NCBI RefSeq assembly: GCF_000013725.1 | Contig: NC_007955.1 | Span: 1,023,579-1,087,578, forward strand | Reading direction: 5' to 3' | Origin: Methanococcoides burtonii DSM 6242 | GTDB taxonomy: Archaea > Halobacteriota > Methanosarcinia > Methanosarcinales > Methanosarcinaceae | DNA length: 64,000 bases | In this document: in pieces, positions 1 to 64,000 of the stretch | How positions within the stretch are numbered: the first letter of the stretch is position 1 | Layout of the letters: each line of letters opens with the position of its first letter | Made by a program: the position numbers and the translations under genes | The notes under the pieces: generated by a model | Seen by the model: the letters and a program-made list of their open reading frames with translations, nothing else | Databases searched by the model: none | What the model was told of the DNA's origin: nothing

Positions 1-22
1 CTCTGGCAGGATCAACCAGAGT
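1..22 (-). rRNA. 16S ribosomal RNA, 5' end only
   Basis: The reverse complement of the first 22 bases carries the universal archaeal 16S start, TGGTTGATCCTGCCAGAG. The gene therefore runs leftward out of the window and only its first ~20 nucleotides are present. The mature 5' end is placed by similarity to known archaeal 16S genes and may be off by a few bases. Upstream on the minus strand are a ~235-nt leader and two TATA-type promoters, as expected for an rRNA operon. Confidence 0.93.
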
Positions 23-186
23 TTGTTGTTAAAGCACACTAATTGGAAGTTAAACTTAAAAATTGTCGGAAAAGAACACTCTAAAGTGAATTAGAGAGTT
101 ACTTAGTCATGCACAATTTCGATTAGTTCTCGATAGATAGATTTACACTATCAGTCAGAATTAATCGAACTGCCAAATTCAACGTC

Positions 187-207
187 AGACCGAAAAAGCT
201 CCGGTCT
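187..207 (-). other. Hairpin in the 16S rRNA leader
   Basis: Inside the presumed rRNA leader the minus strand reads AGACCG, a short loop, then CGGTCT, giving a 6-bp stem. A second small hairpin (TCCAC/GTGGA) lies at 243-259, near the expected transcription start of the proximal promoter. They may help leader folding or pre-rRNA processing; the processing stem itself cannot be drawn because the 3' side of 16S lies outside the window. Confidence 0.4.
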
Positions 208-278
208 CCACTAAATAATATTAAATTGAAGGTGATTGAAAGTCCACCCATTGAGTGGAACACTTAATATGTTTTATT

Positions 279-294
279 AATATATAAGGGTTTT
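279..294 (-). promoter_or_regulatory. rRNA promoter P2 (proximal): BRE and TATA box
   Basis: Read on the minus strand, this is CAAAACCCTTATATATTAA: a purine/C-rich BRE followed by a TATA box. With the usual 25-nt spacing, transcription would start near 255, about 235 nt before 16S. The same BRE-TATA core recurs at 394-409, so the rRNA operon has tandem promoters. Confidence 0.75.
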
Positions 295-390
295 GATGCC
301 CCATACCTCACAATAACAAGTTAAAAAGCAATATCTGCATTAATGCAGCCTTGCTCATTCACCCGCCTTGAGAGAACTCCTAATAGTTAA
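281..390 (-). repeat. rRNA promoter repeat module, proximal copy (complete)
   Basis: This ~110-bp unit includes a TATA core, a TAACTTGTTATTGTGAGG-like stretch, the palindrome CTGCATTAATGCAG (335-348) and the block containing CTCATTCACCCGCCTTG. The same order recurs in the next unit upstream (391-432 plus 1711-1799), differing at only a few positions, so the promoter array arose by tandem duplication. The conserved palindrome upstream of each TATA box is a candidate binding site for a regulator of rRNA transcription. Confidence 0.8.
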
Positions 391-393
391 CTC

Positions 394-409
394 TTATATA
401 TAAGGGTTT
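394..409 (-). promoter_or_regulatory. rRNA promoter P1 (distal): BRE and TATA box beside an IS
   Basis: The minus strand reads AAAACCCTTATATATAAG, almost identical to the proximal promoter. The IS end lies only ~24 bp upstream of the BRE, so the core elements survive but everything further upstream is now IS sequence. Transcription would begin near 370. Confidence 0.7.
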
Positions 410-432
410 TGATACTTTGCATATCATAACTC

Positions 433-1710
433 GAGATTATCAAATTAGCTCATAAATCCTCCCATTCTAATTTGATGACATTACCTCATACATAATTTGC
501 AAATGAGTTAGTTTCTTTAACTCCATTTTGCAAATTTGTAGCTACAAGCAATTGATATGCAACGAAATTCATAACTGAATACAGTTTCTTACTGCCATTT
601 TTCATTCCTCTGATGTCGAACTTTACAGTCAACTTAATATGATTGTGTACTCGTTCACATTCACCCCTGTGCGAATAATCTTCATCGAATCCATCATCTT
701 TGATATTCTTGTTTCGCAAGTGCATACCTACCTGTTTTTCTCTTCCATTTTCATAGAGGAAATGAAGTTTTTCTTCATATTTCATATGAATAGATCCACC
801 AAGTTTCCACATTTTGTTAACCCAGTGATCAATTCTTTCCATCATTCCCTCGTATTGAACTTTAGAATCCGAAGAGTATGCAATCACTGGTTTTGCATTC
901 AACTTATACCAGATATCTGCATGATTCCTGAATGAATCATAACCTCCATCCAATGCATAAGTGTCAATGTCAACTCCCATTTCTACCAATGCATCAATAT
1001 GTTTCTTCAATTCAGGAGAATCGTGAGAAGCACCTTTTGTATGAGTCATGTAGATTGGAAGTGTTCCAATCATGGTGATGTGAGCTTTGTCCATCTTACA
1101 ATTATAATGCGGATTGTAATCTGCATACTTGTCATATCTTGATGCTTCAAGTGGAGTTGGATCTGTTTTCGCATCTCTAATCTTTGTATTTTTGGAGATA
1201 TTCTTTCCAATTTTGAACATTACTTCATCGAGTCCAGTTTTTCCAAGTCTGTATTTTACAAAATGATGCAGTGTTGCAGGGGATGGAAGATTCATAATGC
1301 CGTTATTGTCTTCAAAAGAAAGAAGCTGCGCTTCTTCTTTTGTTAAGGTCGATATTGTTTTCTCAAATGAGAGGTTTCTATAACATTTCACAACGATGAG
1401 CTTTATCATTGACGAAACCTTATACCGAAAGTGCCAGTCCTTATCGGTATAATAGCTACTTTCAACATAAGAAGCAATGTCATCGATATCTAAGAAATAC
1501 AAAAATTGGCATATTGATGCATTATCTGTGTTCAGATAGTTAGCAATTGAATCTCTGGTACAGATTCCGTCCGAAACATCGTAATAATATTTCATGGACT
1601 GGTACATTTTCTACAATATAAATGTAATGCATAAGCTATGCTCAGAGTGGTGCCAGTAGTCTTGAAAAAAGAGTTACGTTTTTAAAGCGAAAAGCTAATT
1701 TGATAATCTC
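433..1710. mobile_element. Insertion sequence with 18-bp inverted repeats and 5-bp target duplication
   Basis: Perfect terminal inverted repeats GAGATTATCAAATTAGCT are at 433-450 and 1693-1710. They are flanked by the direct repeat AACTC at 428-432 and 1711-1715. The element is 1278 bp with one transposase gene on the minus strand. Ends, duplication and reading frame are all intact, which suggests a recent insertion. It sits within a tandem copy of the rRNA promoter. The 5-bp duplication and DDE transposase fit the IS4/IS5/ISH3-like groups; the exact family is not resolved. Confidence 0.92.
486..1607 (-). CDS. DDE transposase of the IS in the rRNA promoter region
   Basis: A 373-aa DDE-superfamily transposase that would cut and join the ends of the surrounding IS. 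The predicted acidic triad is suggested by D-P-T-P-L-E-A-S near residue 150, L-D-G-G-Y-D near 215, and the E in ECERVHNHIK near 330; the last part resembles the C-terminal domain of IS5/IS1182-type enzymes. The frame is open from the start codon next to one IS end to a stop 53 bp from the other, so the gene looks functional. It runs in the same direction as the rRNA operon, so read-through from its promoter towards 16S is possible. Confidence 0.88.
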   Translation of the reverse strand: MYQSMKYYYDVSDGICTRDSIANYLNTDNASICQFLYFLDIDDIASYVESSYYTDKDWHFRYKVSSMIKLIVVKCYRNLSFEKTISTLTKEEAQLLSFEDNNGIMNLPSPATLHHFVKYRLGKTGLDEVMFKIGKNISKNTKIRDAKTDPTPLEASRYDKYADYNPHYNCKMDKAHITMIGTLPIYMTHTKGASHDSPELKKHIDALVEMGVDIDTYALDGGYDSFRNHADIWYKLNAKPVIAYSSDSKVQYEGMMERIDHWVNKMWKLGGSIHMKYEEKLHFLYENGREKQVGMHLRNKNIKDDGFDEDYSHRGECERVHNHIKLTVKFDIRGMKNGSKKLYSVMNFVAYQLLVATNLQNGVKETNSFANYV

Positions 1711-1941
1711 AACTCACAACAACAAGTTGAAAAGCAATATCTGCATCAATGCAGCCTTGCTCATTCACCCGCCTTGCGAGAACTCCTAATAGTTAACACC
1801 ATCATAATACACATTCAACATCCATGCGATCATATATTTCATCAAATGAACAAAGTGATCAACTGAAACGAGATATCATACCATTGGAAGATCTGCATCC
1901 TATACCAAATATTACCTATTCTACTGATAGAACATTAACAA

Positions 1942-1955
1942 TATGTATATATAAC
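1942..1955 (+). promoter_or_regulatory. TATA box of a probably leaderless ArsR-type gene
   Basis: The sequence TATGTATATATAAC is centred about 27 bp before the ATG at 1976, and there is no Shine-Dalgarno sequence in front of that ATG. This spacing would place the transcription start at or next to the start codon, so a leaderless mRNA is likely. Confidence 0.6.
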
Positions 1956-1975
1956 AACAATTCGCCTTTACAAAT

Positions 1976-2491
1976 ATGAGTCAATTGAATAATAAAGTAT
2001 TTCATGCCCTTGGAAGCGATACACGTATAAAGATACTTGAATTGCTTGACGAAGGAGAACATCATATCTCCGAACTTGCAAGAGAATTGAGAATTTCAGT
2101 ACCCGTCGCTGCAAAACATGTCAATATATTGGAAGAGGCAGATCTTATCGATAGGAGGATCTTTGGAAAAACACATGTGTTAAAGCCTAAAAGGAAAAAT
2201 ATCTATATTGCAATGAACGCATTCGCACCAACAAAATCGATTGAAGTAGAAAAAGGTACAACATTACTTGATGCCCTTCGCGGAGTAGCAGCCATCAAGG
2301 TTCAGAAAAAAGGAGATCGTGAAGTTATCGTTTCGACTGATGGCGAAGAGGGTCTTTATGTCTATGAAATAAATGGTGAATTCTCTGAAAAATCTGTTAA
2401 AAACTGTGTTCTTGAAAAAGACACCACTATCGAGTGGAAGAAACTGGAACCAGTCACAAAGATAAAACTTGACATTCATGTGAAAGAATAA
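1976..2491 (+). CDS. ArsR-type winged-helix regulator with a DUF4430-like C-terminal domain
   Basis: A 171-aa protein. Residues ~5-75 form an ArsR-type winged helix: ALGSDTRIKILELL, then ISELARELRISVPVAAKHVN as helix-turn-helix, then a wing ending in the basic stretch KPKRK. Residues ~80-171 look like a separate beta-rich domain, with TTLLDALRG and YVYEINGEFS recalling the DUF4430/transcobalamin-like fold; this second assignment is tentative. No metal-binding cysteine cluster of the classical ArsR/SmtB type is visible, so the ligand is unknown. The gene stands alone between the rRNA promoter array and rio1, with its own TATA box. Confidence 0.8.
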   Translation: MSQLNNKVFHALGSDTRIKILELLDEGEHHISELARELRISVPVAAKHVNILEEADLIDRRIFGKTHVLKPKRKNIYIAMNAFAPTKSIEVEKGTTLLDALRGVAAIKVQKKGDREVIVSTDGEEGLYVYEINGEFSEKSVKNCVLEKDTTIEWKKLEPVTKIKLDIHVKE

Positions 2492-2702
2492 ACTCCTGTT
2501 TTTAAGAAAAGCAATTGCTTCACCAACAATTTGCCCCATAGATATGCTGCAATATCTCACACATACACAAGACATTTGAGCACAAAAGCTGGCAGAGACG
2601 CAACCTTTAACAATAAACGAAGCATGATATAAAAACAGGTATAATATGTAAAACACCCCCTAGGTAAAGAGGGTGAGAAAAAGGATTCATAAAAGGTTGA
2701 CC

Positions 2703-3497
2703 ATGAAAAAAATACTGGATACAAAAGTAAAGCGTCTTGATACCGCTGTTGACAAATTGCGTATAAAACGCAAAGACAGCAATACACTGAAAGTAACTGA
2801 AAATGTATTCGATGATGCAACTTTAAAATCCTTATACACACTCTCCAATAAAGGAATAGTAGAAGCACTTGGAGGATCCATAAGCACCGGCAAAGAAGCG
2901 AATGTGTTCCTCGGCGAAGGAGAAGAACACGACATTGCCATAAAGATATACAGGATATCATCCAGTACATTCAGATCAATGGAAGACTACATTCTCGGAG
3001 ACCCACGCTTCACGAACATCCGACACAACAAAAGAGACATCATCTTTGCATGGACCAAAAAGGAGTTTCGTAACCTCATACGTGCAAACGAAGCTGGCAT
3101 ACGCGTACCAGTACCCATCATCACAGAAAGGAACATACTTATTATGGAGTTCATGGGTAAGAATGAAAAACCATTCCCCGCTTTAAAAGATATAAAGCTC
3201 GAACTCGAAGATGGTCAACTGATATTCGAAACTATCATAGATGACATGCACAAGCTCTACACTAAAGCTAATCTTGTACATGGAGATCTTAGCGAATACA
3301 ACATACTCATCGACACCAATGACCTAACGCCCATCATGATCGATATGGGGCAATCAGTTACCCTGGAACATCCACGAGCAGACATATTCCTAAAAAGGGA
3401 CATTGAAAATATACTAAGATACTTTAAGCGTTTCAAAATTGATGAGACTCCCGAAAGCGTTTACAAACGCATAAAAAATACAGGGAACGAAAACTAA
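2703..3497 (+). CDS. rio1: RIO1-type serine protein kinase
   Basis: An atypical protein kinase of the RIO1 family, involved in late maturation of the small ribosomal subunit. The nucleotide loop GSISTGKEANVF is near residue 58, the catalytic lysine in AIKIYR near 80, the catalytic loop HGDLSEYNIL near 193 and the metal-binding IDMGQ near 213. Length (264 aa) is normal. The start is uncertain: a GTG at 2673 is in frame and lies ~27 bp behind a TATA-like GTATAATATG, so a leaderless start there is possible, but family similarity begins only after the ATG at 2703. The KH protein follows 41 bp downstream, a common archaeal arrangement. Confidence 0.92.
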   Translation: MKKILDTKVKRLDTAVDKLRIKRKDSNTLKVTENVFDDATLKSLYTLSNKGIVEALGGSISTGKEANVFLGEGEEHDIAIKIYRISSSTFRSMEDYILGDPRFTNIRHNKRDIIFAWTKKEFRNLIRANEAGIRVPVPIITERNILIMEFMGKNEKPFPALKDIKLELEDGQLIFETIIDDMHKLYTKANLVHGDLSEYNILIDTNDLTPIMIDMGQSVTLEHPRADIFLKRDIENILRYFKRFKIDETPESVYKRIKNTGNEN

Positions 3498-3538
3498 AAA
3501 GCGCAAACTATAATTACAATAATCAGCAGGTAGACCAT

Positions 3539-4075
3539 ATGAGCCATATCAAAGTACCCCAGGACAGAATCGGCGCAATAATTGGCCCACAGGGCAGCGT
3601 CAAAAAGATAATCGAAGAAAGAACCACTGCAACACTTGACATCGACAGTGAAAACGGCACAGTAGAAGTAATAGCAGGAGATGACCCTGTAGGTGCAATG
3701 AGAGCAGCTGATGTCATTCAGGCAATAGGCAGAGGATTCAACCCCGAAAAAACATACATATTCTTTGATGACGACCTTATAATGCTTGAAATAATTGATC
3801 TTTCCCAGACCGCATCCACTCCAAAGGAATTACTACGCCTCAAAGGCAGAATAATTGGAAAAGGTGGAAAGACAAGAGAAATAATAGAAAGTCTCATAGG
3901 GGTTAAAATGTCCGTTTATGGAAAGACAGTAAGTGCAATAGGTCATCCAGACCAGATACTCATTGTAAGGACTGCTATGGATATGCTCATCGGTGGCGCA
4001 ACCCATGGTGCAGTATACAGTTTCCTCGAGAAGAAGAAACAAGACCTTATGCGTTCACAGCTTGACTCATACTAA
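3539..4075 (+). CDS. KH-domain rRNA-processing protein (archaeal Dim2/Pno1/Krr1-like)
   Basis: A 178-aa RNA-binding protein with two KH domains. The first has the loop IGAIIGPQGSVKKI (residues ~11-25) and the second GRIIGKGGKTREI (~102-115). The archaeal Dim2 family binds the 3' end of 16S rRNA and works in small-subunit maturation, the same pathway as RIO1 upstream. The start is well placed, with AGGTAGACC before the ATG. Co-transcription with rio1 is likely. Confidence 0.9.
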   Translation: MSHIKVPQDRIGAIIGPQGSVKKIIEERTTATLDIDSENGTVEVIAGDDPVGAMRAADVIQAIGRGFNPEKTYIFFDDDLIMLEIIDLSQTASTPKELLRLKGRIIGKGGKTREIIESLIGVKMSVYGKTVSAIGHPDQILIVRTAMDMLIGGATHGAVYSFLEKKKQDLMRSQLDSY

Positions 4076-4142
4076 AAACTAAGCGGATGATACCAATGGT
4101 GATCATCCATATTATCTTTCTTGGAATACGGGGGAGGTATCC

Positions 4143-4550
4143 ATGACTGAACAAAAGAACATCATTGAAAAGGCAATTGAAATCGGGGATTTCACAACGC
4201 TTGTAAGTGCCGCAAAAAAGCTTGGCCTAACTAATAAATTCAGCAAAGAAGGCCCATACACAATTTTTGCACCTATAGAAAAAGCATTTGAACCAATTCC
4301 AGATAGTGTGATAGATGAAGCTTTTGATGACCAAGGTTACCTGATGGACATTGTAAATTATCACATCATCGAAGGGAAGTATTTCACATATGATCTTAAA
4401 GATATCCAGATTATCACTGCACTCAATGGAAAAACACTCGACATATCAAATAATGAAAAGTTATTGATCAACGGTATCGAAATAAAAAAGAAAGATATCG
4501 AATGTTCCAATGGTATCATACATGCCATTGAAGAGATCCTCATACCATAA
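4143..4550 (+). CDS. Fasciclin (FAS1) domain protein without a signal peptide
   Basis: 135 aa, almost entirely one FAS1/beta-Ig-H3 domain: FTTLVSAAKKLGL, then GPYTIFAPIEKAFEPIP (H1 motif), YHIIEGKYF in the middle, and IIHAIEEILIP (H2 motif) at the end. FAS1 proteins usually act in adhesion outside the cell, but here the protein starts with a polar helix and has no visible signal peptide, so it may be cytoplasmic or use another export route. A strong ribosome binding site (GGGGGAGG) precedes the ATG. It ends 2 bp from the stop of the convergent sensor kinase gene. Confidence 0.88.
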   Translation: MTEQKNIIEKAIEIGDFTTLVSAAKKLGLTNKFSKEGPYTIFAPIEKAFEPIPDSVIDEAFDDQGYLMDIVNYHIIEGKYFTYDLKDIQIITALNGKTLDISNNEKLLINGIEIKKKDIECSNGIIHAIEEILIP

Positions 4551-4552
4551 AC

Positions 4553-6502
4553 TCATGCCAAAGGCAACATCATGTGGACCTTTGTACCTACATTTACCTC
4601 GCTTTCTACCCACATCTGACCGCTATTGAGGATTACCAGCTTTTTAGTAAGTGCAAGTCCAAGACCTGTACCGCCGTACTTTCGTTTGGTAGAACCATCG
4701 ACCTGATAGAACTTATCATAAAGATGCGGTAACTGTTCCCTGGGGATTCCAATACCATCATCAAATATCACAATATGCATCATATCGCTAATAGCACTTG
4801 CATGAATACCAACCGATCCATGATCGGAAGTAAACTTGACAGCATTTATTAAAAGATGATGCAATATATGTTTGAACTTTGTTTTATCTAACCTTATCGG
4901 ATGTAGTTCGGGATTAACATCACAAACAAAAGAAATATTTTTTAATGAAATCGAATGCATCAGAGACTCTTTTACCTCCATAACAGAAGGTAAGATACAA
5001 AAATCTTCCAAATTTACTTCTGCCTTTCCTGCTTCGATCTTTGAAATTTCAAGGATCTCATTTATGATCTCTGAAAGATGATTTCCATTATTTGAAACAT
5101 TCTGAACATATCTCCTCTGAACATCATTCAGACCCCCACACCGCCCATCCAACAATATTTCTGAAAAGCCAACAATGGAATTCAATGGAGTTCGAAGTTC
5201 ATGACTTACATTGGCAAGGAACTCGCTCTTAGAACAATTTGCTGCATCAGCTATCGACATTGCACGCTTTAAAGCATCCTCCGCTTTTTTAGTAACAGTT
5301 AAATCCCGCAGTGCAACAAAGATATAAGAAGGCTCATTATCGCCATCGAGGATGAGATTACATTCAAGGATCGCCGGGAAGATACTTCCATCCTTCCTCA
5401 TGTGCCACACATCTTCATTCTCACAGCCATCAGAACTTAAAAGTTTATCAAGAAGACGTTTCAAGTGCGGAACTTGCCCTTCATGATAGAACATCAAAAA
5501 ATTAATATTAAGAAGCTCATCAGCAGAATAGCCATGAAGTTGAGAAAATGCTTCATTCGCATAAATGATATTTCCATCCATATCAAGTACAGATATCCCA
5601 TAATTTGCCTTATAGGATATAGACTTGAATATATTCAGATCATTCTCAACAAGCTTCATTTCAACGAATTTACTCAGATAATGAGTAACCGAACCTACAA
5701 AACCCTCATTATCCCGGAAACGATCGCCATCCCCATCAGACATGTCTTCAGCATACCGGACTTCGAAATTCCCATGTACAACATTATCAACAATTATATC
5801 CTAACTACATCCCCAAATCGAATCAACGAAACATTCGGACTGAAATATATTGCCTTCATAAATTAGACAACAGCCTGTAACTGATCGATCCTTCAGATCA
5901 GAAAAAACGCTGTCAACTACTTTCTGAAATCCCTCATTCAGAGAAGGAAGATCATCAACAATACTTGAAACATTAAGCAAACATTCAAGATCACATACAT
6001 GTTTGTTCAGATCATGCGTCTGCATTTCCAGAACATCACAAACACACCTACGTTCAGTGATATCAAAAAATGTCATCGCAAACACGCCAATAGAAGAGGA
6101 GAAGGCATTAACTTCATAAAAACGATCACCCATGAGCGAATAATCATCAAAGTAAGCACTTTCCCCAGTCAATGCCACCTTGCCATATTTTTCAACCCAT
6201 GAGACATCCATATGAGGAAAAATATCCAGAACACATTTTCCGATAACATCGTCTTTCTTCAGACCTACAATTCTCTCAAAAGCCGGATTCACATTAAGAA
6301 AACAATAATTAATTGGAACTCCATCATCATTACAAATTATCTCATGTAAAGCGTATGCACAAACCATTTCATTGAATATCTGCGGATAAACATCCATTCC
6401 AACATACCCATCAGAAAGCCATCGCTCCGCACGATCAGAATCACGATCAATACGATCGAACACCACATCTGATTTCTGCTTTACTTCCCTTTCAGAAAAC
6501 AT
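4553..6502 (-). CDS. PAS-GAF-PAS sensor histidine kinase with an in-frame TAG codon
   Basis: Two open frames (5801-6502 and 4553-5743) are in the same frame and are separated only by one TAG at 5801-5803. Read through, they give ~649 aa: PAS (~50-155), a methanogen GAF-like domain (~165-260), a second PAS (~275-395), HisKA with SHELRTP (His434) and HATPase with N box INAVKF, DDGIGI and GGTGLGL. The TAG is codon 234, inside the GAF-like domain, and the sequence either side continues that domain without a gap (SIWGCS, TAG, DIIVDNVVHG, FEVRY). In pyrrolysine-using methanogens TAG can be read as an amino acid, so one full-length kinase is plausible. The alternatives are a nonsense mutation or two separate proteins; the downstream frame has an ATG 19 codons after the TAG but no evident ribosome binding site. 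No response regulator is adjacent. Confidence 0.8.
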
Positions 6503-6764
6503 TCATAATCCACATTTTTGTTTTAGGTCACGACCAGATGTAAACCAGTCATTAAATTTGTATTAGAGTCCATATCGTACTTACCACAGCGTCAATAATA
6601 CCTAAGCACATGTCAACCTTTTGGTTATATCCGAGTCACATCCAAATAAATAAGCAATCAAAAAAGATGTTTATTCAAATTTTATAAAAATTATTTAGAA
6701 TTTATTGTAAATAATTAATATTGATGACAAGACCTCCGAAGAAGTTTGCCGCCATCAACCAAGA

Positions 6765-7862
6765 TCATATATCTTCAAGAAGTTCATCTACCAATTCAAG
6801 AAGGTCCTTCACCACCAGATCAGACTCTTCATCAATCCCAAGAGCGAGATTATTGACACAAAACGGACATGTTGTTAACAACACATCGGCAAACTCAGCC
6901 TGATCCACACGCTTAGAAGCTATATTTCCGGAAATTTCCGGGAACTGTGCCCTCACACCGCCGCCGCCGCCACAACAGCGTGCAGATTCCCTGCTATCAG
7001 CCATCTCCACAAATTCAATATCAGGAATATTATTGATAACATCCCGAGGTGCATCATAGATACCAAGATGTCGGCCAATATGGCAGGGGTCATGATATGT
7101 TACCGTTTTCCCGTAAGGCTTAAGGGGCAACTCCTGCTCACTCAACCATTCGATGAAATGCAGGGCCTTGAACGGCAACTCCATAAATTGCGGGTACTCT
7201 TTCCTGAACATCCTCAAACACCCTGCACAGGAGAACAGAACTATTTCTGCACAAGTCGCTTCTATCGCTTTAACATTGACCTCCGCCTGTCGCTTTATAT
7301 TGTCATCAGAAAAACCAAGCCTTCCAAGAACGCTGCCACAGCATACCTCATCAAGCAGCGTATAATCCACACCAAGTTTTTTTAATATAGAGATACCTGC
7401 CTCTGCAATCTCCTTATTCCTATAGGCTGCACTGCAGCCAGTAAAATAAGCGATCTTGGCATTATGTGGCCTTTCACCAAATATCTCGATCCGGCTCTTC
7501 TCTTCCCCGAAAGGATTACCCAGCATTGCAATAGATTCTGAGATCTTGCGATGAGTAGGACTCATAATATCTGAAGCCACAAGGTCCTTCCTTATAGCCT
7601 CCACAACCCCCACAACATCTGTTGAAGAAGGACACCTGCGAGTGCAATCTGCACAGGTAGTACACTGGTACAGCCTCTCAACAACAGACTCATCCGGCTC
7701 GATATCGCCTGAATACAGACCATAGCAAAGTGCCATCTTACCCCTTGCCACCGAAGAATCCCACTCGACATCAGCAAATATCGGACATACATCTTTACAA
7801 AATCCGCACTGAGTGCAATTGATCAATTCCTTTTTCCACTTGTCCAGATTATCAGTTCGCAT
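6765..7862 (-). CDS. Iron-sulfur subunit of a D-lactate/glycolate-type dehydrogenase
   Basis: 365 aa with two ferredoxin-type 4Fe-4S motifs (CTQCGFCKDVCP near residue 17 and CTTCADCTRRCP near 68) followed by two CCG-type repeats (EVCCGSVLG with CAGC, and CHIGRH with ARCCGGGGG). This is the GlcF/HdrD-like subunit that takes electrons from the flavoprotein and passes them on, in methanogens possibly to membrane carriers. It directly follows the flavoprotein gene, with start and stop codons touching. The substrate is inferred from the operon, which begins with a lactate racemase homologue. Confidence 0.88.
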   Translation of the reverse strand: MRTDNLDKWKKELINCTQCGFCKDVCPIFADVEWDSSVARGKMALCYGLYSGDIEPDESVVERLYQCTTCADCTRRCPSSTDVVGVVEAIRKDLVASDIMSPTHRKISESIAMLGNPFGEEKSRIEIFGERPHNAKIAYFTGCSAAYRNKEIAEAGISILKKLGVDYTLLDEVCCGSVLGRLGFSDDNIKRQAEVNVKAIEATCAEIVLFSCAGCLRMFRKEYPQFMELPFKALHFIEWLSEQELPLKPYGKTVTYHDPCHIGRHLGIYDAPRDVINNIPDIEFVEMADSRESARCCGGGGGVRAQFPEISGNIASKRVDQAEFADVLLTTCPFCVNNLALGIDEESDLVVKDLLELVDELLEDI

Positions 7863-9287
7863 TCACTCATTCTCCACATGATATCGCAGCCGCGCAATGA
7901 AATTCTCTTCCCAGTCCATTATTTTGTATGGGTTCATAATATTGTTCGGATCAAGCCCTTTCTTGATCACTTTCATCACCCCAAGGCTTGATTCTCTTTC
8001 CTTAAGGAAGAACGGGGCCTTCGTCATCCCAACACCATGCTCACCGGTTATCGTACCACCAAGGTCCATGACCTTCTCATATATCTCCGAGACTGCCTTT
8101 TCTGCCTGATCCCAATGAGACTGCCTTGTCGGGTCCATCAGAACCTTCGTGTGCAGATTACCATCCCCGGAATGGCCATAACTTGCAATAATAATATCAT
8201 ATTTATCAGAAATTGCCTGAAAAGCTTTCACAGCTTCCGGCACTTTGCTCATGGGCACGGCCATATCATCAGCAAGCATAACTGTCACAAGGTCATCATG
8301 ATACTTTGACAAAGCAGGTATCATCGCTTTCCTGCCTTTCCATAATTCCTCTTTCCTCTCAGCATCGAAAGTAAAATCAACAGAAAGGGAACCGGATCTC
8401 TTACAGACATCCGTCACTTTCTCGATCTGCCCCTTCACATCATGGGAACTGCCATCGACCTCTATCAACAGTATTGCTTCTTCATCAGGAAGCCCAAGAC
8501 ATACAGCCTTGTTCACCGCTTCAATGCAAACACGGGACATCAGCTCCAGCCCGGAAGGAATGACAGGATAAGCAATGATATTAGAAACGCACCGACCCGC
8601 ATCTTCCAGTGTCTCAAACACAGCCACTGCAACAGCAGTAGCTTCTGGAAGAGGAGTGATCCTGAGATTGACCTCTGTAATAACACCAAGTGTACCCTCC
8701 ATACCGCACATCAGCTTTTCGAGCTGGTATCCGGCAGAGTTCTTCAATGTCCTTGACCCGAACCGTGCAATTTCCCCTGTAGGAAGAACAACTTCCATTC
8801 CAAGAACATAGTCCCGTGTAGCGCCATACTTCACAGCATTGCCACCGGAAGCGTTCGTGGCTACCATACCACCAATGTTTGCAACGTTACCACTTGATGG
8901 ACCCGGTATAAAAAAACCATATTCCTTAAGTTTAGCATTCAAGTCCTTATGAATAACTCCTGGCTCAACAACCACATAAAGATCCTCAATATGAAGTTCC
9001 TTGATAACATTCATCCTTTGAAGGTCCATGACAACTCCGCCTGCAACAGGCACACAGTGTCCGCAAAGAGCGGTCCCCGCACCCCTTGGCACCACAGGAA
9101 AGAGCAGCTCATTTGCAAGTTTCACTACTGCCGCCACCTCTTCAGTGATCTTTGGTCTGAGAACAGCATCCGGCATACTTCGGTGTATTCCGGCATCTGT
9201 GGAATATGCATATAGTTCCGCTGTGGTCGTGCGGACATTCTCATCTCCCACAATCTCTCGCAGTCTGTCGATGATATGTTGGTCCAT
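7863..9287 (-). CDS. FAD-linked oxidase, D-lactate/glycolate dehydrogenase subunit (GlcD type)
   Basis: 474-aa VAO-family flavoprotein. The FAD-binding region contains PVVPRGAGTALCGH (residues ~64-77) and GPSSGNVANIGGMVATNASG (~130-150). The C-terminal cap has YGHSGDGNLHTK and TGEHGVGMTK, typical of GlcD and D-lactate dehydrogenases. It would oxidise a 2-hydroxy acid such as D-lactate and pass electrons to the iron-sulfur subunit encoded next. The start follows GGAGTT, 12 bp after the larA-like gene, so the three genes form an operon. Confidence 0.9.
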   Translation of the reverse strand: MDQHIIDRLREIVGDENVRTTTAELYAYSTDAGIHRSMPDAVLRPKITEEVAAVVKLANELLFPVVPRGAGTALCGHCVPVAGGVVMDLQRMNVIKELHIEDLYVVVEPGVIHKDLNAKLKEYGFFIPGPSSGNVANIGGMVATNASGGNAVKYGATRDYVLGMEVVLPTGEIARFGSRTLKNSAGYQLEKLMCGMEGTLGVITEVNLRITPLPEATAVAVAVFETLEDAGRCVSNIIAYPVIPSGLELMSRVCIEAVNKAVCLGLPDEEAILLIEVDGSSHDVKGQIEKVTDVCKRSGSLSVDFTFDAERKEELWKGRKAMIPALSKYHDDLVTVMLADDMAVPMSKVPEAVKAFQAISDKYDIIIASYGHSGDGNLHTKVLMDPTRQSHWDQAEKAVSEIYEKVMDLGGTITGEHGVGMTKAPFFLKERESSLGVMKVIKKGLDPNNIMNPYKIMDWEENFIARLRYHVENE

Positions 9288-9299
9288 TGTAACTCCAGT

Positions 9300-10550
9300 T
9301 CATTCAATAAGTGGAATAGTAAGACTTCCCTGAGGAAGAATGATCGCATAAGGTTCTTTTTTGTCTGCTTTTATAACAGCCACCGCTTTATCAAAAGCCT
9401 TCTGGACACTCTCCTGAGGCTCAAGTTTTGCCCGGAGCAGTATTTCGTCATCAAGGTCAGAAACCGCCCACATCTTCGCCATTGTACCTATCTGTGCCAT
9501 CCTTGCAGCCTTGTGGAAACCAAGCTTATAGCATTGTGAGGTCTTTTCCATGACATCCTCACATGTAGCAGATGAACTTAGCAGGTTCAGGAAAGTGTCC
9601 TCTCCCACCCCATCGCGGCATTTGGATACCATGATGATAATGCCACCCTCCTCAAGAGCAAGCCTTCCATTCTCAAGAGCTTTCTGCGACTGGTAAAGAT
9701 CGATATCCATTGGATACGGAGCAGCAGTCAGTACGATATTACCTTTTTTAGTGGCACTGGTGCAGAACACCTCATTTGCCTTTTCCACAGCTGCATCAAA
9801 TGACTTGAAAAGGTCACCTGCTGCCATGGCATAAAGTCCATGGTCCGCAGTCAGTATTGTCTGTATGGAAAATATATTGAGGTCACTAAGAACTGCCATG
9901 GCATCGGTCATATCCTCTGCCACAGGATTACCTTCAAGAGCGAGGGACTGGGCCTTATTTGAAAGAGCATGCTTGTGGTTCATCTCGATCGTCTTAAAGC
10001 CAGCCACTCCGGGAAGAAAGGCTTTTCTGCCTCCGGTATAACCTGCAAAATAATGCGGTTCGACACTACCGATAACAAGGATGTTACCGGCTTCCCTTAC
10101 CATTTTATTGAGGTATATCTCTGTGCCATTAGAGGAGACGCCAAGATATTCCATATCCTCATCTTTTCTTGCATCGTGGACATAGATAGAATCTTTGAAC
10201 TCATCATACAGGTTTCCGAAAATGAATCTGAACTCATCTTCTGTGGGTCCCCTGTGTGCACCTGTGGCGACTATGAACTTTACATCGGGATGGGAACGTA
10301 AGGTATCCTGCACTTCCTCAAGAACCCGAGCAGTAGGCGTAGGTCGTGTAGCATCATTTACTATAACGAGGATTTTATCGGCATTGTTCGCAAATTCTAC
10401 GAAGGGTTCCTTTTCAACAGGGTTTGAAAGAGCTTCTAAAATTATGCTTAACTCATCCCCTACTTCCGGTTCGTTGGGGGATAAGACCTCATGAGGAATG
10501 GTCACATCGATATCAACAAAATCATTTCCATAGGGGATCTTTACATTCAT
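9300..10550 (-). CDS. larA: LarA-family nickel-pincer lactate racemase homologue
   Basis: 416 aa, matching the length of LarA, which interconverts L- and D-lactate using a nickel-pincer nucleotide bound to a lysine. Visible signatures are VNDATRPTP near residue 66, ATGAHRGPT near 95, and GSVEPHYFAGYTGGRKAF near 170, which includes the cofactor lysine and catalytic histidine region. It is first in an operon with a D-lactate dehydrogenase-like pair, so it may feed L-lactate to a D-specific enzyme. LarA homologues can act on other 2-hydroxy acids, so the substrate is inferred. No larB, larC or larE genes are in the window. The ribosome binding site AAGGAG precedes the ATG. Confidence 0.85.
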   Translation of the reverse strand: MNVKIPYGNDFVDIDVTIPHEVLSPNEPEVGDELSIILEALSNPVEKEPFVEFANNADKILVIVNDATRPTPTARVLEEVQDTLRSHPDVKFIVATGAHRGPTEDEFRFIFGNLYDEFKDSIYVHDARKDEDMEYLGVSSNGTEIYLNKMVREAGNILVIGSVEPHYFAGYTGGRKAFLPGVAGFKTIEMNHKHALSNKAQSLALEGNPVAEDMTDAMAVLSDLNIFSIQTILTADHGLYAMAAGDLFKSFDAAVEKANEVFCTSATKKGNIVLTAAPYPMDIDLYQSQKALENGRLALEEGGIIIMVSKCRDGVGEDTFLNLLSSSATCEDVMEKTSQCYKLGFHKAARMAQIGTMAKMWAVSDLDDEILLRAKLEPQESVQKAFDKAVAVIKADKKEPYAIILPQGSLTIPLIE

Positions 10551-10745
10551 TATTGTTGCTCCTTTTATAATATTTCAGAACTTTGTGTCATATATGAACC
10601 ATTGTAAGTGAATTTAGTATAAAAATACTAGGGAAATGAAGAACAATTGGATATCGAATTTTTAGGCAAAGAATTTCTACAAAACCTAATTTAAAAAAGA
10701 TGTATCCCCTCAATATTGAGTGGGTAATTTAATATTTGATTTCCC

Positions 10746-10877
10746 GGCTCTGTAGAAATCCTCAATATTCGGACAATAATTAAATTTGAAAATATTATTG
10801 AATGGGCTGTACGATATTGGATTCAAATCTCAATTTCAGTCTAAGGATGTGGATTTTGATAGGATTTCTACAGAGGC
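10746..10877. mobile_element. 132-bp inverted-repeat element (MITE or IS remnant)
   Basis: The plus strand begins with GGCTCTGTAGAAATCC (10746-10761) and ends with its near-perfect inverted complement, GGATTTCTACAGAGGC (10862-10877; 15 of 16 match). The enclosed ~100 bp has no transposase. This is the architecture of a miniature inverted-repeat element or an internally deleted IS. No clear target duplication is seen. It occupies the otherwise AT-rich, gene-free stretch 10551-10992 between the divergent larA-like operon and the next kinase. Confidence 0.7.
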
Positions 10878-10992
10878 ATTCATTGATAGCATAAAATATT
10901 TAGGTGACTCTATATATAATATTATGATCATATTATATTATAGATTATAAGTATATTCTGAAATTATTATACAGTTATAGTTTATATTATTT

Positions 10993-13290
10993 ATGTTTAT
11001 AAATGAAGGTGATTTTATAATAAATATTTGTAATTCATCGATGTTTAATCTTTGGGAAGACAACATAGTAATTATAAACCCTGATGGTTTCATAACTTAT
11101 ACAAATAAAAATTGGGAATCGTTTGCAAAGGACAATGGTTTAGACCCATCCAAATGCAGTGAAGGAACGAATTACTTAAAGATATGTGATGAAGCAAATG
11201 GTGAACATGCAACTGGAGCTTCTATTGAAGCAAAAGGTATAATCGATGTCATAAACGGGAATAAAGACATTTATAAAATCGAATATCCATGCCATAGTCC
11301 TGATGAAAAACGCTGGTTTTTACTGAAAGCCACACCTCTTTCGAAAGTGTACCCAACCGATGTTCTATTACAACACATAAACATTACTGACCGTAAAGAA
11401 GTACAAATTAAATTAAAGAATTCTGAACAACAATTTCGTAATGTTCTGGAAAATATAAGACTTATAAGTATTACACTGGATACGATTGGAAACTTGATCT
11501 TTTGTAATGAATACTTCCTGAACATAACTGGATGGAAAAAAGAAGAGATAATTCATAAGAATTGGTTTGAGCTATTTGTTTCCCATGACATTAAATCTGA
11601 AATTAATGATATGTTTCGGACTACAATCAAAAACAATTCATATCCCACATACTATGAAAATGAGATTCTAACAAAAAATTGTGAAAAAAAGATTATCGCC
11701 TGGAATAATGTGGTCAATAAGGATCAAAATGACAAGATTTTAAGTATAAGCTGTATCGGTGAAGATGTAACTGAAAAAAGGCAATATGAAATAAATCTCA
11801 GGAAATTTAAATCGATATCAGACAGAGCTAATTATGGGAGTGCTACAACAGATCTTCATGGTAATGTGACTTATATTAACGATTATTTTGCTTATCTTCA
11901 TGGTTACTCTCCAGATGAATTAATTGGAAAAAACCTTTCAATATTCCACAGCGATGGACAGCTCGAAGAAGTACATCGGGTTAATGAAGAGCTGATGGAA
12001 AATGGTAGCTATACAAACATTGAAATTTGGCATACTCACAAAAATGGCACTACATTTCCAATGCTAATGAGTGCTGTAGTTATGAAGGATGAAGGTAGAA
12101 ACCCTCAATACCTATCTGCTTCAGCAGTTGACATCACACATCTAAAAAATATTGAAGATCGGATATATGAAAGTGAGAAAAAATATTCTAGCCTTGTGGA
12201 AAATGGAAATGATGGTATTATCATTATTCAAGATGGTTTGATTAAATATGCAAATCGTAAGATGATAGAGATGTCAGAATATTCTCATGAAGAATTAATT
12301 GAAAATCCTTTTATTGATTTTGTTTCACCTAAATATATCGAGATAGTCAAGGATCGCTATCAAAAAAGATTAAATGGAGAAGATATTCCAAGTCATTATG
12401 AAATCGAGATTGAAGCAAATGATGATAGAACGATTCCTGTAGATCTCAGTGTTTCCATTATTAATTATCAGGGTCTTCTGGCAACGATGGCTATTTTAAG
12501 GGATATTTCCGATTGGAAACAAGCAAAAGCAGCATTGATCTATGCCAGGCTTACAGCTGAAGAAGCGAACAGGACCAAAACGGAGTTTCTTGCTAATGTA
12601 AGCCATGAACTAAGAACCCCACTGAATCCCATAATTGGTTTTTCAGACATTTTGGTTAGTGGGGTAGCGGGCGAACTTAATGAAAAACAGAAAAAGTATG
12701 CTTTGAATATCAAACAAAATGGATCTAAGCTTTTAACAATTGTAAACAGAATTATCGATATGTGTAATATTAGAATCTCAAAGTTAGATCTAAAATGTGA
12801 TTGTTTCAAGGTAATAGAAATGATTATAGAAACTAAAGATCTGCTGAATAGTATTGCATTAAAAAAAAAAATACTGTTAGACTTACATATTGATCCTGAG
12901 TTGAATGAAATTGTTGCTGATAAAACCAAGACCAGAGAGATTCTGTACAACCTAATTGAAAATGCTATAAAGTTCACACCATCTGGTGGCCATGTATCCA
13001 TCCATGCCATACAGAAAGACGACTATGTACAAATATCAGTTACTGATACGGGAATTGGTATAGCACATAGTGATATCGGTATTATCTTTAGACCTTTTCT
13101 ACAGGTAGATAGTTCAACAACTCGTCAATATGATGGTGTTGGATTAGGACTCATGCTTGTAAAGGAATATGTGAAACTTCAAGGTGGTGACATTTGGGTT
13201 GATAGTGAGTTGGGTAAGGGCAGTACGTTTACATTCACACTTCCAATGTGTCCAATGGAAATAGGTACTTCCATTAATAAAAGGGTATGA
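10993..13290 (+). CDS. Multi-PAS sensor histidine kinase
   Basis: 765 aa, no transmembrane segments visible, so probably cytoplasmic. Four PAS-type domains lie at ~16-135, ~145-262, ~268-385 and ~390-510, followed by HisKA with SHELRTP (His538), N box LIENAIKF, G1 DTGIGI, F box IIFRPFLQVD and G2 GVGLGL. The third PAS (GYSPDELIGKN, EIWHTHKNGTTFP) closely resembles the second PAS of the kinase at 4.5-6.5 kb, which suggests paralogues. It precedes the corrinoid/methyltransferase/kinase genes by 133 bp and runs in the same direction, so a functional link is possible. No receiver domain is present. Confidence 0.9.
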   Translation: MFINEGDFIINICNSSMFNLWEDNIVIINPDGFITYTNKNWESFAKDNGLDPSKCSEGTNYLKICDEANGEHATGASIEAKGIIDVINGNKDIYKIEYPCHSPDEKRWFLLKATPLSKVYPTDVLLQHINITDRKEVQIKLKNSEQQFRNVLENIRLISITLDTIGNLIFCNEYFLNITGWKKEEIIHKNWFELFVSHDIKSEINDMFRTTIKNNSYPTYYENEILTKNCEKKIIAWNNVVNKDQNDKILSISCIGEDVTEKRQYEINLRKFKSISDRANYGSATTDLHGNVTYINDYFAYLHGYSPDELIGKNLSIFHSDGQLEEVHRVNEELMENGSYTNIEIWHTHKNGTTFPMLMSAVVMKDEGRNPQYLSASAVDITHLKNIEDRIYESEKKYSSLVENGNDGIIIIQDGLIKYANRKMIEMSEYSHEELIENPFIDFVSPKYIEIVKDRYQKRLNGEDIPSHYEIEIEANDDRTIPVDLSVSIINYQGLLATMAILRDISDWKQAKAALIYARLTAEEANRTKTEFLANVSHELRTPLNPIIGFSDILVSGVAGELNEKQKKYALNIKQNGSKLLTIVNRIIDMCNIRISKLDLKCDCFKVIEMIIETKDLLNSIALKKKILLDLHIDPELNEIVADKTKTREILYNLIENAIKFTPSGGHVSIHAIQKDDYVQISVTDTGIGIAHSDIGIIFRPFLQVDSSTTRQYDGVGLGLMLVKEYVKLQGGDIWVDSELGKGSTFTFTLPMCPMEIGTSINKRV

Positions 13291-13423
13291 TCCTTATTCG
13301 ATCAATGACTTTTTCATACTAAATGACTAAAAATTGAATCGATGCACATAAATACAGTTCCGATCTAACAAAATATATTAATTACATAATGTTGTATCAT
13401 TGGTATAATTCAAAGGTATAAAT

Positions 13424-14068
13424 ATGGGAATCAATATAAAAATAGCATCTGATTTTGAAAATGCCTTACTTAAGATTGATAAAATTACAGCAGAAAATAT
13501 TGTTCAAAAAGAATTACTTGATGCGCAAGTAGATATTTTTAATATTATAGATTACATAATCTCACCTGCACTTGAAAGTATCGGACATAAATGGGAAAAT
13601 GGAGACATTGCACTCTCACAGGAATATATGGCAAGTAAGATTACAGAAGAAATTATTAATGAAATATTGCCACTTGATAATCCACAAAGAAATTCAAAAC
13701 CAAAAATCGGAATTACTACCCTTGAAGACCAGCACATGCTTGGGAAACAGATATTGAGAAGTCTCATTAATTCAACAGGCTTTAACCTCACTGATTATGG
13801 TAGTATATCTATCGAAAATATCAAAGAAAAAATAAAGTCAGATAATATCGAAGTTCTTTTCATTTCCACCCTTATGCTGAACCAAGCACTCACAATAAAA
13901 GAAGTAACTGAGTTTATAGAACTAGAAAAAACCAATACAAAGGTCATAGTAGGTGGTGCACCTTTCCTTTTTGATGATGGATTATGGAAAGAGGTCAATG
14001 CTACTGCAATGGCTAAGACTGCTGTGGAAGGTCTGCATATAGCTCAGGAACTTATGGGGGAATTATGA
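13424..14068 (+). CDS. Methyltransferase corrinoid protein (MtaC/MtbC-like)
   Basis: 214 aa, the normal size for methanogen corrinoid proteins. Residues ~1-85 form the helical cap domain with GHKWENGDIALSQEYMAS, and ~92-214 the Rossmann B12 domain. The cobalt-binding DxHxxG motif is present as DQHMLG (Asp102, His104, Gly107), so it should bind a corrinoid base-off/His-on. Such proteins carry a methyl group between a substrate-specific methyltransferase and an acceptor enzyme. The gene overlaps the next one in an ATGA arrangement. Its substrate cannot be told from sequence. It appears dedicated to the adjacent UroD-type protein and kinase. Confidence 0.88.
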   Translation: MGINIKIASDFENALLKIDKITAENIVQKELLDAQVDIFNIIDYIISPALESIGHKWENGDIALSQEYMASKITEEIINEILPLDNPQRNSKPKIGITTLEDQHMLGKQILRSLINSTGFNLTDYGSISIENIKEKIKSDNIEVLFISTLMLNQALTIKEVTEFIELEKTNTKVIVGGAPFLFDDGLWKEVNATAMAKTAVEGLHIAQELMGEL

Positions 14069-15111
14069 TGATCAAAGAAGAAATGACGTCTATGGAACGC
14101 GTACTGACAACGCTTGGGCAGGAAGAGCCTGACAGGGTACCTTATTTCCTTTTCCCGAACATGCATGGTGCGAAAGAACTGGGGATGTCTATCAAGGAAT
14201 ATTTCTCTACTTCTGAGAATGTGGTTGAAGGCCAGCTAAGATTGAGGGAAAAGTATGGTCATGATTGTTACACTCCCTTCTGCTATGCATCACTTGAGAT
14301 TGAAGCCTGGGGTGGAAGTACTATCTTCTATGAAGATGGACCCGCAAACGCAGGAGCACCGTTCATCAAGAACATAGAAGACATAGAAAGCCTTGAAGCT
14401 CCCAGTGTGTGGGATAGTCCTCAGCTTCTTAAAGTCCTGAAAACAACAGAAATGTTGAAAGAACATGCAGGAGAAGATGTACCGATAATAGGTGTTGTGA
14501 TATCACCATTTTCTGCACCACCTATGCAGCTTGGTTTTAGCAAATATTTCGATATCATGTACGAAAATCGCGAGTTATTCGATAAACTCATGGAAGTAAA
14601 TACTGATTTTTGTATCGAATGGTCAAATGCACAAATAGAAGCAGGTGCCACAATAATTTGTTATTTTGACCCAATTTCGTCTCCCTTATTAGTTCCAAAA
14701 GAATTATACAAGGAAACTGGGTACAAGATCGAAAAGAATGTAATTTCCAACCTTAATGGCCCAACTGCAGTTCACCTTGCATCAGGAACCGCTTTACCGA
14801 TAATAGATGATATTGCAGATGCAGGAGCTGCAGTTGTCTGTACCAGTGCAATGGAAGACCTTGCAGAAGTCAAAGCAGCATGTAAAGGCAGGATGTCTGT
14901 ACTTGGAAATCTAAATGGTATTGAGATGAGAAACTGGACTGCTGAAACAGCAGAAAATAAAGTAAAGGAAGCTATAGATAAGGCTGCAAAAGGAGGAGGT
15001 TTCATCCTTTCAGATAATCATGGTGAGATTCCATATCAGGTACCAGATGAAGTCCTCATAGCCATTTCTAATGCAGTCCGAAAGTATGGAAATTATCCAA
15101 TTGACAGGTGA
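14065..15111 (+). CDS. UroD-family methyltransferase, lacking the usual zinc cysteines
   Basis: 348 aa of the uroporphyrinogen decarboxylase superfamily, to which MtaA, MtbA and other corrinoid:CoM methyltransferases belong (RVPYFLFPNMHG near the start; central DFCIEWSNAQIEAGA). In MtaA/MtbA the zinc site is HxC plus a late Cys. Here the first becomes AVHLASG (His kept, Cys replaced) and the late CG-I-P region reads SDNHGEIP, without Cys. It may therefore not act on a thiol such as coenzyme M, or may use other ligands. The start overlaps the corrinoid protein stop (ATGA); a second ATG 3 bp later is possible. Its stop overlaps the ribosome binding site of the kinase. Confidence 0.85.
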   Translation: MMIKEEMTSMERVLTTLGQEEPDRVPYFLFPNMHGAKELGMSIKEYFSTSENVVEGQLRLREKYGHDCYTPFCYASLEIEAWGGSTIFYEDGPANAGAPFIKNIEDIESLEAPSVWDSPQLLKVLKTTEMLKEHAGEDVPIIGVVISPFSAPPMQLGFSKYFDIMYENRELFDKLMEVNTDFCIEWSNAQIEAGATIICYFDPISSPLLVPKELYKETGYKIEKNVISNLNGPTAVHLASGTALPIIDDIADAGAAVVCTSAMEDLAEVKAACKGRMSVLGNLNGIEMRNWTAETAENKVKEAIDKAAKGGGFILSDNHGEIPYQVPDEVLIAISNAVRKYGNYPIDR

Positions 15112-15117
15112 AAACGA

Positions 15118-16809
15118 TTGATAGACAAGATGTGTTTACTTGTTCCCGAGGGTATAATTCGAGAGACAGAGTACATTGTAGATAGCAATGCTCTTTTTAA
15201 AAATGTCAATGTGATCTCGATACCTTTCACTGATCTGCTTGAACAAAATTGTGATTGTGTGAACTGTGGTTCAATCCAACAATCACTTGAGAGCTCTGAA
15301 TGTTTCTACAGGGCTTTACTGATACATGGTTCTGAATGTCCTCCGATCATAAAGTCCCCAGAATGCAAAGGAATACTTCATACACATGGGATGGAAAGTT
15401 TATATGAACTGATGTTAAGTGTTAGAGAACTGGAAGAACATAAAGATGAATTCATCATCTCATCGGGATGGCTTGAGAAACTCCTCTTACATGCAGAAAA
15501 TGACGAACTGGAGAAGGAAAGAATCAGAAAATATATTGAGATATCATACACCTCTATCCTTTATCTTGAAACTGGATTTTACGAAGGCAGTTCTAGCAAC
15601 ATAGAGAAGCTCTCAGAAATAACTGGAAAGCCGTTCAGGACACTATTAGTGGATATCGACCTTATTAAGATGCGACTCGAGAATATTGTTCATGAACATG
15701 ATTGCATTAGCAAAACTGAAAGTTTAAAAGAGTCAAATGAAAGGAACGCATCTAGTTCTATGTCTATTGAGATCATAAAGGAACTTGCGGAGCTTAATAC
15801 TGAAAAAGACGTTGTAGAGAAAATAACACAACTATATTATGTCCTGTTTGCACCAGAGAAAGTCAGTTATATTTCATTGAAGAATGGAGTTGTTCAATCA
15901 CAAATATCTACAAATTCTGATATTGATACAGATCGAAACAGAGAGTTATTGGAAACTGACAAAAAGTATTTGATTTATGATAATCTGGATGGATTCATCC
16001 TAAAAATTAATGATAAAACTGAGGTTATGGGAATCATTGAAGTTCAAAAAGTATCTTATCCCCAGAATATAACCGAATACCTGAATACAGCTATTCTTAT
16101 TTCGAAGGCATCATCCCTTGTTGTATCAAACATTCGGAGATATGAGGAACTTATGGAATCTCAAAAACAGCAACATGACCTTACCGATACGTTGAAGGTA
16201 ATGATCAAGATCTTAAGACATGATATTGCAAATAACCTTAACGTCGAAATAAATGGGATTGAATTATATAATCTTAGAAAAGAGGAACGATTCCTCGAAA
16301 TGGCACAGCAGTCTGCATATAGAAGTGTAGAGACCATCAGGAACATCAAAGATATGGAAGAACATCTCTTCTCAGATGAACAAGGCCTTCTGCCATACCA
16401 TGTCCACAATATAATTGAAAGTACATGTGCCCATTTCGATATTCTTAGTAATATTGAAGGCAATGCACTAATAATGGCAGACAGTGCTTTTCCCTCAACT
16501 ATTGAAAATATTGTAAGGAATGCACAGATTCATGGCAAGGCAGACAATGTTCAAATTATTATTGAAGACAATAAAGCCAATTGCATTATCAACATTAAAG
16601 ATAATGGAGTTGGGATACCTGAAAAGATAAAAACACAAATATTTGATGAAGGATTCAAGTATGGTGATTCTGGTAATACTGGTCTTGGTCTTTATATTGT
16701 CAAAAAAACCATTGAAAGGTATCAAGGTACCATATATGTGAAAGATAATGAACCAAAAGGTGCTACTTTTGTAATAGAATTACCATCGATTCAACTATAC
16801 AAAATGTAA
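15118..16809 (+). CDS. Sensor kinase with a DUF1638-like N-terminal domain, linked to corrinoid methyl transfer
   Basis: 563 aa. The N-terminal ~200 residues include a cysteine-rich stretch (CDCVNCGS, SECPPI, SPECKG) and resemble DUF1638, a family often encoded beside methanogen corrinoid proteins; this match is by eye and tentative. A GAF-like region follows (~215-335), then a DHp helix with LRHDIANN (His368), N box VRNAQIHG, DNGVGI, DEGFKYG and NTGLGLYIVKK. No membrane segment is visible. The start is TTG: AGGTGA lies 6 bp before it, whereas the next ATG (15130) would be 18 bp away. The close packing with the corrinoid protein and methyltransferase suggests it senses methylation or redox state of that pair. 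No response regulator is nearby. Confidence 0.78.
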   Translation: MIDKMCLLVPEGIIRETEYIVDSNALFKNVNVISIPFTDLLEQNCDCVNCGSIQQSLESSECFYRALLIHGSECPPIIKSPECKGILHTHGMESLYELMLSVRELEEHKDEFIISSGWLEKLLLHAENDELEKERIRKYIEISYTSILYLETGFYEGSSSNIEKLSEITGKPFRTLLVDIDLIKMRLENIVHEHDCISKTESLKESNERNASSSMSIEIIKELAELNTEKDVVEKITQLYYVLFAPEKVSYISLKNGVVQSQISTNSDIDTDRNRELLETDKKYLIYDNLDGFILKINDKTEVMGIIEVQKVSYPQNITEYLNTAILISKASSLVVSNIRRYEELMESQKQQHDLTDTLKVMIKILRHDIANNLNVEINGIELYNLRKEERFLEMAQQSAYRSVETIRNIKDMEEHLFSDEQGLLPYHVHNIIESTCAHFDILSNIEGNALIMADSAFPSTIENIVRNAQIHGKADNVQIIIEDNKANCIINIKDNGVGIPEKIKTQIFDEGFKYGDSGNTGLGLYIVKKTIERYQGTIYVKDNEPKGATFVIELPSIQLYKM

Positions 16810-16900
16810 TGGTATAAGTGATTATTACCCACAAACCAAATATAAAGTACTTATTTTAATGAATGTGAGGAACATGTTTGTGCATGTAACCTACATAACA

Positions 16901-16930
16901 CCGTTACCATATTTTTCTTTGTATGTAACC
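16901..16930 (+). repeat. Dispersed repeat, copy A (CCATATTTTTCTTTGTATG core)
   Basis: This block, CCGTTACCATATTTTTCTTT followed by GTATGTAACC, recurs with few changes at 49545-49574 and, inverted, at 47855-47883. The sequence can fold: GTTA-C-CATA pairs with TATG-TAAC around a pyrimidine loop. A GTTTGTGCATG-type stretch lies ~25 bp before it. It occupies the gene-free stretch 16810-17155 together with a TATA-like TTATTTATAGG near 17097 that may serve the peroxiredoxin gene. Function unknown. Confidence 0.6.
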
Positions 16931-17155
16931 TTACTAATGAAGGGGAAACAGGTAACTTTGTTTTTATACTTATACCAATATTACAAAAGTTTATTTTTCC
17001 GTTATCTATCCCTAAAAGTCATGTGTTGATAATTTATTATTACGTAGTGAATGAAATTAGTGCGAGTGTTAACATCGTTAATTATATCGATAAGTTATTT
17101 ATAGGAATATCTGAATTTTTAATATATTCCTTATCCAAACTGGAGTTAATCAACA

Positions 17156-17842
17156 ATGAGCGAAACCGAAAATACAGAACGAATTACCATGCCACTAATA
17201 GGCGATATTGCACCGACGTTTAAAGTCGATACAACTATGGGAGAGATTAGTTTCCCAGAAGATTACAAAGGAAAGTGGGTAATATTATTCAGTCATCCTG
17301 CAGACTTTACGCCTGTATGCACCACAGAATTCATGACATTTGCAAGTATGCAAGAAGACTTCCGTGAACTTAATACTGAACTAATAGGTTTGTCCATTGA
17401 TAGTAAATATGCACATATTGCCTGGTTAAGGACAATAAAAGAGAAGATTGAGTACAAGGGTATGAAGAATGTTGAAGTTTTATTCCCTGTAATTGCAGAT
17501 ATCAAAATGGAAGTTGCTAAAATGTTTGGGATGGTTCAGCCAAACGCTTCTGATAATCAGGCAGTTAGAGCAGTATTCATTATGGATCCAGAAGCAAAGG
17601 TAAGGGCAATACTCTACTATCCATTATCAAATGGAAGGAACATGGATGAGATCAAAAGGATGATTATTGCAATGCAAAAATCAGATAAAGAAAATATTGC
17701 AACGCCTGCAAATTGGAATCCTGGTGATGATGTTATAATCCCACCACCTGGATCATGTGGAGCTGCAAAAGAAAGAGTTGAATCAGAAGAAGAAGGCAAA
17801 TATTGTCTGGACTGGTTTATGTGTCTCAGAAAAGATTCCTGA
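17156..17842 (+). CDS. Peroxiredoxin (Prx6/AhpC-TSA type)
   Basis: 228-aa thiol peroxidase that would reduce peroxides in this anaerobe. The peroxidatic site is PVCTTE with Cys55. C-terminal cysteines at 201 (GSCGAAK), 217 and 223 (YCLDWFMC) match the archaeal Prx6-like proteins that form disulfides with the peroxidatic Cys. The conserved W-x-P-G-D-D segment (NWNPGDD) is present. The gene is monocistronic: its own TATA-like sequence upstream and a hairpin with T-tract downstream. GGAGT precedes the ATG. Confidence 0.93.
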   Translation: MSETENTERITMPLIGDIAPTFKVDTTMGEISFPEDYKGKWVILFSHPADFTPVCTTEFMTFASMQEDFRELNTELIGLSIDSKYAHIAWLRTIKEKIEYKGMKNVEVLFPVIADIKMEVAKMFGMVQPNASDNQAVRAVFIMDPEAKVRAILYYPLSNGRNMDEIKRMIIAMQKSDKENIATPANWNPGDDVIIPPPGSCGAAKERVESEEEGKYCLDWFMCLRKDS

Positions 17843-17867
17843 ATTAAACTAAATTTAAAACTACATA

Positions 17868-17900
17868 GCCATTATTTATTAATGGCTTCAGTTCTTTTTT
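17868..17900 (+). terminator. Intrinsic terminator after the peroxiredoxin gene
   Basis: Perfect stem GCCATTA/TAATGGC (17868-17874 with 17880-17886), loop TTTAT, followed by TTCAGTTCTTTTTTT. It lies 26 bp after the stop codon. Confidence 0.7.
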
Positions 17901-18690
17901 TAGTGTCCCTTAATTGCTGTAACTTTATCCTATACCCCTCTAATTGAGCTTCAGTGAGATGTTTAGCTAGCTCAGTACACCTAGAATGACGACATAGGTT
18001 AAGGTAAATTCTTTATTTAATCCCAGCTCGCCTAGCAGCTCTTTTTACAATCTGCCTATATGTTGCATACTTAAGCTGTTTACCATATCCTCATGCACCA
18101 ACTCCAACCCACAAAGGAAAATCAGGCTCATTTTTATTTGGATGCATATTGAGCCGAGAAGAAAGAGAAGGCGCACAAGGAATAACTCAAACCCTCCTCA
18201 TTCCCGTTTTCCTATTTACCATCAAAACTGCACCAAGATCATCAAACCTGATATTCTTAATCTGGAGTGAATCCATTTCACCTATCCTTGCACCAGTTTC
18301 ATAGAGGGTTGCAATGAATGCCTTATCGCATAGATTAGTAGCAGAAACAATCATTTTTGTTACTTAATCTTCTGTCATTGATTACTTAGGAAGTATTGAA
18401 TTACCAATATTTTGCCTGACATCGATCCAATTCACAAGAGAGAAGTCTTCATCTTGATACAACCACTGGCAGAACTGCCTAATACTTCTTTTGTAGTCGT
18501 TTTTTGTCGGAGCTACCAGATCATCTCTTCTTTGAATCAGACTCACACGATTTTTTATATCCTGTTCAGTTGCTTCTTGAAAATTAACACCAAGCTAATT
18601 CCGAACTCGATGTAGCTGACCCAGATACTTGAGAACACGAATTGCAGAAAGGTTCCTTACAAAAAGTTCAGATTCATAACTAAAAATGAG
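17880..18690 (-). pseudogene. Decayed tyrosine recombinase (integrase)
   Basis: On the minus strand one frame reads an archaeal tyrosine recombinase: an N-terminal SAM-like part (RNLSAIRVLKYLGQL; TKNDYKRSIRQFCQWLYQ), then the catalytic domain with YETGARIGEMDSLQIKNI (active-site Arg) and CRHSRCTELAKHLTEAQLE (RHxxR region). At least six in-frame stops interrupt it (TAG near 18600, TAA twice near 18365-18385, TGA near 18195 and 18092, TAA near 18015). The C-terminus, with the expected tyrosine, is replaced by an IS256-type end. It lies beside a tRNA gene, a usual site for integrated elements, so this is probably the relic of one. Confidence 0.85.
17899..17942. mobile_element. Solo end of an IS256-family element
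   Basis: AGTGTCCCTTAATTGCTGTA and the following ACTTTATCC-TATACCCCTC are nearly identical to the right end of the complete IS at 22310-23561. No transposase is left. The remnant is fused to the 3' part of the integrase pseudogene, so an IS copy inserted there and most of it was later deleted. Confidence 0.8.
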
Positions 18691-18778
18691 TTATTTGTCA
18701 TTCCAGAATAAGACGCATTTTTGATGCGTGCTTCCATAGACATTAAATGCTATTTTTTTCGTATAAAGACATTTTTAA

Positions 18779-18807
18779 CACCTGTCCTGTTCCTGACAAG
18801 ACAGGTG
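18779..18807. other. Hairpin beside the tRNA gene
   Basis: A perfect 8-bp inverted repeat CACCTGTC/GACAGGTG with a 13-nt spacer. It lies 24 bp past the 3' end of the minus-strand tRNA, but no T-tract follows on that strand, so it is not a standard intrinsic terminator. It could be a processing or recombination-related structure. Confidence 0.4.
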
Positions 18808-18830
18808 CTACCTTGAATCACCGATTTAAA

Positions 18831-18901
18831 GCCGTCGGGGGGATTTGAACCCCCGGCCTGCTGATTACGAATCAGCCGCTATACCGCTAAGCCACGACGG
18901 C
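18831..18901 (-). tRNA. tRNA-Thr (anticodon CGU)
   Basis: The minus strand folds as a full cloverleaf: acceptor GCCGTCG/CGACGGC, D arm around GCTTAGCGGTATAGC, anticodon stem GCTGA/TCAGC with loop TTCGTAA (anticodon CGU, reading ACG), and T arm GGGGGTTCAAATCCCCC. No CCA is encoded. Length is 71 nt. A dead integrase lies just beyond its 3' end. Confidence 0.95.
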
Positions 18902-18953
18902 GTACTGAACTTACACATAATAAGGATTTAACGATATAACCATTTCGCCCAGA

Positions 18954-19955
18954 TCAGCTAACACGGACCTCGATACACACATTATACTGATGTGGGGCAT
19001 AAGATCTCACAGTCCTGCATTCCAGAACTTCTATAATGCGTTCTGCTTTCTCAGCAGCATTAGAGATCAGCTTGATAGAACCATCATAGAGGTCATCTTC
19101 GTGGGTCATTCCATAATAGTGGATAACACCTCCTGAAGCAGTAACAAAAACAGCAGCATCAAGAAAAGCATCAGCACTATGAGGGAGGTTCATTATCACA
19201 TGGTCACCCATGCCTTCGTAGTTCCTTACGATCTCATTGGCATCACCTTCAATGACCTCGATATTATCAACCGAATTAAGAATTACGTTCTCTTTCAAAA
19301 AATGAATTGCATCCGGATTCTTATCCATAGCGATCACCATCTTACACTTTTTTGCAATAGGGATGCTATAAGGCCCAACGCCTGCGAACATGTCCACCAC
19401 CACATCCTCACCATTTATCTGTGAAACAATGCGCTGGCGTTCTGTTGAAAGACGAGGAGTAAAATACGCACGCGAAAGATCTACATGATAATTGCAGCCA
19501 TGGTCCTTGTGTACAGTATCAGTACGGCCATCTCCGGCTATCACTGTGAACCTACGGGTTCGGAACTCACCTTCAACTGCTGAGGCTGCGCCAAGAACGG
19601 TCTTAACGTGGTGATGGACCTCCAGAAGAGCCTTACCGATATTTTCAGCAGCAGGTTCATCAGCTTCGATAAGAGCAATATCACCCACCACCTCATAGGA
19701 AGGAGTAAAACCAAGAATGTCCTCAAGCGTCAGGAACTTGTCATGGGACTCAAACTCTCGCTCGTCCTGTCGTGCATCTTCCGGCAAGAGTGCCATCTCC
19801 TCAGATGAGAGCTTCCTGAAAAGTGGAAGAAAGATATCAGTATCCACGGAAACGATCTTCAGACCCTTATCGAGCAAGTCAAGCTCAAGAATTACCTTTC
19901 TAGCAGGTTCACCTTTATTCTTCGGGATCAAAATACACGGATGTTTCAAAGCCAT
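18954..19955 (-). CDS. trm5: tRNA (guanine-37 N1)-methyltransferase, Trm5 type
   Basis: 333 aa. It methylates N1 of G37 in tRNA using S-adenosylmethionine. The SAM site VDMFAGVGPYSIPIAKK is near residue 195, followed by AMDKNPDAI and the MNLPHSAD motif near 260; HVDLSRAYFTPRLSTER precedes the Rossmann domain as in archaeal and eukaryotic Trm5. The start is set at the ATG with AGGAGA just before it; the open frame reaches 14 codons further upstream but only inside the LysE gene. It therefore overlaps nothing essential and probably forms an operon with the exporter gene. Confidence 0.92.
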   Translation of the reverse strand: MALKHPCILIPKNKGEPARKVILELDLLDKGLKIVSVDTDIFLPLFRKLSSEEMALLPEDARQDEREFESHDKFLTLEDILGFTPSYEVVGDIALIEADEPAAENIGKALLEVHHHVKTVLGAASAVEGEFRTRRFTVIAGDGRTDTVHKDHGCNYHVDLSRAYFTPRLSTERQRIVSQINGEDVVVDMFAGVGPYSIPIAKKCKMVIAMDKNPDAIHFLKENVILNSVDNIEVIEGDANEIVRNYEGMGDHVIMNLPHSADAFLDAAVFVTASGGVIHYYGMTHEDDLYDGSIKLISNAAEKAERIIEVLECRTVRSYAPHQYNVCIEVRVS

Positions 19956-19974
19956 ATCTCCTACGATTAACGTA

Positions 19975-20592
19975 TCATGCAATAGCGAACCAGCCACCGA
20001 ACAGTATCAGGAATATCCCGCATGCTACAAGAATTTGTTTGTAGGCCCTTTGAGAGAACATTCCTCGCCCCCTGCTAAAAGAAAGCGACACGGCAGTGAA
20101 CCAGCCAAGGTCTGCGAGCCAGTGACCAATGATAAAGAATAACACCGCAACCATTCCAATTTTATAACTTTCAAGGACAAGAGCACTCCCTGCCGCCAAC
20201 CACCATATCCAGAAATAAGGATTTGATGCAGATGTGACAATTCCGGCAACCAGTGAGTTCGATTGCACCTTATCCTGTGTCTTTGGATCATAAGAGGTTT
20301 TTCGTGCACCCATGATGGTCATTACACCAAAAACTACCAATGCCAGACCACCGGCTACTGAAATAAATGCCATCTCCGACTCACCGATAAGAGCGGTAAG
20401 TCCGAAAAGAATGAGAACGAGCACCACAGTTTCAATTATAGCGTGTCCAAGAAATACCTCAGGTCCTGCCCTCCAGCCTTTTTTAAGAGTTCCATCAATG
20501 GTCACGAAAAGCATAGGCCCTGGTACAAGAGCACCAGTAAGTCCTACAATAAAACCAATGGAAAGCATCTTGAAAAGTTCTAGCATGAGCAT
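19975..20592 (-). CDS. LysE-family exporter
   Basis: 205 aa, about six hydrophobic segments, with the family signature GALVPGPMLFVTI near residue 20 and the central SNPYFWIWW. LysE/RhtB proteins export amino acids or related small molecules from the cytoplasm. The substrate is not predictable from sequence. The gene lies 20 bp upstream of trm5 on the same strand. Confidence 0.88.
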   Translation of the reverse strand: MLMLELFKMLSIGFIVGLTGALVPGPMLFVTIDGTLKKGWRAGPEVFLGHAIIETVVLVLILFGLTALIGESEMAFISVAGGLALVVFGVMTIMGARKTSYDPKTQDKVQSNSLVAGIVTSASNPYFWIWWLAAGSALVLESYKIGMVAVLFFIIGHWLADLGWFTAVSLSFSRGRGMFSQRAYKQILVACGIFLILFGGWFAIA

Positions 20593-20627
20593 AGAGATAC
20601 AATGGTCCTATATAAGCAAAACGACAT

Positions 20628-20673
20628 AGAAAAAAATAAAACTACAAAGGCCACACCAGCACCTTTGCAGTTT
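20628..20673 (-). terminator. Intrinsic terminator after the TFB gene
   Basis: The minus strand has a 12-bp stem, AAACTGCAAAGG with CCTTTGTAGTTT (one G-U pair), followed by TATTTTTTT. It starts 14 bp after the TFB stop codon. Confidence 0.75.
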
Positions 20674-20686
20674 CTGTAAAACAATA

Positions 20687-21700
20687 TCAGAGAATTATCT
20701 CAATGTCCAATTCTTCTGCTAGTTCCTTATATCTGTTACGGATAGTAACCTCGGTAACTCCGGCAACATCTGCAACCTCACGCTGCGTTCTGCGCTCTCC
20801 ACACAAAATGGAAGCGATATAGATAGCTGCTGCAGCCACACCTGTTGGACCACGGCCACTAGTAAGCTCTTTCTCAGATGCCTGACGAAGGATCTCCACA
20901 CCTCTTGACTGCACTTCACCTTTAAGGTTCAGACCTGAGCAGAACCTTGGAACATAATCTATAGGGGAAGTTGGCATAAGTTTAAGCGAAAGCTCACGGG
21001 AGATGAAACGGTATGTCCTTCCGATCTCTTTCCTGCTTACCCTTGAAACCTCTCCGATCTCATCAAGAGTACGAGGTACACTGCACTGGCGACATGCTGC
21101 ATAAAGCGCAGCTGCTGCAACACCTTCGATACTCCTGCCACGGATAAGGTTCTTGTCAACTGCTTTTCTGTAAACAACTGCGGCGGTCTCACGAACAGTA
21201 CGTGGAAGACCTAATGCAGATGCCATACGGTCAAGTTCGGATAGTGCAAAAGCGAGGTTCCTTTCAGTAGCATTGCTTACTCTAATTCTACGCTGCCACT
21301 TTCTCAACCTATAGAGTTGTGCACGGTTCTTGGAAGAAATTGATTTACCATAAGAATCCCGATTCCTCCAGTCGATCATAGTAGAGAGACCTTTGTCGTG
21401 GATCGTGTAGGTCATAGGTGCACCAACACGAGAACGCTTCATACGCTGATCATGGTCAAAAGCACGCCACTCAGGACCTTCATCAACGAATTCAGCATCC
21501 ACTACAAGACCACAGTCAGCACAGACCAATTCAGCGCGCTCATAGTCTTGTTCAAGGCTACGACTGCCACATTCCGGACACTCGACCACCTTGTTCTCGA
21601 CCTCTGTAGTCTTTTCTTTCTCCTTACGTGCCTTGATCATAGCACGTATCTTCTCTCTCTCTGAAGTATCAGAATGTCTTACTCTTTCAACTTCCACCAT
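20687..21700 (-). CDS. tfb: Transcription initiation factor TFB
   Basis: 337 aa, full length. N-terminal zinc ribbon (CPECGS and CADCG, residues ~39-62), B-reader/linker region with [17 protein letters not shown], then two cyclin folds ([20 protein letters not shown] and the second repeat ending in [20 protein letters not shown]). TFB bridges TBP on the TATA box and BRE to RNA polymerase. The gene lies downstream of gar1 on the same strand, 69 bp apart, an arrangement common in Euryarchaeota. Confidence 0.97.
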
Positions 21701-21769
21701 TTTATCATTGCCTCGATTTTACCAAAAAAATATTAATTATCAATCACTTGTGTCAAACTGCAATATGAT

Positions 21770-22030
21770 TTATTTCACATACACCTTTTCATTTAGATAC
21801 TTTCGAAGATCTGACGGGCTGATATCACCCATGACCTTTATACTAATATAAGGAGAATTAACAGAGCCGATAACACCATTGACCTTACCTATACGTCTGA
21901 CAGATTTATCCACAACGAATAAATTGATACGTGGAAGGTTATTTAAAGGCGTATCCGGTCCAATGTTTTCCCCTCTCACAAGTAACCCATTATGTGCAAC
22001 GGTCTGCACAACAGTTCCAAGTCGTTTCAT
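21770..22030 (-). CDS. gar1: H/ACA RNP protein Gar1
   Basis: 86 aa from the ATG at 22030. A small beta-barrel protein of the H/ACA pseudouridylation complex: MKRLGTVVQTVAHNGLLVRG, then VVDKSVRRIGKVNGVIGSV, the typical Gar1 core. The open frame continues 16 codons upstream with an unrelated hydrophobic stretch, so the internal start is preferred. A TATA-like TTTATATATT lies ~20 bp and another ~40 bp upstream. It is probably co-transcribed with tfb. Confidence 0.9.
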   Translation of the reverse strand: MKRLGTVVQTVAHNGLLVRGENIGPDTPLNNLPRINLFVVDKSVRRIGKVNGVIGSVNSPYISIKVMGDISPSDLRKYLNEKVYVK

Positions 22031-22309
22031 ATGCTTCTTACCATTAATATATAAATTAATTAGGTGATATATATACATATACTACCTAATATAAATAGTT
22101 TTCGCAATCTCTTTAATAATCCAATTTCAGTTCATAAAAAGATAAGCATCATAATTTTTTTGAAAACCATGCCCTAACTACCACATCTTTGCAAGAACAA
22201 ACACGATCAAAGTAAGATAAACAAAGAATGCATCAATTACAAACAATTGAATGTAATCCCCATTATATGTATAAATTTTCGTACAAGAGATATTTTGCTA
22301 AGAACACTG

Positions 22310-23561
22310 GATAGCGTCACTAAATTGCTGTAAATTATAATTAGTCCTGTACCTTTGTTAGGTTTACAACAACAAAAAGGAACAGGACAATGGAATTATA
22401 CGATTTAATATCAGATTATCTTAACGACAGCAACGTTTCCTTGAAACCCCTCATAACATACTTCTTAAACGAAGTTATGGAACAGGAAGCAATAGAACAA
22501 TCTGGTGCAGGAAAGCACGAACGAAGCATAACAAGAACAGCTCATAGGAATGGGTATCGTGATAGGTCACTGACAACAAGACATGGAGAACTTACACTCA
22601 AAAAACCACAACTAAGAGACTTTCCGTTCACGACCCAAGTATTTGAAAGATACTCTCGAACTGAAAAAGCAATCGAAAATGCCATTGTTGAATCATATGT
22701 TCAAGGTGTTTCAACAAGAAAAGTTGAAAAAATAATTTCACAATTAGGAGTGGAAAGTATCTCAAGATCACGTGTTTCAAGGATTGCTCAAGATCTTGAC
22801 AAAACTGTTCATGGATTTATGAACAAGCCTATTGAGCATGAAATTAAGTATCTTTATGTTGATGCTACTTATCTAAAAGTTAGAGATCGAGTACGATATG
22901 TAAACAAAGCAGTGTTTATTGTTGCAGGTGTAAAGAATGATGGATATCGTGAGATATTAGGTGTTAAGATTGCTGACAGTGAAGAGGCTATGTTTTGGGA
23001 GGAAATGTTTACCGATCTGAAAGAAAGAGGATTAAGAGGGGTAGAACTAGTCATTTCAGATGGGCATAAGGGTATCCAAAGAGCTGTTGAAAGGCAATTC
23101 TTAGGAGCAAGTTGGCAAATGTGTATAGTACATTTGGAAAGACTCATTTTAAAGAAATTACCAAGAAAACATCACAAGGAAGCGATGGAATCATTTAAAG
23201 AAGTACAGGATGATCAAACAAAACTCTTGGGATTGATGGTTGAATGGGATAGACCTGGATTTGAGAAAGCAGCAGAAACAATTGAGAGATTTCAGCATGG
23301 ATTGACCAATTATCAAGCATTTCCAAAGGAACATTGGAAACGGATAAAGACAACAAATATGATTGAAAGATTGAATAAAGAGGTCAAAAGAAGATCGAAA
23401 GTTGTTGGAGCGTTTCCAAATGATGAATCATTGATGAGATTAGTGATTGCAGTATTGATCGATCAAAATGAAAATTGGATTACGGGAAATAGATATTTAA
23501 CGATGGAAGACTAAGCATAGAGGGGTACAGGATAAAGTTACAGCAATTAAGGGACACTACC
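22310..23561. mobile_element. Complete IS256-family insertion sequence
   Basis: The terminal inverted repeats are GATAGCGTCACTAAATTGCT(GTAA) on the left and GGTAGTGTCCCTTAATTGCT(GTAA) reading inward from the right, ~80% identical. An exact 8-bp target duplication GAACACTG flanks it (22302-22309 and 23562-23569), typical of IS256. The element is 1252 bp and carries an intact transposase. Degraded ends of the same type lie at 17899 and 33413, so it has been active here more than once. Confidence 0.95.
22390..23514 (+). CDS. IS256-family (mutator-type) transposase
   Basis: 374 aa, full length. The DDE catalytic residues fall in YLYVDATYLKVR (first Asp), LVISDGHKGI (second Asp, followed by the conserved CIVHLER helix) and NMIERLNKEVKRRSKV (Glu). 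The order and the spacing before the final ExxNxxxxRR-type motif are diagnostic for IS256/MULE transposases. No frameshift or stop is seen, so it should be functional. Confidence 0.95.
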   Translation: MELYDLISDYLNDSNVSLKPLITYFLNEVMEQEAIEQSGAGKHERSITRTAHRNGYRDRSLTTRHGELTLKKPQLRDFPFTTQVFERYSRTEKAIENAIVESYVQGVSTRKVEKIISQLGVESISRSRVSRIAQDLDKTVHGFMNKPIEHEIKYLYVDATYLKVRDRVRYVNKAVFIVAGVKNDGYREILGVKIADSEEAMFWEEMFTDLKERGLRGVELVISDGHKGIQRAVERQFLGASWQMCIVHLERLILKKLPRKHHKEAMESFKEVQDDQTKLLGLMVEWDRPGFEKAAETIERFQHGLTNYQAFPKEHWKRIKTTNMIERLNKEVKRRSKVVGAFPNDESLMRLVIAVLIDQNENWITGNRYLTMED

Positions 23562-23841
23562 GAACACTGTCCTGAAAATGCAAATAATTTGGATTTTAAG
23601 GATAAATTTCAGATGTTTTTATCCACACATATCACGCAAACACAGTAAACCGATGATATCAACGACAACACTTAAGAATAATCACACAATAAACGGCAAT
23701 GTCGTCTAGATGTGTCAATGAGATTCATGTCCGAATAACTTCGGGCAATAAAAAGAATTTCATTCAAATGACATAATAATTGCAAGCATTAAACGCTATC
23801 CAAACCCTTAATCAAATATCTTCCAGTGGGAGGAAAACTTA

Positions 23842-26496
23842 GTGGCAGATAATAAATTTGTGTACATTTTCGGAAACAACGAAACTGAAGGCAAAAACAG
23901 TATGAAAGACCTGCTTGGGGGCAAAGGAGCCAACCTCGCAGAAATGTCAAATCTGGGAATTCCAGTACCAGTTGGCTTTACGATCACAACGGAGGTCTGT
24001 ACGCTCTATCTTAAGAACGGGCAGTACCCCCCAGGCTTTGAAGAGCATATCGATAACGCTATCAAACAACTTGAAAGTACAACAAAGAAGAATTTTGGGG
24101 ACTTAAAGAACCCACTTCTCCTTTCAGTACGATCAGGTGCCCGTGTATCTATGCCGGGAATGATGGACACGGTCCTCAACCTTGGCCTTAACGATGATTC
24201 GGTGGTCGGACTTGCTGCTAAGACCGGAAACGAACGATTCGCTTATGACAGTTATAGACGATTCCTCACGATGTTTGCTAACGTTGTGCTTGATATCGAC
24301 CATGAAAAGTTCGAGTCCACGCTTTCTGCAATGAAGAAAGACAAAAATGTAAAACAGGACAACGACCTTGAAGTGGAAGATCTTAAGGAACTCGTTGAGA
24401 AGTTCAAGACGATCATCAAAGATGAGGCCGGAAAGGAGTTCCCTCAAAATGCAAGGGAACAACTCCAGATGGCCATCGATGCGGTGTTCGGCTCATGGAA
24501 CAACCAGCGTGCTAAAACATACAGAAAACTGAACGGCATCCCAGGAGAATGGGGAACCGCGGTCAATGTACAAAGCATGGTCTATGGTAACATGGGTGAA
24601 ACCTCCGGAACAGGAGTTGCGTTCACAAGAGATCCCGCTACAGGTGAGAAGAGATTCTTCGGTGAATACCTCATCAACGCACAGGGCGAAGATGTGGTTG
24701 CCGGCATCAGAACACCACAACCGATCAAAGCTCTCAAGAACACTATGCCTAAGGTCTATGACCAGCTCGTTGATATTTACATGAAACTGGAAGATCACTT
24801 CAAAGACATGCAGGATATCGAGTTCACTATCGAGAAAGGCAAGCTTTTCATGCTTCAGACAAGGACCGGAAAGAGAACAGCAGCAGCAGCTATTAAAATA
24901 GCTACTGAAATGGTCGAAGAAGGGCTTATCGATAAACATACCGCACTCTTAAGGGTCGAGCCTGAACAGATCGACAGGCTTCTGCATCCGAACATCGACC
25001 CAACCTCAGCATATGAAGTAATGGCAACAGGACTTCCCGCATCGCCAGGAGCAGCTGTCGGAGAGGTAGTGTTCACAGCCGAACATGCTGAAGAGATGGC
25101 AAAAAATGGTGAAAAGACCATCCTTGTACGTGCAGAGACATCCCCTGAAGATATCGGTGGCATGAACGCCTCTGAAGGTATCCTGACAGTTCGAGGTGGA
25201 ATGACATCACACGCTGCAGTGGTCGCAAGAGGCATGGGGAAACCATGTGTTGCGGGATGCGGTGAGATAACCATCGATATTAAAGAGAAAGTATTCAATG
25301 TCGGTGATTACACCGTCAAAGAAGGCGACATTATCTCCATTGACGGCTCCACAGGAAATGTCATTTTAGGAAAGGTCGACCTTATCCTCCCAGGAGTTAC
25401 AGACGAACTTGAGACCATACTCACATGGGCTGACGAAGTACGCACCCTTAAAGTAAGGACAAATGCTGACACGCCTCATGATGCAGAGGTCGCACGTGAC
25501 TTCGGTGCAGAGGGAATTGGATTGTGCAGAACAGAGCACATGTTCTTCGGAGAGGACAGAATCCCTGCTGTACGTGAGATGATAATGGCAGAGGATATCG
25601 AATCCCGAAAGTTGGCTCTTAAGAAGCTCCTGCCAATGCAGAGAGAGGACTTTATCGGTATTTTCAAAGCAATGGAAGGATTCCCGGTAACTATCAGGTT
25701 ACTCGACCCACCACTCCACGAGTTCCTGCCAAACCATGAAGAGGTCATGGAAAAACTCTGGGAGCTCGAATCTTCTGATGCATCACAGGAAGAAATGGAT
25801 AGGGTAAAGAAGATAGGTGAACGTATCGAATATCTGAAAGAGATAAACCCAATGCTCGGACACAGGGGATGCCGCCTTGGTATCACATATCCCGAGATAT
25901 ATGAAATGCAGGCACAGGCTATCATCGAAGCTGCATGCGAGCTCTCAAAGGATGGTATGAAGATAGTACCTGAGATAATGATACCTCTTGTAAGCCATGT
26001 AAAGGAGCTTGAGTTCGTCAAGAAACACATCACTTCTATTTTTGAATCTGTGATGGAAGAAATGGGAATTAAGCTCGACTATATGGTAGGTACCATGATA
26101 GAACTGCCAAGAGCAGTCCTAACCGCTGACCAGATAGCAAAGGAAGCAGAGTTCTTCTCCTTCGGGACTAACGATCTGACACAGACGACCTTCGGATTCA
26201 GCAGAGATGATGCAGGTAAGTTCTTGCCATTCTACCTTGAAAGCGGTATCCTTGAAGATGACCCATTCGCAGTGCTCGACCAGGATGGTGTCGGTCAGCT
26301 TGTGAAGATAGGAATCGAAAAAGGACGGGCAACAAGACCGGACATCAAGATAGGAATCTGTGGAGAACACGGCGGAGAACCAAAATCCGTGAAGTTCGGA
26401 CACAACGTCGGACTGGACTATGTCAGTTGTTCACCATTCCGTGTGCCTATTGCAAGGCTTGCAGCTGCACACGCAGTCCTTGAGAACAAACAATAA
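23842..26496 (+). CDS. ppdK: Pyruvate, phosphate dikinase
   Basis: 884 aa. It interconverts pyruvate, ATP and Pi with phosphoenolpyruvate, AMP and PPi in the cytoplasm. The N-terminal ATP-grasp part has GGKGANLAEMS (residues ~28-38), the swivelling domain the phospho-histidine motif GGMTSHAAVVARG (~450), and the C-terminal barrel GIGLCRTEHMFF and FGTNDLTQTTFG. The start is a GTG preceded by GGGAGGA. A strong terminator follows, so the gene is monocistronic. PPi made in this and other reactions could be used by the membrane pyrophosphatase at 52.6 kb. Confidence 0.96.
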   Translation: MADNKFVYIFGNNETEGKNSMKDLLGGKGANLAEMSNLGIPVPVGFTITTEVCTLYLKNGQYPPGFEEHIDNAIKQLESTTKKNFGDLKNPLLLSVRSGARVSMPGMMDTVLNLGLNDDSVVGLAAKTGNERFAYDSYRRFLTMFANVVLDIDHEKFESTLSAMKKDKNVKQDNDLEVEDLKELVEKFKTIIKDEAGKEFPQNAREQLQMAIDAVFGSWNNQRAKTYRKLNGIPGEWGTAVNVQSMVYGNMGETSGTGVAFTRDPATGEKRFFGEYLINAQGEDVVAGIRTPQPIKALKNTMPKVYDQLVDIYMKLEDHFKDMQDIEFTIEKGKLFMLQTRTGKRTAAAAIKIATEMVEEGLIDKHTALLRVEPEQIDRLLHPNIDPTSAYEVMATGLPASPGAAVGEVVFTAEHAEEMAKNGEKTILVRAETSPEDIGGMNASEGILTVRGGMTSHAAVVARGMGKPCVAGCGEITIDIKEKVFNVGDYTVKEGDIISIDGSTGNVILGKVDLILPGVTDELETILTWADEVRTLKVRTNADTPHDAEVARDFGAEGIGLCRTEHMFFGEDRIPAVREMIMAEDIESRKLALKKLLPMQREDFIGIFKAMEGFPVTIRLLDPPLHEFLPNHEEVMEKLWELESSDASQEEMDRVKKIGERIEYLKEINPMLGHRGCRLGITYPEIYEMQAQAIIEAACELSKDGMKIVPEIMIPLVSHVKELEFVKKHITSIFESVMEEMGIKLDYMVGTMIELPRAVLTADQIAKEAEFFSFGTNDLTQTTFGFSRDDAGKFLPFYLESGILEDDPFAVLDQDGVGQLVKIGIEKGRATRPDIKIGICGEHGGEPKSVKFGHNVGLDYVSCSPFRVPIARLAAAHAVLENKQ

Positions 26497-26505
26497 ACAA
26501 CATTG

Positions 26506-26543
26506 ACAATATCGTGTTAAAATGTACGATATTGTTAACTTTT
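26506..26543 (+). terminator. Intrinsic terminator after ppdK
   Basis: Perfect 10-bp stem ACAATATCGT/ACGATATTGT (26506-26515 with 26526-26535) followed by TAACTTTTTATT. Confidence 0.78.
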
Positions 26544-26683
26544 TATTATATCGGATCAATTCAACTTTGGTCATAGGATAACGTGGACTTATACTAGACA
26601 GTTTTTAAAAAATAACTGTATTAAAAAATAACCCTATGTTCAGAAAAACAACAATCTGTTGAAAAAAAGATACTGAAATGAAC

Positions 26684-27586
26684 TTAACCATCCAAAGATG
26701 GAAATGCTCCAAAATGACTTTCGTACCTGACAACCATATCATCCCATGTCGGAAGATCGGTCTGACACCCAACTGACCCTACTGCAAAGGAAGCAACCGT
26801 TGCACCTACCCTGCCACATGAATCCAGAGGATAACCGCGCCTGTAAGATACAAGGAAACCCGCACGATAAGCATCTCCTGCACCTGTAGGATCGAGTGCG
26901 TTTACAGGAACTATAGGAATCTCATGTTCGGCATCCGCAGTGAATATCTTGCTACCATCAGCATCATAAGTGACAACGACAACATCGATTTGCGCCCTGA
27001 TATCCTCAAAAGTGCTTTCGGTCATCTCACATACCCGCTTTATCTCATACTTGTTAGTGAAAAGAATATCAGTGTTCTCAAGAACAATTTCAAGATTCTC
27101 CCTTGTATAGGTCACAAGGTCCTGTCCCGGATCAAAAGACACGAACTTCGCTTTTTTCGCGATCTTTGCATTGAAATTAGACTCAGAAGTAGCTAAATGG
27201 ACAAAATCCACCTCAGGGGGTTCCAGCTCTTTCAGTTTTGCAGAAGCACCCCAATAAAAGTAAGTGGACTGATTATGAAAAGGATCAGTAAAAACATATG
27301 CTGCCGTTCCTTTTTCACCTTTAAGCCTGAAAAGCAGTGAAAGATCGACACCTAAAGACTCAAGGTAGCTCTCATAGCCAGATGTTGAGAAATCATCACC
27401 CACAGCAGAGATCAGTTGGGATCTTCCCCCAAGGATAGAGATAGCTGCAACGATATTAGCCGCCCCACCACCATAAAAACGCTGATAGTCCACAATAGGA
27501 TTTGATTCATTGGGACCTGAAATACCTTCCACATCAAAAAGAAAGTCTATCGCTGCGTGGCCCACAACAGAGATGGAATCAGACAT
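26684..27586 (-). CDS. PfkB-family sugar/nucleoside kinase
   Basis: 300 aa. A ribokinase-superfamily kinase: YGGGAANIVAAISILGG near residue 38 (signature 1) and DPTGAGDAYRAGF near 235 (signature 2 with the catalytic Asp and anion hole). In archaea such proteins phosphorylate sugars, nucleosides or cofactor precursors; the substrate is not evident. The start at 27586 follows GTGGAG; a longer frame would overlap the DUF555 gene. It ends a likely two-gene unit with DUF555. Confidence 0.88.
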   Translation of the reverse strand: MSDSISVVGHAAIDFLFDVEGISGPNESNPIVDYQRFYGGGAANIVAAISILGGRSQLISAVGDDFSTSGYESYLESLGVDLSLLFRLKGEKGTAAYVFTDPFHNQSTYFYWGASAKLKELEPPEVDFVHLATSESNFNAKIAKKAKFVSFDPGQDLVTYTRENLEIVLENTDILFTNKYEIKRVCEMTESTFEDIRAQIDVVVVTYDADGSKIFTADAEHEIPIVPVNALDPTGAGDAYRAGFLVSYRRGYPLDSCGRVGATVASFAVGSVGCQTDLPTWDDMVVRYESHFGAFPSLDG

Positions 27587-27599
27587 CTTCAAACTCCAC

Positions 27600-27944
27600 T
27601 CAATCGAACTCTTCAACATCCACAACGTTCAAAGGTACATCAGTAAGTGCCTTTCCAATAACTGATTTCGCAATCCTTGAAGCATGTTCATCACTTTCAG
27701 CATCGAACACCTTCATCTCAAGAACGAGACCAACGAGCGCTGTATTAGCTGCAATGAAAACACTACCAAATGGCTCACTGCAGGCAGGACAGTAAGTAGT
27801 ACCTACATCAACCTCTACAAAATCAAGCTTTTTAGGGTTCAATCTTTTTCCAGCTTCTGAGATAGCTACCCCAATGGCATCATCCGCTGTTTCTACATCT
27901 CTTACCAACCAAGCCGCTTCAAGTGTAACATGATAATTTGTCAT
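27600..27944 (-). CDS. DUF555 (UPF0212) family protein
   Basis: 114 aa, a conserved archaeal family of unknown function. It starts [17 protein letters not shown] and contains [11 protein letters not shown], one CxxC pair that might bind metal. Length and ends fit the family. The gene directly precedes the PfkB kinase on the same strand, with the kinase start 14 bp past its stop, so they are probably co-transcribed. Confidence 0.87.
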
Positions 27945-28020
27945 CGTTTGATTCTCTCCAAATACTCTATATTTAAAACATTCATTGTTTTCTATTTAAA
28001 ATAAAATTATTGAACTATCA

Positions 28021-28302
28021 TCATATTGTGAACAACACAGCATCATCAACATCAAACACGCCCAAACGTGCACCTGCATCCAACCACGCATGGCCATAAC
28101 TGAAACATATAAGCGCATTCACTGGATCTTCAGACCTGATAAAATGGATACCATCCTCATAATAGGAGCGGGCCATATTCTTGTAATCCTCAGCCACCGT
28201 ACGCATATGTGAATTCTCGATAGGGCTTATATCGGCTTTAGCAAGAGCTTCACTCAATAGCCGTTCATACCTTTCGACCTTTTCGTTCAGATCTGCTGCC
28301 AC
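28021..28302 (-). CDS. DUF357 family protein
   Basis: 93 aa, mainly helical. It matches the euryarchaeal DUF357 family: KVERYERLLSEAL, YKNMARSYYEDGIHFI and ALICFSYGHAWLDAGARLG. Function unknown. It sits 48 bp downstream of the HerA-like ATPase gene on the same strand, and the association may be functional. Confidence 0.87.
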   Translation of the reverse strand: MAADLNEKVERYERLLSEALAKADISPIENSHMRTVAEDYKNMARSYYEDGIHFIRSEDPVNALICFSYGHAWLDAGARLGVFDVDDAVLFTI

Positions 28303-28350
28303 AATTACACCACTATAAGTACTGCCTTTATAAACCCATCCGTTGAGACA

Positions 28351-30024
28351 TCACTTTTCCGAACCAAATATCTTCTTGAAAAGACCACCGCCTTCTTTCC
28401 CCACATCTTTGGTAGGTGTCCTTTTAGGAGGTGGAGTGTTCGAGGAAACTTTCTGCTCCACAGATGCAGGCTTCGGAGAAGGAGGAATTGCTTTTTTAGA
28501 AGCACGTTTAACAGGTTCAAAAGGTGTCTTTTTCGAGCTCTTCAAGACATTCACAGATTCACCGCCATGCTTTGACTTTCTTACCCTGATGTCCACAAGG
28601 ACCGGTCTTTCAATATCGTTACTGACCAACATAGCGACACCTGGTGGCAATCGCATAAGTTCGTCCTCCACGAAAGAATTGACACCTTCCAGACCCTTAC
28701 TAATGGATTTTAGGTCGTTTGGATTAGTGACCTTCATAATAATCTGCGTACCACATTGTGAGAGGACGTTCTTGTCTATCCTTGCCGGACGCTGAGATAT
28801 CACCATCATCCCAAGACCGAACTTTCTTCCTTCCGATGCAATAGTACGCAACACCTCGGAACTTGCAGTCTTGCTAAATCCTCTTTCCGGTGCGAAATTG
28901 TGGGCTTCTTCCACCACAAGCATACCCGGAGGGATAGCGTTCATCTTACGTGCCTCGAAAAGCGCACTGCAAAGACGTGCAACTATCATGCTCTGAAGTT
29001 CCGGAGGCACACCCTTAAAATCGATGACCGATGCTTTACCATTGTGCATAAGCTCAGTAAGCTCAGTAGGAGAAGAAGAAAGAATATCAGAATCACGAAT
29101 ATCCTCTAGTACACCCATAACATTCCAGCGGGCCTTGCTCTCATTGTTCCCGACCTCGAAGATAATATCATCAAGCGTATAGGTTTCCATCTCAGCCCGC
29201 AGTTTCTGTATGGCCTCATAGAGAATACCAATATGAGTTGCCGTGAAGTTATCAGGAAAGATCGCAGTCAGGTCCTTTGCCGTCAGATTGTTACCATTCA
29301 GTCTGAAAAGCTCATCAGCATTAGGATTTATCACTTTGTTAGCAGGAGTATAGATAGTAACATTAGAACCATAGCCCTTAGGGGATATGCCAAATTTCTT
29401 AAAACCATCATTTTTCGGAGAGGCATCCTTCATTGAAGCATATTCACTATGAGGATCGATTATCAGAAGAGGAACCTTACGATCAAGCAGTTCCTCGAGC
29501 AGTACAGCAGCAGTATATGATTTACCACTACCGGTCTTTGCAAGTATACTGACATGTTTCTGTACAAGGCTGTTCACACTAAGATGAACAGGAATGTCCG
29601 TACCATCCAGCATGCCGATGTACATCTCATTGCCTGAAAGACCTAATGCTGAGCTTATAAGGTCATTGTCTGCCGGGAAAATATCATCTCCAGGGCTGAA
29701 CGGGGTCTTAGGGGACCTAAGAAGACCGGATGGGTCACGACTTCCTATAACCGTAGCCTCTGCAACTATACGATCTGACCTTTTGTTGGTCTTACTTTCC
29801 TTTTTCAGTTCATCGAAGACCTTTTTTGCCTCATCGAAAGAATGTTTGTTATTGGCTACATCACTTGACCTTTTGATGGATAACACCTGACAAAGCACCC
29901 AGCCATCCGACTCGTGCCATGCCTTTACATATTCCCCTCGATTAACAGCAGTACTATCTGAAATAAGGAAGTTAAAACCAAACGAACCGGTCTCTCCTGA
30001 AATAATTCCTACTGAACCGTGCAT
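28351..30024 (-). CDS. HerA-like hexameric ATPase (DUF87/FtsK superfamily)
   Basis: 557 aa. An N-terminal beta-barrel (HAS-barrel) of ~130 residues is followed by a RecA-type core with Walker A AKTGSGKSYT (~185), Walker B MLVVEEAHNF (~365) and the sensor region GMMVISQRPARID. The C-terminus (~490-557) is Pro/Lys-rich and probably disordered. HerA proteins translocate DNA, often with the nuclease NurA for end resection, but no nurA or mre11 is near. The ATG at 30024 is chosen; a GTG two codons upstream is also in frame. Confidence 0.88.
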   Translation of the reverse strand: MHGSVGIISGETGSFGFNFLISDSTAVNRGEYVKAWHESDGWVLCQVLSIKRSSDVANNKHSFDEAKKVFDELKKESKTNKRSDRIVAEATVIGSRDPSGLLRSPKTPFSPGDDIFPADNDLISSALGLSGNEMYIGMLDGTDIPVHLSVNSLVQKHVSILAKTGSGKSYTAAVLLEELLDRKVPLLIIDPHSEYASMKDASPKNDGFKKFGISPKGYGSNVTIYTPANKVINPNADELFRLNGNNLTAKDLTAIFPDNFTATHIGILYEAIQKLRAEMETYTLDDIIFEVGNNESKARWNVMGVLEDIRDSDILSSSPTELTELMHNGKASVIDFKGVPPELQSMIVARLCSALFEARKMNAIPPGMLVVEEAHNFAPERGFSKTASSEVLRTIASEGRKFGLGMMVISQRPARIDKNVLSQCGTQIIMKVTNPNDLKSISKGLEGVNSFVEDELMRLPPGVAMLVSNDIERPVLVDIRVRKSKHGGESVNVLKSSKKTPFEPVKRASKKAIPPSPKPASVEQKVSSNTPPPKRTPTKDVGKEGGGLFKKIFGSEK

Positions 30025-30124
30025 TGTCACTCTCTCACGGAAAAAGGTGCTTACGATTTATATCTATTGTGCTTTATGGACAGCCGGATATTGATAAAAT
30101 TAAAAAGGAGAAAGTGATAGAACA

Positions 30125-30928
30125 TCAATCAATATTCTCAAGGATCCCTTCAGGCGCGCCAGCAAGCTTTACAAGTGCTTCTGCCTCGACAAAATGCAAC
30201 TCTGCCGGGATCACAACGATATGAAGCGGTCCCCCTAAATAATAGTCCCTGAGAGCTTCAATATAGTCTGCTTTCACCACAGGAGATGGTGAACCAGCAC
30301 GAGCAATACCCACGGCGAGACGATCGACCATAACGCCTTCACCAAGTTTGCCCTCGACCTCAAGCAGTATCTCCATTGCCTGATTGACGGTCATATAGCC
30401 TTTGTCCTTGTCGATGTCAAGGAAAACAGCCGTATGAAGTCCCGCTTCGATATTATTCTTAATAGTGTCATAAGGAGTCTGAGATACCACCCTTACCCCA
30501 CGATTGCTAACATAAGGATGTGGTATGGTAACGGATTTGCCAAAACGGTAGTTCTGGAGGCCGGAAAGCCCGCATATTGCAGATGCGATGGAAGCTCCGT
30601 GTATAAGGGTCGTCTTGATACCCATATCCGCTGCCCTCAGACGCAGGTCCACATGTGTTGTGGAAACCATGGTATCTCCGCCTGTCAAAAAAACGACATT
30701 ACTGTCTTTCGCATCAACCAACCAGTCCTCAGCATGTTGTTCCACATCTTCCCTTGAGAGCACGGTGATCTTCTTTTTATAGAGCATTTCCATCTTTTCA
30801 AGATCAGTCCCCATTAGAATGGAAGTATAGAACTCAACATAGACCTTGTCAGCGTTGTGTATCTTTTCAAGACCTTTTAACGAAATGTCCTTTTCATCGA
30901 ACAGACCAAGTCCTACAAAATCAAGCAT
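30125..30928 (-). CDS. dphB: Diphthine synthase
   Basis: 267 aa. An SAM-dependent methylase of the tetrapyrrole-methylase fold that methylates the modified histidine of elongation factor 2 on the way to diphthamide. It begins MLDFVGLGLFDEKDISLKG and has VVFLTGGDTMVSTTHVDL near residue 80, HGASIASAICGLSGLQNYRF near 115 and VGIARAGSPSP near 215, all typical of archaeal DphB/Dph5. Length is normal. Its gene lies divergent to the thermosome gene. Confidence 0.95.
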   Translation of the reverse strand: MLDFVGLGLFDEKDISLKGLEKIHNADKVYVEFYTSILMGTDLEKMEMLYKKKITVLSREDVEQHAEDWLVDAKDSNVVFLTGGDTMVSTTHVDLRLRAADMGIKTTLIHGASIASAICGLSGLQNYRFGKSVTIPHPYVSNRGVRVVSQTPYDTIKNNIEAGLHTAVFLDIDKDKGYMTVNQAMEILLEVEGKLGEGVMVDRLAVGIARAGSPSPVVKADYIEALRDYYLGGPLHIVVIPAELHFVEAEALVKLAGAPEGILENID

Positions 30929-31000
30929 ATATGGTAAAAATCAGCTTGTATGTTAAAGTTTTTGAATATATAGGATAAAGACAATGGAATCATTCGAAAC

Positions 31001-31012
31001 GTATTTATAGAA
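31001..31012 (+). promoter_or_regulatory. TATA box of the thermosome gene
   Basis: GTATTTATAGAA preceded by CGAAAC (BRE-like) lies 85-95 bp before the ATG. Transcription would start near 31033, leaving a ~60-nt leader that ends with a strong ribosome binding site, AGGAGG, at 31080. Confidence 0.55.
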
Positions 31013-31095
31013 CCATACACAGTTAGTTTCATTCATACTTAATAAAACCACTATACCAATTCTTATAATTAAGACTATCAGGAGGTTCAGATTCT

Positions 31096-32709
31096 ATGGC
31101 AGGACTAGGTCAGCCAACAATTATAGATCCAAGAAAGGAACAGACACAGGGCAAGGATGCACTTCACATGAACATTGCAGCAGCAAAAGCAGTTGCAAAT
31201 ATAGTAAAGACAACACTTGGTCCAAAAGGAATGGACAAGATGCTTGTCAATGGTGTGGGTGACATCGTACTTACCAACGACGGCGCAATGATCTTAAAAG
31301 GGATGGAGATCGAACATCCAACCGCTAAGATGATCGTTGAAGTTGCAAAGACCCAGGAAAATATTGCAGGAGACGGCACAACAAGTGCTGTCGTTCTTGC
31401 CGGCGCACTTCTTGAGAAAGCAGAAGAGCTCCTTGACACCGGAATCCACCCTACAGTTATCATCAAAGGGTTCCTGGAAGCCTCTAGCAAGGCAATGGAA
31501 TTACTTGACAATTACGCAGTACAGGTCACAAAGGAGGACAGGGACGTCCTTGTGAACATTGCAAAGACCGCCATTGCAGGCAAGTCTTCAGAAGCGTTTG
31601 CAGACCATATCTCAAACATTTGTGTTGATGCTGCACTTGAAGTAGAGGAAGATGGAAAGGTCGACCTCAATAATATAATGCTTACACAGGACCCTGGACA
31701 ACAGATAGATGATACAGAGTTCCTTGAAGGCATCGTTGTTAACAAGGCACGTCTCCATTCAGCAATGCCCGAAAAGGTTGAGAATCCAAAGATCGCTATT
31801 CTTGCTTCAGACATCTCTGTCAAGAAGACAAAGAACAAAGCATCTCTCCAGATCGATTCAGCTGATAAGATGAAAGAGTTCATTGAGCAGGAAAAAGCGG
31901 ACTTCGAAGCAATGCTCGACAAGATACTTGATACCGGAGCAACCGCCATTATTGGTACAAAGAACATTGACCAGGTCGCAATGGACTATTTCCAGAAGAA
32001 AGGAGTCTATGCGATCAGACGTGTAAATGAAGACGACATCAAAGCGATCTCAAGAGCAACCGGAGCACACATTGTAAAGAATATCATGGACATCTCCGAG
32101 AAGGACCTTGGAACCGCAGATCTCGTTGAACAGATCGGTGCATTCGACCTTGGTAAGACATACATCAGAGGTTGCAAGAACACGAACACCATCACCATCC
32201 TCCTCAGAGGAAGTACGGAACATATCACCGATAACCTTGAACGTACAATGGATGATGCACTCAACGTGATCAAGAACACCATCGAAGATGGCATGATCGT
32301 TGCAGGTGGCGGTGCTTCCGAGATCGAGATCGCACAGGGACTCAAATCATATGCAACCAGTGTAGGAGGACGCGAACAGCTCGCAGTCTCAGCATTTGCT
32401 GAAGCACTCGAGAGCATTCCAAGGGAAATTGCAATCAATGCAGGTATGGACGGTATCGATACAATTCTGGCACTTCGTGCAAAACACACTGAGATAAAGA
32501 ATGCTGGCCTTGATGTTTACTCGACCGAGATCGTTGACACTTTCGAAAAAGGCATTGTTGATTCCCTCAGGGTAAAGAAACAAGCCATCAAATCCGCTTC
32601 CGAGGTTGCCAACATGGTATTACGTGTTGACGACATGCTCAAAGCAAGAAGGCAGGAGATGATGGATGTGAACCCTGAACACAACATCCACAACTACGAA
32701 GGAATGTAA
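31096..32709 (+). CDS. Thermosome subunit (group II chaperonin)
   Basis: 537 aa. An ATP-driven archaeal chaperonin subunit that folds proteins in the cytoplasm. The ATP site appears as TTLGPKGMDKMLV (~38) and AGDGTTSAVVLAG (~90), and the C-terminal ATPase motif as IVAGGGASEIEIA (~397). It lacks the Gly-Met-rich tail seen in many thermosome subunits and ends HNIHNYEGM, which suggests one of several paralogous subunits. It is monocistronic with its own TATA box and terminator. Confidence 0.96.
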   Translation: MAGLGQPTIIDPRKEQTQGKDALHMNIAAAKAVANIVKTTLGPKGMDKMLVNGVGDIVLTNDGAMILKGMEIEHPTAKMIVEVAKTQENIAGDGTTSAVVLAGALLEKAEELLDTGIHPTVIIKGFLEASSKAMELLDNYAVQVTKEDRDVLVNIAKTAIAGKSSEAFADHISNICVDAALEVEEDGKVDLNNIMLTQDPGQQIDDTEFLEGIVVNKARLHSAMPEKVENPKIAILASDISVKKTKNKASLQIDSADKMKEFIEQEKADFEAMLDKILDTGATAIIGTKNIDQVAMDYFQKKGVYAIRRVNEDDIKAISRATGAHIVKNIMDISEKDLGTADLVEQIGAFDLGKTYIRGCKNTNTITILLRGSTEHITDNLERTMDDALNVIKNTIEDGMIVAGGGASEIEIAQGLKSYATSVGGREQLAVSAFAEALESIPREIAINAGMDGIDTILALRAKHTEIKNAGLDVYSTEIVDTFEKGIVDSLRVKKQAIKSASEVANMVLRVDDMLKARRQEMMDVNPEHNIHNYEGM

Positions 32710-32747
32710 ATGGATAGTAAGGGAAACCTTACGATCCATAGAATTTT
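32710..32747 (+). terminator. Terminator after the thermosome gene
   Basis: A near-perfect stem ATGGAT-A-GTAAGG, tetraloop GAAA, CCTTAC-G-ATCCAT, followed by AGAATTTTTTAT. It begins right after the stop codon and overlaps the last codons of the convergent DUF2119 gene. Confidence 0.78.
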
Positions 32748-33310
32748 TTATAGTCTTCTATTGCTTTTTTAGCCACATTGGGATAGCGTTCCATCATATA
32801 TTCGATGAAACCATCCCTTGAACGGCATTCTTTTACAACGCGAAGCATCTTAGCAGCAAACTCTTTCGAGCTCTGATCCAACCTTTCGATCTCAAATGTC
32901 AGACACAAAGCTTCCACCGGAAAATGATCTCTCCTAATATGAGGGGAAACCGAACCCATCAACACATTATTTTCCAGAACACTGAATCCCGGCACACCTA
33001 TTTCATTTATCCTTGTGCTTGATACCAATTTATGAAAATTTTCCGAAGAATAGGAATGCAACTCTACGTAGATATCCGGCTGACATTCCTCCACCACATC
33101 AACGATCAGCTTCCCCATGCCCTTATAAAAATCCCCGTCCAGTGTGGAAATATATTTTCCCCTGCTGACCACAGGCAGTATAGCAAGAGTGCCTGATGAT
33201 GGACGCTCAATATTCAACAGTACATCTGAAGTATCCTGCCATTCCTGCCCATGAAGCCCGGCAACAAAAAGACGAAATGGACGACCTTTCCCATATATCT
33301 TGAGAAGCAT
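32729..33310 (-). CDS. DUF2119 family protein, carboxypeptidase-like fold
   Basis: 193 aa. A methanogen family of unknown role that resembles zinc carboxypeptidase/succinylglutamate desuccinylase-like proteins: AGLHGQEWQD near residue 17 (HxxE metal motif), YVELHSYS near 80 (third ligand) and LTFEIERL near 135 (candidate catalytic Glu). A peptidase or deacylase activity is therefore possible but unproven. The gene is alone, convergent to the thermosome gene. Confidence 0.8.
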   Translation of the reverse strand: MLLKIYGKGRPFRLFVAGLHGQEWQDTSDVLLNIERPSSGTLAILPVVSRGKYISTLDGDFYKGMGKLIVDVVEECQPDIYVELHSYSSENFHKLVSSTRINEIGVPGFSVLENNVLMGSVSPHIRRDHFPVEALCLTFEIERLDQSSKEFAAKMLRVVKECRSRDGFIEYMMERYPNVAKKAIEDYKKFYGS

Positions 33311-33412
33311 TGAAGACCCCCTTCATTCTTTATAGTATCTCCAACACATTAATTAAAGATTACTCGGCAAACGAAAAGTTTAGCTGATCGAGCAGTTAAT
33401 GTTCATATTTGT

Positions 33413-33462
33413 GAGTAGTGGCACTATTTTCTGTAACTTTATCCTGTACCTCCCTATGCTTA
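33413..33462. mobile_element. Remnant end of an IS256-family element beside tatA
   Basis: The sequence GTAGTGGCACTATTTTCTGT and then AACTTTATCCTGTAC-CTCCCTATGCTTAGTA aligns with the right end of the intact IS at 22310-23561, including the last codons of the transposase. Only this end survives. It stops ~6 bp from the stop codon of tatA, so the insertion or later deletion may have changed the end of that gene. Confidence 0.75.
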
Positions 33463-33467
33463 GTATT

Positions 33468-33782
33468 TCATTTTTTTAATTTTATCTCATTCATCTTGTT
33501 GAAAACATCTGAGAGAGATTCTAAAACTTCATTTGTAGTTTTCCCTTTGGTCTCAATTCCACCCTCTTCTGCAAGTTTTCTGATGTGGCTATCTATATCC
33601 TGATTGTGATCCGCCTTGGCAAATTCTTCCATGTTGTCCACAGATATTTCTGCCTTACGTAGCTCGTTCTTAAATTCACCGACTGCTTTCCCCAGAGATC
33701 TTGCAAATTCTGGAAACTTATCTGGACCAAAGAGAAGCAGTGCTACAAGGCTAGATACAATAATTTCCATTGAACCGATCAT
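33468..33782 (-). CDS. tatA: Sec-independent translocase subunit TatA/E
   Basis: 104 aa. A single N-terminal membrane helix (MEIIVSSLVALLLF), the FGP hinge (FGPDKFPEFARSLG), then an amphipathic helix and a charged cytoplasmic tail: the classic TatA layout. It would form the pore of the twin-arginine exporter. No tatC is nearby. GGGGGATGAT precedes the ATG. The 3' end borders an IS256 remnant; the tail after residue ~85 may be altered. An IS1-type element begins 41 bp upstream of the start, close enough to affect its promoter. Confidence 0.9.
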   Translation of the reverse strand: MIGSMEIIVSSLVALLLFGPDKFPEFARSLGKAVGEFKNELRKAEISVDNMEEFAKADHNQDIDSHIRKLAEEGGIETKGKTTNEVLESLSDVFNKMNEIKLKK

Positions 33783-33822
33783 TGATTATCATCCCCCATC
33801 TACATTTATGATTAATATTTTT

Positions 33823-34563
33823 GGCATTGGTATTTAAGTAGAGTTTATATGTTATCAGGACCTATGTTTGTGCATGAACTGTCCCAGGTGCAAGAGCTCC
33901 AATCATAAAAAAAACGGTAAAATCGATGGACGTCAACGCTACAAATGCCATGATTGTGAGTATAACTATTCAGTGGAGCTAAAATCAACTGCTAGCCCCA
34001 TGTCTGTTAAACGGCAGGCTTTACAACTCTATCTCGAAGGATTAGGATTTCGTTCAATTGGACGTTTTTTAAGAGTTAGCCACGTTTCTGTCCAAAAATG
34101 GATAAAGAAGTTTGGTCGTGAATTAGAGAATCTAAAGAGCGAAAATGAAATATTGATCGTTGAATTAGATGAAATGCACACTTATATCGGGAACAAAACA
34201 AATATTGTTGGATCTGGATTGCTGTTGATAGAGATGGAAAAAGGTTCATCGACTGCTCTTTTGGTAGCAGGGGAACGGAAACAGGACTAAAACTCTGGAA
34301 AAAATTAAAGGGGAAGGAGATTGGAGAAGTGATGACTGATCACTGGAGGGCATATGCAGAGTTTGTTCCAGAGAAAATTCACACTCAATCCAAAGCTGAA
34401 ACATATACTGTTGAAGGATATAACAGCATATTCAGGCACTTTCTGGCAAGATTGAGAAGAAAGTCAAAGTGTTATACTAAGAGTCTTGAAATGCTGAAGT
34501 ACTCTGTTATTCTTTTGATGAAGTACAGAAATAAAGAATTAGCTATGTTTAATTAACAATGCC
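33823..34563. mobile_element. IS1-family element with a frameshifted transposase
   Basis: Inverted ends GGCATTGGTATTTAAG (left, 33823) and GGCATTGTTAATTAAA (right, reading inward from 34563) bracket 741 bp, the usual IS1 size. No clear target duplication is found, which suggests age or a later rearrangement. The transposase has a 1-nt deletion. The right end abuts an open frame that has lost its beginning. Confidence 0.75.
33874..34556 (+). pseudogene. IS1-family transposase, frameshifted
   Basis: The N-terminal zinc-ribbon/HTH part (NCPRCKSSNHKKNGKIDGR; GFRSIGRFLRVSHVSVQKWI) is in one frame up to ~34200. The catalytic part continues in another frame: YCWIWIAVDRDGKRF, GSRGTETGLKLWKKL, VMTDHWRAYAEF and TVEGYNSIFRHFLARLRRKS. 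Inserting one T at ACAAATATTG (~34203) would restore a single IS1-type protein of ~227 aa. IS1 elements can use programmed frameshifting, but this position is inside the catalytic domain rather than at the insA/insB junction, so a mutation is more likely. Confidence 0.85.
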
Positions 34564-34620
34564 CATCATTTTAGTATTCCAATTGAAGCTACAAAAAGTA
34601 AAGAAACATTAGAAAAGTGG

Positions 34621-35409
34621 TTGCCTTATGGATATGATGTGTTTATATTAGAGCTGAGTTCAGCTTATGTATTTCCAATATCAGCAGCGAGAATTAGTTT
34701 ATTTGATAACATAAATGAACTAATGCCTTATGATATGAGTGATGATTGGGACAAGAACCTTGTGAAAAAATATAAAAATCTTCCTTTTTTAGATGTTGTT
34801 CGAAACAGAAACGTAAAACCGGTTATAACTAAATCGCCTCATAAAATGAATTGTGCTTCTATAGACACTGATTTTGTAGTTCATAATATAGATGATTTTG
34901 TCTATGATGAAGTTGAACCAAAAATGATGCTTCCAAAAAGTGATAAAAAGGTTATTGCTGTTGGTGCTTTTCCTGCAGAATTTTGGAATATGTACCCAAA
35001 TTTGAAGTGGTATGAGTATGACTATCCTGAATTCTATAATATGTACAAAGGAGAAGAATATGATATTGCAATAATTGGCGATTGTAAAAATGATGAGATG
35101 AAACTTTCTTTTAGACCAAATAAGCCTGTTATTTGTTACAAACCAACAGTATATATCGATTATTTGAAAACATTTCCAAAGGCATCAGCATTGACAGATA
35201 AAAATGAAATATTATCCCTTGTAAGAACAGCAAATGTTGGCACTTCTTTGGGAATAGATGGTTGTCGTTATGAAGCTTTTAACAACAAATATTGGATTAA
35301 ACATGAATTCACGAATTTGGATACTATTACTGCAGATAATAACATAATATATTGCAATGGATGGGTTTTACCACAACATCTGATACGTGAAGAAGTTCTG
35401 GAGGTGTAA
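34621..35409 (+). CDS. Unrecognised protein, possibly 5'-truncated by the IS1 element
   Basis: 262 aa from a TTG, but the frame is open back to the IS end at 34564 (HHFSIPIEATKSKETLEKW precedes). The first ATG is far inside, so the natural start was probably removed by the IS. The protein is acidic and soluble, with a repeated style of short beta segments (KKVIAVGAFPAEFWNMYP; EYDIAIIGDCKND; NKPVICYKPT). No family is recognised. Its stop overlaps the ribosome binding site of the next gene, so the three genes to 37.5 kb were likely one operon. Confidence 0.6.
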   Translation: MPYGYDVFILELSSAYVFPISAARISLFDNINELMPYDMSDDWDKNLVKKYKNLPFLDVVRNRNVKPVITKSPHKMNCASIDTDFVVHNIDDFVYDEVEPKMMLPKSDKKVIAVGAFPAEFWNMYPNLKWYEYDYPEFYNMYKGEEYDIAIIGDCKNDEMKLSFRPNKPVICYKPTVYIDYLKTFPKASALTDKNEILSLVRTANVGTSLGIDGCRYEAFNNKYWIKHEFTNLDTITADNNIIYCNGWVLPQHLIREEVLEV

Positions 35410-35411
35410 AT

Positions 35412-36362
35412 ATGGGATGGATCGATTGGGGGGATTGGAATGGTGATTGGAGTGATGTGCCACAAATATTGGAAACTAGAGAAAATTATATTGGAGAATA
35501 TACTGAAATAATTGCAGCTTTGGTAGTGAAAGTGATTAAGGTAACATGGCTTCCATTTAGTGGTACATGGTTGTATCAATGCAGGCTTAAATCAGTTGGA
35601 AAAGTGAGATTAAACTCTGGATCACCACCTTTCCAGCTTGGTTGGGGATCTTACCGTAGTTTTATTAAACTTGAGAAAGTGGAAAGTGGAGACTCTGCAT
35701 TTAGCTTCACCTACGATACAAGTGTAGAAAATTTAGGTGGTTATCCTCACAGTGGCAATCATGCAAACTATGATACAGTGAACGAGATCATAGCTCTCCT
35801 TACTACAGCGGCCATAAGCCAGATGAGTCAATATGTAAGCTATGGACTAACAGCAGCACAGTTAATAGGCCTTCTCTGTGGAATACCTGATGACACAGAT
35901 AATACTACAGAATATTTAAACGCAGAATATCACTATTCATCAGATGTACCAATTAACGGCGCATGGTCTCCTGAAAGCAGTTGTTGGTATTCTTGGGAAA
36001 TGCGAGCTAAAGGTAATGATGTTGTAAGATTTAAATTAAATTACGAATTCAACAGTATTGAGCTTATGGGTAGTCCTTGGATATATTATGTCGGAAATAA
36101 TAGTACCTGGATTCTTGTAACTCCGCCACCACCTTCTCAAATGTCATCTGCAGAAAAAGAAGCTTATGGATTAATAGAAATTCCTGTTAATAGCATAGAA
36201 AAGCATGCATCTGAATTTAATTTGTCTACTGAAAGAGTTCGGGAACATATGGACTTTGATGAGCCGCTTTATGTAATTGCTAAACCCAATGTGACTGTTG
36301 AAACATCAATATCTAAAAGTGGCAAAAAAATGCTTTCAAACGATGTTGACGTTAAAAAATAA
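35412..36362 (+). CDS. Unrecognised protein, paralogue of the next gene
   Basis: 316 aa, beginning with a Trp/Gly/Asp-rich stretch (GWIDWGDWNGDWSDVP). No signal peptide is seen; there is one mildly hydrophobic segment near residue 130. Shared features with the following gene include a WLY-x-x-R motif (TWLYQCRL versus EWLYHFRI) and a C-terminal block W-x-x-x-x-PP-P-x-x-x-S-x-x-E-x-x-x-Y-G-I/L (TPPPPSQMSSAEKEAYGLIE). A strong ribosome binding site (GGAGGTG) precedes the ATG. Function unknown; only this accessory location and the pairing are clear. Confidence 0.72.
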   Translation: MGWIDWGDWNGDWSDVPQILETRENYIGEYTEIIAALVVKVIKVTWLPFSGTWLYQCRLKSVGKVRLNSGSPPFQLGWGSYRSFIKLEKVESGDSAFSFTYDTSVENLGGYPHSGNHANYDTVNEIIALLTTAAISQMSQYVSYGLTAAQLIGLLCGIPDDTDNTTEYLNAEYHYSSDVPINGAWSPESSCWYSWEMRAKGNDVVRFKLNYEFNSIELMGSPWIYYVGNNSTWILVTPPPPSQMSSAEKEAYGLIEIPVNSIEKHASEFNLSTERVREHMDFDEPLYVIAKPNVTVETSISKSGKKMLSNDVDVKK

Positions 36363-36387
36363 CATTATGTGAAGCATTTTTTAATTA

Positions 36388-37488
36388 ATGCGTGTTAACA
36401 TGAGAATAAAATACATTTTTCTTTTTATCATACTGATAGTTGTACTAGGGATTTATAGTACAGAAACACTTGAAAAAAAGGGACTGCAAGAACAGAAAGC
36501 GATGAAGATAAAAAATTTAGAGGAACTGGAACATATCCAAAATTTACAGTCCAAATCAAACAGGATATTGATGGTGGATCAGGAAGTAAATGAACTTGTG
36601 GCCGGGAAAAGTCATTTCAAACTGATCGAATTAATTCATAATGAAAGCTATGTGGAAACCACCTATGTTGTAAGCAACAATCCTGAAAACACATCCGAAT
36701 CCCTGAGCGATATAATGGCAGAAGGGGATACATATATATTCTGTATCAATATCAGCAACGAATCGGTGACTGTTGTTGGAAATGCTGAAGATGATTATTT
36801 AGGCATAGATTCATGGTCATTGGCAATTAAAGAAGACGTATCGACAGAAAATAGCGATTTTTTCATTAATTCCCTTTTATCGATGAAAAGCTTTGCTGCA
36901 CCGTTTTTATCTGTATCACAGGAATGGCTGTATCACTTCAGAATAGAAGGTGAAGAATCCATAAAATCCAAATCTGGTTTATCTGCAAACAAAAGAGATA
37001 CCTTTAACTATTATTTGGAAATCACAGATTTTCTTAATGATGGTGGATTTCATCTTTCCCACGATCCCAGTACAAATCCATTTTACGTCTCTTCCAATGA
37101 TGTCAATAACAACTTAATTTCTTATGACAGTGAACAAAGAAACGGCGTACAAAGTGCTACAATCATTTGTCCACAAAAAACCAATTTATCTGTAGATTAT
37201 TCATACAAATTGGAACTAAGGGCACAACCAAAACAGACGGTAGTCTTTGATGTAGATTTAGATTTCCAGAAGTGCAATGATATAAAATGCACATCATTAG
37301 CAGCACAGGGCTGGAGGGTAATCTTTTTTTCACCACCGCATCCTGATGAATTATCAGAAGACGAACTGAAAAGTTATGGTATTGAGGACAAATATGGAAG
37401 GAAATACCATACACCTGTTATAACGATAGTTGAAAAGGGGGATTGGCTGGAGAATGTAAGTGGAAATTATAGCGGGAAAGGAAGTTAA
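36388..37488 (+). CDS. Membrane-anchored unrecognised protein, paralogue of the previous gene
   Basis: 366 aa with an N-terminal membrane segment (YIFLFIILIVVLGIYST) after MRVNMRIK, so it is probably anchored with the bulk outside. Its C-terminal half matches the previous protein in order: EWLYHFRI near residue 180, a beta-rich middle, and GWRVIFFSPPHPDELSEDEL near 310 followed by SYGIED. The start could also be the ATG four codons later. The pair looks like a soluble and a membrane-bound version of one fold. No known family is recognised. Confidence 0.72.
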   Translation: MRVNMRIKYIFLFIILIVVLGIYSTETLEKKGLQEQKAMKIKNLEELEHIQNLQSKSNRILMVDQEVNELVAGKSHFKLIELIHNESYVETTYVVSNNPENTSESLSDIMAEGDTYIFCINISNESVTVVGNAEDDYLGIDSWSLAIKEDVSTENSDFFINSLLSMKSFAAPFLSVSQEWLYHFRIEGEESIKSKSGLSANKRDTFNYYLEITDFLNDGGFHLSHDPSTNPFYVSSNDVNNNLISYDSEQRNGVQSATIICPQKTNLSVDYSYKLELRAQPKQTVVFDVDLDFQKCNDIKCTSLAAQGWRVIFFSPPHPDELSEDELKSYGIEDKYGRKYHTPVITIVEKGDWLENVSGNYSGKGS

Positions 37489-37610
37489 TCACTACTTTTT
37501 TGATGAAATATAATAAATATGTTTGATTAGTTGCAGAAGAGGTAATTAAAGCCATTGTTGCAAAAAATGGAAACTAAAACTCTCAAACATAGCAACTAAC
37601 GACCAACAAA

Positions 37611-38288
37611 TCAATCAGTATCCTCGACCTCACCGATCTTGCGTGCAACAACGTATATCTCCTGCTTCTCGGATTCAAGCACGTTCTGAATTTCAAGGCT
37701 AAGCCCTTCCATTATACTAAGCAGAGGTTCCCTCTTAATCCTTTTTGACATCTTTATTACCTGAAGCAACTGCCCATCCAATTTAAGCAATGGGAGCACA
37801 CGCTTAAGGGCTGCTAGTGAATCCTCCGGTTCAAGGGTCATATCACTCAGGATGACATCAACGGGCTCCGGCGCCATGGTCTCGAGAGGGAAGGTAAAAA
37901 CATCACCGAACATGACCGAAACATTACTTCTTTCATGAGCTATCTGACCAAGCTCTTCCCTGAAATCACGGCTGAACTCCAGACCCCTCACATCAGCTGC
38001 GATCTCAGATGCAAATACAATAAAACCGCCTGCACTTGAACCCAGATCAAGAACAGAATCGCCCTCTTTGATAAGACCGGTCTCATCCTGTATTCCTTTT
38101 AACTTGAAATATCCCTTTGGCATATCAAGTCCTTCATCCACCTTGACATCATCATCAATAGAAACATCTTTTGACGGCTTTGTTACAACAGAACCATCAA
38201 TTTTCACATGACCATCAACTATAGCCTTTTTAGAGCGACCACGGGACTTAAAAGAACCCATTTCAACAAGATATGCATCGAGCCTCAT
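37611..38288 (-). CDS. S4-domain RNA 2'-O-methyltransferase (TlyA/FtsJ-like)
   Basis: 225 aa. An N-terminal S4 RNA-binding domain (MRLDAYLVEMGSFKSRGRS; GHVKIDGSVV) is followed by a Rossmann methyltransferase domain with VLDLGSSAGGFIVFASE as SAM site, VILSDMTLEP and the lysine in IKMSKR, matching TlyA/FtsJ-type rRNA methyltransferases. The target RNA is not known. The start at 38288 removes seven residues (MSCLHLF) that are not part of the S4 domain. Confidence 0.87.
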   Translation of the reverse strand: MRLDAYLVEMGSFKSRGRSKKAIVDGHVKIDGSVVTKPSKDVSIDDDVKVDEGLDMPKGYFKLKGIQDETGLIKEGDSVLDLGSSAGGFIVFASEIAADVRGLEFSRDFREELGQIAHERSNVSVMFGDVFTFPLETMAPEPVDVILSDMTLEPEDSLAALKRVLPLLKLDGQLLQVIKMSKRIKREPLLSIMEGLSLEIQNVLESEKQEIYVVARKIGEVEDTD

Positions 38289-38359
38289 AAATAAATGAAG
38301 GCAAGACAACTATAAAAAGGTAACAAAGAAAAAGAGAAAAATAATGAAAAATGAAGGGG

Positions 38360-39442
38360 TTAGTCAAAATTATAAGTGCAGGAAACCCCATCCGTCCTGA
38401 AACACCCATTGCATGACACACACTTCACCCGGTCACTCCCTTCCTTAAGTTTCACGACAAGGTCAGGTTCGGCAATAAATGGTCTGCTTAACGAGATCAT
38501 ATCAGCATATCCCCTTAATATAGACTCCATAACGGCCTTTGTACGAATTCCGCCCACCAGTATGACAGGTATCTTCACCGTATCAAGGATCATTTTGGAA
38601 TAACGCCTGAAATATGCTTCTTTATCTTCAGAGTCAATGCCATTCTGGGACATGACCGGGCCTGCTTCGAATATCCCGCCACTTACCTCGATAGCACATA
38701 TTCCGGCCTTTTCAAGAAGGCTGGCGATCTCCACACATTCGGGAGCATCAAGGCCGATCTTACCTGAGAACACATCAAACCCATCTGTGGCATTCATTTT
38801 CACCATGACAGGGAAGTCCTTTCCGACCTTTTCCTGAATTCTTTTAACTATCTCAGTGACTATCCTTGCCCGATTTTCTACAGAACCACCCCATTTATCG
38901 GTCCTGTGGTTCGTATAAGGAGAGATGAAACTGCTTAACAGGAAACCGTGAGCACAGTGTATCTGAACACCATCGAATCCCGCTTCCTTTGAACGTCTTG
39001 CAGCCTCTGCAAAGTTCTCAATGGTATCAAAGATATCCTCTTCGGTCATTTCCACAGGAACCTTACCGGAAGCTGGGTCTTCGACTGCCGAAGGTGCTAA
39101 AAGAGCAACTCCTTCCTTTACGATGGATTGCCTGCCTCCATGGACGATCTGTAGGAATATCTTGCTATCATACTTGTGTACCCTTGAGACAATTTCCCTA
39201 TAAGGTCCGATGAACCTGTCATCATAGATACCCTGCTGCCTTTCATCGCTTTGTCCTTTGACATCCACGTATGAATAACCCGTAATTATCAAACCGACAT
39301 CTTCCCGGGCAAGGTCTTCATACATGTCACCTATCCCTTTTGTCACAGTCCCATCCAATTCAGCCATTCCCTCATTGGTCGCTGAACGCACGAAACGGTT
39401 CTTTACAGTCAGTCCTGCCATAGTTATAGGTTCAAAAAGCAT
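38360..39442 (-). CDS. NADH:flavin oxidoreductase, old yellow enzyme family
   Basis: 360 aa. An FMN-containing TIM barrel: KNRFVRSATNEGMA near residue 14, QIVHGGRQS near 100, DGVQIHCAHGFLLSSFISP with the active-site His pair near 165, and VILVGGIRT near 290. It ends with a short Cys cluster (CVSCNGCF) that recalls the 4Fe-4S motif of the larger enoate reductases, but the large C-terminal domain of those proteins is missing. The physiological substrate is unknown. It lies between the S4 methyltransferase and ccmC on the same strand. Confidence 0.9.
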   Translation of the reverse strand: MLFEPITMAGLTVKNRFVRSATNEGMAELDGTVTKGIGDMYEDLAREDVGLIITGYSYVDVKGQSDERQQGIYDDRFIGPYREIVSRVHKYDSKIFLQIVHGGRQSIVKEGVALLAPSAVEDPASGKVPVEMTEEDIFDTIENFAEAARRSKEAGFDGVQIHCAHGFLLSSFISPYTNHRTDKWGGSVENRARIVTEIVKRIQEKVGKDFPVMVKMNATDGFDVFSGKIGLDAPECVEIASLLEKAGICAIEVSGGIFEAGPVMSQNGIDSEDKEAYFRRYSKMILDTVKIPVILVGGIRTKAVMESILRGYADMISLSRPFIAEPDLVVKLKEGSDRVKCVSCNGCFRTDGVSCTYNFD

Positions 39443-39497
39443 GTATTCTAATCAGCTACCATTCGTTTATATGTTTTGCTAAATCAGGGTCAGTCGT

Positions 39498-40205
39498 TCA
39501 GTCAAGTGAAGCCCTGATCTCATCAGCCCTTTCTTCCATCTGCTCGTTTCGCATCTTGTACACCACGAGAGTAATGAAAAGAAGGGTAAATGCGATCACG
39601 TTCACTAGTAATGTCAGTTGCAGAGAAGTACCTTCAAGCCCTCCACCGCCTGAACCTGAAGTGTCACCGAACATCAACGGGTGAGCTGAACGCCACAGGC
39701 GTATGGATAAAAAGCTCAACGGAACTGAGATAAAACCTAGTATTCCGAAAACAGAAGCTAAACGTGCACGTTTGTCCACACCATCAACTGCCTGCCGAAG
39801 CACAATATAAGCAACATAGACCAGAAAAAGTGCAAGAGATGTCGTAAGTCTTGGCTCCCATACCCAGTACCATCCCCAGGTAGCCCTGGCCCAGATGGAA
39901 CCGGTTGCCAGAACAAGGAACGCGAAAATGACACCAACCTCAGATGCCGAGCGGGAAAGGATGTCATAACCATACTTACCGGTCCTCAAGAACAGAATGC
40001 TGGAAAAGAATATCACCGTGAAGGCCAGATAGGAAGTTATGGCTATAGGCATGTGGAAATAGAATATCCTAAAGCTCATATCAAGGGTTTCCCCAGAGGC
40101 ACCTTTCATATCAGGAAGGTAGAAAATAATCATGCCAATGGCTAGCAACATGGTCGTTGCGGACAGAACTGGCAGGAACTTATCTCTTAAAAAACTCTCC
40201 GACAT
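39498..40205 (-). CDS. ccmC: Cytochrome c maturation protein CcmC
   Basis: 235 aa with six hydrophobic segments. The haem-handling tryptophan motif is present as WGWYWVWEPRLT near residue 110, with conserved histidines before (YFHMPIA) and after (SAHPLM), as in CcmC. It presents haem on the outer face for attachment to c-type cytochromes, which some Methanosarcinales have. It is the last of ccmA-ccmB-ccmC. CcmE and CcmF are not in the window. Confidence 0.92.
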   Translation of the reverse strand: MSESFLRDKFLPVLSATTMLLAIGMIIFYLPDMKGASGETLDMSFRIFYFHMPIAITSYLAFTVIFFSSILFLRTGKYGYDILSRSASEVGVIFAFLVLATGSIWARATWGWYWVWEPRLTTSLALFLVYVAYIVLRQAVDGVDKRARLASVFGILGFISVPLSFLSIRLWRSAHPLMFGDTSGSGGGGLEGTSLQLTLLVNVIAFTLLFITLVVYKMRNEQMEERADEIRASLD

Positions 40206-40268
40206 TGGAAACCTCGATGATCAACTTAGGAACGATGTAAGTAGTACATCTCCCCCGATATATAAGTT

Positions 40269-40943
40269 TTAATCCTGTATTACATACTCGAACACAAGCT
40301 GTGCCACAAGGAAGAAAACGATGTCATACACAAGCAGAAGCCGTAATTCCTGAGTGATATCCCCGTAAGATGCACCTATGAGAATACTTCCGGTTGCCAT
40401 CACAGCAGGGATAAGGGCAGGAAGCAACAGAGGCAATAACAGCACAGGAAGTAATATTTCCCGAGTCCTTGTGTTCACTGTCAGAGCTGAAAGCAGTGTC
40501 CCTACACAGACAAAACCCACAGTACCAAGGAATATTATGATAGCAAGCCAGAAATATCCTGTTATGCTGTAATTGAACATGATGGCAAACAGAGGGACAG
40601 TTATGATCTCGACCAGTAGCATCAGCAACAGGTTCGCCACCATCTTTCCAGTGTATATGGCACTCCTGCTTATGGGGCATAATTTCAAACCTTCGAGACA
40701 GCCATTTTCCAGTTCTGCCACGAAGGAGCGTGAAAGACCTATGGAACCTGCGAAGATGAAGGCTATCCAGAGTACACCCGGAGCGACCATTGCCACATCC
40801 TGAGAAGAGCCGAGTATCGGAGCAAATGTGATACTGAACACTACTATGACAAGCAATGAGAAAAGAACCATTGAATTGAGCATTTGCTTGGTGCGGAACT
40901 CCTCTTTGAGGTCCTTTGCTGCAATATAAAGAATGCGTATCAT
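40269..40943 (-). CDS. ccmB: Cytochrome c maturation permease CcmB
   Basis: 224 aa, six predicted membrane helices. It is the CcmB-type membrane partner of the CcmA ATPase: KDLKEEFRTKQMLNSM at the N-terminus, SFVAELENGCLEGLKL near residue 70 and the central hydrophobic block ending in RTREILLPVLLLPLLLP. Together CcmAB release the CcmC-bound haem chaperone complex. The gene starts 12 bp after ccmA. Confidence 0.92.
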   Translation of the reverse strand: MIRILYIAAKDLKEEFRTKQMLNSMVLFSLLVIVVFSITFAPILGSSQDVAMVAPGVLWIAFIFAGSIGLSRSFVAELENGCLEGLKLCPISRSAIYTGKMVANLLLMLLVEIITVPLFAIMFNYSITGYFWLAIIIFLGTVGFVCVGTLLSALTVNTRTREILLPVLLLPLLLPALIPAVMATGSILIGASYGDITQELRLLLVYDIVFFLVAQLVFEYVIQD

Positions 40944-40955
40944 GTTGATCCCATG

Positions 40956-41684
40956 TCAAAAAGTATCATAGTCACCCACGTGTGATGAGTATATGTCCCT
41001 CAGTTCTTCCGCAGAGACCACTTGAGACATAAGGCTGTCGAAGACAATACTTCCCTTGTCAAGTATGATAACACGGTCACACATGTGGTACGCTCTGTTG
41101 ATGTCATGGGTTATCATCAGTCTTGTGGTGTCCTTTGGGTCAAGTTCCAGCAACACTTTTTCAAATGTGTGGGCTGCGTGTTGGTCAAGTCCTGTATAAG
41201 GTTCATCCAGAAAAAGAATTGAAGGCTCATGTAAAAGTGCCCTTGCGATGGAAAGTCGCTGCTTCATACCTCTGGAAAATGTGGATACACGATCATCTGC
41301 TCTTTTAACAAGCTCGACCTCTTCCAGTAGTCCATTGATACGAGCTTCAAGATTCTCACTGGCAATACTATACATCTGTCCAAAGAAGTGCAGGTTCTCT
41401 ACTGCGGTCAGGTCGTTGTAGAGGTAGGTTTCATGGGAAATGACACCTATGATACCCCTCAATGAACCCTGGTCGTTTGAAATGTCATTGCCATTGACCA
41501 TTACAGTACCTTCAGAAGGAGAGGATAGAGCTGACATGATCTTTACAAGGGTTGTTTTGCCTGCTCCGTTAGCACCCAGCAAAGCTACGAACTCCCCTTT
41601 CTTTATGTCCAGATCAATGTCTTTTAGTACAGGCATGTTGCCGAACTTCTTTGAGACATTATTTAGAGACAGTATAGTATCCAT
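40956..41684 (-). CDS. ccmA: Cytochrome c maturation ABC ATPase CcmA
   Basis: 242 aa from the ATG at 41684. Walker A LLGANGAGKTTLVK, signature TFSRGMKQRLSIARAL, Walker B PSILFLDEPYTGLD and a switch histidine in MITHDI. It is the first gene of ccmABC. The start is favoured over a longer frame (up to 41756) because a TATA box lies ~25 bp before it and no ribosome binding site is present, which suggests a leaderless transcript. Confidence 0.92.
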   Translation of the reverse strand: MDTILSLNNVSKKFGNMPVLKDIDLDIKKGEFVALLGANGAGKTTLVKIMSALSSPSEGTVMVNGNDISNDQGSLRGIIGVISHETYLYNDLTAVENLHFFGQMYSIASENLEARINGLLEEVELVKRADDRVSTFSRGMKQRLSIARALLHEPSILFLDEPYTGLDQHAAHTFEKVLLELDPKDTTRLMITHDINRAYHMCDRVIILDKGSIVFDSLMSQVVSAEELRDIYSSHVGDYDTF

Positions 41685-41702
41685 CGGAATAAGATTACTT
41701 TC

Positions 41703-41714
41703 TGTATAAATTAA
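41703..41714 (-). promoter_or_regulatory. TATA box of the ccmABC operon
   Basis: The minus strand reads AATTTATACAGA about 22-30 bp before the ccmA ATG, with no ribosome binding site in between; this is the spacing of a leaderless archaeal promoter. The rest of the gap to 42037 (~320 bp) shows no convincing gene, only AT-rich sequence with a further TATA-like TATATATAATG at ~41898 that may serve the plus-strand operon. Confidence 0.55.
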
Positions 41715-42037
41715 CGTTTTGATGAAAACACCTCTTAAGTCGATGGATGACACCATCTATCAAACATATCGAACTGAATAATTCACCAAACGGGTGTAAG
41801 CTTGCTATTATAAACTTTGAATATGAAGTAGCCTACTTTTGGCCCAAGATAAAGAAATCGACACCAATATACATCATAAACAATTACAGTAATATTTTAT
41901 ATATAATGTTGGAAGAGTATATGTTAAGAAATGTTCAAAAAAATCGAATATTATTACCGGCAACTGGCTACATTAGGCTTGATCTTCAAAGATCATATTG
42001 TGCCTGCCTAAAAAATTAGAATCGAGGTGAATAAAGA

Positions 42038-43264
42038 ATGAATCAGCATACAAGACTGACATATTTGCTCTTATTGGTTTTTGTAGTTATCTTAACAGGG
42101 ATCTCTACTGCTGGAGCACAAACTTCTGGTGAGATATGTGTAAATGTAGAGGTACAGGAAATAAGTCCTAGTTCAATAGGTATCGATGAAGAGTTCACCT
42201 TGGGAATTAATATTGAGAGCTGCGGTTCTAAAGCTCCTGAAGACATTACCTTTGAGATAATCAGCATACCTTCGGACATCATAATTACAGAAGATCTTGT
42301 TACCAAAATTCCTAAATTATCTTATAGTACAAGTGAAAGGCATCTGACATATCACATGAGGACAACTACTGATGCCAACCCTGGCCCCCATATCATAAAG
42401 ATGAGATTAACATATCCAAATATAGAATTGGAAACAACAAAATATTATGAAGTTGAGATCAGTATAATAGGCGAAGACGCTGAACCAAGAATATCTTCTG
42501 TCAAAACCAATCCTGAATATATCTATGAGGGAGATACAGTTGACTTAAGATTAGGCATAGAAAACTTTGGGGAAGCAATTGCAAAATCTGTGTCGGTTAG
42601 CTTAGAGCATGAGTTTAAAGGAATTAAGAATTCTACAATTGGAACTATTGGCATGAATGGCACTCAAACTGCATTGTTCAAATTCAAGGCAAACAGGTCA
42701 GGAGAGTTTGAGATACCTGTCATTATAGAGTATGAGGATGATTTTGGCAAGCAAAAGGATGAATATGCCATTACAATAACCGTGCTTGACAAAAAAGGGA
42801 GTTTGAATCTTGCATCTGTAAAGGTCGATCCTGTACTTCCTTACATGGGTGATACTGTAGAATTGACCATGAGGATCGAAAACTCTGGTGAAAGGACAAT
42901 AAATTCAATAAGGGTCTATGTTGACCATCCATTCAAAGGATTAAAAGAATCCTTCATAGGAACTCTTGATCCAAATGAAGACGGACCTGTAGTAATTACT
43001 TTTATAGCTGATCAGGCAGGAGAATATGAGATCCCTGTGACCATAACGTATAGTGATGATTTTGGAGAAGATCAAATTGAAACAAAGATCAATCTTATAG
43101 TCCTGGAAAGTAATAGTGGAGCAGGAACAGCTGCAATTGTTTTGCTTGTCCTCGGAGTTATTGGAGGATTAATTTACAATAATTATAGAACAAAAAAGTC
43201 AAAAGATGAGATAATTAAGCAGTTAATGGAAGGCAGCGGGAACTCTGCTAATAACAAAAAATAA
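42038..43264 (+). CDS. Secreted, membrane-anchored CARDB/COG1361-like protein
   Basis: 408 aa. A signal peptide (LLLLVFVVILTGISTAGA) is followed by three Ig-like beta-sandwich repeats of ~100 residues; the last two share the pattern ISSVKTNPEYIYEGDTVDL / LASVKVDPVLPYMGDTVEL and GEFEIPVIIEYEDDFG / GEYEIPVTITYSDDFG. A C-terminal membrane helix (GTAAIVLLVLGVIGGLIY) and short basic tail anchor it. Such COG1361-type proteins in methanogens often accompany MacB-like ABC transporters, as here, and may act as an external adaptor or substrate receptor. It starts a three-gene operon. Confidence 0.85.
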   Translation: MNQHTRLTYLLLLVFVVILTGISTAGAQTSGEICVNVEVQEISPSSIGIDEEFTLGINIESCGSKAPEDITFEIISIPSDIIITEDLVTKIPKLSYSTSERHLTYHMRTTTDANPGPHIIKMRLTYPNIELETTKYYEVEISIIGEDAEPRISSVKTNPEYIYEGDTVDLRLGIENFGEAIAKSVSVSLEHEFKGIKNSTIGTIGMNGTQTALFKFKANRSGEFEIPVIIEYEDDFGKQKDEYAITITVLDKKGSLNLASVKVDPVLPYMGDTVELTMRIENSGERTINSIRVYVDHPFKGLKESFIGTLDPNEDGPVVITFIADQAGEYEIPVTITYSDDFGEDQIETKINLIVLESNSGAGTAAIVLLVLGVIGGLIYNNYRTKKSKDEIIKQLMEGSGNSANNKK

Positions 43265-43279
43265 TGAGAGGACTCCAAC

Positions 43280-44488
43280 ATGATCAACGATATCAGAGTG
43301 GGAAGCCTCATTGCATACTGCAGTGTAAAAAGAGGGAACAAAAAAACACTGATGTTCATAGTTTTTGTTCTCTCACTCATCTTTATGAACTTAGTGTTCC
43401 TTCCATCGATGCTAGGCGGAATGACAGGTCTGTTTACTGGTATGATGCAAGACTATCCTTACGGAGATATTGTCATTGAACCAACAGGCGACAACAGCTA
43501 CATCAACAACGCTGATAGCGTCTTGCAAAAAGTCAGAGCTGTGGAAGGTGTGAGAGCTGCAACAAAACGATTGGACGCAGGAGCATCTATTGAATATAAA
43601 CAAAAAGTTGTAGGAGTATCAATTACAGGTTTGCTTCCTACAGAAGAGTATGATATTTCACGATACCCCTACATCATTAGCGAAGGAGATTTCCTGGGGG
43701 AGCTTTCCCGGGACGAGATCATCATCGGTGCTATGATCGCAGGTACAGGTTTTGGATCAGAGATATATGATAACCTGGGTGAAGTAAGACCAGGATCACT
43801 TGTTGACGTAACGTACAGCAATGGCGTAAAGAAAACCTATAAGGTCAAAGGCATCATGACAGGTGGACTTGAACTTGTTGATCTTAATGCTTTAGTTCAC
43901 TACAAAGAGATAGAAGATGTATATGGTCTGGAAGGAAGCGAAGCTACCAGTGTAGTTGTAAGGGTTAACAAGCAAGGGACTGAAGAACAGGTTCAGGGTA
44001 AGATCAGAGACGCAGGGGTGAATGAGCAGGTCTTCACATGGTCGGATAAATCAGAGACCCTCATAAAGCAGGCAATGCAAAGCATAGGTGCTATAGATAT
44101 CATGTCAAAGTTCGTGAGTTTGGTCGTAGCTGCAGCATTGATCCTTATAATCATCTATATCAACATACTTAATAGAAAAAAAGAGATCGGTATTTTAAAA
44201 GCAGTGGGAATTACTCCAAGATCAATAGTATTGTCCTATGCATTCCTTAGCACATTCTATGTTTCTTTAGGGATACTCGCAGGATTAGTTTTATACTTTT
44301 CACTTATGCTTTACTTCCAGGCAAATCCAGTAGTATTCTACGAAACCATGAAAATAAGCCCCCTGATCGATCCTATGTTGCTTATTCAAAGCATAGTAAC
44401 CATGCTTACACTATCAGTGATAGCCGGGACACTTCCTGCCTGGAGTGTATCAAAAGAGAGCATACTCAAAGCCATATGGGGAAGATGA
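43280..44488 (+). CDS. MacB/FtsX-type ABC transporter permease
   Basis: 402 aa. A membrane helix near the N-terminus (LMFIVFVLSLIFMNLVFLPS), a ~220-residue extracellular MacB-like domain and three C-terminal helices, the last segment carrying the FtsX motif NRKKEIGILKAVGITPRSI. MacB/LolC-type permeases do mechanical work on external substrates such as lipoproteins or peptides. Encoded between the CARDB-like protein and the ATPase, 15 bp and 1 bp away. Confidence 0.9.
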   Translation: MINDIRVGSLIAYCSVKRGNKKTLMFIVFVLSLIFMNLVFLPSMLGGMTGLFTGMMQDYPYGDIVIEPTGDNSYINNADSVLQKVRAVEGVRAATKRLDAGASIEYKQKVVGVSITGLLPTEEYDISRYPYIISEGDFLGELSRDEIIIGAMIAGTGFGSEIYDNLGEVRPGSLVDVTYSNGVKKTYKVKGIMTGGLELVDLNALVHYKEIEDVYGLEGSEATSVVVRVNKQGTEEQVQGKIRDAGVNEQVFTWSDKSETLIKQAMQSIGAIDIMSKFVSLVVAAALILIIIYINILNRKKEIGILKAVGITPRSIVLSYAFLSTFYVSLGILAGLVLYFSLMLYFQANPVVFYETMKISPLIDPMLLIQSIVTMLTLSVIAGTLPAWSVSKESILKAIWGR

Positions 44489-44489
44489 T

Positions 44490-45188
44490 ATGATCGTTGT
44501 GAAAGACCTGAAAAGATATTATGGGTCAGGGGAAACTGCTGTAAAAGCTCTCAATGGCGTTTCGTTCGAAATAAAGAAAGGGGAATTTGTAGCCATTATG
44601 GGCGCATCCGGTAGTGGCAAAACAACTCTGTTGAGGATACTGGCATTGTTGGACGATGCAACCGCCGGGGAATACACCATCCGGGGATTAAAGGTTTCCA
44701 GCCTGCCTGAAGCCGAAAGAAGCTATTACAGGCTAACTCAGGTCGGCTATGTCTTTCAGGACTATGCACTCATTAATGAGATGAGTGCTGCCGAAAATGT
44801 TTATGTGCTTTCCATGATGGAAGGAAACTCAAAAAAGGAATCCTATAAGACCGCCCTTGAAGCATTAGAAAAGGTTGGCCTAAAGGGAAAACAGGACAGG
44901 ATCCCTGATGAACTGTCTGGTGGAGAAAAACAAAGAGTGGCGATCGCAAGAGCCATAGCCAAAAAGCCCAACATAATGTTTGCCGATGAACCCTGTGCAA
45001 ACCTGGACACCAACAACTCAAAACAAGTACTGGATGTGTTCAAAGATCTGAATGACAATTATGGACAAACAATTGTGATGGTAACACATGAACCGTGGCA
45101 TACTGAGTATGTTGACAGAGTGATCACTCTAGAAGATGGTGTTTTAGTTAGCGATGAGATGATGGAAGAAAGTGGGGAAGAGAAATGA
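44490..45188 (+). CDS. MacB/LolD-type ABC transporter ATPase
   Basis: 232 aa from the ATG at 44490. Walker A GASGSGKTTLLR, Q-loop VGYVFQDYALI, signature DELSGGEKQRVAIARA, Walker B PNIMFADEPCANLD and switch His in MVTHEP. It is the energy-coupling partner of the upstream permease. The longer frame to 44445 lies inside the permease gene, so the shorter start is preferred. Beyond it the sequence becomes a decayed region. Confidence 0.93.
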   Translation: MIVVKDLKRYYGSGETAVKALNGVSFEIKKGEFVAIMGASGSGKTTLLRILALLDDATAGEYTIRGLKVSSLPEAERSYYRLTQVGYVFQDYALINEMSAAENVYVLSMMEGNSKKESYKTALEALEKVGLKGKQDRIPDELSGGEKQRVAIARAIAKKPNIMFADEPCANLDTNNSKQVLDVFKDLNDNYGQTIVMVTHEPWHTEYVDRVITLEDGVLVSDEMMEESGEEK

Positions 45189-45198
45189 TACTGATCTG

Positions 45199-45732
45199 TT
45201 GAGGAAGGAGATCATTGACATGCCTTATGTAGGATGGAAGAAGATGGGGTTCTCATAAGGTACATTCAGTACTTCGCTAATTTTACCATCAATATGAAAT
45301 AATGGCAGTTAATCGCTATATATGCGGCAAAAATGCCGCCATATGTCATTTCAAATTCCCAATTCCAAGAACTTCTACAAGAAATATTACGAGAAGATGT
45401 TTTTTTGCATTGATATCATTTCTACTAAGAAATGTGTGGCTATATCTTCAGAAAGAGCATTTTAAGAAAGTAAAACAAGGACCACAGATCATTGTTGGGG
45501 ATAAGTTAAGGTTTGATATATTCGTTCTCTTAATAAAGGAGAACTTCGGAAAAATTGAGGGTTCTGTTGGTGGTGGGGTGTTTGAGATAAGTTAATGGGA
45601 ATAAGAACAAAACTTCGACAAAATTAGAGAAGTACTGACATTGAATTAAATGAAGCAGAATACCAAATCAGGCAAAGCGTTTAGTCTAAATTCTTATGTA
45701 AGGAAACAACTGGAAAACTGGGATGGTAAACT
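45199..45732 (+). pseudogene. Cas1-like C-terminal fragment, split by a deleted IS
   Basis: The left part reads LRKEIIDMPYVGWKKMGFS, a stop, then GT; the right part reads MKQNTKSGKAFSLNSYVRKQLENWD. Joined, they resemble the C-terminal end of some archaeal Cas1 proteins (pattern W-K-K-x-G-F-S-K-G-T-x-x-Y-M-K-Q-N-A-K). That family match is from memory and tentative. A 357-bp deleted IS (45274-45630) with AGTACT on both sides separates the parts. The rest of the gene is absent. Two more fragments of the same sequence lie at 46294 and 48226. Confidence 0.5.
45274..45630 (+). mobile_element. Deleted IS with a transposase C-terminal remnant
   Basis: Short inverted ends TCGCTAATTTT (45274) and TCTCTAATTTT (inward from 45630) are flanked by the direct repeat AGTACT at 45268-45273 and 45631-45636. 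Inside, an open frame (45302-45595) ends with FALISFLLRNVWLYLQKEHF and ADK-like GDKLRFDIFVLLI, resembling the C-terminal part of a DDE transposase seen in methanogens. The N-terminal two thirds are gone, so the element cannot move by itself. Confidence 0.68.
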
Positions 45733-45805
45733 TCTAACTACAATGCTTCCTTCTGAAAGTACCAATGAATCTTTTTGGATATGCTGGCATTTAGTATCAA
45801 ATGGA

Positions 45806-45816
45806 TAATATATAAA
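45806..45816 (+). promoter_or_regulatory. TATA box before the 64-aa protein gene
   Basis: ATAATATATAA lies ~85 bp before the ATG at 45895. A second one, TATATTATATAAG, lies at 45869-45881, too close to the ATG for a normal start unless the mRNA is leaderless. GGTGATAA precedes the start codon as a ribosome binding site, which favours the first TATA. Confidence 0.5.
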
Positions 45817-45894
45817 TTAGTAAATCAACCAACTGTCTAAAAAGAAGGAAAACCATATTAGTCAATCGGTATATTATATAAGTGGTGATAAATT

Positions 45895-46089
45895 ATGTGG
45901 ACATTCTCAAAATTAAGTAAAGAAAATATGGATGCAGTCAGTGCTACAGAAGGAAAGCTTGGTGTAACCCTTATTGCTTTTTCAGAAGAGGGCACCAAAT
46001 ATGCAACTCTCAGCGATGACGCTGTTAAAGAAGTAAAGGAACTTGAAAAGAAATTAGGTCTTTCTCTCGTAGCTCTTGAAACAGCTTAA
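45895..46089 (+). CDS. Small acidic protein, 64 aa, unrecognised
   Basis: The sequence begins MWTFSKLSKENMDAVSATEG and has two similar halves, each ending in a short beta strand (LGVTLIAFSEEGT; LGLSLVALETA) after a helix. No known family is recognised. Evidence for a real gene: a ribosome binding site (GGTGATAA), TATA boxes upstream and a clean terminator immediately downstream, in a region otherwise full of debris. Confidence 0.75.
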   Translation: MWTFSKLSKENMDAVSATEGKLGVTLIAFSEEGTKYATLSDDAVKEVKELEKKLGLSLVALETA

Positions 46090-46091
46090 AT

Positions 46092-46130
46092 GTGGAGGTA
46101 ACTTTCTACCCCCACTTCTTTTTTTATTTT
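46092..46130 (+). terminator. Intrinsic terminator after the 64-aa protein gene
   Basis: Stem GTGG-A-GGTA / TACC-C-CCAC around ACTTTC (46092-46114), followed by TTCTTTTTTTATTTT. Confidence 0.8.
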
Positions 46131-46293
46131 ATCCAATATCAAAGAATCTATTTCTTTAAAAAGAATATGAAATGCTAAGTATCTTCTTTTGTATGTCGCC
46201 CCTTGTCGTTTTTCAATGAAAATTAAACGACAATTCCAGGAAACAAAAACTACAACTTCAGTAGATATTTGCGACAAGTGAAAAGAAACAAAC

Positions 46294-46404
46294 GAAGAAG
46301 ATTAGATTCTCTAAGAGTACTTCTATTGAATGAAGTAGACGGCTAAGAGTGATAAATCATTTACTCTCAATGACTATGTTAGGTATAGGTTGGAAAATTT
46401 TGTA
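46294..46404 (+). pseudogene. Second Cas1-like C-terminal fragment
   Basis: After GAAGAAGATTAGATTCTCTA, the frame reads TAKSDKSFTLNDYVRYRLENF, close to the matching part of the fragments at 45650 and 48300. It contains a stop and frameshifts. The rest of the gap 46131-46430 shows nothing else. Confidence 0.45.
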
Positions 46405-46430
46405 TAAATGCTGTTATTTTTTTAAAAAAA

Positions 46431-47036
46431 TCAGAAAGCCCATGTTAACCCATGGACTTTAATATATATTTCTGTTAAATCTATATTATGTGGAACTAAA
46501 AATGCAATCCATCCTTCTTTGGTTACTTCTGGATAAACATTTTCATATCCTTTAAATTTAGGCTCATGGTTTTTATCAACCAATGAAAATAAATAATGCG
46601 TATTTATTGATGAGATACTATATATTATATCTGAATATGAGTCCGAAGAACGATAAACTATAATGTTATCATTAGCTTCAAGGTTATTTCCAGAATATGA
46701 AAGTATTGGAGTGTCACCATTTGAAGAACTGATAAGGTCTTTACTAAGAGTAATGGTATCACTTGAAGTTTTATCAGTTCCTACATTTGTGACTTCTAAA
46801 TAAACAAGTAAAAATTGAGCTCCTTCGGGTGGATAATAATAAACAGGTTTGTTGGGAACATTCATTGTTTCAAACGAATCAACTAGTTTGTAATCAACTA
46901 CATTTATCTCAAGAGAATCTCCAGTAAATCCAGTATCACTAATACTCAAAATGTTAGAATCTTCTTCGATACAACCAGATAAAGCAATCAAACTTATCAC
47001 TATACACAAGAAGAACAATTCAATTATTTTATACAT
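46431..47036 (-). CDS. Predicted lipoprotein with a DUF4352-like domain
   Basis: 201 aa. Signal peptide with lipobox: FFLCIVISLIALSGCIEED, Cys21 as the likely lipidated residue. The mature part reads like a DUF4352/telokin-like immunoglobulin-type domain: SLEINVVDYKLVDSF, GAQFLLVYLEVTNVGTDK, then GWIAFLVP near the end. Such domains are found on archaeal and bacterial surfaces; role unknown. The gene stands alone. Confidence 0.75.
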   Translation of the reverse strand: MYKIIELFFLCIVISLIALSGCIEEDSNILSISDTGFTGDSLEINVVDYKLVDSFETMNVPNKPVYYYPPEGAQFLLVYLEVTNVGTDKTSSDTITLSKDLISSSNGDTPILSYSGNNLEANDNIIVYRSSDSYSDIIYSISSINTHYLFSLVDKNHEPKFKGYENVYPEVTKEGWIAFLVPHNIDLTEIYIKVHGLTWAF

Positions 47037-47153
47037 AAACGAATTAAGCGTGACAATGATTTATATGGTATTTAATAATAAAGAAATAAACTATTATGGC
47101 TAAATTACTTTAACTGTCCTGTTAATAACACCCACTTTTAGTAATCAAATTCC

Positions 47154-47188
47154 AAGAGTTCGGTTTTCAGACTTACCTATATTTCAAC
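47154..47188. repeat. Short direct repeat before the DNA glycosylase gene
   Basis: AAGAGTTCGGTTTTCAGACT and TACCTATATTTCAAC recurs with small changes at 47809-47848, on the other side of the glycosylase gene and in the same direction. Confidence 0.55.
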
Positions 47189-47218
47189 ACCTGTTTTGGA
47201 ACGATGGAAAATAGAAGC

Positions 47219-47713
47219 TTAAAGTAGAATGTTTATCGCTTCTTTCCATTCTTCAGGTCTACCGATTGCACCATTATTAGCTGAACTTGAAGAAAGGACT
47301 CTTACAACCTGAACACCATCAAGAACATTGCAATGTTTATTACATGTTTCTTCCACCTTTCCTCCATTGCAGACAATTTTCTTTATCTGAGTGAGATGTG
47401 AAAAATCATTATACTGTGGGTTGCATATATTTTTGTCTGAACTTCCACCAATTTCACAAGATTCTATCGTATCCCATAGTCCAATCTTGTGTTTCTTCAA
47501 AATGCTGACTCTATTATTATATTCTATTTTTTTTAAATCAATGCCAAGAACAAAACTCATCAAATTCCAAAATTGGTTTCGAGAATCGGCATAATATTGT
47601 TTTTGATTTCTTGATTTTTCACTAGGAAAAGTTCCTGTAATCAAAATTTCTGTTTCTTCATTTACGATTTGATCTAAACCTTTACTTCTTAAGCTCACCA
47701 TAAATATTTTCAC
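47219..47713 (-). CDS. Hypoxanthine-DNA glycosylase (UDG family 6)
   Basis: 164 aa. It removes deaminated adenine (hypoxanthine) from DNA. The motifs follow the HDG family: ILITGTFPSEKSR, QYYADSRNQFW with the catalytic-region Asn, IGLWDTIESCEIGGSSDKNI, and the C-terminal VLSSSSANNG in place of the usual HPS-type motif 2. An enzyme of this family has been described from Methanosarcina. The gene is bracketed by short direct repeats (47154 and 47809), so it may have arrived as a cassette. Confidence 0.87.
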   Translation of the reverse strand: MKIFMVSLRSKGLDQIVNEETEILITGTFPSEKSRNQKQYYADSRNQFWNLMSFVLGIDLKKIEYNNRVSILKKHKIGLWDTIESCEIGGSSDKNICNPQYNDFSHLTQIKKIVCNGGKVEETCNKHCNVLDGVQVVRVLSSSSANNGAIGRPEEWKEAINILL

Positions 47714-47808
47714 TACACCTGACTTTATAAATATTTCTATTTGGGTTTCAATTGACTCAAAGACTAAAAGGATGAGTCAATTAAGCTATGACCCCCATAT
47801 CTAATTTT

Positions 47809-47848
47809 AAAAGTTCGGTTTTTTCTAGTTACCTATATTCCCTTCAAC
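47809..47848. repeat. Short direct repeat after the DNA glycosylase gene
   Basis: AAAAGTTCGGTTTTTTCTAG and TTACCTATATTCCCTTCAAC, similar to 47154-47188. It merges on its right with the inverted copy of the dispersed CCATATTTTTCTTTGTATG repeat. Confidence 0.55.
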
Positions 47849-47854
47849 CCGTGC

Positions 47855-47883
47855 GGGGATATATACAAAGAAAATATGGCAAC
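47855..47883 (-). repeat. Dispersed repeat, copy B
   Basis: On the minus strand this reads GTTGCCATATTTTCTTTGTA then TATATCCCC, matching copies A (16901) and C (49545). The rest of 47884-48225 is AT-rich with a perfect TTGTGCA/TGCACAA hairpin at ~47893; no gene is seen there. Confidence 0.6.
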
Positions 47884-48225
47884 GGGGGAGTTGTGCATAT
47901 CGTGCACAATCACACATAGTCAAAATCCGAATATTCTAAATTTACTGTTGATGCGAATTTAAGTTAAATCATTTCAAAAAGTGAATAATTAATTTAATTT
48001 CTAAAGTATTTGGTTTGCATATAATCCAAGATTTAACTTAACGGATAAATCAATATCATTGTTCTTTTTCTACAAAACCAGTAACAATAAATATAATTTC
48101 GTATACGATTCTTGTACGAAAATTAAAGAATAATGTAGAAATTAATAATGAAATGAAGAAATTATTATCAATGGAGAGAATTTTTGGTACGAATCTTATA
48201 CAAAATATAAAAAAAATGATAAGAT

Positions 48226-48356
48226 AAGGAAGAAAATCATTGACATGCCTTACACTGATGGAAGAAGATTGTTTTCTTGAAGAGTACTTTTCATTACATG
48301 AAACAGAATGCCAAGAGTGATAAGCCGTTTACATTGAATGCTATGTTCTTTAAAAG
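48226..48356 (+). pseudogene. Third Cas1-like C-terminal fragment
   Basis: The frames read IRKKIIDMPYTD, then with small shifts WKKLFSKSTFHYMKQNAKSD and KPFTLNA. The similarity to the fragments at 45.2-45.7 kb and 46.3 kb is clear at protein and DNA level. There is no upstream part. Confidence 0.5.
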
Positions 48357-48369
48357 GCCCGGTATAGTT

Positions 48370-49158
48370 TTACCTTCCTTCCAGAATCGTATTCATATAC
48401 TTTTCCAGATAAATACGGATCTCGGCAATTTCATAGTTTTGTGGCAAAGCAGTCACTATCTTCCCGATATAATCCCTTTCCCGGACAAGCCTTATGGTCT
48501 CAATAAAATTCATATCAAAGATCCACGACAGCCGGGTAAGGTTCATATCATTGCAGGTTTTAACATTTTTTGTACTTGCAACCCGATTATTCAATATATC
48601 CTGTAAAAGATCACGGGAATATTCTGATGAATCAGGCAGTCCCAGATCCAGTGCCGGGTTTGGAAAGTCTGCTTTTACGATAAAATAATCTGTTAGAACC
48701 TTATAGATATCCAGTTTATCTGCATCCCTTATGATTTTGCAGTGAAGGAGAGTTCTTCTGTCAGGAAGGGACGGCAAAATGTGCACATTGTGGTTTCTGA
48801 TTGCTGTAAGGATTATTTTCTGTTCTTCATCTTTAAGACCTGAAATTACTTCTTCTGTTTTTAAGATATTTACTCCCAGAAGAGCATGGTTTTCCGAGTC
48901 CGTGTCCCTGAAGGTCCTATACTTATTAATTTGTTCAAAACGACCAATGTCGTGAAAAAGAGCAATGGTCTTTGCAAGATATAAGTCATCATCAGCCAGT
49001 TTTTCAGCTTTTGTGATGAGAGAGGCATTATCACATACCCTGACACTATGTCCTTCCTTAAGCATGACGTTTTGCTGGATAAAATCGTCATCTGTATAGA
49101 AAGAGCTGACGTAGCGGTGAAACCAGTCCCTGAAACTCAAAAACTCCTTTTCTTTCAT
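48370..49158 (-). CDS. HD-domain phosphohydrolase
   Basis: 262 aa. Metal-binding HD motif: EGHSVRVCDN (first His, near residue 37), LFHDIGRFEQ (HD, near 68), IRNHNVH (near 120) and RDADKLD (last Asp, near 145). It probably hydrolyses a phosphate ester or nucleotide. There is no additional domain and no informative neighbour. The C-terminal ~90 residues are not assigned to a family. Confidence 0.85.
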   Translation of the reverse strand: MKEKEFLSFRDWFHRYVSSFYTDDDFIQQNVMLKEGHSVRVCDNASLITKAEKLADDDLYLAKTIALFHDIGRFEQINKYRTFRDTDSENHALLGVNILKTEEVISGLKDEEQKIILTAIRNHNVHILPSLPDRRTLLHCKIIRDADKLDIYKVLTDYFIVKADFPNPALDLGLPDSSEYSRDLLQDILNNRVASTKNVKTCNDMNLTRLSWIFDMNFIETIRLVRERDYIGKIVTALPQNYEIAEIRIYLEKYMNTILEGR

Positions 49159-49708
49159 TTAATGGCTAAATGTTTTGTTGAGTATTAGGTTTTATGCATG
49201 TCAAATATATACATGCTAAGCCGCAGATGCTATTTTATATTGTTACCGGGAAAATAATGTAGATGGATTATTAAAATAAGGCATTTTAGAACTACAAAAC
49301 AAAAATATATAATTACTAATTTAATAATACCTTGAAAACTAAAAAAAAATTGCTCATTTTAGACCTTTAGCTAAAAGGGAGCTGACACGATTAATGCTCT
49401 ATCACTATTATATATTGACAATTGTTCAGAACTAATAATTCATTTTAACATATTATGATTTGATAGGGCAAACAATAATTTTCAAGAATTCGGTTTGTTT
49501 TAAGATGTTTTAAGTGTGGTCATGTGTAATGTTTGCACAGCCGCGTTGCCATATTTTTCTTTGTATGTATCCCCTTCGCCCCATGCGAGGGGTAAGATTC
49601 GAAACCACGTGCATCCAAATTTTAATAGAGGGGAATTTTTGCAACTTACCCATTACCCCAAAGTTCTAATATCATAGTTCCTTTTGAGAAGGAAAGGAGC
49701 TCTTCCCA
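49159..49708. other. Gene-free stretch with one dispersed repeat
   Basis: About 550 bp, strongly AT-rich, without an open frame of note. It holds copy C of the dispersed repeat (49545-49574) followed by a CCCC...GGGG stem (49571-49588), and an ATTCGGTTTG-like stretch near 49488 that resembles the direct repeats beside the glycosylase gene. Nothing else is visible. Confidence 0.6.
49545..49574 (+). repeat. Dispersed repeat, copy C
   Basis: GTTGCCATATTTTTCTTTGT then ATGTATCCCC; 26 or so of 30 positions match copy A at 16901. As in copy B, a C-run/G-run hairpin follows. Confidence 0.6.
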
Positions 49709-50617
49709 ATGCCTATCAAATGCATGAAATGTAACAGGGACGCCATTATATTCCAGAAATACTCCGGTATGCACATATGCAAGAGACACTTTATCGAAGA
49801 TGTTGAACGTAAGGTGAAACTCACCATCAGAAAGCAGTATAAGATAGAAAAAGGTGACATCATTGCCGTGGCATTGAGTGGAGGAAAGGACAGCGTTGTA
49901 CTGTTATACCTTTTACACAAGATATTCGGCGTGAGAAGGGATATTGAGATCGTGGCCCTTACCATTGATGAAGGGATAGCCGGATATCGAGAGGAAACTC
50001 TGGCAAAGGCTCGAAAGCTGACATCCGAGCTTGGTATCAGACATATTGTCCGCTCTTTTAAGGATGAATATGATAAGACACTTGATGAACTGACAGCACA
50101 GGAAAGAAAACTGGGTGCATGCAGTTATTGTGGTGTTTTAAGAAAATCGCTCATGAACAAGATAGCGAATGAAATAGGTGCCAATAAACTTGCCACCGGT
50201 CACAACCTTGACGATGAAGCACAGACGATAATGATGAACCACCTTGGAGGAGATGTCGATAGAATGATAAGGCTCTCACCTCCACGGGAGATCGAAGGGC
50301 TTGTCCTGCGTGCAAAACCTCTGCGAAAGGTTCCCGAAAAGGAAGTGGCCCTCTATGCGATCGTCAATGAACTGCCATTCGATATGAGCGAATGTCCTTA
50401 TGCCCATGAAGCCCTGAGGGGTGAGGTAAGGGATATGATAAATGAGTTCGAGGTAAGGCACCCCGGAACTAAATATTCCATAATGAGAGGGTTCGATAAA
50501 ACTGTGGGATTGATCGCTAAAGAATACCCCCAGGCTGAACTCTCAAAATGCCGTATATGTGGTGAGACCTGCACAGCAACATTATGTCAGGCCTGTAAAT
50601 TGCTTGGACGCAGTTGA
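49709..50617 (+). CDS. tRNA 2-thiolation ATPase (TtuA/Ncs6/TtcA family)
   Basis: 302 aa. N-terminal zinc knuckle (CMKCNRDAII; CKRHF), PP-loop AVALSGGKDSVVLL near residue 55, CSYCGVLR near 138 and a C-terminal zinc finger (CRICGETCTATLCQAC). This is the layout of archaeal/eukaryotic TtuA-Ncs6 enzymes, which activate uridine in tRNA for sulfur transfer and often carry a 4Fe-4S cluster. The specific tRNA position (U34 or U54) cannot be set from sequence. The gene is alone. Confidence 0.9.
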   Translation: MPIKCMKCNRDAIIFQKYSGMHICKRHFIEDVERKVKLTIRKQYKIEKGDIIAVALSGGKDSVVLLYLLHKIFGVRRDIEIVALTIDEGIAGYREETLAKARKLTSELGIRHIVRSFKDEYDKTLDELTAQERKLGACSYCGVLRKSLMNKIANEIGANKLATGHNLDDEAQTIMMNHLGGDVDRMIRLSPPREIEGLVLRAKPLRKVPEKEVALYAIVNELPFDMSECPYAHEALRGEVRDMINEFEVRHPGTKYSIMRGFDKTVGLIAKEYPQAELSKCRICGETCTATLCQACKLLGRS

Positions 50618-50670
50618 ATACAGAATTATAATTAATTATCTCTTCTACTACCTATTTTTTAAGCTGGCTC

Positions 50671-51576
50671 TCAGGGATATTCGAGCAGATCGCTTATGTC
50701 ATAGAGTTCTTTTCCAGTCCTATTCATGTAAAGGCGAGTCCACCATACGGTCACAAGAGGCTGTATAACTGCAAATGATAGAACAAAACTTAGGAAGATC
50801 CATATATTCGCAAGTACCCCCACATAGCTGATAAGTTCACTTATCATATTGATCGCTATCGAAATTCCGATCACTACCAGGTACATTAGAAACACGACTA
50901 ACTTGTTGTTCATGAAGAACCTGTACCCAGTTTCAAGGGCTTCCATGGGATCGAGATTGTCCAGAACAAGACCAAATCTGACAATACTGAAGATAATATC
51001 GATTATCAGAACGTAAAGACCCCATAGTAAGAACCCGAAGAGTAATAACATACTTGTAAGAAGGGCATTTTCAGGATTATCAATAAATGAATTGAAGTCA
51101 CCCATGACGAGCATGCCTGGAATTATAAACACAATTCCTGCGAGGAAGATCAGCGAGATGAAGATCTTTGTAAGGAAAAGACTGAACACATGTTCTTTTC
51201 CTGCACGGGACATGTCATCAAAGGTCGTATGACCTGATGCTGATGCCGCCTGTGCCATTCCTATTGCCCCTGCCTCAAAATAGGATTGGACAAATGCAAT
51301 GGCTAAAAATGCGATCAGACCAAGCACCAGCACTATAACAATATTATCAGAGAACAGCGATATGAGAAGCTCCATGCTTTCTTCTGTTGTAAGTGAAGAG
51401 GCATCCCCGATCTCAGACATTGACGTTGCAGCTACAATGAACGGAATAATGAAAACTGCCACCATTAAAATGAAAACCGATGCCATCATGTTCAAAAAGT
51501 AAGGAACGGCAATTCCATAATTATGTGACCAGGTGCTGAACCCTTTATTCAATATTCTTCCGAGATCTTCATTCAT
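50671..51576 (-). CDS. Multi-pass membrane protein, DUF7847-like
   Basis: 301 aa with about six hydrophobic segments (for example FLNMMASVFILMVAVFIIPF and VVFLMYLVVIGISIAINMI) and an N-terminal amphipathic part (LGRILNKGFSTWSHNY). It resembles a group of archaeal membrane proteins of unknown function, sometimes compared to the glycerophosphodiesterase membrane domain. No catalytic residues are recognised. It converges on the thiolase gene with a ~50-bp gap. Confidence 0.75.
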   Translation of the reverse strand: MNEDLGRILNKGFSTWSHNYGIAVPYFLNMMASVFILMVAVFIIPFIVAATSMSEIGDASSLTTEESMELLISLFSDNIVIVLVLGLIAFLAIAFVQSYFEAGAIGMAQAASASGHTTFDDMSRAGKEHVFSLFLTKIFISLIFLAGIVFIIPGMLVMGDFNSFIDNPENALLTSMLLLFGFLLWGLYVLIIDIIFSIVRFGLVLDNLDPMEALETGYRFFMNNKLVVFLMYLVVIGISIAINMISELISYVGVLANIWIFLSFVLSFAVIQPLVTVWWTRLYMNRTGKELYDISDLLEYP

Positions 51577-51802
51577 TTTTAGTAGCTCCTTGAGACAAGC
51601 TTAAACCGTAGCTGACATTATATAAATATTACATAGATATAGTATCTGTGATGTTCGGATCGCTTTAACATCACCAAATTAGCATTTAACATATCCAACA
51701 TCAATAAATTTAACATTTTAGTATCCAATGTTAATACAACCAACATTATTACAGCTTCAATTATAGTAGAAATTTAATAATAATAAGTGGGGAGGAGTTC
51801 TT

Positions 51803-52264
51803 GTGGAGGAAAATAGGGGTAAGGAAATACTGGTTATCGGGCACTGTCTTGCAAATGTAAGCTCAAGGCTCAAAGGGATAAAAGGGCCTCCATTGGTCGA
51901 TACAAAGGGAAAGAACATTGTACAATTACCATGTCCGGAACTGATCTATCTAGGTGAAGCCCGAAGGGAAATTACCAGAGACCAGCTTGAAAATCCAAAT
52001 TACAGGAGGTTCTGTCATTCACTCTTTGAACCCTTTGCAGACATGATCGAACAGTTCTATCAGGAAGGTTATAGCATTAAAGTATTGGGAGTTCCCAAGA
52101 GTCCCTCGTGTGGTGCACAGACGACAACAGTTGGCGGCCCTGCAGGACGGGTGGAGGTGTTTACACATGACAACGTCCCAGGCACCGGAATATTCTATGA
52201 AGAGATAGCTGAAGAGCTGACACGGCGTGGAGTTCTCTTTGAGATGGAGGATGCTCGATATTGA
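51803..52264 (+). CDS. TudS/DUF523-like protein with three conserved cysteines
   Basis: 153 aa, GTG start after GGGGAGGAG. The cysteines at positions 15 (GHCLAN), 44 (PCPEL) and 103 (KSPSCGA) correspond to the three ligands of the 4Fe-4S cluster in TudS/DUF523 desulfidases, and CPE and SPSCG are family motifs. The protein departs from the family in the middle, with a fourth Cys (71) and no clear G-G-x-x-x-P-R motif. It may remove sulfur from a thiolated compound, such as a thiouracil. That the tRNA thiolase is nearby may be coincidence. Confidence 0.7.
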   Translation: MEENRGKEILVIGHCLANVSSRLKGIKGPPLVDTKGKNIVQLPCPELIYLGEARREITRDQLENPNYRRFCHSLFEPFADMIEQFYQEGYSIKVLGVPKSPSCGAQTTTVGGPAGRVEVFTHDNVPGTGIFYEEIAEELTRRGVLFEMEDARY

Positions 52265-52504
52265 AATTCGGCGATCAAAAGAATCCATGTCTCGTTTAAG
52301 CCGTGAAGCAGTGATTGGCCATCCATATATATATTGAATTATTAGTAAAATTGGCTGGCAGGAAGAGGCATTCTTCCAAATACACTAGCCCCATTAATAA
52401 ACGTCAGCCATCCCCATTATTCTGAACGATAGTATGAAGAGCTTAAGCTTTGGCATTCAAAAATATGCTATAAGCAATGAAATTAAACTGAAATTAGAAA
52501 AAAA

Positions 52505-52531
52505 GAAAAGAAATGGACCGGGATATTCCCG
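52505..52531 (-). terminator. Terminator after the pyrophosphatase gene
   Basis: The minus strand has CGGGA-ATA-TCCCG (52519-52531) followed by GTCCATTTCTTTTC and more T residues. It is 30 bp past the stop codon of the pyrophosphatase gene. The gap 52265-52504 shows no gene. Confidence 0.6.
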
Positions 52532-52560
52532 ACCCGAAATTCGTTTTTAAATTGTTCGAA

Positions 52561-54579
52561 TTAGAACAATCCCTTGCCGATGAACAGAGAAGAGAACAGG
52601 ATAGCGATCATGTTCACTACTTTGATCAGAGCGTTAAGTGCAGGACCTGATGTGTCCTTGAATGGGTCACCGACTGTGTCACCGACAATTGCTGCCTTGT
52701 GAGCGTCAGATCCTTTTCCGCCATATTGGCCATCTTCGATGAGCTTCTTTGCGTTATCCCATGCTCCCCCACCATTGTTCATTGTGAGAGCAAGGAGAAG
52801 ACCTGAAACGATGATACCGATAAGCAATCCACCAAGAGCCTCTGGACCAAGCACAATTCCAACTAAAAGTGGAACAAAGATTGCGAGGATACCTGGAATT
52901 ACCATTTCACGGATAGCTGCTGCAGTAACGATGTCCACACACTTACCGTATTCCGGCTTTGCGGTGCCTTCCATGATACCAGGGATCTCCCTGAACTGGC
53001 GGCGAACTTCGTTAACAATAGCGAATGCTGCCTTTCCTACTGCTTTCATTGTGACAGCAGTGAACAGGAATGGGAGCAGCGCACCGATAAGAAGACCAAC
53101 GAGAACAATAGGGTTTTCAAGACTGAGTGAACCTGCTTCGAGGTTAACCTTGTGCCTGTAATCTGCGAAAAGTGCCAGTGCACCAAGTGCTGCAGAAGCT
53201 ATTGCGTAACCCTTTGTTACAGCCTTTGTTGTGTTTCCAACCGCATCGAGTGCGTCGGTGATCTTGCGTACTTCCGCAGGCATCTTTGCCATTTCAGCGA
53301 TACCACCAGCATTGTCGGTGATAGGACCGTATGAGTCAAGAGCCACGATCATACCGGTCGTTGACAACATTGCTGCTGCTGCAATAGCAATACCGTAAAC
53401 ACCCATTGAAGGATCAGTTGCACCGCCTACTACAAAGAAGGATGCAAGGATACCGGCAATGATGATGATAAGTGGAAGTGCAGTACTCTCAAATCCAATA
53501 GCGAGACCGGAGATGACATTTGTACCTGCACCGGTTTCGGATGCCTTGGCAATTGTCTTTACCGGACGGAAGCTTGTGGAAGTGTAGTACTCTGTAAATA
53601 TTACCATCAATACCATTATGATAATACCCACAAGGGATGCGTAGTACAATCTAACGTCGCCCATGAGGGAATCAGTCACGAAATAGAATGCGATCATACT
53701 AAGGATTGCTGATACTGCAACACCTTTATAGAGCGCTTTCATGATCTTTCCATCTTTACCTACCTTCACGAAGAACATAGAGATGATGGAAGCAAAGATA
53801 GCCACTGCACCGAGGATCAGTGGGTAAAGGATAGCATTTGGAAATTGTTCAAGGATCAGGGATCCAAGAAGCATTGATGCAAGAACGGTAACGACATATG
53901 TCTCGAACAGATCAGCACCCATTCCAGCACAGTCACCGACATTGTCACCTACGTTGTCAGCAATGACAGCAGCGTTCCTTGGATCATCCTCAGGAATACC
54001 CGCTTCGACCTTGCCTACAAGATCAGCACCGACATCGGCAGCCTTTGTGAAGATACCTCCACCGACCCTTGCGAAAAGGCTGATAAGACTTGCACCGAAA
54101 CCAAATCCGATCACAAGGTCAACATCACCGAAAAGAATATAGAAACCACTGGTACCCAGCAGTGCAAGACCTACTACTGCAAGTCCTGTCACAGCTCCAC
54201 CGCGGAATGCAACGGACATTGCTTCCTGCAAGCTCTTTGAAGCTGCGTGTGCTGTCCTGACATTAGCCCTGATCGATACATTCATTCCAACATATCCAGC
54301 AAGTGCGGATGCAGCTGCACCAACGATGAATCCTATTACTATCTTGCCACTGTCGTCTCCCAGAAGGAAGAACATAAGCGCAGCAAGAATAATTGCTACT
54401 ACAGCTACGGTCTTATACTGACGGTTCAGATAAGCCATAGCACCCTCCTGGATCGCAAGTGATATATCCTGCATTTCCTTTGTACCGGTTCCTTCCTTAA
54501 GAACACCGGAAGCAAAGAATGCAGCAAATGCCAAGCTTACGATACCTGCCAGAGGGGCAAGGTAAATTAAACTATCCAT
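52561..54579 (-). CDS. hppA: Membrane-bound proton-pumping pyrophosphatase, K+-independent type
   Basis: 672 aa, about 16 membrane helices. It hydrolyses PPi and pumps protons. Active-site motifs: [20 protein letters not shown] near residue 200 and the C-terminal [17 protein letters not shown]. The residue that sets K+ dependence is Lys in [10 protein letters not shown] (K+-dependent enzymes have Ala), which places it with the K+-independent, H+-pumping group. The start at 54579 is preferred because AGGAGT lies 6 bp before it; an ATG at 54585 would touch the binding site. It can recover energy from PPi made by acs, ppdK-linked and biosynthetic reactions. Confidence 0.95.
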
Positions 54580-54667
54580 ATTCATACTCCTTTTTGTTTA
54601 GATCTAAGAATTATTTGATCAATATGATACACATAATAAAGATTACTAAATTACGCTCTATTGAAAG

Positions 54668-54692
54668 AACGAACCGTTCAACTATATATAAT
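54668..54692 (-). promoter_or_regulatory. Promoter and palindrome upstream of hppA
   Basis: The minus strand has TATATATAGT (54682-54691), followed directly by the near-palindrome GAACGGTTC (54671-54679). The palindrome lies between TATA box and expected start, the position where archaeal repressors often bind. The 5' leader would be about 80 nt. Confidence 0.45.
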
Positions 54693-54821
54693 GTTAAAAG
54701 CAGGTTGAAATAGAACACACAAGATATGAATGTATCGATTGCAAAATATTGAACTGTTACTTTCCGGGTTTAATTTACAGGTATTTTGCACATACTGTAC
54801 TAATTAATTTGATGAAATCAC

Positions 54822-55022
54822 AGATATATTGATGGGTGATGTTACACGGTGGGATTCTGATATTGCGTTTGGTACTATATGGGTAAAGCGTGGAGATTGA
54901 GGAAGTCATGCAATTAACTGGCTAGTTGGTACAAATAGACTCATTTGGCTAGTTGAACCACAGACCGATATGATCTTTGCAATGCCAGATGATTGGTCAG
55001 TGATGGGACATATAAAAATGTA
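54822..55022 (+). pseudogene. C-terminal remnant of an unrecognised gene
   Basis: One frame reads LMGDVTRWDSDIAFGTIWVK, RGD, a TGA stop, then GSHAINWLVGTNRLIWLVEP, QTDMIFAMPDDWSVMGHIKM and a stop. H-A-x-N-W-x-x-x followed by E-P-Q-T is a pattern seen near the end of some phage-type or cysteine-protease-like proteins, but I cannot name the family. The beginning of the gene is missing. It is the only coding trace in the gap 54586-55085. Confidence 0.5.
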
Positions 55023-55085
55023 ATGCATCCTTGGGGGATGAAGAGGGGAAGGAGGTTAAAATAAAGAAAAGGACCCTCCCCCATA

Positions 55086-55502
55086 TTAGAGAGTAAGCAT
55101 CCCTTTTTCTTTTAGATAGTTCCCTGCTCCAGATGTGCTGAAAGCTACTATTAGTATTTTTTCAAGTGGTTCTAAAATTGACTCATCCCTTTCAAACGCG
55201 TCGGCGAGTAACCCAAGTCCTTCTTGTATCTTTTCAAAATGTAGATTATTTATCTCAACGCAGCTATCGCCGGATTTGATACCTTTGATTTGTTCACGGA
55301 TTACACCGTAACTAGTATTCAGAACATACTCCGATATCAAGTAATCTCCAGAAAAACTGTATCGATAGGTTCGTGCAGCAATCCCGTATGCTGCGGAAAA
55401 AAGGTAGAGTTTCTTATCAAGATTTTCTTCCTTTTTCATCATTGTTACAATTCTTCGCAACTCTTTGATAAGTTCCTTTTTAAAAAATAAATCTTGAGCC
55501 AT
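55086..55502 (-). CDS. Small helical protein paired with a winged-helix regulator
   Basis: 138 aa from the ATG at 55502, which overlaps the stop of the upstream regulator gene (TAATG). The protein is almost fully alpha-helical, with charged N-terminal KKELIKELRRIVTMMKKEEN and C-terminal LEPLEKILIVAFSTSG. No known family is recognised. Its strict coupling to a DNA-binding protein suggests that it is the effector or ligand-sensing partner. Confidence 0.7.
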   Translation of the reverse strand: MAQDLFFKKELIKELRRIVTMMKKEENLDKKLYLFSAAYGIAARTYRYSFSGDYLISEYVLNTSYGVIREQIKGIKSGDSCVEINNLHFEKIQEGLGLLADAFERDESILEPLEKILIVAFSTSGAGNYLKEKGMLTL

Positions 55503-55984
55503 TATATGCTCTCCCACATCGAATATTTTGGTTTTAATGCCATGGTTTTTGACTGGTTTGAGAACCAACCATTTTTGAGATAAGGTGCATCAATCTCACG
55601 GGTTGTGCAGATTCCTGGAATCATTTCATCGACTGTTAAGCCATCCATTTCAAAACGTGGACGCTTTTCTTCCAAGTAATCATGTATCTCAAACAATGCC
55701 TCTTCTCCGAGCATTGTTTCAATTAACATATTGTTGAATTCTTGGATGCTTGCAACAATGGAAGAATTCATATTAATGCTGTATGTTGTTATGTTGCCAT
55801 TTTTGGAGGACAACAATAGTCCCCATTCAGAAAACATTTGTACCACTTTTGTTAGAGTAGGCCTCGAAATGTTTACCTCTTCTGCTAATTCGGAAATGTT
55901 GAATTCAAGACCTTCTAATGGCAATAAAAATTCAAGTAGCCGCAATTCACAGCTATTTCCTAGCAAACCTTCAAAGGGTTTCAT
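55502..55984 (-). CDS. Winged-helix transcription regulator
   Basis: 160 aa. Residues ~8-70 make a MarR/ArsR-like winged helix (LLEFLLPLEGLEFNISELAE, then NISRPTLTKVVQMFSEWGLL as recognition helix). The remaining ~90 residues are acidic and unassigned. It is the first gene of a two-gene unit and is likely autoregulated, but no operator is evident. Confidence 0.75.
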   Translation of the reverse strand: MKPFEGLLGNSCELRLLEFLLPLEGLEFNISELAEEVNISRPTLTKVVQMFSEWGLLLSSKNGNITTYSINMNSSIVASIQEFNNMLIETMLGEEALFEIHDYLEEKRPRFEMDGLTVDEMIPGICTTREIDAPYLKNGWFSNQSKTMALKPKYSMWESI

Positions 55985-56132
55985 TCGTATTACTCCTTTA
56001 TTGTTTCATCTTCTAAATCTGACACGACTATAATTCACTATATGTAAATTGTAGATGTCTAAATATAACGTATAATTACCTTTACTATAAAAACGTTTGT
56101 AAATTTAACTAATCATGCGTGTAAAATAAATA

Positions 56133-56423
56133 TTACAATCTTCTTTCATGCCCTTTTGTAACATTATGTCCATGTGATTGCAACGCGAAGCTCGCAGCAG
56201 GCATATCCGATATATAGTATTTATCATCCTTTTTAGATATCTTTGTAACAAGTCCGTCATTTAAAAGTTCCTGAATTACTTTTTTAAATTTTACAGACTT
56301 ATTTTTTTGGGTTAATCTTTTTTTTAGTAGATTGCAATTATAACCAGCTGAGCTTGTCAGACACCTTTGACTATAAAGTATCTTTAAAAGAAATATTGCC
56401 TCGTCTGACAAATCACAACTCAT
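56133..56423 (-). CDS. Small winged-helix-like protein
   Basis: 96 aa. The pattern LSDEAIFLLKILYSQRCLTS, FKKVIQELLNDGLVTKISKK and KYYISDMPAAS resembles a short winged helix with the wing beta hairpin. It could regulate transcription of neighbours. It stands alone between the regulator pair and the secreted protein gene. No family name can be given. Confidence 0.6.
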   Translation of the reverse strand: MSCDLSDEAIFLLKILYSQRCLTSSAGYNCNLLKKRLTQKNKSVKFKKVIQELLNDGLVTKISKKDDKYYISDMPAASFALQSHGHNVTKGHERRL

Positions 56424-56627
56424 AGATTCTAATCATTTTCTTGATATATTAATCTAACTTTTTCACTATGTCCACTTTACTCATCAATCTCTTCAAATAC
56501 TTCAGGACACTGAGATCCAAATCTAGCATATTTCAGAACAAATGAAAGATAAAAAATACCCGTTTAATATAAATCCTTACTAACCATATCTTTGTATAAT
56601 TGTCTCCAAATGGGTGCAAAATAACAC

Positions 56628-57128
56628 ATGTCTGAAAAGGTTAACCACGGATGTAAAGTAAATACAATTCAGTTAAATATGAGATTATTTTCTTTCATAG
56701 TATTACTATTGGTACTATTTACCACATTTTTGCCCATATGCGCCTACGCTATGCCGGAAAACAATGATATTATCCATATTGAGAAAGTGGTCATGCGTTT
56801 TGACAAGACCGATACCACAGTGGTGGTCACATATAACCTCAATTTCTTTGCCCGGATGTACATTCTTGCTTTTGGTACAAGACATCTTGAATCCTCATTC
56901 ATAGACATATTCTCAAAGTACGAGAATATACAGATAGAGGAAGTAGGATATGACACTGTTAAGCTATCGATAAAGGATGTATCAAGGGCCAGTGATAGCT
57001 ATTACCTCCATGACGGCCGTGATCTCGACACAAACGTACAGTCCATAGAGGTCATCTATCCAAACGGGCAGACAAAAACTATTACCGATGTCAGAGCAAC
57101 ACCTGATATATTCTACCAGCAGGTTTGA
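56628..57128 (+). CDS. Secreted protein, unrecognised family
   Basis: 166 aa as listed, or 149 aa from the ATG at 56679 (MRLFSFIVLLLVLFTTFLP), which would put the signal peptide at the very N-terminus and is more natural. The cleavage is probably after AYA. The mature part is beta-rich (IEKVVMRFDKTDTTVVVTYN; VQSIEVIYPNGQTKTITDV) and ends IFYQQV. No known domain or active-site motif is visible. Confidence 0.72.
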   Translation: MSEKVNHGCKVNTIQLNMRLFSFIVLLLVLFTTFLPICAYAMPENNDIIHIEKVVMRFDKTDTTVVVTYNLNFFARMYILAFGTRHLESSFIDIFSKYENIQIEEVGYDTVKLSIKDVSRASDSYYLHDGRDLDTNVQSIEVIYPNGQTKTITDVRATPDIFYQQV

Positions 57129-57271
57129 AAATTATCCATAATTTCAAAAAACATCCGAGCTAGAAAAGTTCCATGAGTGCAGCCAATCCGGATATTTCAA
57201 TTAAGACTATGTTAACTACCTGACATTGCCAAAAGCGCTTAATATAAATAAGAAGTAATTAACATTCGCAA

Positions 57272-57283
57272 TTTATTTATAAT
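57272..57283 (+). promoter_or_regulatory. TATA box before a small RNA-like inverted repeat
   Basis: ATTTATTTATAA, with CGCAA before it, lies 22-33 bp upstream of the inverted repeat that starts at 57305. Transcription from it would begin at the repeat's first base. Confidence 0.45.
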
Positions 57284-57303
57284 GGTGGGACCAAAAGAAT
57301 AAA

Positions 57304-57373
57304 CAGCGCAGGTAATTGCTAAACATACCACCACACTCCCCATGCCCCTAAATTTTTTTTAGTGCCTGCGCTT
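57304..57373 (+). ncRNA. Candidate small RNA closed by an 8-bp stem
   Basis: AGCGCAGG (57305-57312) pairs with CCTGCGCT (57365-57372), enclosing 52 nt that contain a small hairpin CTAAA/TTTAG and a run of eight T, the kind of U-tract bound by Sm-like (Lsm) protein. A TATA box lies at the right distance to start transcription at the first stem base. No open frame covers it. The alternative is a terminator or attenuator for the ABC remnant whose stop is 8 bp away on the other strand. Confidence 0.35.
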
Positions 57374-57379
57374 ACTATA

Positions 57380-57721
57380 TTAAATTTCTTCAATCCTTGC
57401 TATAGATCCATTCTCAAGATAAGCTATCCTGTCGCAGACATTTTTCAGTAGATCTATATCATGCGAGATAAGCAAATAGGAAACATTTGTTTCCTCCTGT
57501 ATCCTTTCCATAAGTCTCAATATTTGTGCCTGCACAGACACATCCAACATTGAAGTAACCTCGTCTGCAACAATGAACGAAGGGTCGATGGAAATAATAC
57601 GGGCAAGTACAATTCGCTGAATCTCACCACCACTCAACTGACCCGGGTAACGTGTCAAATGTTCCCTGCGTAACCCGACAAGTTCAATGAGATCATCCAC
57701 ATTTTCTATGATCATATCCAT
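57380..57721 (-). pseudogene. ABC transporter ATPase, C-terminal half only
   Basis: 113 aa. Signature QLSGGEIQRIVLARIIS, Walker B SFIVADEVTSMLDVSVQAQI and switch His YLLISHDI match the C-terminal half of Dpp/Opp-type peptide or nickel transporter ATPases. The N-terminal half with Walker A is missing and the sequence before the ATG is not homologous. No transporter genes are adjacent, so this is probably a degraded remnant. Confidence 0.85.
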
Positions 57722-57840
57722 TGAAAGATCGGCGTTGATTATAATTATTTTTAAAAGTTATATAGAGACCACTACCTATTTACCTGATTAATCGTTAACG
57801 TTTGTACAAGACATTAACAAAAAATATGGACTGGGGAAAT

Positions 57841-59790
57841 ATGACAGAAACAATAGAATCTTTACTTAAAGAACAGCAAGAATTCCACCCATCAGCAGAT
57901 TTTGTCAAACAAGCCAATATGAACGACCCTCACATATATGAAAAGGCTGAGGCTGATATCGAAGGTTTCTGGGAGGGACTGGCCGGGAATATTGACTGGT
58001 TCAAAAAATGGGACACTGTCCTTGACTGGCAACCCCCCCATGCAAAATGGTTCAGCGGTGGAAAATTGAATGCATCCTACAACTGTCTTGACCGTCATGT
58101 CCAAAAACATGGTGATAAGCCTGCACTAATTTGGGAAGGTGAGATGGAGAACTCCGAAACCTACACCTATAAGGAACTCAGGGATGCAACTGCTCGTTTT
58201 GCTGCAGGCCTGAAAGAGCTTGGTGTGAAGAAAGGAGATGTCGTTACCATCTACCTTCCGATGGTACCAGAAGCTGTCATATCCATGCTTGCATGTTCAA
58301 GGATAGGTGCACCTCACAGTGTCGTATTTGCTGGCTTCTCATCAGAAGCACTGGCACAACGGGTGGAAGATGCACATAGCAGATTTGTCATAACATGTAA
58401 TGGTTACTTCCACAAAGGAAATCTCATACAACAAAAAGAAAGAGCCGATAAAGGGCTTGAAAATGCTCCGGCGGTCGAAAAGGTTATTGTTGTCGATCAT
58501 GCTGCAAACATTATTCCGATGAAAGAGGAAAGGGACATCTGGTGGAACGATCTAATTCATAACGTAGATTCTGAATGTGAACCAGAACACATGGATTCAG
58601 AAGACACTCTTTTCATCATGTACACCAGCGGAACTACCGGCAGACCAAAAGGAGTTGTTCACACGACCGGTGGTTACATGGTCGGTACAAATGTGACATC
58701 CAACTGGATCTTCGATCTAAAGGATGATGATATTTTCTGGTGTACTGCAGATGTCGGATGGATCACAGGACACTCATATCTTGTTTACGGACCCCTCTCT
58801 AATGGTGCGACAATTGTAATGCACGAGGGAGCGCCTGATTACCCGGACAAGGGTAGATTTTGGGATATTGTTGAAAAATATGGCGTGACAATATTTTATA
58901 CAGCACCGACCGCAATACGCACTTTCATGAAGTGGGGAGATGAGATCCCTGCAAAATATGATCTGTCCTCATTGCGACTTCTGGGAAGTGTAGGCGAACC
59001 TATCAATCCAAAAGCATGGCTCTGGTATTATGAGACCATAGGCAAATCTAAATGCCCCATAGTTGATACCTGGTGGCAGACAGAGACGGGAATGATAATG
59101 ATAAGCCCATTACCGGGCATCACCACAATGAGACCGGGCACTGCAACCCGACCATTTCCGGGAATAAAAGCCAATATCCTTGACGATGAAGGCAATGAAG
59201 TGCCAATGGGATCAGGAGGCTACCTTGCTCTTCAGAACCCCTGGCCAAGCATGATACGGACCATAAACGGAGACGAACAGAGATTCATTGACACATACTG
59301 GAGCAAGTGGGGGGCCGATACCTACCTTACCGGTGATGGTGCACGTAAGGATGAGGACGGCAACTTCTGGATACTTGGAAGGTTGGACGATGTCATCAAG
59401 GTATCAGGCCACAGACTCGGAACAATGGAGATAGAAAGTGCACTTGTCTCACACCCCTCGGTTGCCGAGGCTGCGGTTGACGGAAAAGTGGACGAGATAA
59501 AAGGAGAGGTCATCTGTGCATATGTGATCCTCGAATCATCCTGTGACGACCAATGTTCAATCCTTGAAGATGAATTGAAGCAGCATGTGGTAGATGAGAT
59601 CGGACCTATCGCACGCCCAAAGATGATCATCTTCACCGAGGAGCTGCCAAAGACGAGAAGTGGCAAGATAATGAGGCGTGTTCTAAAGGCCATCACGAAC
59701 GGAACGGAGATAGGGGACATATCCACACTCCAGGATCCGGCAGTTGTTGAAGATCTGAAAAGAAAGGTTAATGAAATAGGGGAACAATGA
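57841..59790 (+). CDS. acs: Acetyl-CoA synthetase, AMP-forming
   Basis: 649 aa from the ATG at 57841, which follows GGGGAAAT; a TTG at 57802 in frame is less likely. The enzyme makes acetyl-CoA from acetate, ATP and CoA, releasing AMP and PPi. Core motifs: FIMYTSGTTGRPKGVVHTTG near residue 260, CTADVGWITGHSY near 302, DTWWQTETGM near 410, TGDGARKDEDG near 498 and KTRSGKIMRR with the acetylatable catalytic Lys near 605. A TATA-like GTTATATAG lies ~85 bp upstream. PPi from this reaction could feed the membrane pyrophosphatase. Confidence 0.95.
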   Translation: MTETIESLLKEQQEFHPSADFVKQANMNDPHIYEKAEADIEGFWEGLAGNIDWFKKWDTVLDWQPPHAKWFSGGKLNASYNCLDRHVQKHGDKPALIWEGEMENSETYTYKELRDATARFAAGLKELGVKKGDVVTIYLPMVPEAVISMLACSRIGAPHSVVFAGFSSEALAQRVEDAHSRFVITCNGYFHKGNLIQQKERADKGLENAPAVEKVIVVDHAANIIPMKEERDIWWNDLIHNVDSECEPEHMDSEDTLFIMYTSGTTGRPKGVVHTTGGYMVGTNVTSNWIFDLKDDDIFWCTADVGWITGHSYLVYGPLSNGATIVMHEGAPDYPDKGRFWDIVEKYGVTIFYTAPTAIRTFMKWGDEIPAKYDLSSLRLLGSVGEPINPKAWLWYYETIGKSKCPIVDTWWQTETGMIMISPLPGITTMRPGTATRPFPGIKANILDDEGNEVPMGSGGYLALQNPWPSMIRTINGDEQRFIDTYWSKWGADTYLTGDGARKDEDGNFWILGRLDDVIKVSGHRLGTMEIESALVSHPSVAEAAVDGKVDEIKGEVICAYVILESSCDDQCSILEDELKQHVVDEIGPIARPKMIIFTEELPKTRSGKIMRRVLKAITNGTEIGDISTLQDPAVVEDLKRKVNEIGEQ

Positions 59791-59858
59791 ACTAAAATAA
59801 AACAGACCAGCTATTTTTGTTCGGCTGGTGAGATACCGGACCATAAAGGAGTTACCCA

Positions 59859-60506
59859 ATGGAAAAAAAGAACCGACTCATCCTTGCTCTGGATGTAACT
59901 GACAGAGAGAATGCCCTTCGTATCGCTAATGAAGTTTCCGACTATGTGGATTCTATAAAGGTAGGATATCCGCTGGTCCTTGGGGAAGGCCTTAGTATAG
60001 TCAAGGAACTTGTGGAAATTGCACCAGTTATCGCTGATTTCAAGGTTGCTGACATACCAAATACTGACCGACTTATCTGTGAACACGTGTTCAATGCCGG
60101 AGCTGCCGGGATAATCACCCACGGATTCACAGGTCGCGACAGCCTTGATTCCTGTGTAAAGGTTGCTAATGAATTTGGGACTGACGTTTATGTGGTCACA
60201 GAGATGAGCCACCCGGGTGGTGTGGAGTTCTTCCGCCCGGTTGCCGAGGATATTGCCAGTATGGCAGTGGAAGCAGGAGCCTCCGGAGTTGTAGCGCCTG
60301 CAACAAGACCTGAAAGAGTAAAAGACATACGCAAGATCATCGGAGAGGAACTTAGCATTATCTCACCCGGCGTGGGAGCTCAGGGAGGCAGTGCTGCCGA
60401 TGTTATAAGAGCAGGTGCTGACTGGGTGATAGTCGGACGAAGCATCTATAATTCCGATTCTCCGGCAGAAGCTGCAAAGAAGATATGCGATGAAATGAAT
60501 TGTTGA
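59859..60506 (+). CDS. pyrF: Orotidine 5'-phosphate decarboxylase
   Basis: 215 aa. It decarboxylates OMP to UMP, the last step of pyrimidine synthesis. The catalytic site [12 protein letters not shown] near residue 60 holds the Asp-Lys-x-x-Asp tetrad. LILALDVTD opens the barrel and SPGVGAQGG (near 168) is the phosphate-binding loop. Full length for an archaeal enzyme. It follows acs by 68 bp; an ACCAGC/GCTGGT hairpin separates them. Confidence 0.96.
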
Positions 60507-60576
60507 TATTGTATCCGCCTGTGATGATGAACTGCACTGAACCTATGATGAGCCCTATGAGTACTGAGGCGATACA

Positions 60577-61686
60577 ATGAGCAATGATATGATGCAAAGA
60601 AAGATACTTTTTAAAACTTCCGGAAAGGAAGTTGTTTATCTGCAAGACAGTTCTCTTTTCGTAGAACTACCAAAAGGGAGAAAGACACTTAGCACTTCCT
60701 GGCTTAACGGTGGATACCACAACAATATAGAATACGTTCTGAACCATACTATCGACAATCGAAGCCATGGTACTTCCGACCTTGAAGGTGGAAACGTTAA
60801 AGAGTATCTGAAGATAGTTGCAAAAAGGCTTGGGCTTGAGCCCGATAGTTCCACAGGAATGCTCACGACAGCAAGCATGGAGAACGCGGTTGTCGTATCG
60901 GATTCGTATAGAGGTCTTGAGGTCACTGCCATTGTTACCGGAGGAGTGGAGATCAATGGTGGACGTGCCGGAGATGAAGCCTCCTATTATCAGGAAGATG
61001 AGCACTTCGAACCTGTCGGAGGAACGATAAACGCAATTTTGCTGATCAATGCAGACCTTCCCGACTATGCCATGGCACGAGCTATGATCACTGCAACTGA
61101 AGCCAAGAGTGCTGCACTGCAACAGCTTATGGCACCCAGCCGCTATTCCAGTGGCATAGCCACAGGTACCGGAACCGACATGATGATAATTGTGGCAGAT
61201 AGCACAAGCCATATCAGACTTACGGATGCAGGCAAGCATTCCAAATTAGGGGAGCTTATAGGAAAATGCATGATGGAAGCAATCATCAAGTCCATAGGAA
61301 TGCAATCGGGAATTACAGCCATTACACAACGGGATATGCTTGTCAGGCTTGAAAGGTTCAAAGTGGATGAAGCAATGTACTGGAAAGTGGCATCCACTCT
61401 TGAAGGCGAGAACAAGAAGCCAATATTTATAGAGAAACTACGCAGAGTTGCAAAAGACCCGACACTGGTAAGCCTAACAGCGTCAGTGCTTCACATCATA
61501 GATGAAGTATCATGGGGATTAATACCAGAAAATGCCGGAAGAAAAGCAGCTTTTTCCATTATGAGAGAATTGCCTTCAATATTCGATATTGATATGGATC
61601 TACCTTTTAACGATATATTGAACGATCATGATACCATTCTTGATAATTGGATACGAGTAACATCCTGGGTTATAAAGAACAGTTAA
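60577..61686 (+). CDS. cbiZ: Adenosylcobinamide amidohydrolase CbiZ
   Basis: 369 aa. CbiZ cleaves the aminopropanol side chain of adenosylcobinamide so that scavenged corrinoids can be remade into cobalamin. The family core is recognised: STSWLNGGYHNN near residue 40, GMLTTASMENAVV near 93, GGRAGDEASY near 132 and SGIATGTGTDMMIIV near 195. The C-terminal ~130 residues (from ~240) go beyond the short bacterial form and are typical of longer archaeal versions, without an assigned role. Corrinoid salvage fits an organism whose methyltransferases depend on B12, as at 13.4 kb. Confidence 0.87.
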   Translation: MSNDMMQRKILFKTSGKEVVYLQDSSLFVELPKGRKTLSTSWLNGGYHNNIEYVLNHTIDNRSHGTSDLEGGNVKEYLKIVAKRLGLEPDSSTGMLTTASMENAVVVSDSYRGLEVTAIVTGGVEINGGRAGDEASYYQEDEHFEPVGGTINAILLINADLPDYAMARAMITATEAKSAALQQLMAPSRYSSGIATGTGTDMMIIVADSTSHIRLTDAGKHSKLGELIGKCMMEAIIKSIGMQSGITAITQRDMLVRLERFKVDEAMYWKVASTLEGENKKPIFIEKLRRVAKDPTLVSLTASVLHIIDEVSWGLIPENAGRKAAFSIMRELPSIFDIDMDLPFNDILNDHDTILDNWIRVTSWVIKNS

Positions 61687-61840
61687 CCTGTCACTTTGGG
61701 ACATACATTTTATTTTTAATTCCGACATTATTTTTTACCCTCATCATTTCAACCCCCCATTTACTGAATATTCGAAATGTTTAACTGTAAGTTGTCAGTC
61801 CTTATAGATGATCAGTAGATAAGAAAACGGAGTTCAGTTC

Positions 61841-62695
61841 ATGAAAATACGAGAGATCATCATCAAATATTGTGATAATACTGAGAAAAAAGGTAACGGA
61901 TTATTAATTCACTCTGGTCATCCTTCAGAAGATATCGAATTGCCGGAATTGTTCATGTATATTGACGACTGGTCTGAAGAGCCTTCAAGAAAGATATGGA
62001 GAAGCGATGTCCATCAAATGGTAGTTATAGAGGAGGAAGGGAAGTTCACCGTTTATGAACACATAAGGATGTCAGGTTACCGTATACAGTTGCTGGAACT
62101 AGATGAAATGTATGGCGAGAAGATAGAGAAGGACCTTACCGAGCTTGGTGACGTGTTCGCTTTTGTGAACCATGCCCACCGAATGAACAAAAGGAAGTCA
62201 GGAACCCCTTTTATTACACACCCAATGGACGTGGCTTCCATACTAATCAAAGAGAATGCAACCTCAGACCTTATATTTGCAGGATTTTTACATGATGTTG
62301 TTGAAGATGCCGGATTAACCAACGCAGATATTCGAAGAAGGTATGGCCCAACTGTTGCCGATTATGTAAGTGCTGTCACAGAACCTGAAGAACTGAAACA
62401 AGGCGATGATGTAGAAAGCTGGAAAGCACGCAAAGAATACATAATAAGGTCGATCTCAAAGGCAATCTCCGAAGTGAAGATACTTTCATGTGCTGATAAA
62501 CTTGCAAATCTAAGAGATCTCATACAGTATCTTGAAAAGGAAGGAGAGAGTGCGTGGGAGATGTTCAATGCACCAAAGGAAGAGCAGAAATGGTATTATA
62601 CATCAATGCTCGAAGCATTTGCAAACGGTCCTCAGAACATTACCGACACTTTCGTTTACAAAGAGTATAAAAAATGTGTTGAACAACTGTTTTAA
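61841..62695 (+). CDS. HD-domain hydrolase, MESH1/SpoT-hydrolase-like
   Basis: 284 aa. The C-terminal ~180 residues match (p)ppGpp-hydrolase-type HD domains: HAHRMNKRKSGTPFITHPMD near residue 110, AGFLHDVVEDAGL near 147 (HDxxED) and SCADKLANLRDL near 218. No synthetase domain is present. The first ~100 residues are an unassigned beta-rich region. MESH1 enzymes hydrolyse ppGpp or NADPH; the archaeal substrate is unknown. Confidence 0.85.
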   Translation: MKIREIIIKYCDNTEKKGNGLLIHSGHPSEDIELPELFMYIDDWSEEPSRKIWRSDVHQMVVIEEEGKFTVYEHIRMSGYRIQLLELDEMYGEKIEKDLTELGDVFAFVNHAHRMNKRKSGTPFITHPMDVASILIKENATSDLIFAGFLHDVVEDAGLTNADIRRRYGPTVADYVSAVTEPEELKQGDDVESWKARKEYIIRSISKAISEVKILSCADKLANLRDLIQYLEKEGESAWEMFNAPKEEQKWYYTSMLEAFANGPQNITDTFVYKEYKKCVEQLF

Positions 62696-62718
62696 ACATA
62701 TAGACTGAAAAAATGAAT

Positions 62719-62745
62719 GAACTGTCTGGAAATATCAGGCAGTTC
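62719..62745. terminator. Bidirectional hairpin between convergent genes
   Basis: 10-bp stem GAACTGTCTG/CAGGCAGTTC with one G-U pair and a 7-nt loop, between the HD hydrolase and the convergent membrane protein gene. T-runs are short on both sides, so termination by it is only likely. Confidence 0.55.
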
Positions 62746-63256
62746 TGGTTGCTTTATTCATTGCATCCAGGAATCCGTGCGGATCATGTGAGCCTATCAT
62801 AAGGTTCTTACCATTTTTGAACTCGAGCATTATGCCACTATTGCCACTGACATTGTATGCCTTTCCCTTTTTTCCATAGCGAATTCCCCAACCACCATAA
62901 TCCCTGAGGGCATTGTAGGTAATAATACGATAACTGGCAATGTCATCGAATTCGAGCCTTTTGAATGAGAGATGAAAAGGAAAGAAACGCAAATAAAGAC
63001 CATCGTACCGAACTTCTGTTTTGAGGTTCATTGAAAATATAAGAGCAGGAAACAAAAAACCGAAAACTACCGCAAACAAAGCGACCATATTGTCAGAGGA
63101 GGGGTTGTTCCCGAATGGAATACCAAGGACCAGCTGCTGGTAAGCTCCATAAAATGTAATGGCTGACGGAGTTAACAATATCACAATGAGCCAATATTGT
63201 CTGAATTTTTGTGTTTCACTAAATAGAGTCATATTTTCAAACATATTGATACCCAT
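62735..63256 (-). CDS. Membrane protein with a PH-like domain (DUF6141-like)
   Basis: 173 aa. Two membrane helices in the first ~80 residues (YWLIVILLTPSAITFYGAYQ and VALFAVVFGFLFPALIF) are followed by a soluble part with a PH-like pattern (VRYDGLYLRFFPFHLSFKRL; GIMLEFKNGKNLMIGSHDP). Function unknown. The start could also be the ATG four codons later; no ribosome binding site clearly decides it. Confidence 0.72.
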   Translation of the reverse strand: MGINMFENMTLFSETQKFRQYWLIVILLTPSAITFYGAYQQLVLGIPFGNNPSSDNMVALFAVVFGFLFPALIFSMNLKTEVRYDGLYLRFFPFHLSFKRLEFDDIASYRIITYNALRDYGGWGIRYGKKGKAYNVSGNSGIMLEFKNGKNLMIGSHDPHGFLDAMNKATRTA

Positions 63257-63499
63257 GTTATTATTATAAATCGTAATATATTTCTAATTATAGTCAAATG
63301 TATAAATAATAAATCTATTATTCAAATAAAGATAGTTGATAATAAAATTATTTCTAAATTAAAAAAAAGTGAAATGTTTATATCAATAAAGATGCAATCA
63401 GGACATAAAGAGCAAAACCAAAGGTTCAAAGGAATAAAAGCAATCGAGATTTTTAATTCGCTACAATAAGACCAAATAAGTACTCCATTAAAGAAATAC

Positions 63500-64000
63500 A
63501 TGGATATTGAGATCTCCATTCTAATGCTATTATTATCCGTACTCACCGGATATACGCTTGGGATATTTTCTGGGCTTGTACCCGGGATACACACGAACAA
63601 TTTCGCACTTATGCTGGTAGCTCTCTCCCCCATTTTCATGGACTGGGGCATTCCCCCGGCATATATAGCAGTGGCAATAGTTGCAAATTCGTTGTCCCAT
63701 AGTTTTCATGACATCATCCCGGCAATATATCTTGGTGCTCCAAATGATGACATGGCGCTGGCAGTCCTCCCGGGACATAGATTGCTGCTCGAAGGGCACG
63801 GCTCTGAAGCAATCCGCCTGTCAGCACTGGGAAGTGCTGGTTCTGTTGTTGTTTCACTCTTACTTGCGGTCCCATTAGCATTTGCTTTCAGCATTCTCTA
63901 CCCTGTCCTGCAATCCTACCTTGGCTGGCTACTCTTGCTTATATCCATAGCCCTCATCATGACGGAAAAAGGAGAACAGGTGATAAACCAGGGATCTCTT
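63500..64000 (+). CDS. TctA/DUF112-type permease, cut off by the window end
   Basis: 167 codons, open to the end of the window. It begins MDIEISILMLLLSVLTGYTL and has GLVPGIHTNN near residue 28, SHSFHDIIPAIYLGAPNDD near 66 and LPGHRLLLEGHG near 89, matching the archaeal DUF112/TctA-type membrane proteins; the bacterial members are the large permease of tripartite tricarboxylate transporters. At least four hydrophobic segments are visible. Partner subunits are not seen. The 243-bp gap before it is AT-rich without other genes. Confidence 0.85.
   Translation, partial: MDIEISILMLLLSVLTGYTLGIFSGLVPGIHTNNFALMLVALSPIFMDWGIPPAYIAVAIVANSLSHSFHDIIPAIYLGAPNDDMALAVLPGHRLLLEGHGSEAIRLSALGSAGSVVVSLLLAVPLAFAFSILYPVLQSYLGWLLLLISIALIMTEKGEQVINQGSL

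Follow-up and report, generated by a model that had tools for sequence, protein, structure and literature searches.

A private in-frame TAG, probably read as pyrrolysine and neutral in appearance, in a sensor kinase gene of Methanococcoides burtonii, and an invariant TAG in a separate clade of Methanococcoides kinases

Our analysis of a histidine kinase gene split by a TAG codon in M. burtonii DSM 6242 suggests that the gene probably makes one full-length orphan PAS-PAS kinase with pyrrolysine at position 234, and that this TAG, a recent replacement of the serine codon TCG, is tolerated and has no regulatory role. Judged from codon comparisons among relatives, a different clade of Methanococcoides kinases encoded outside the window (the window being the whole 64,000-nucleotide stretch of DNA that was analysed) is a stronger candidate than the window gene for functional pyrrolysine, or for dependence on pyrrolysine, in signalling.

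The minus strand from 6502 to 4553 holds a single 649-codon frame whose sole interruption is the TAG at codon 234, and the two open frames and single TAG described in an earlier sequence-only reading lie exactly where that reading put them. One open frame covers 5801-6502 (233 aa) and the other, in register with it, 4553-5743 (396 aa when started at its own, internal ATG); translation table 11 splits the gene into these two proteins. Its features, all on the minus strand, are as follows.

4553..6502, minus: sensor histidine kinase, 649 aa with the TAG read through as predicted (from ORFs, profiles and orthologues), domain order PAS, unassigned region, PAS, HisKA, HATPase_c
6047..6334, minus: first PAS domain, about residues 57-152 (weak Pfam matches)
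5600..6046, minus: region around the TAG, residues 153-301, "GAF-like" in the sequence-only reading, conserved in orthologues, no Pfam or PDB profile match
5801..5803, minus: in-frame TAG, codon 234; Ser TCG in three close congeners, Ser TCT in six others
5741..5743, minus: ATG (Met254), possible independent start of the downstream frame, no clear Shine-Dalgarno before it
5297..5599, minus: second PAS domain, residues 302-402 (strong Pfam match)
5027..5233, minus: HisKA domain, residues 424-492, H-box SHELRTPL (Pfam)
4559..4888, minus: HATPase_c domain, residues 539-648 (Pfam)
4856..4858, minus: N-box position 549, His (CAT) in M. burtonii only, Asn in 71 other aligned kinases
4814..4816, minus: codon 563, Ser TCG in M. 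burtonii, TAG in the three closest orthologues (L004, L005, L006)
4553-4555, minus: TGA stop

The gene is identified as a histidine kinase by a HisKA domain with its H-box and a HATPase_c domain with N, G1 and G2 boxes. Pfam thus bore out four of the five domains that had been read by eye (PAS, PAS, HisKA and HATPase); the fifth, a GAF domain around the TAG, was rejected for want of any Pfam or PDB-profile match to that region, and an AlphaFold model built from four aligned sequences was too poor (mean pLDDT 31.7) to judge it. The flanking genes, both named by eye, are an iron-sulfur oxidoreductase-like gene and a fasciclin-like gene on the opposite strand; neither a response regulator nor methylamine genes adjoin the kinase gene, which is solitary, and in this sense the kinase is an orphan.

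The M. burtonii genome, a single contig of 2,575,032 bases, has what is expected of a pyrrolysine decoder. The pyl genes, whose presence the sequence-only reading had named as the point to check, are all there: a tRNA-Pyl gene (pylT) with anticodon CTA, and pylS, pylB, pylC and pylD, the products of which score far above the curated NCBIfam cut-offs. In addition, both mtmB copies and two of the three mttB copies carry an in-frame TAG, and the species therefore combines tRNA-Pyl(CUA), PylS and PylBCD with TAG-bearing methylamine methyltransferases. We examined stop codons at non-overlapping ORFs of at least 100 aa in an 864-kb sample, about a third of the genome and including the window; among 748 ORF ends, 389 were TGA, 338 TAA and only 21 TAG, and the frame stayed open past a TAG for a median of 50 codons vs 10.5 for TAA and 13 for TGA. 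TAG is thus rare as a terminator in M. burtonii and is often found inside longer frames. A genus-wide code in which TAG stands for pyrrolysine is described in the literature of 2024-2025, and is not counted as evidence here.

Because of the pyl genes, the TAG-bearing methyltransferases and the scarcity of TAG terminators, read-through as pyrrolysine is the best reading of codon 234, and as the most likely fate of this codon the candidate read-through of the earlier note stands. The TAG would stem from a recent single C-to-A change that altered a serine codon, TCG, and would be tolerated because TAG is close to being a sense codon in this genus. Elongating ribosomes would meet the UAG at codon 234, where pyrrolysyl-tRNA is expected to compete with release factor; tRNA-Pyl(CUA) would decode it to give the full-length kinase with pyrrolysine where relatives have serine, and some ribosomes may stop there to leave a share of 233-aa product. 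TAG serves as a genuine stop in M. burtonii as well, at pylB (L049:12250-13362), where 42 open codons follow the TAG; the TAG end of pylB was noted before, as was the finding of only one release-factor homologue in this species (PMC2933860). With pylB ending in TAG, decoding at codon 234 is not assured, and its occurrence, its efficiency and the lack of a phenotype are what we infer rather than observe. RNA folding of the 104 bases from the TAG on gave no stem-loop or other structure (z = +1.58), and a structured element after UAG is not required for pyrrolysine decoding (PMC9499178, PMC2933860).

When 112 Methanosarcinaceae genomes were searched with the read-through protein, three congeners, M. 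seepicolus LLY and two Methanococcoides MAGs, proved to have full-length orthologues (78% identity), and six others shorter ones (55–58% identity). All nine run continuously through codon 234 and encode serine there, by TCG in the closest three and by TCT in the six; none has the TAG, which is private to M. burtonii. Unexpectedly, the closest three contain a different TAG, at codon 563, which is serine (TCG) in M. burtonii and asparagine or threonine in the six others; TCG and TAG were thus exchanged independently at two places in this gene in sister lineages. The sequence-only reading had taken sense codons throughout the close relatives, combined with a truncated product only in this strain, as a finding against it; at codon 234 this is indeed what the relatives have, but the nearest three carry a TAG elsewhere in the frame. 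In Nei-Gojobori comparisons of M. burtonii with the three close congeners, dN/dS was 0.17–0.19 before codon 234, 0.25–0.27 between codons 234 and 563, and 0.13–0.17 after codon 563. From these low values on each side it follows that the frame beyond each TAG is maintained, and both halves of the kinase are under purifying selection. With unbroken orthologues and a genome in which frames tend to stay open past TAG, the lone TAG between two open frames is more than a coincidence.

These comparisons bear on whether the gene is simply decaying, such that codon 234 would be a recent nonsense mutation and only the 233-aa fragment or an inactive kinase would be made. The serine found at 234 in all orthologues agrees with such a lesion, which is also the sole type that an amber-suppressing organism could tolerate, and so does the first N-box asparagine, a codon (AAT) shared by 71 other aligned kinases and replaced by CAT (His) in the M. 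burtonii copy only. This substitution, the one exception in the kinase motifs, may matter for activity; the motifs are therefore not all intact as had been stated, and the related claim that there was no other decay holds for the frame, which is otherwise open, but is weakened by the Asn-to-His change. This is one sign of relaxation, and early decay of the kinase may have begun. Against this, the gene has no frameshift and no second stop, its dN/dS is low throughout (0.13–0.27), the M. burtonii copy shows 16–18 amino-acid departures from the outgroup, not much above the 10–16 of the sister lineages, and all four lineages of the sub-clade have a TAG and have kept the frame. We consider decay unlikely.

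A division of the gene into two proteins is highly improbable. The first would be a PAS protein of 233 aa ending at the TAG and the second a PAS-HisKA-HATPase kinase starting at the ATG at 5743, and the downstream frame does have this ATG of its own and a complete kinase core; however, no clear ribosome-binding site precedes the ATG, the 19 codons from TAG to ATG keep conserved in-frame coding (VDxVVHGxFEV), and the orthologues are fused without exception.

A full-length kinase read through the TAG could still be of regulatory use, as the sequence-only reading had proposed in suggesting that its production depends on pyrrolysine supply and hence on methylamine metabolism. Such a switch, with full-length kinase only when pyrrolysine is plentiful, would gain from the placement of the entire catalytic half downstream of the TAG, and from the fact that the sister lineage also needs pyrrolysine for the full length though its TAG is at another position, as if the dependence and not the position were selected. 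This part of the earlier note nevertheless did not hold up well: the codon is private and a single step from the ancestral serine codon, nine of nine orthologues have serine there, the six further orthologues have no TAG at all, no stem-loop follows the codon, no methylamine genes adjoin the kinase, and genes with no link to signalling have private TAGs too. A coding-score screen of the 864-kb sample yielded roughly a dozen genes with a credible in-frame TAG and varied functions, for example those encoding a cis-prenyltransferase family protein, a group 1 glycosyltransferase and a GyrI-like protein. The cis-prenyltransferase family gene (L048:7461-8120) is present in all 11 Methanococcoides genomes (61–93% identity) and has the TAG in M. 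burtonii only; the glycosyltransferase gene (L037:12868-14040) has a TAG in M. burtonii and none in five congeneric orthologues, the codon being CAG (Gln) in the three congeners where it was read. These private TAGs look like what neutral single-step replacement would produce. With in-frame TAGs at about 1 per 20,000 codons (a rough estimate from the sample), that one 649-codon gene was struck in two lineages is unremarkable. We regard the switch as distinctly improbable; that codon 234 has no regulatory role is the expectation we prefer, as a function of the codon would not be needed to explain anything seen.

The closest known parallel is the tRNA-His guanylyltransferase Thg1, which has a TAG only in M. 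acetivorans, where it is translated as pyrrolysine that is dispensable for activity (PMC2933860); this TAG was acquired by neutral evolution (Heinemann et al. 2009, reviewed in PMC2933860). Like Thg1, the window kinase has a TAG private to one species, relatives with a sense codon and a host with the pyrrolysine machinery, and it is a protein unrelated to methylamine use; as expected of a neutral gain, the private TAG faces a relatives' sense codon one step away (TCG in three, with TCT in six). The two differ in that the pyrrolysine of Thg1 was physically observed whereas that of the window kinase is deduced from the gene, and in that the kinase gene gained a TAG twice, independently, in sister lineages. 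Nor is its TAG conserved, unlike those of MtmB, MtbB and MttB, which are read as pyrrolysine, conserved among isozymes and catalytic there. The TAG at codon 234 looks neutral, like harmless drift, and we place it with the Thg1 kind: a clean natural example of a stop codon drifting into sense use, in a type of gene that gene callers would cut in two.

The pattern is different in another group of kinases, to which the window kinase does not belong (it has glycine at the relevant column and falls outside the clade). Of approximately 150 best HATPase_c matches listed for 11 Methanococcoides genomes, 24 had an in-frame TAG, whereas none was found among about as many matches listed for 13 genomes of five other genera; a few TAA or TGA cases sit at the profile end, and the two that were read are normal terminators. 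In twenty of these 24 the TAG falls at a common site, KFTPENGxI-O-INA, on the strand that follows the N-box. As a check on bias, all 112 genomes were searched with the M. burtonii member's kinase core, in which lysine stood for the TAG; the best 20 matches (69–100% identity, at least 332 bits) all came from Methanococcoides, covered 11 of 11 genomes and had the TAG in 20 of 20 cases, while the next match fell to 279 bits and no other among the matches listed had a TAG. A DNA pattern of the motif with TAG was likewise found in 11 of 11 Methanococcoides genomes and in none of the 101 other genomes searched. The 20 kinases form a clade with support of 100 when the TAG column is masked. They have varied N-termini and range from 446 to 916 aa; the loci recorded for the clade, with its invariant TAG at KFTPENGxI-O, are L051:9302-10927 (the M. 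burtonii member, genome about 2425302-2426927), L078-L086, L088-L093, L095, L096 and L099-L101.

In other kinases this column is far from constrained, with 12 residue types and 3.22 bits, the 15th most variable of 223 columns. By parsimony, each nearby fourfold-degenerate site in the clade accounts for at least 3.9 changes (the likelihood tree length is 5.7); at that rate some 10 changes or more would be expected in a neutral TAG codon, and there has been none. The probability of zero changes is ~3e-5 if eight of the nine single changes are allowed, and 0.03 even if only 30% are. Both values presuppose that the tree is right and that sites evolve independently; the neutral expectation would be lower under gene conversion, which would, however, also homogenise the fourfold sites used. 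Only nine of 227 codon columns are without any codon change, including those of the H-box histidine, an N-box asparagine and the TAG. The codon before the TAG is always ATA or GTA, whereas elsewhere in these domains isoleucine is ATA in 23% of cases, and the constant A is suggestive of a possible 5' context effect on UAG decoding. A TAG that never changes probably matters, and it is a serious if still tentative possibility that selection acts on pyrrolysine, or on dependence on it, in Methanococcoides sensor kinases.

In a comparison by sequence alone, a lysine of Thermotoga maritima HK853 falls at this site or next to it. Lying perhaps on an exposed strand beyond the N-box, the residue might use its reactive imine to sense amines or ammonia, or might serve to bind a partner; another possibility is that the TAG makes full-length kinase conditional on the supply of pyrrolysine. 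Codon-level selection would look the same for pyrrolysine chemistry and for pyrrolysine-dependent expression, and TAG decoding is presumed throughout. Neighbourhood comparison found no recurrent methylamine gene or partner near these kinases; the M. burtonii member has an mtbB-like gene to one side and mttB to the other, but genes for transposase and integrase come in between. The clade resembles MtmB, MtbB and MttB in conservation of the TAG, not in function. To our knowledge, pyrrolysine is regarded as functionally required only in the methylamine methyltransferases, and codon-level purifying selection on a TAG in signalling proteins would make a wider role directly testable. If a selected dependence were true, the TAGs of the window gene, at different positions in two lineages, would be a milder case.

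Sensor kinases with in-frame UAG have been predicted before in Methanosarcinaceae. Cluster 16 of the predicted UAG genes groups sensory transduction histidine kinases from M. acetivorans, M. mahii and M. barkeri, and its UAG was proposed to be less than neutral because it was found in three species; the text names no M. burtonii member (PMC3639795). The window kinase is like cluster 16 in being a histidine kinase with such a codon. The invariant-TAG clade, which we compare with cluster 16 by description only, has a pattern absent from all 101 genomes of other genera searched.

The remaining TAG kinases use other sites. A smaller group (L087, L097 and L098) has a TAG at KFTPEGG-O-V in all three orthologues, two residues before the site of the invariant clade; in the alignment this is the column that holds codon 563 of the window gene's orthologues. 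One member has a second TAG at codon 86, and a paralogue-like relative, L159, has serine (TCA) at the TAG position. The L094 kinase (760 codons including the stop) has a private TAG in the ATP-lid region of its HATPase domain, GIGISPEDONKLF.
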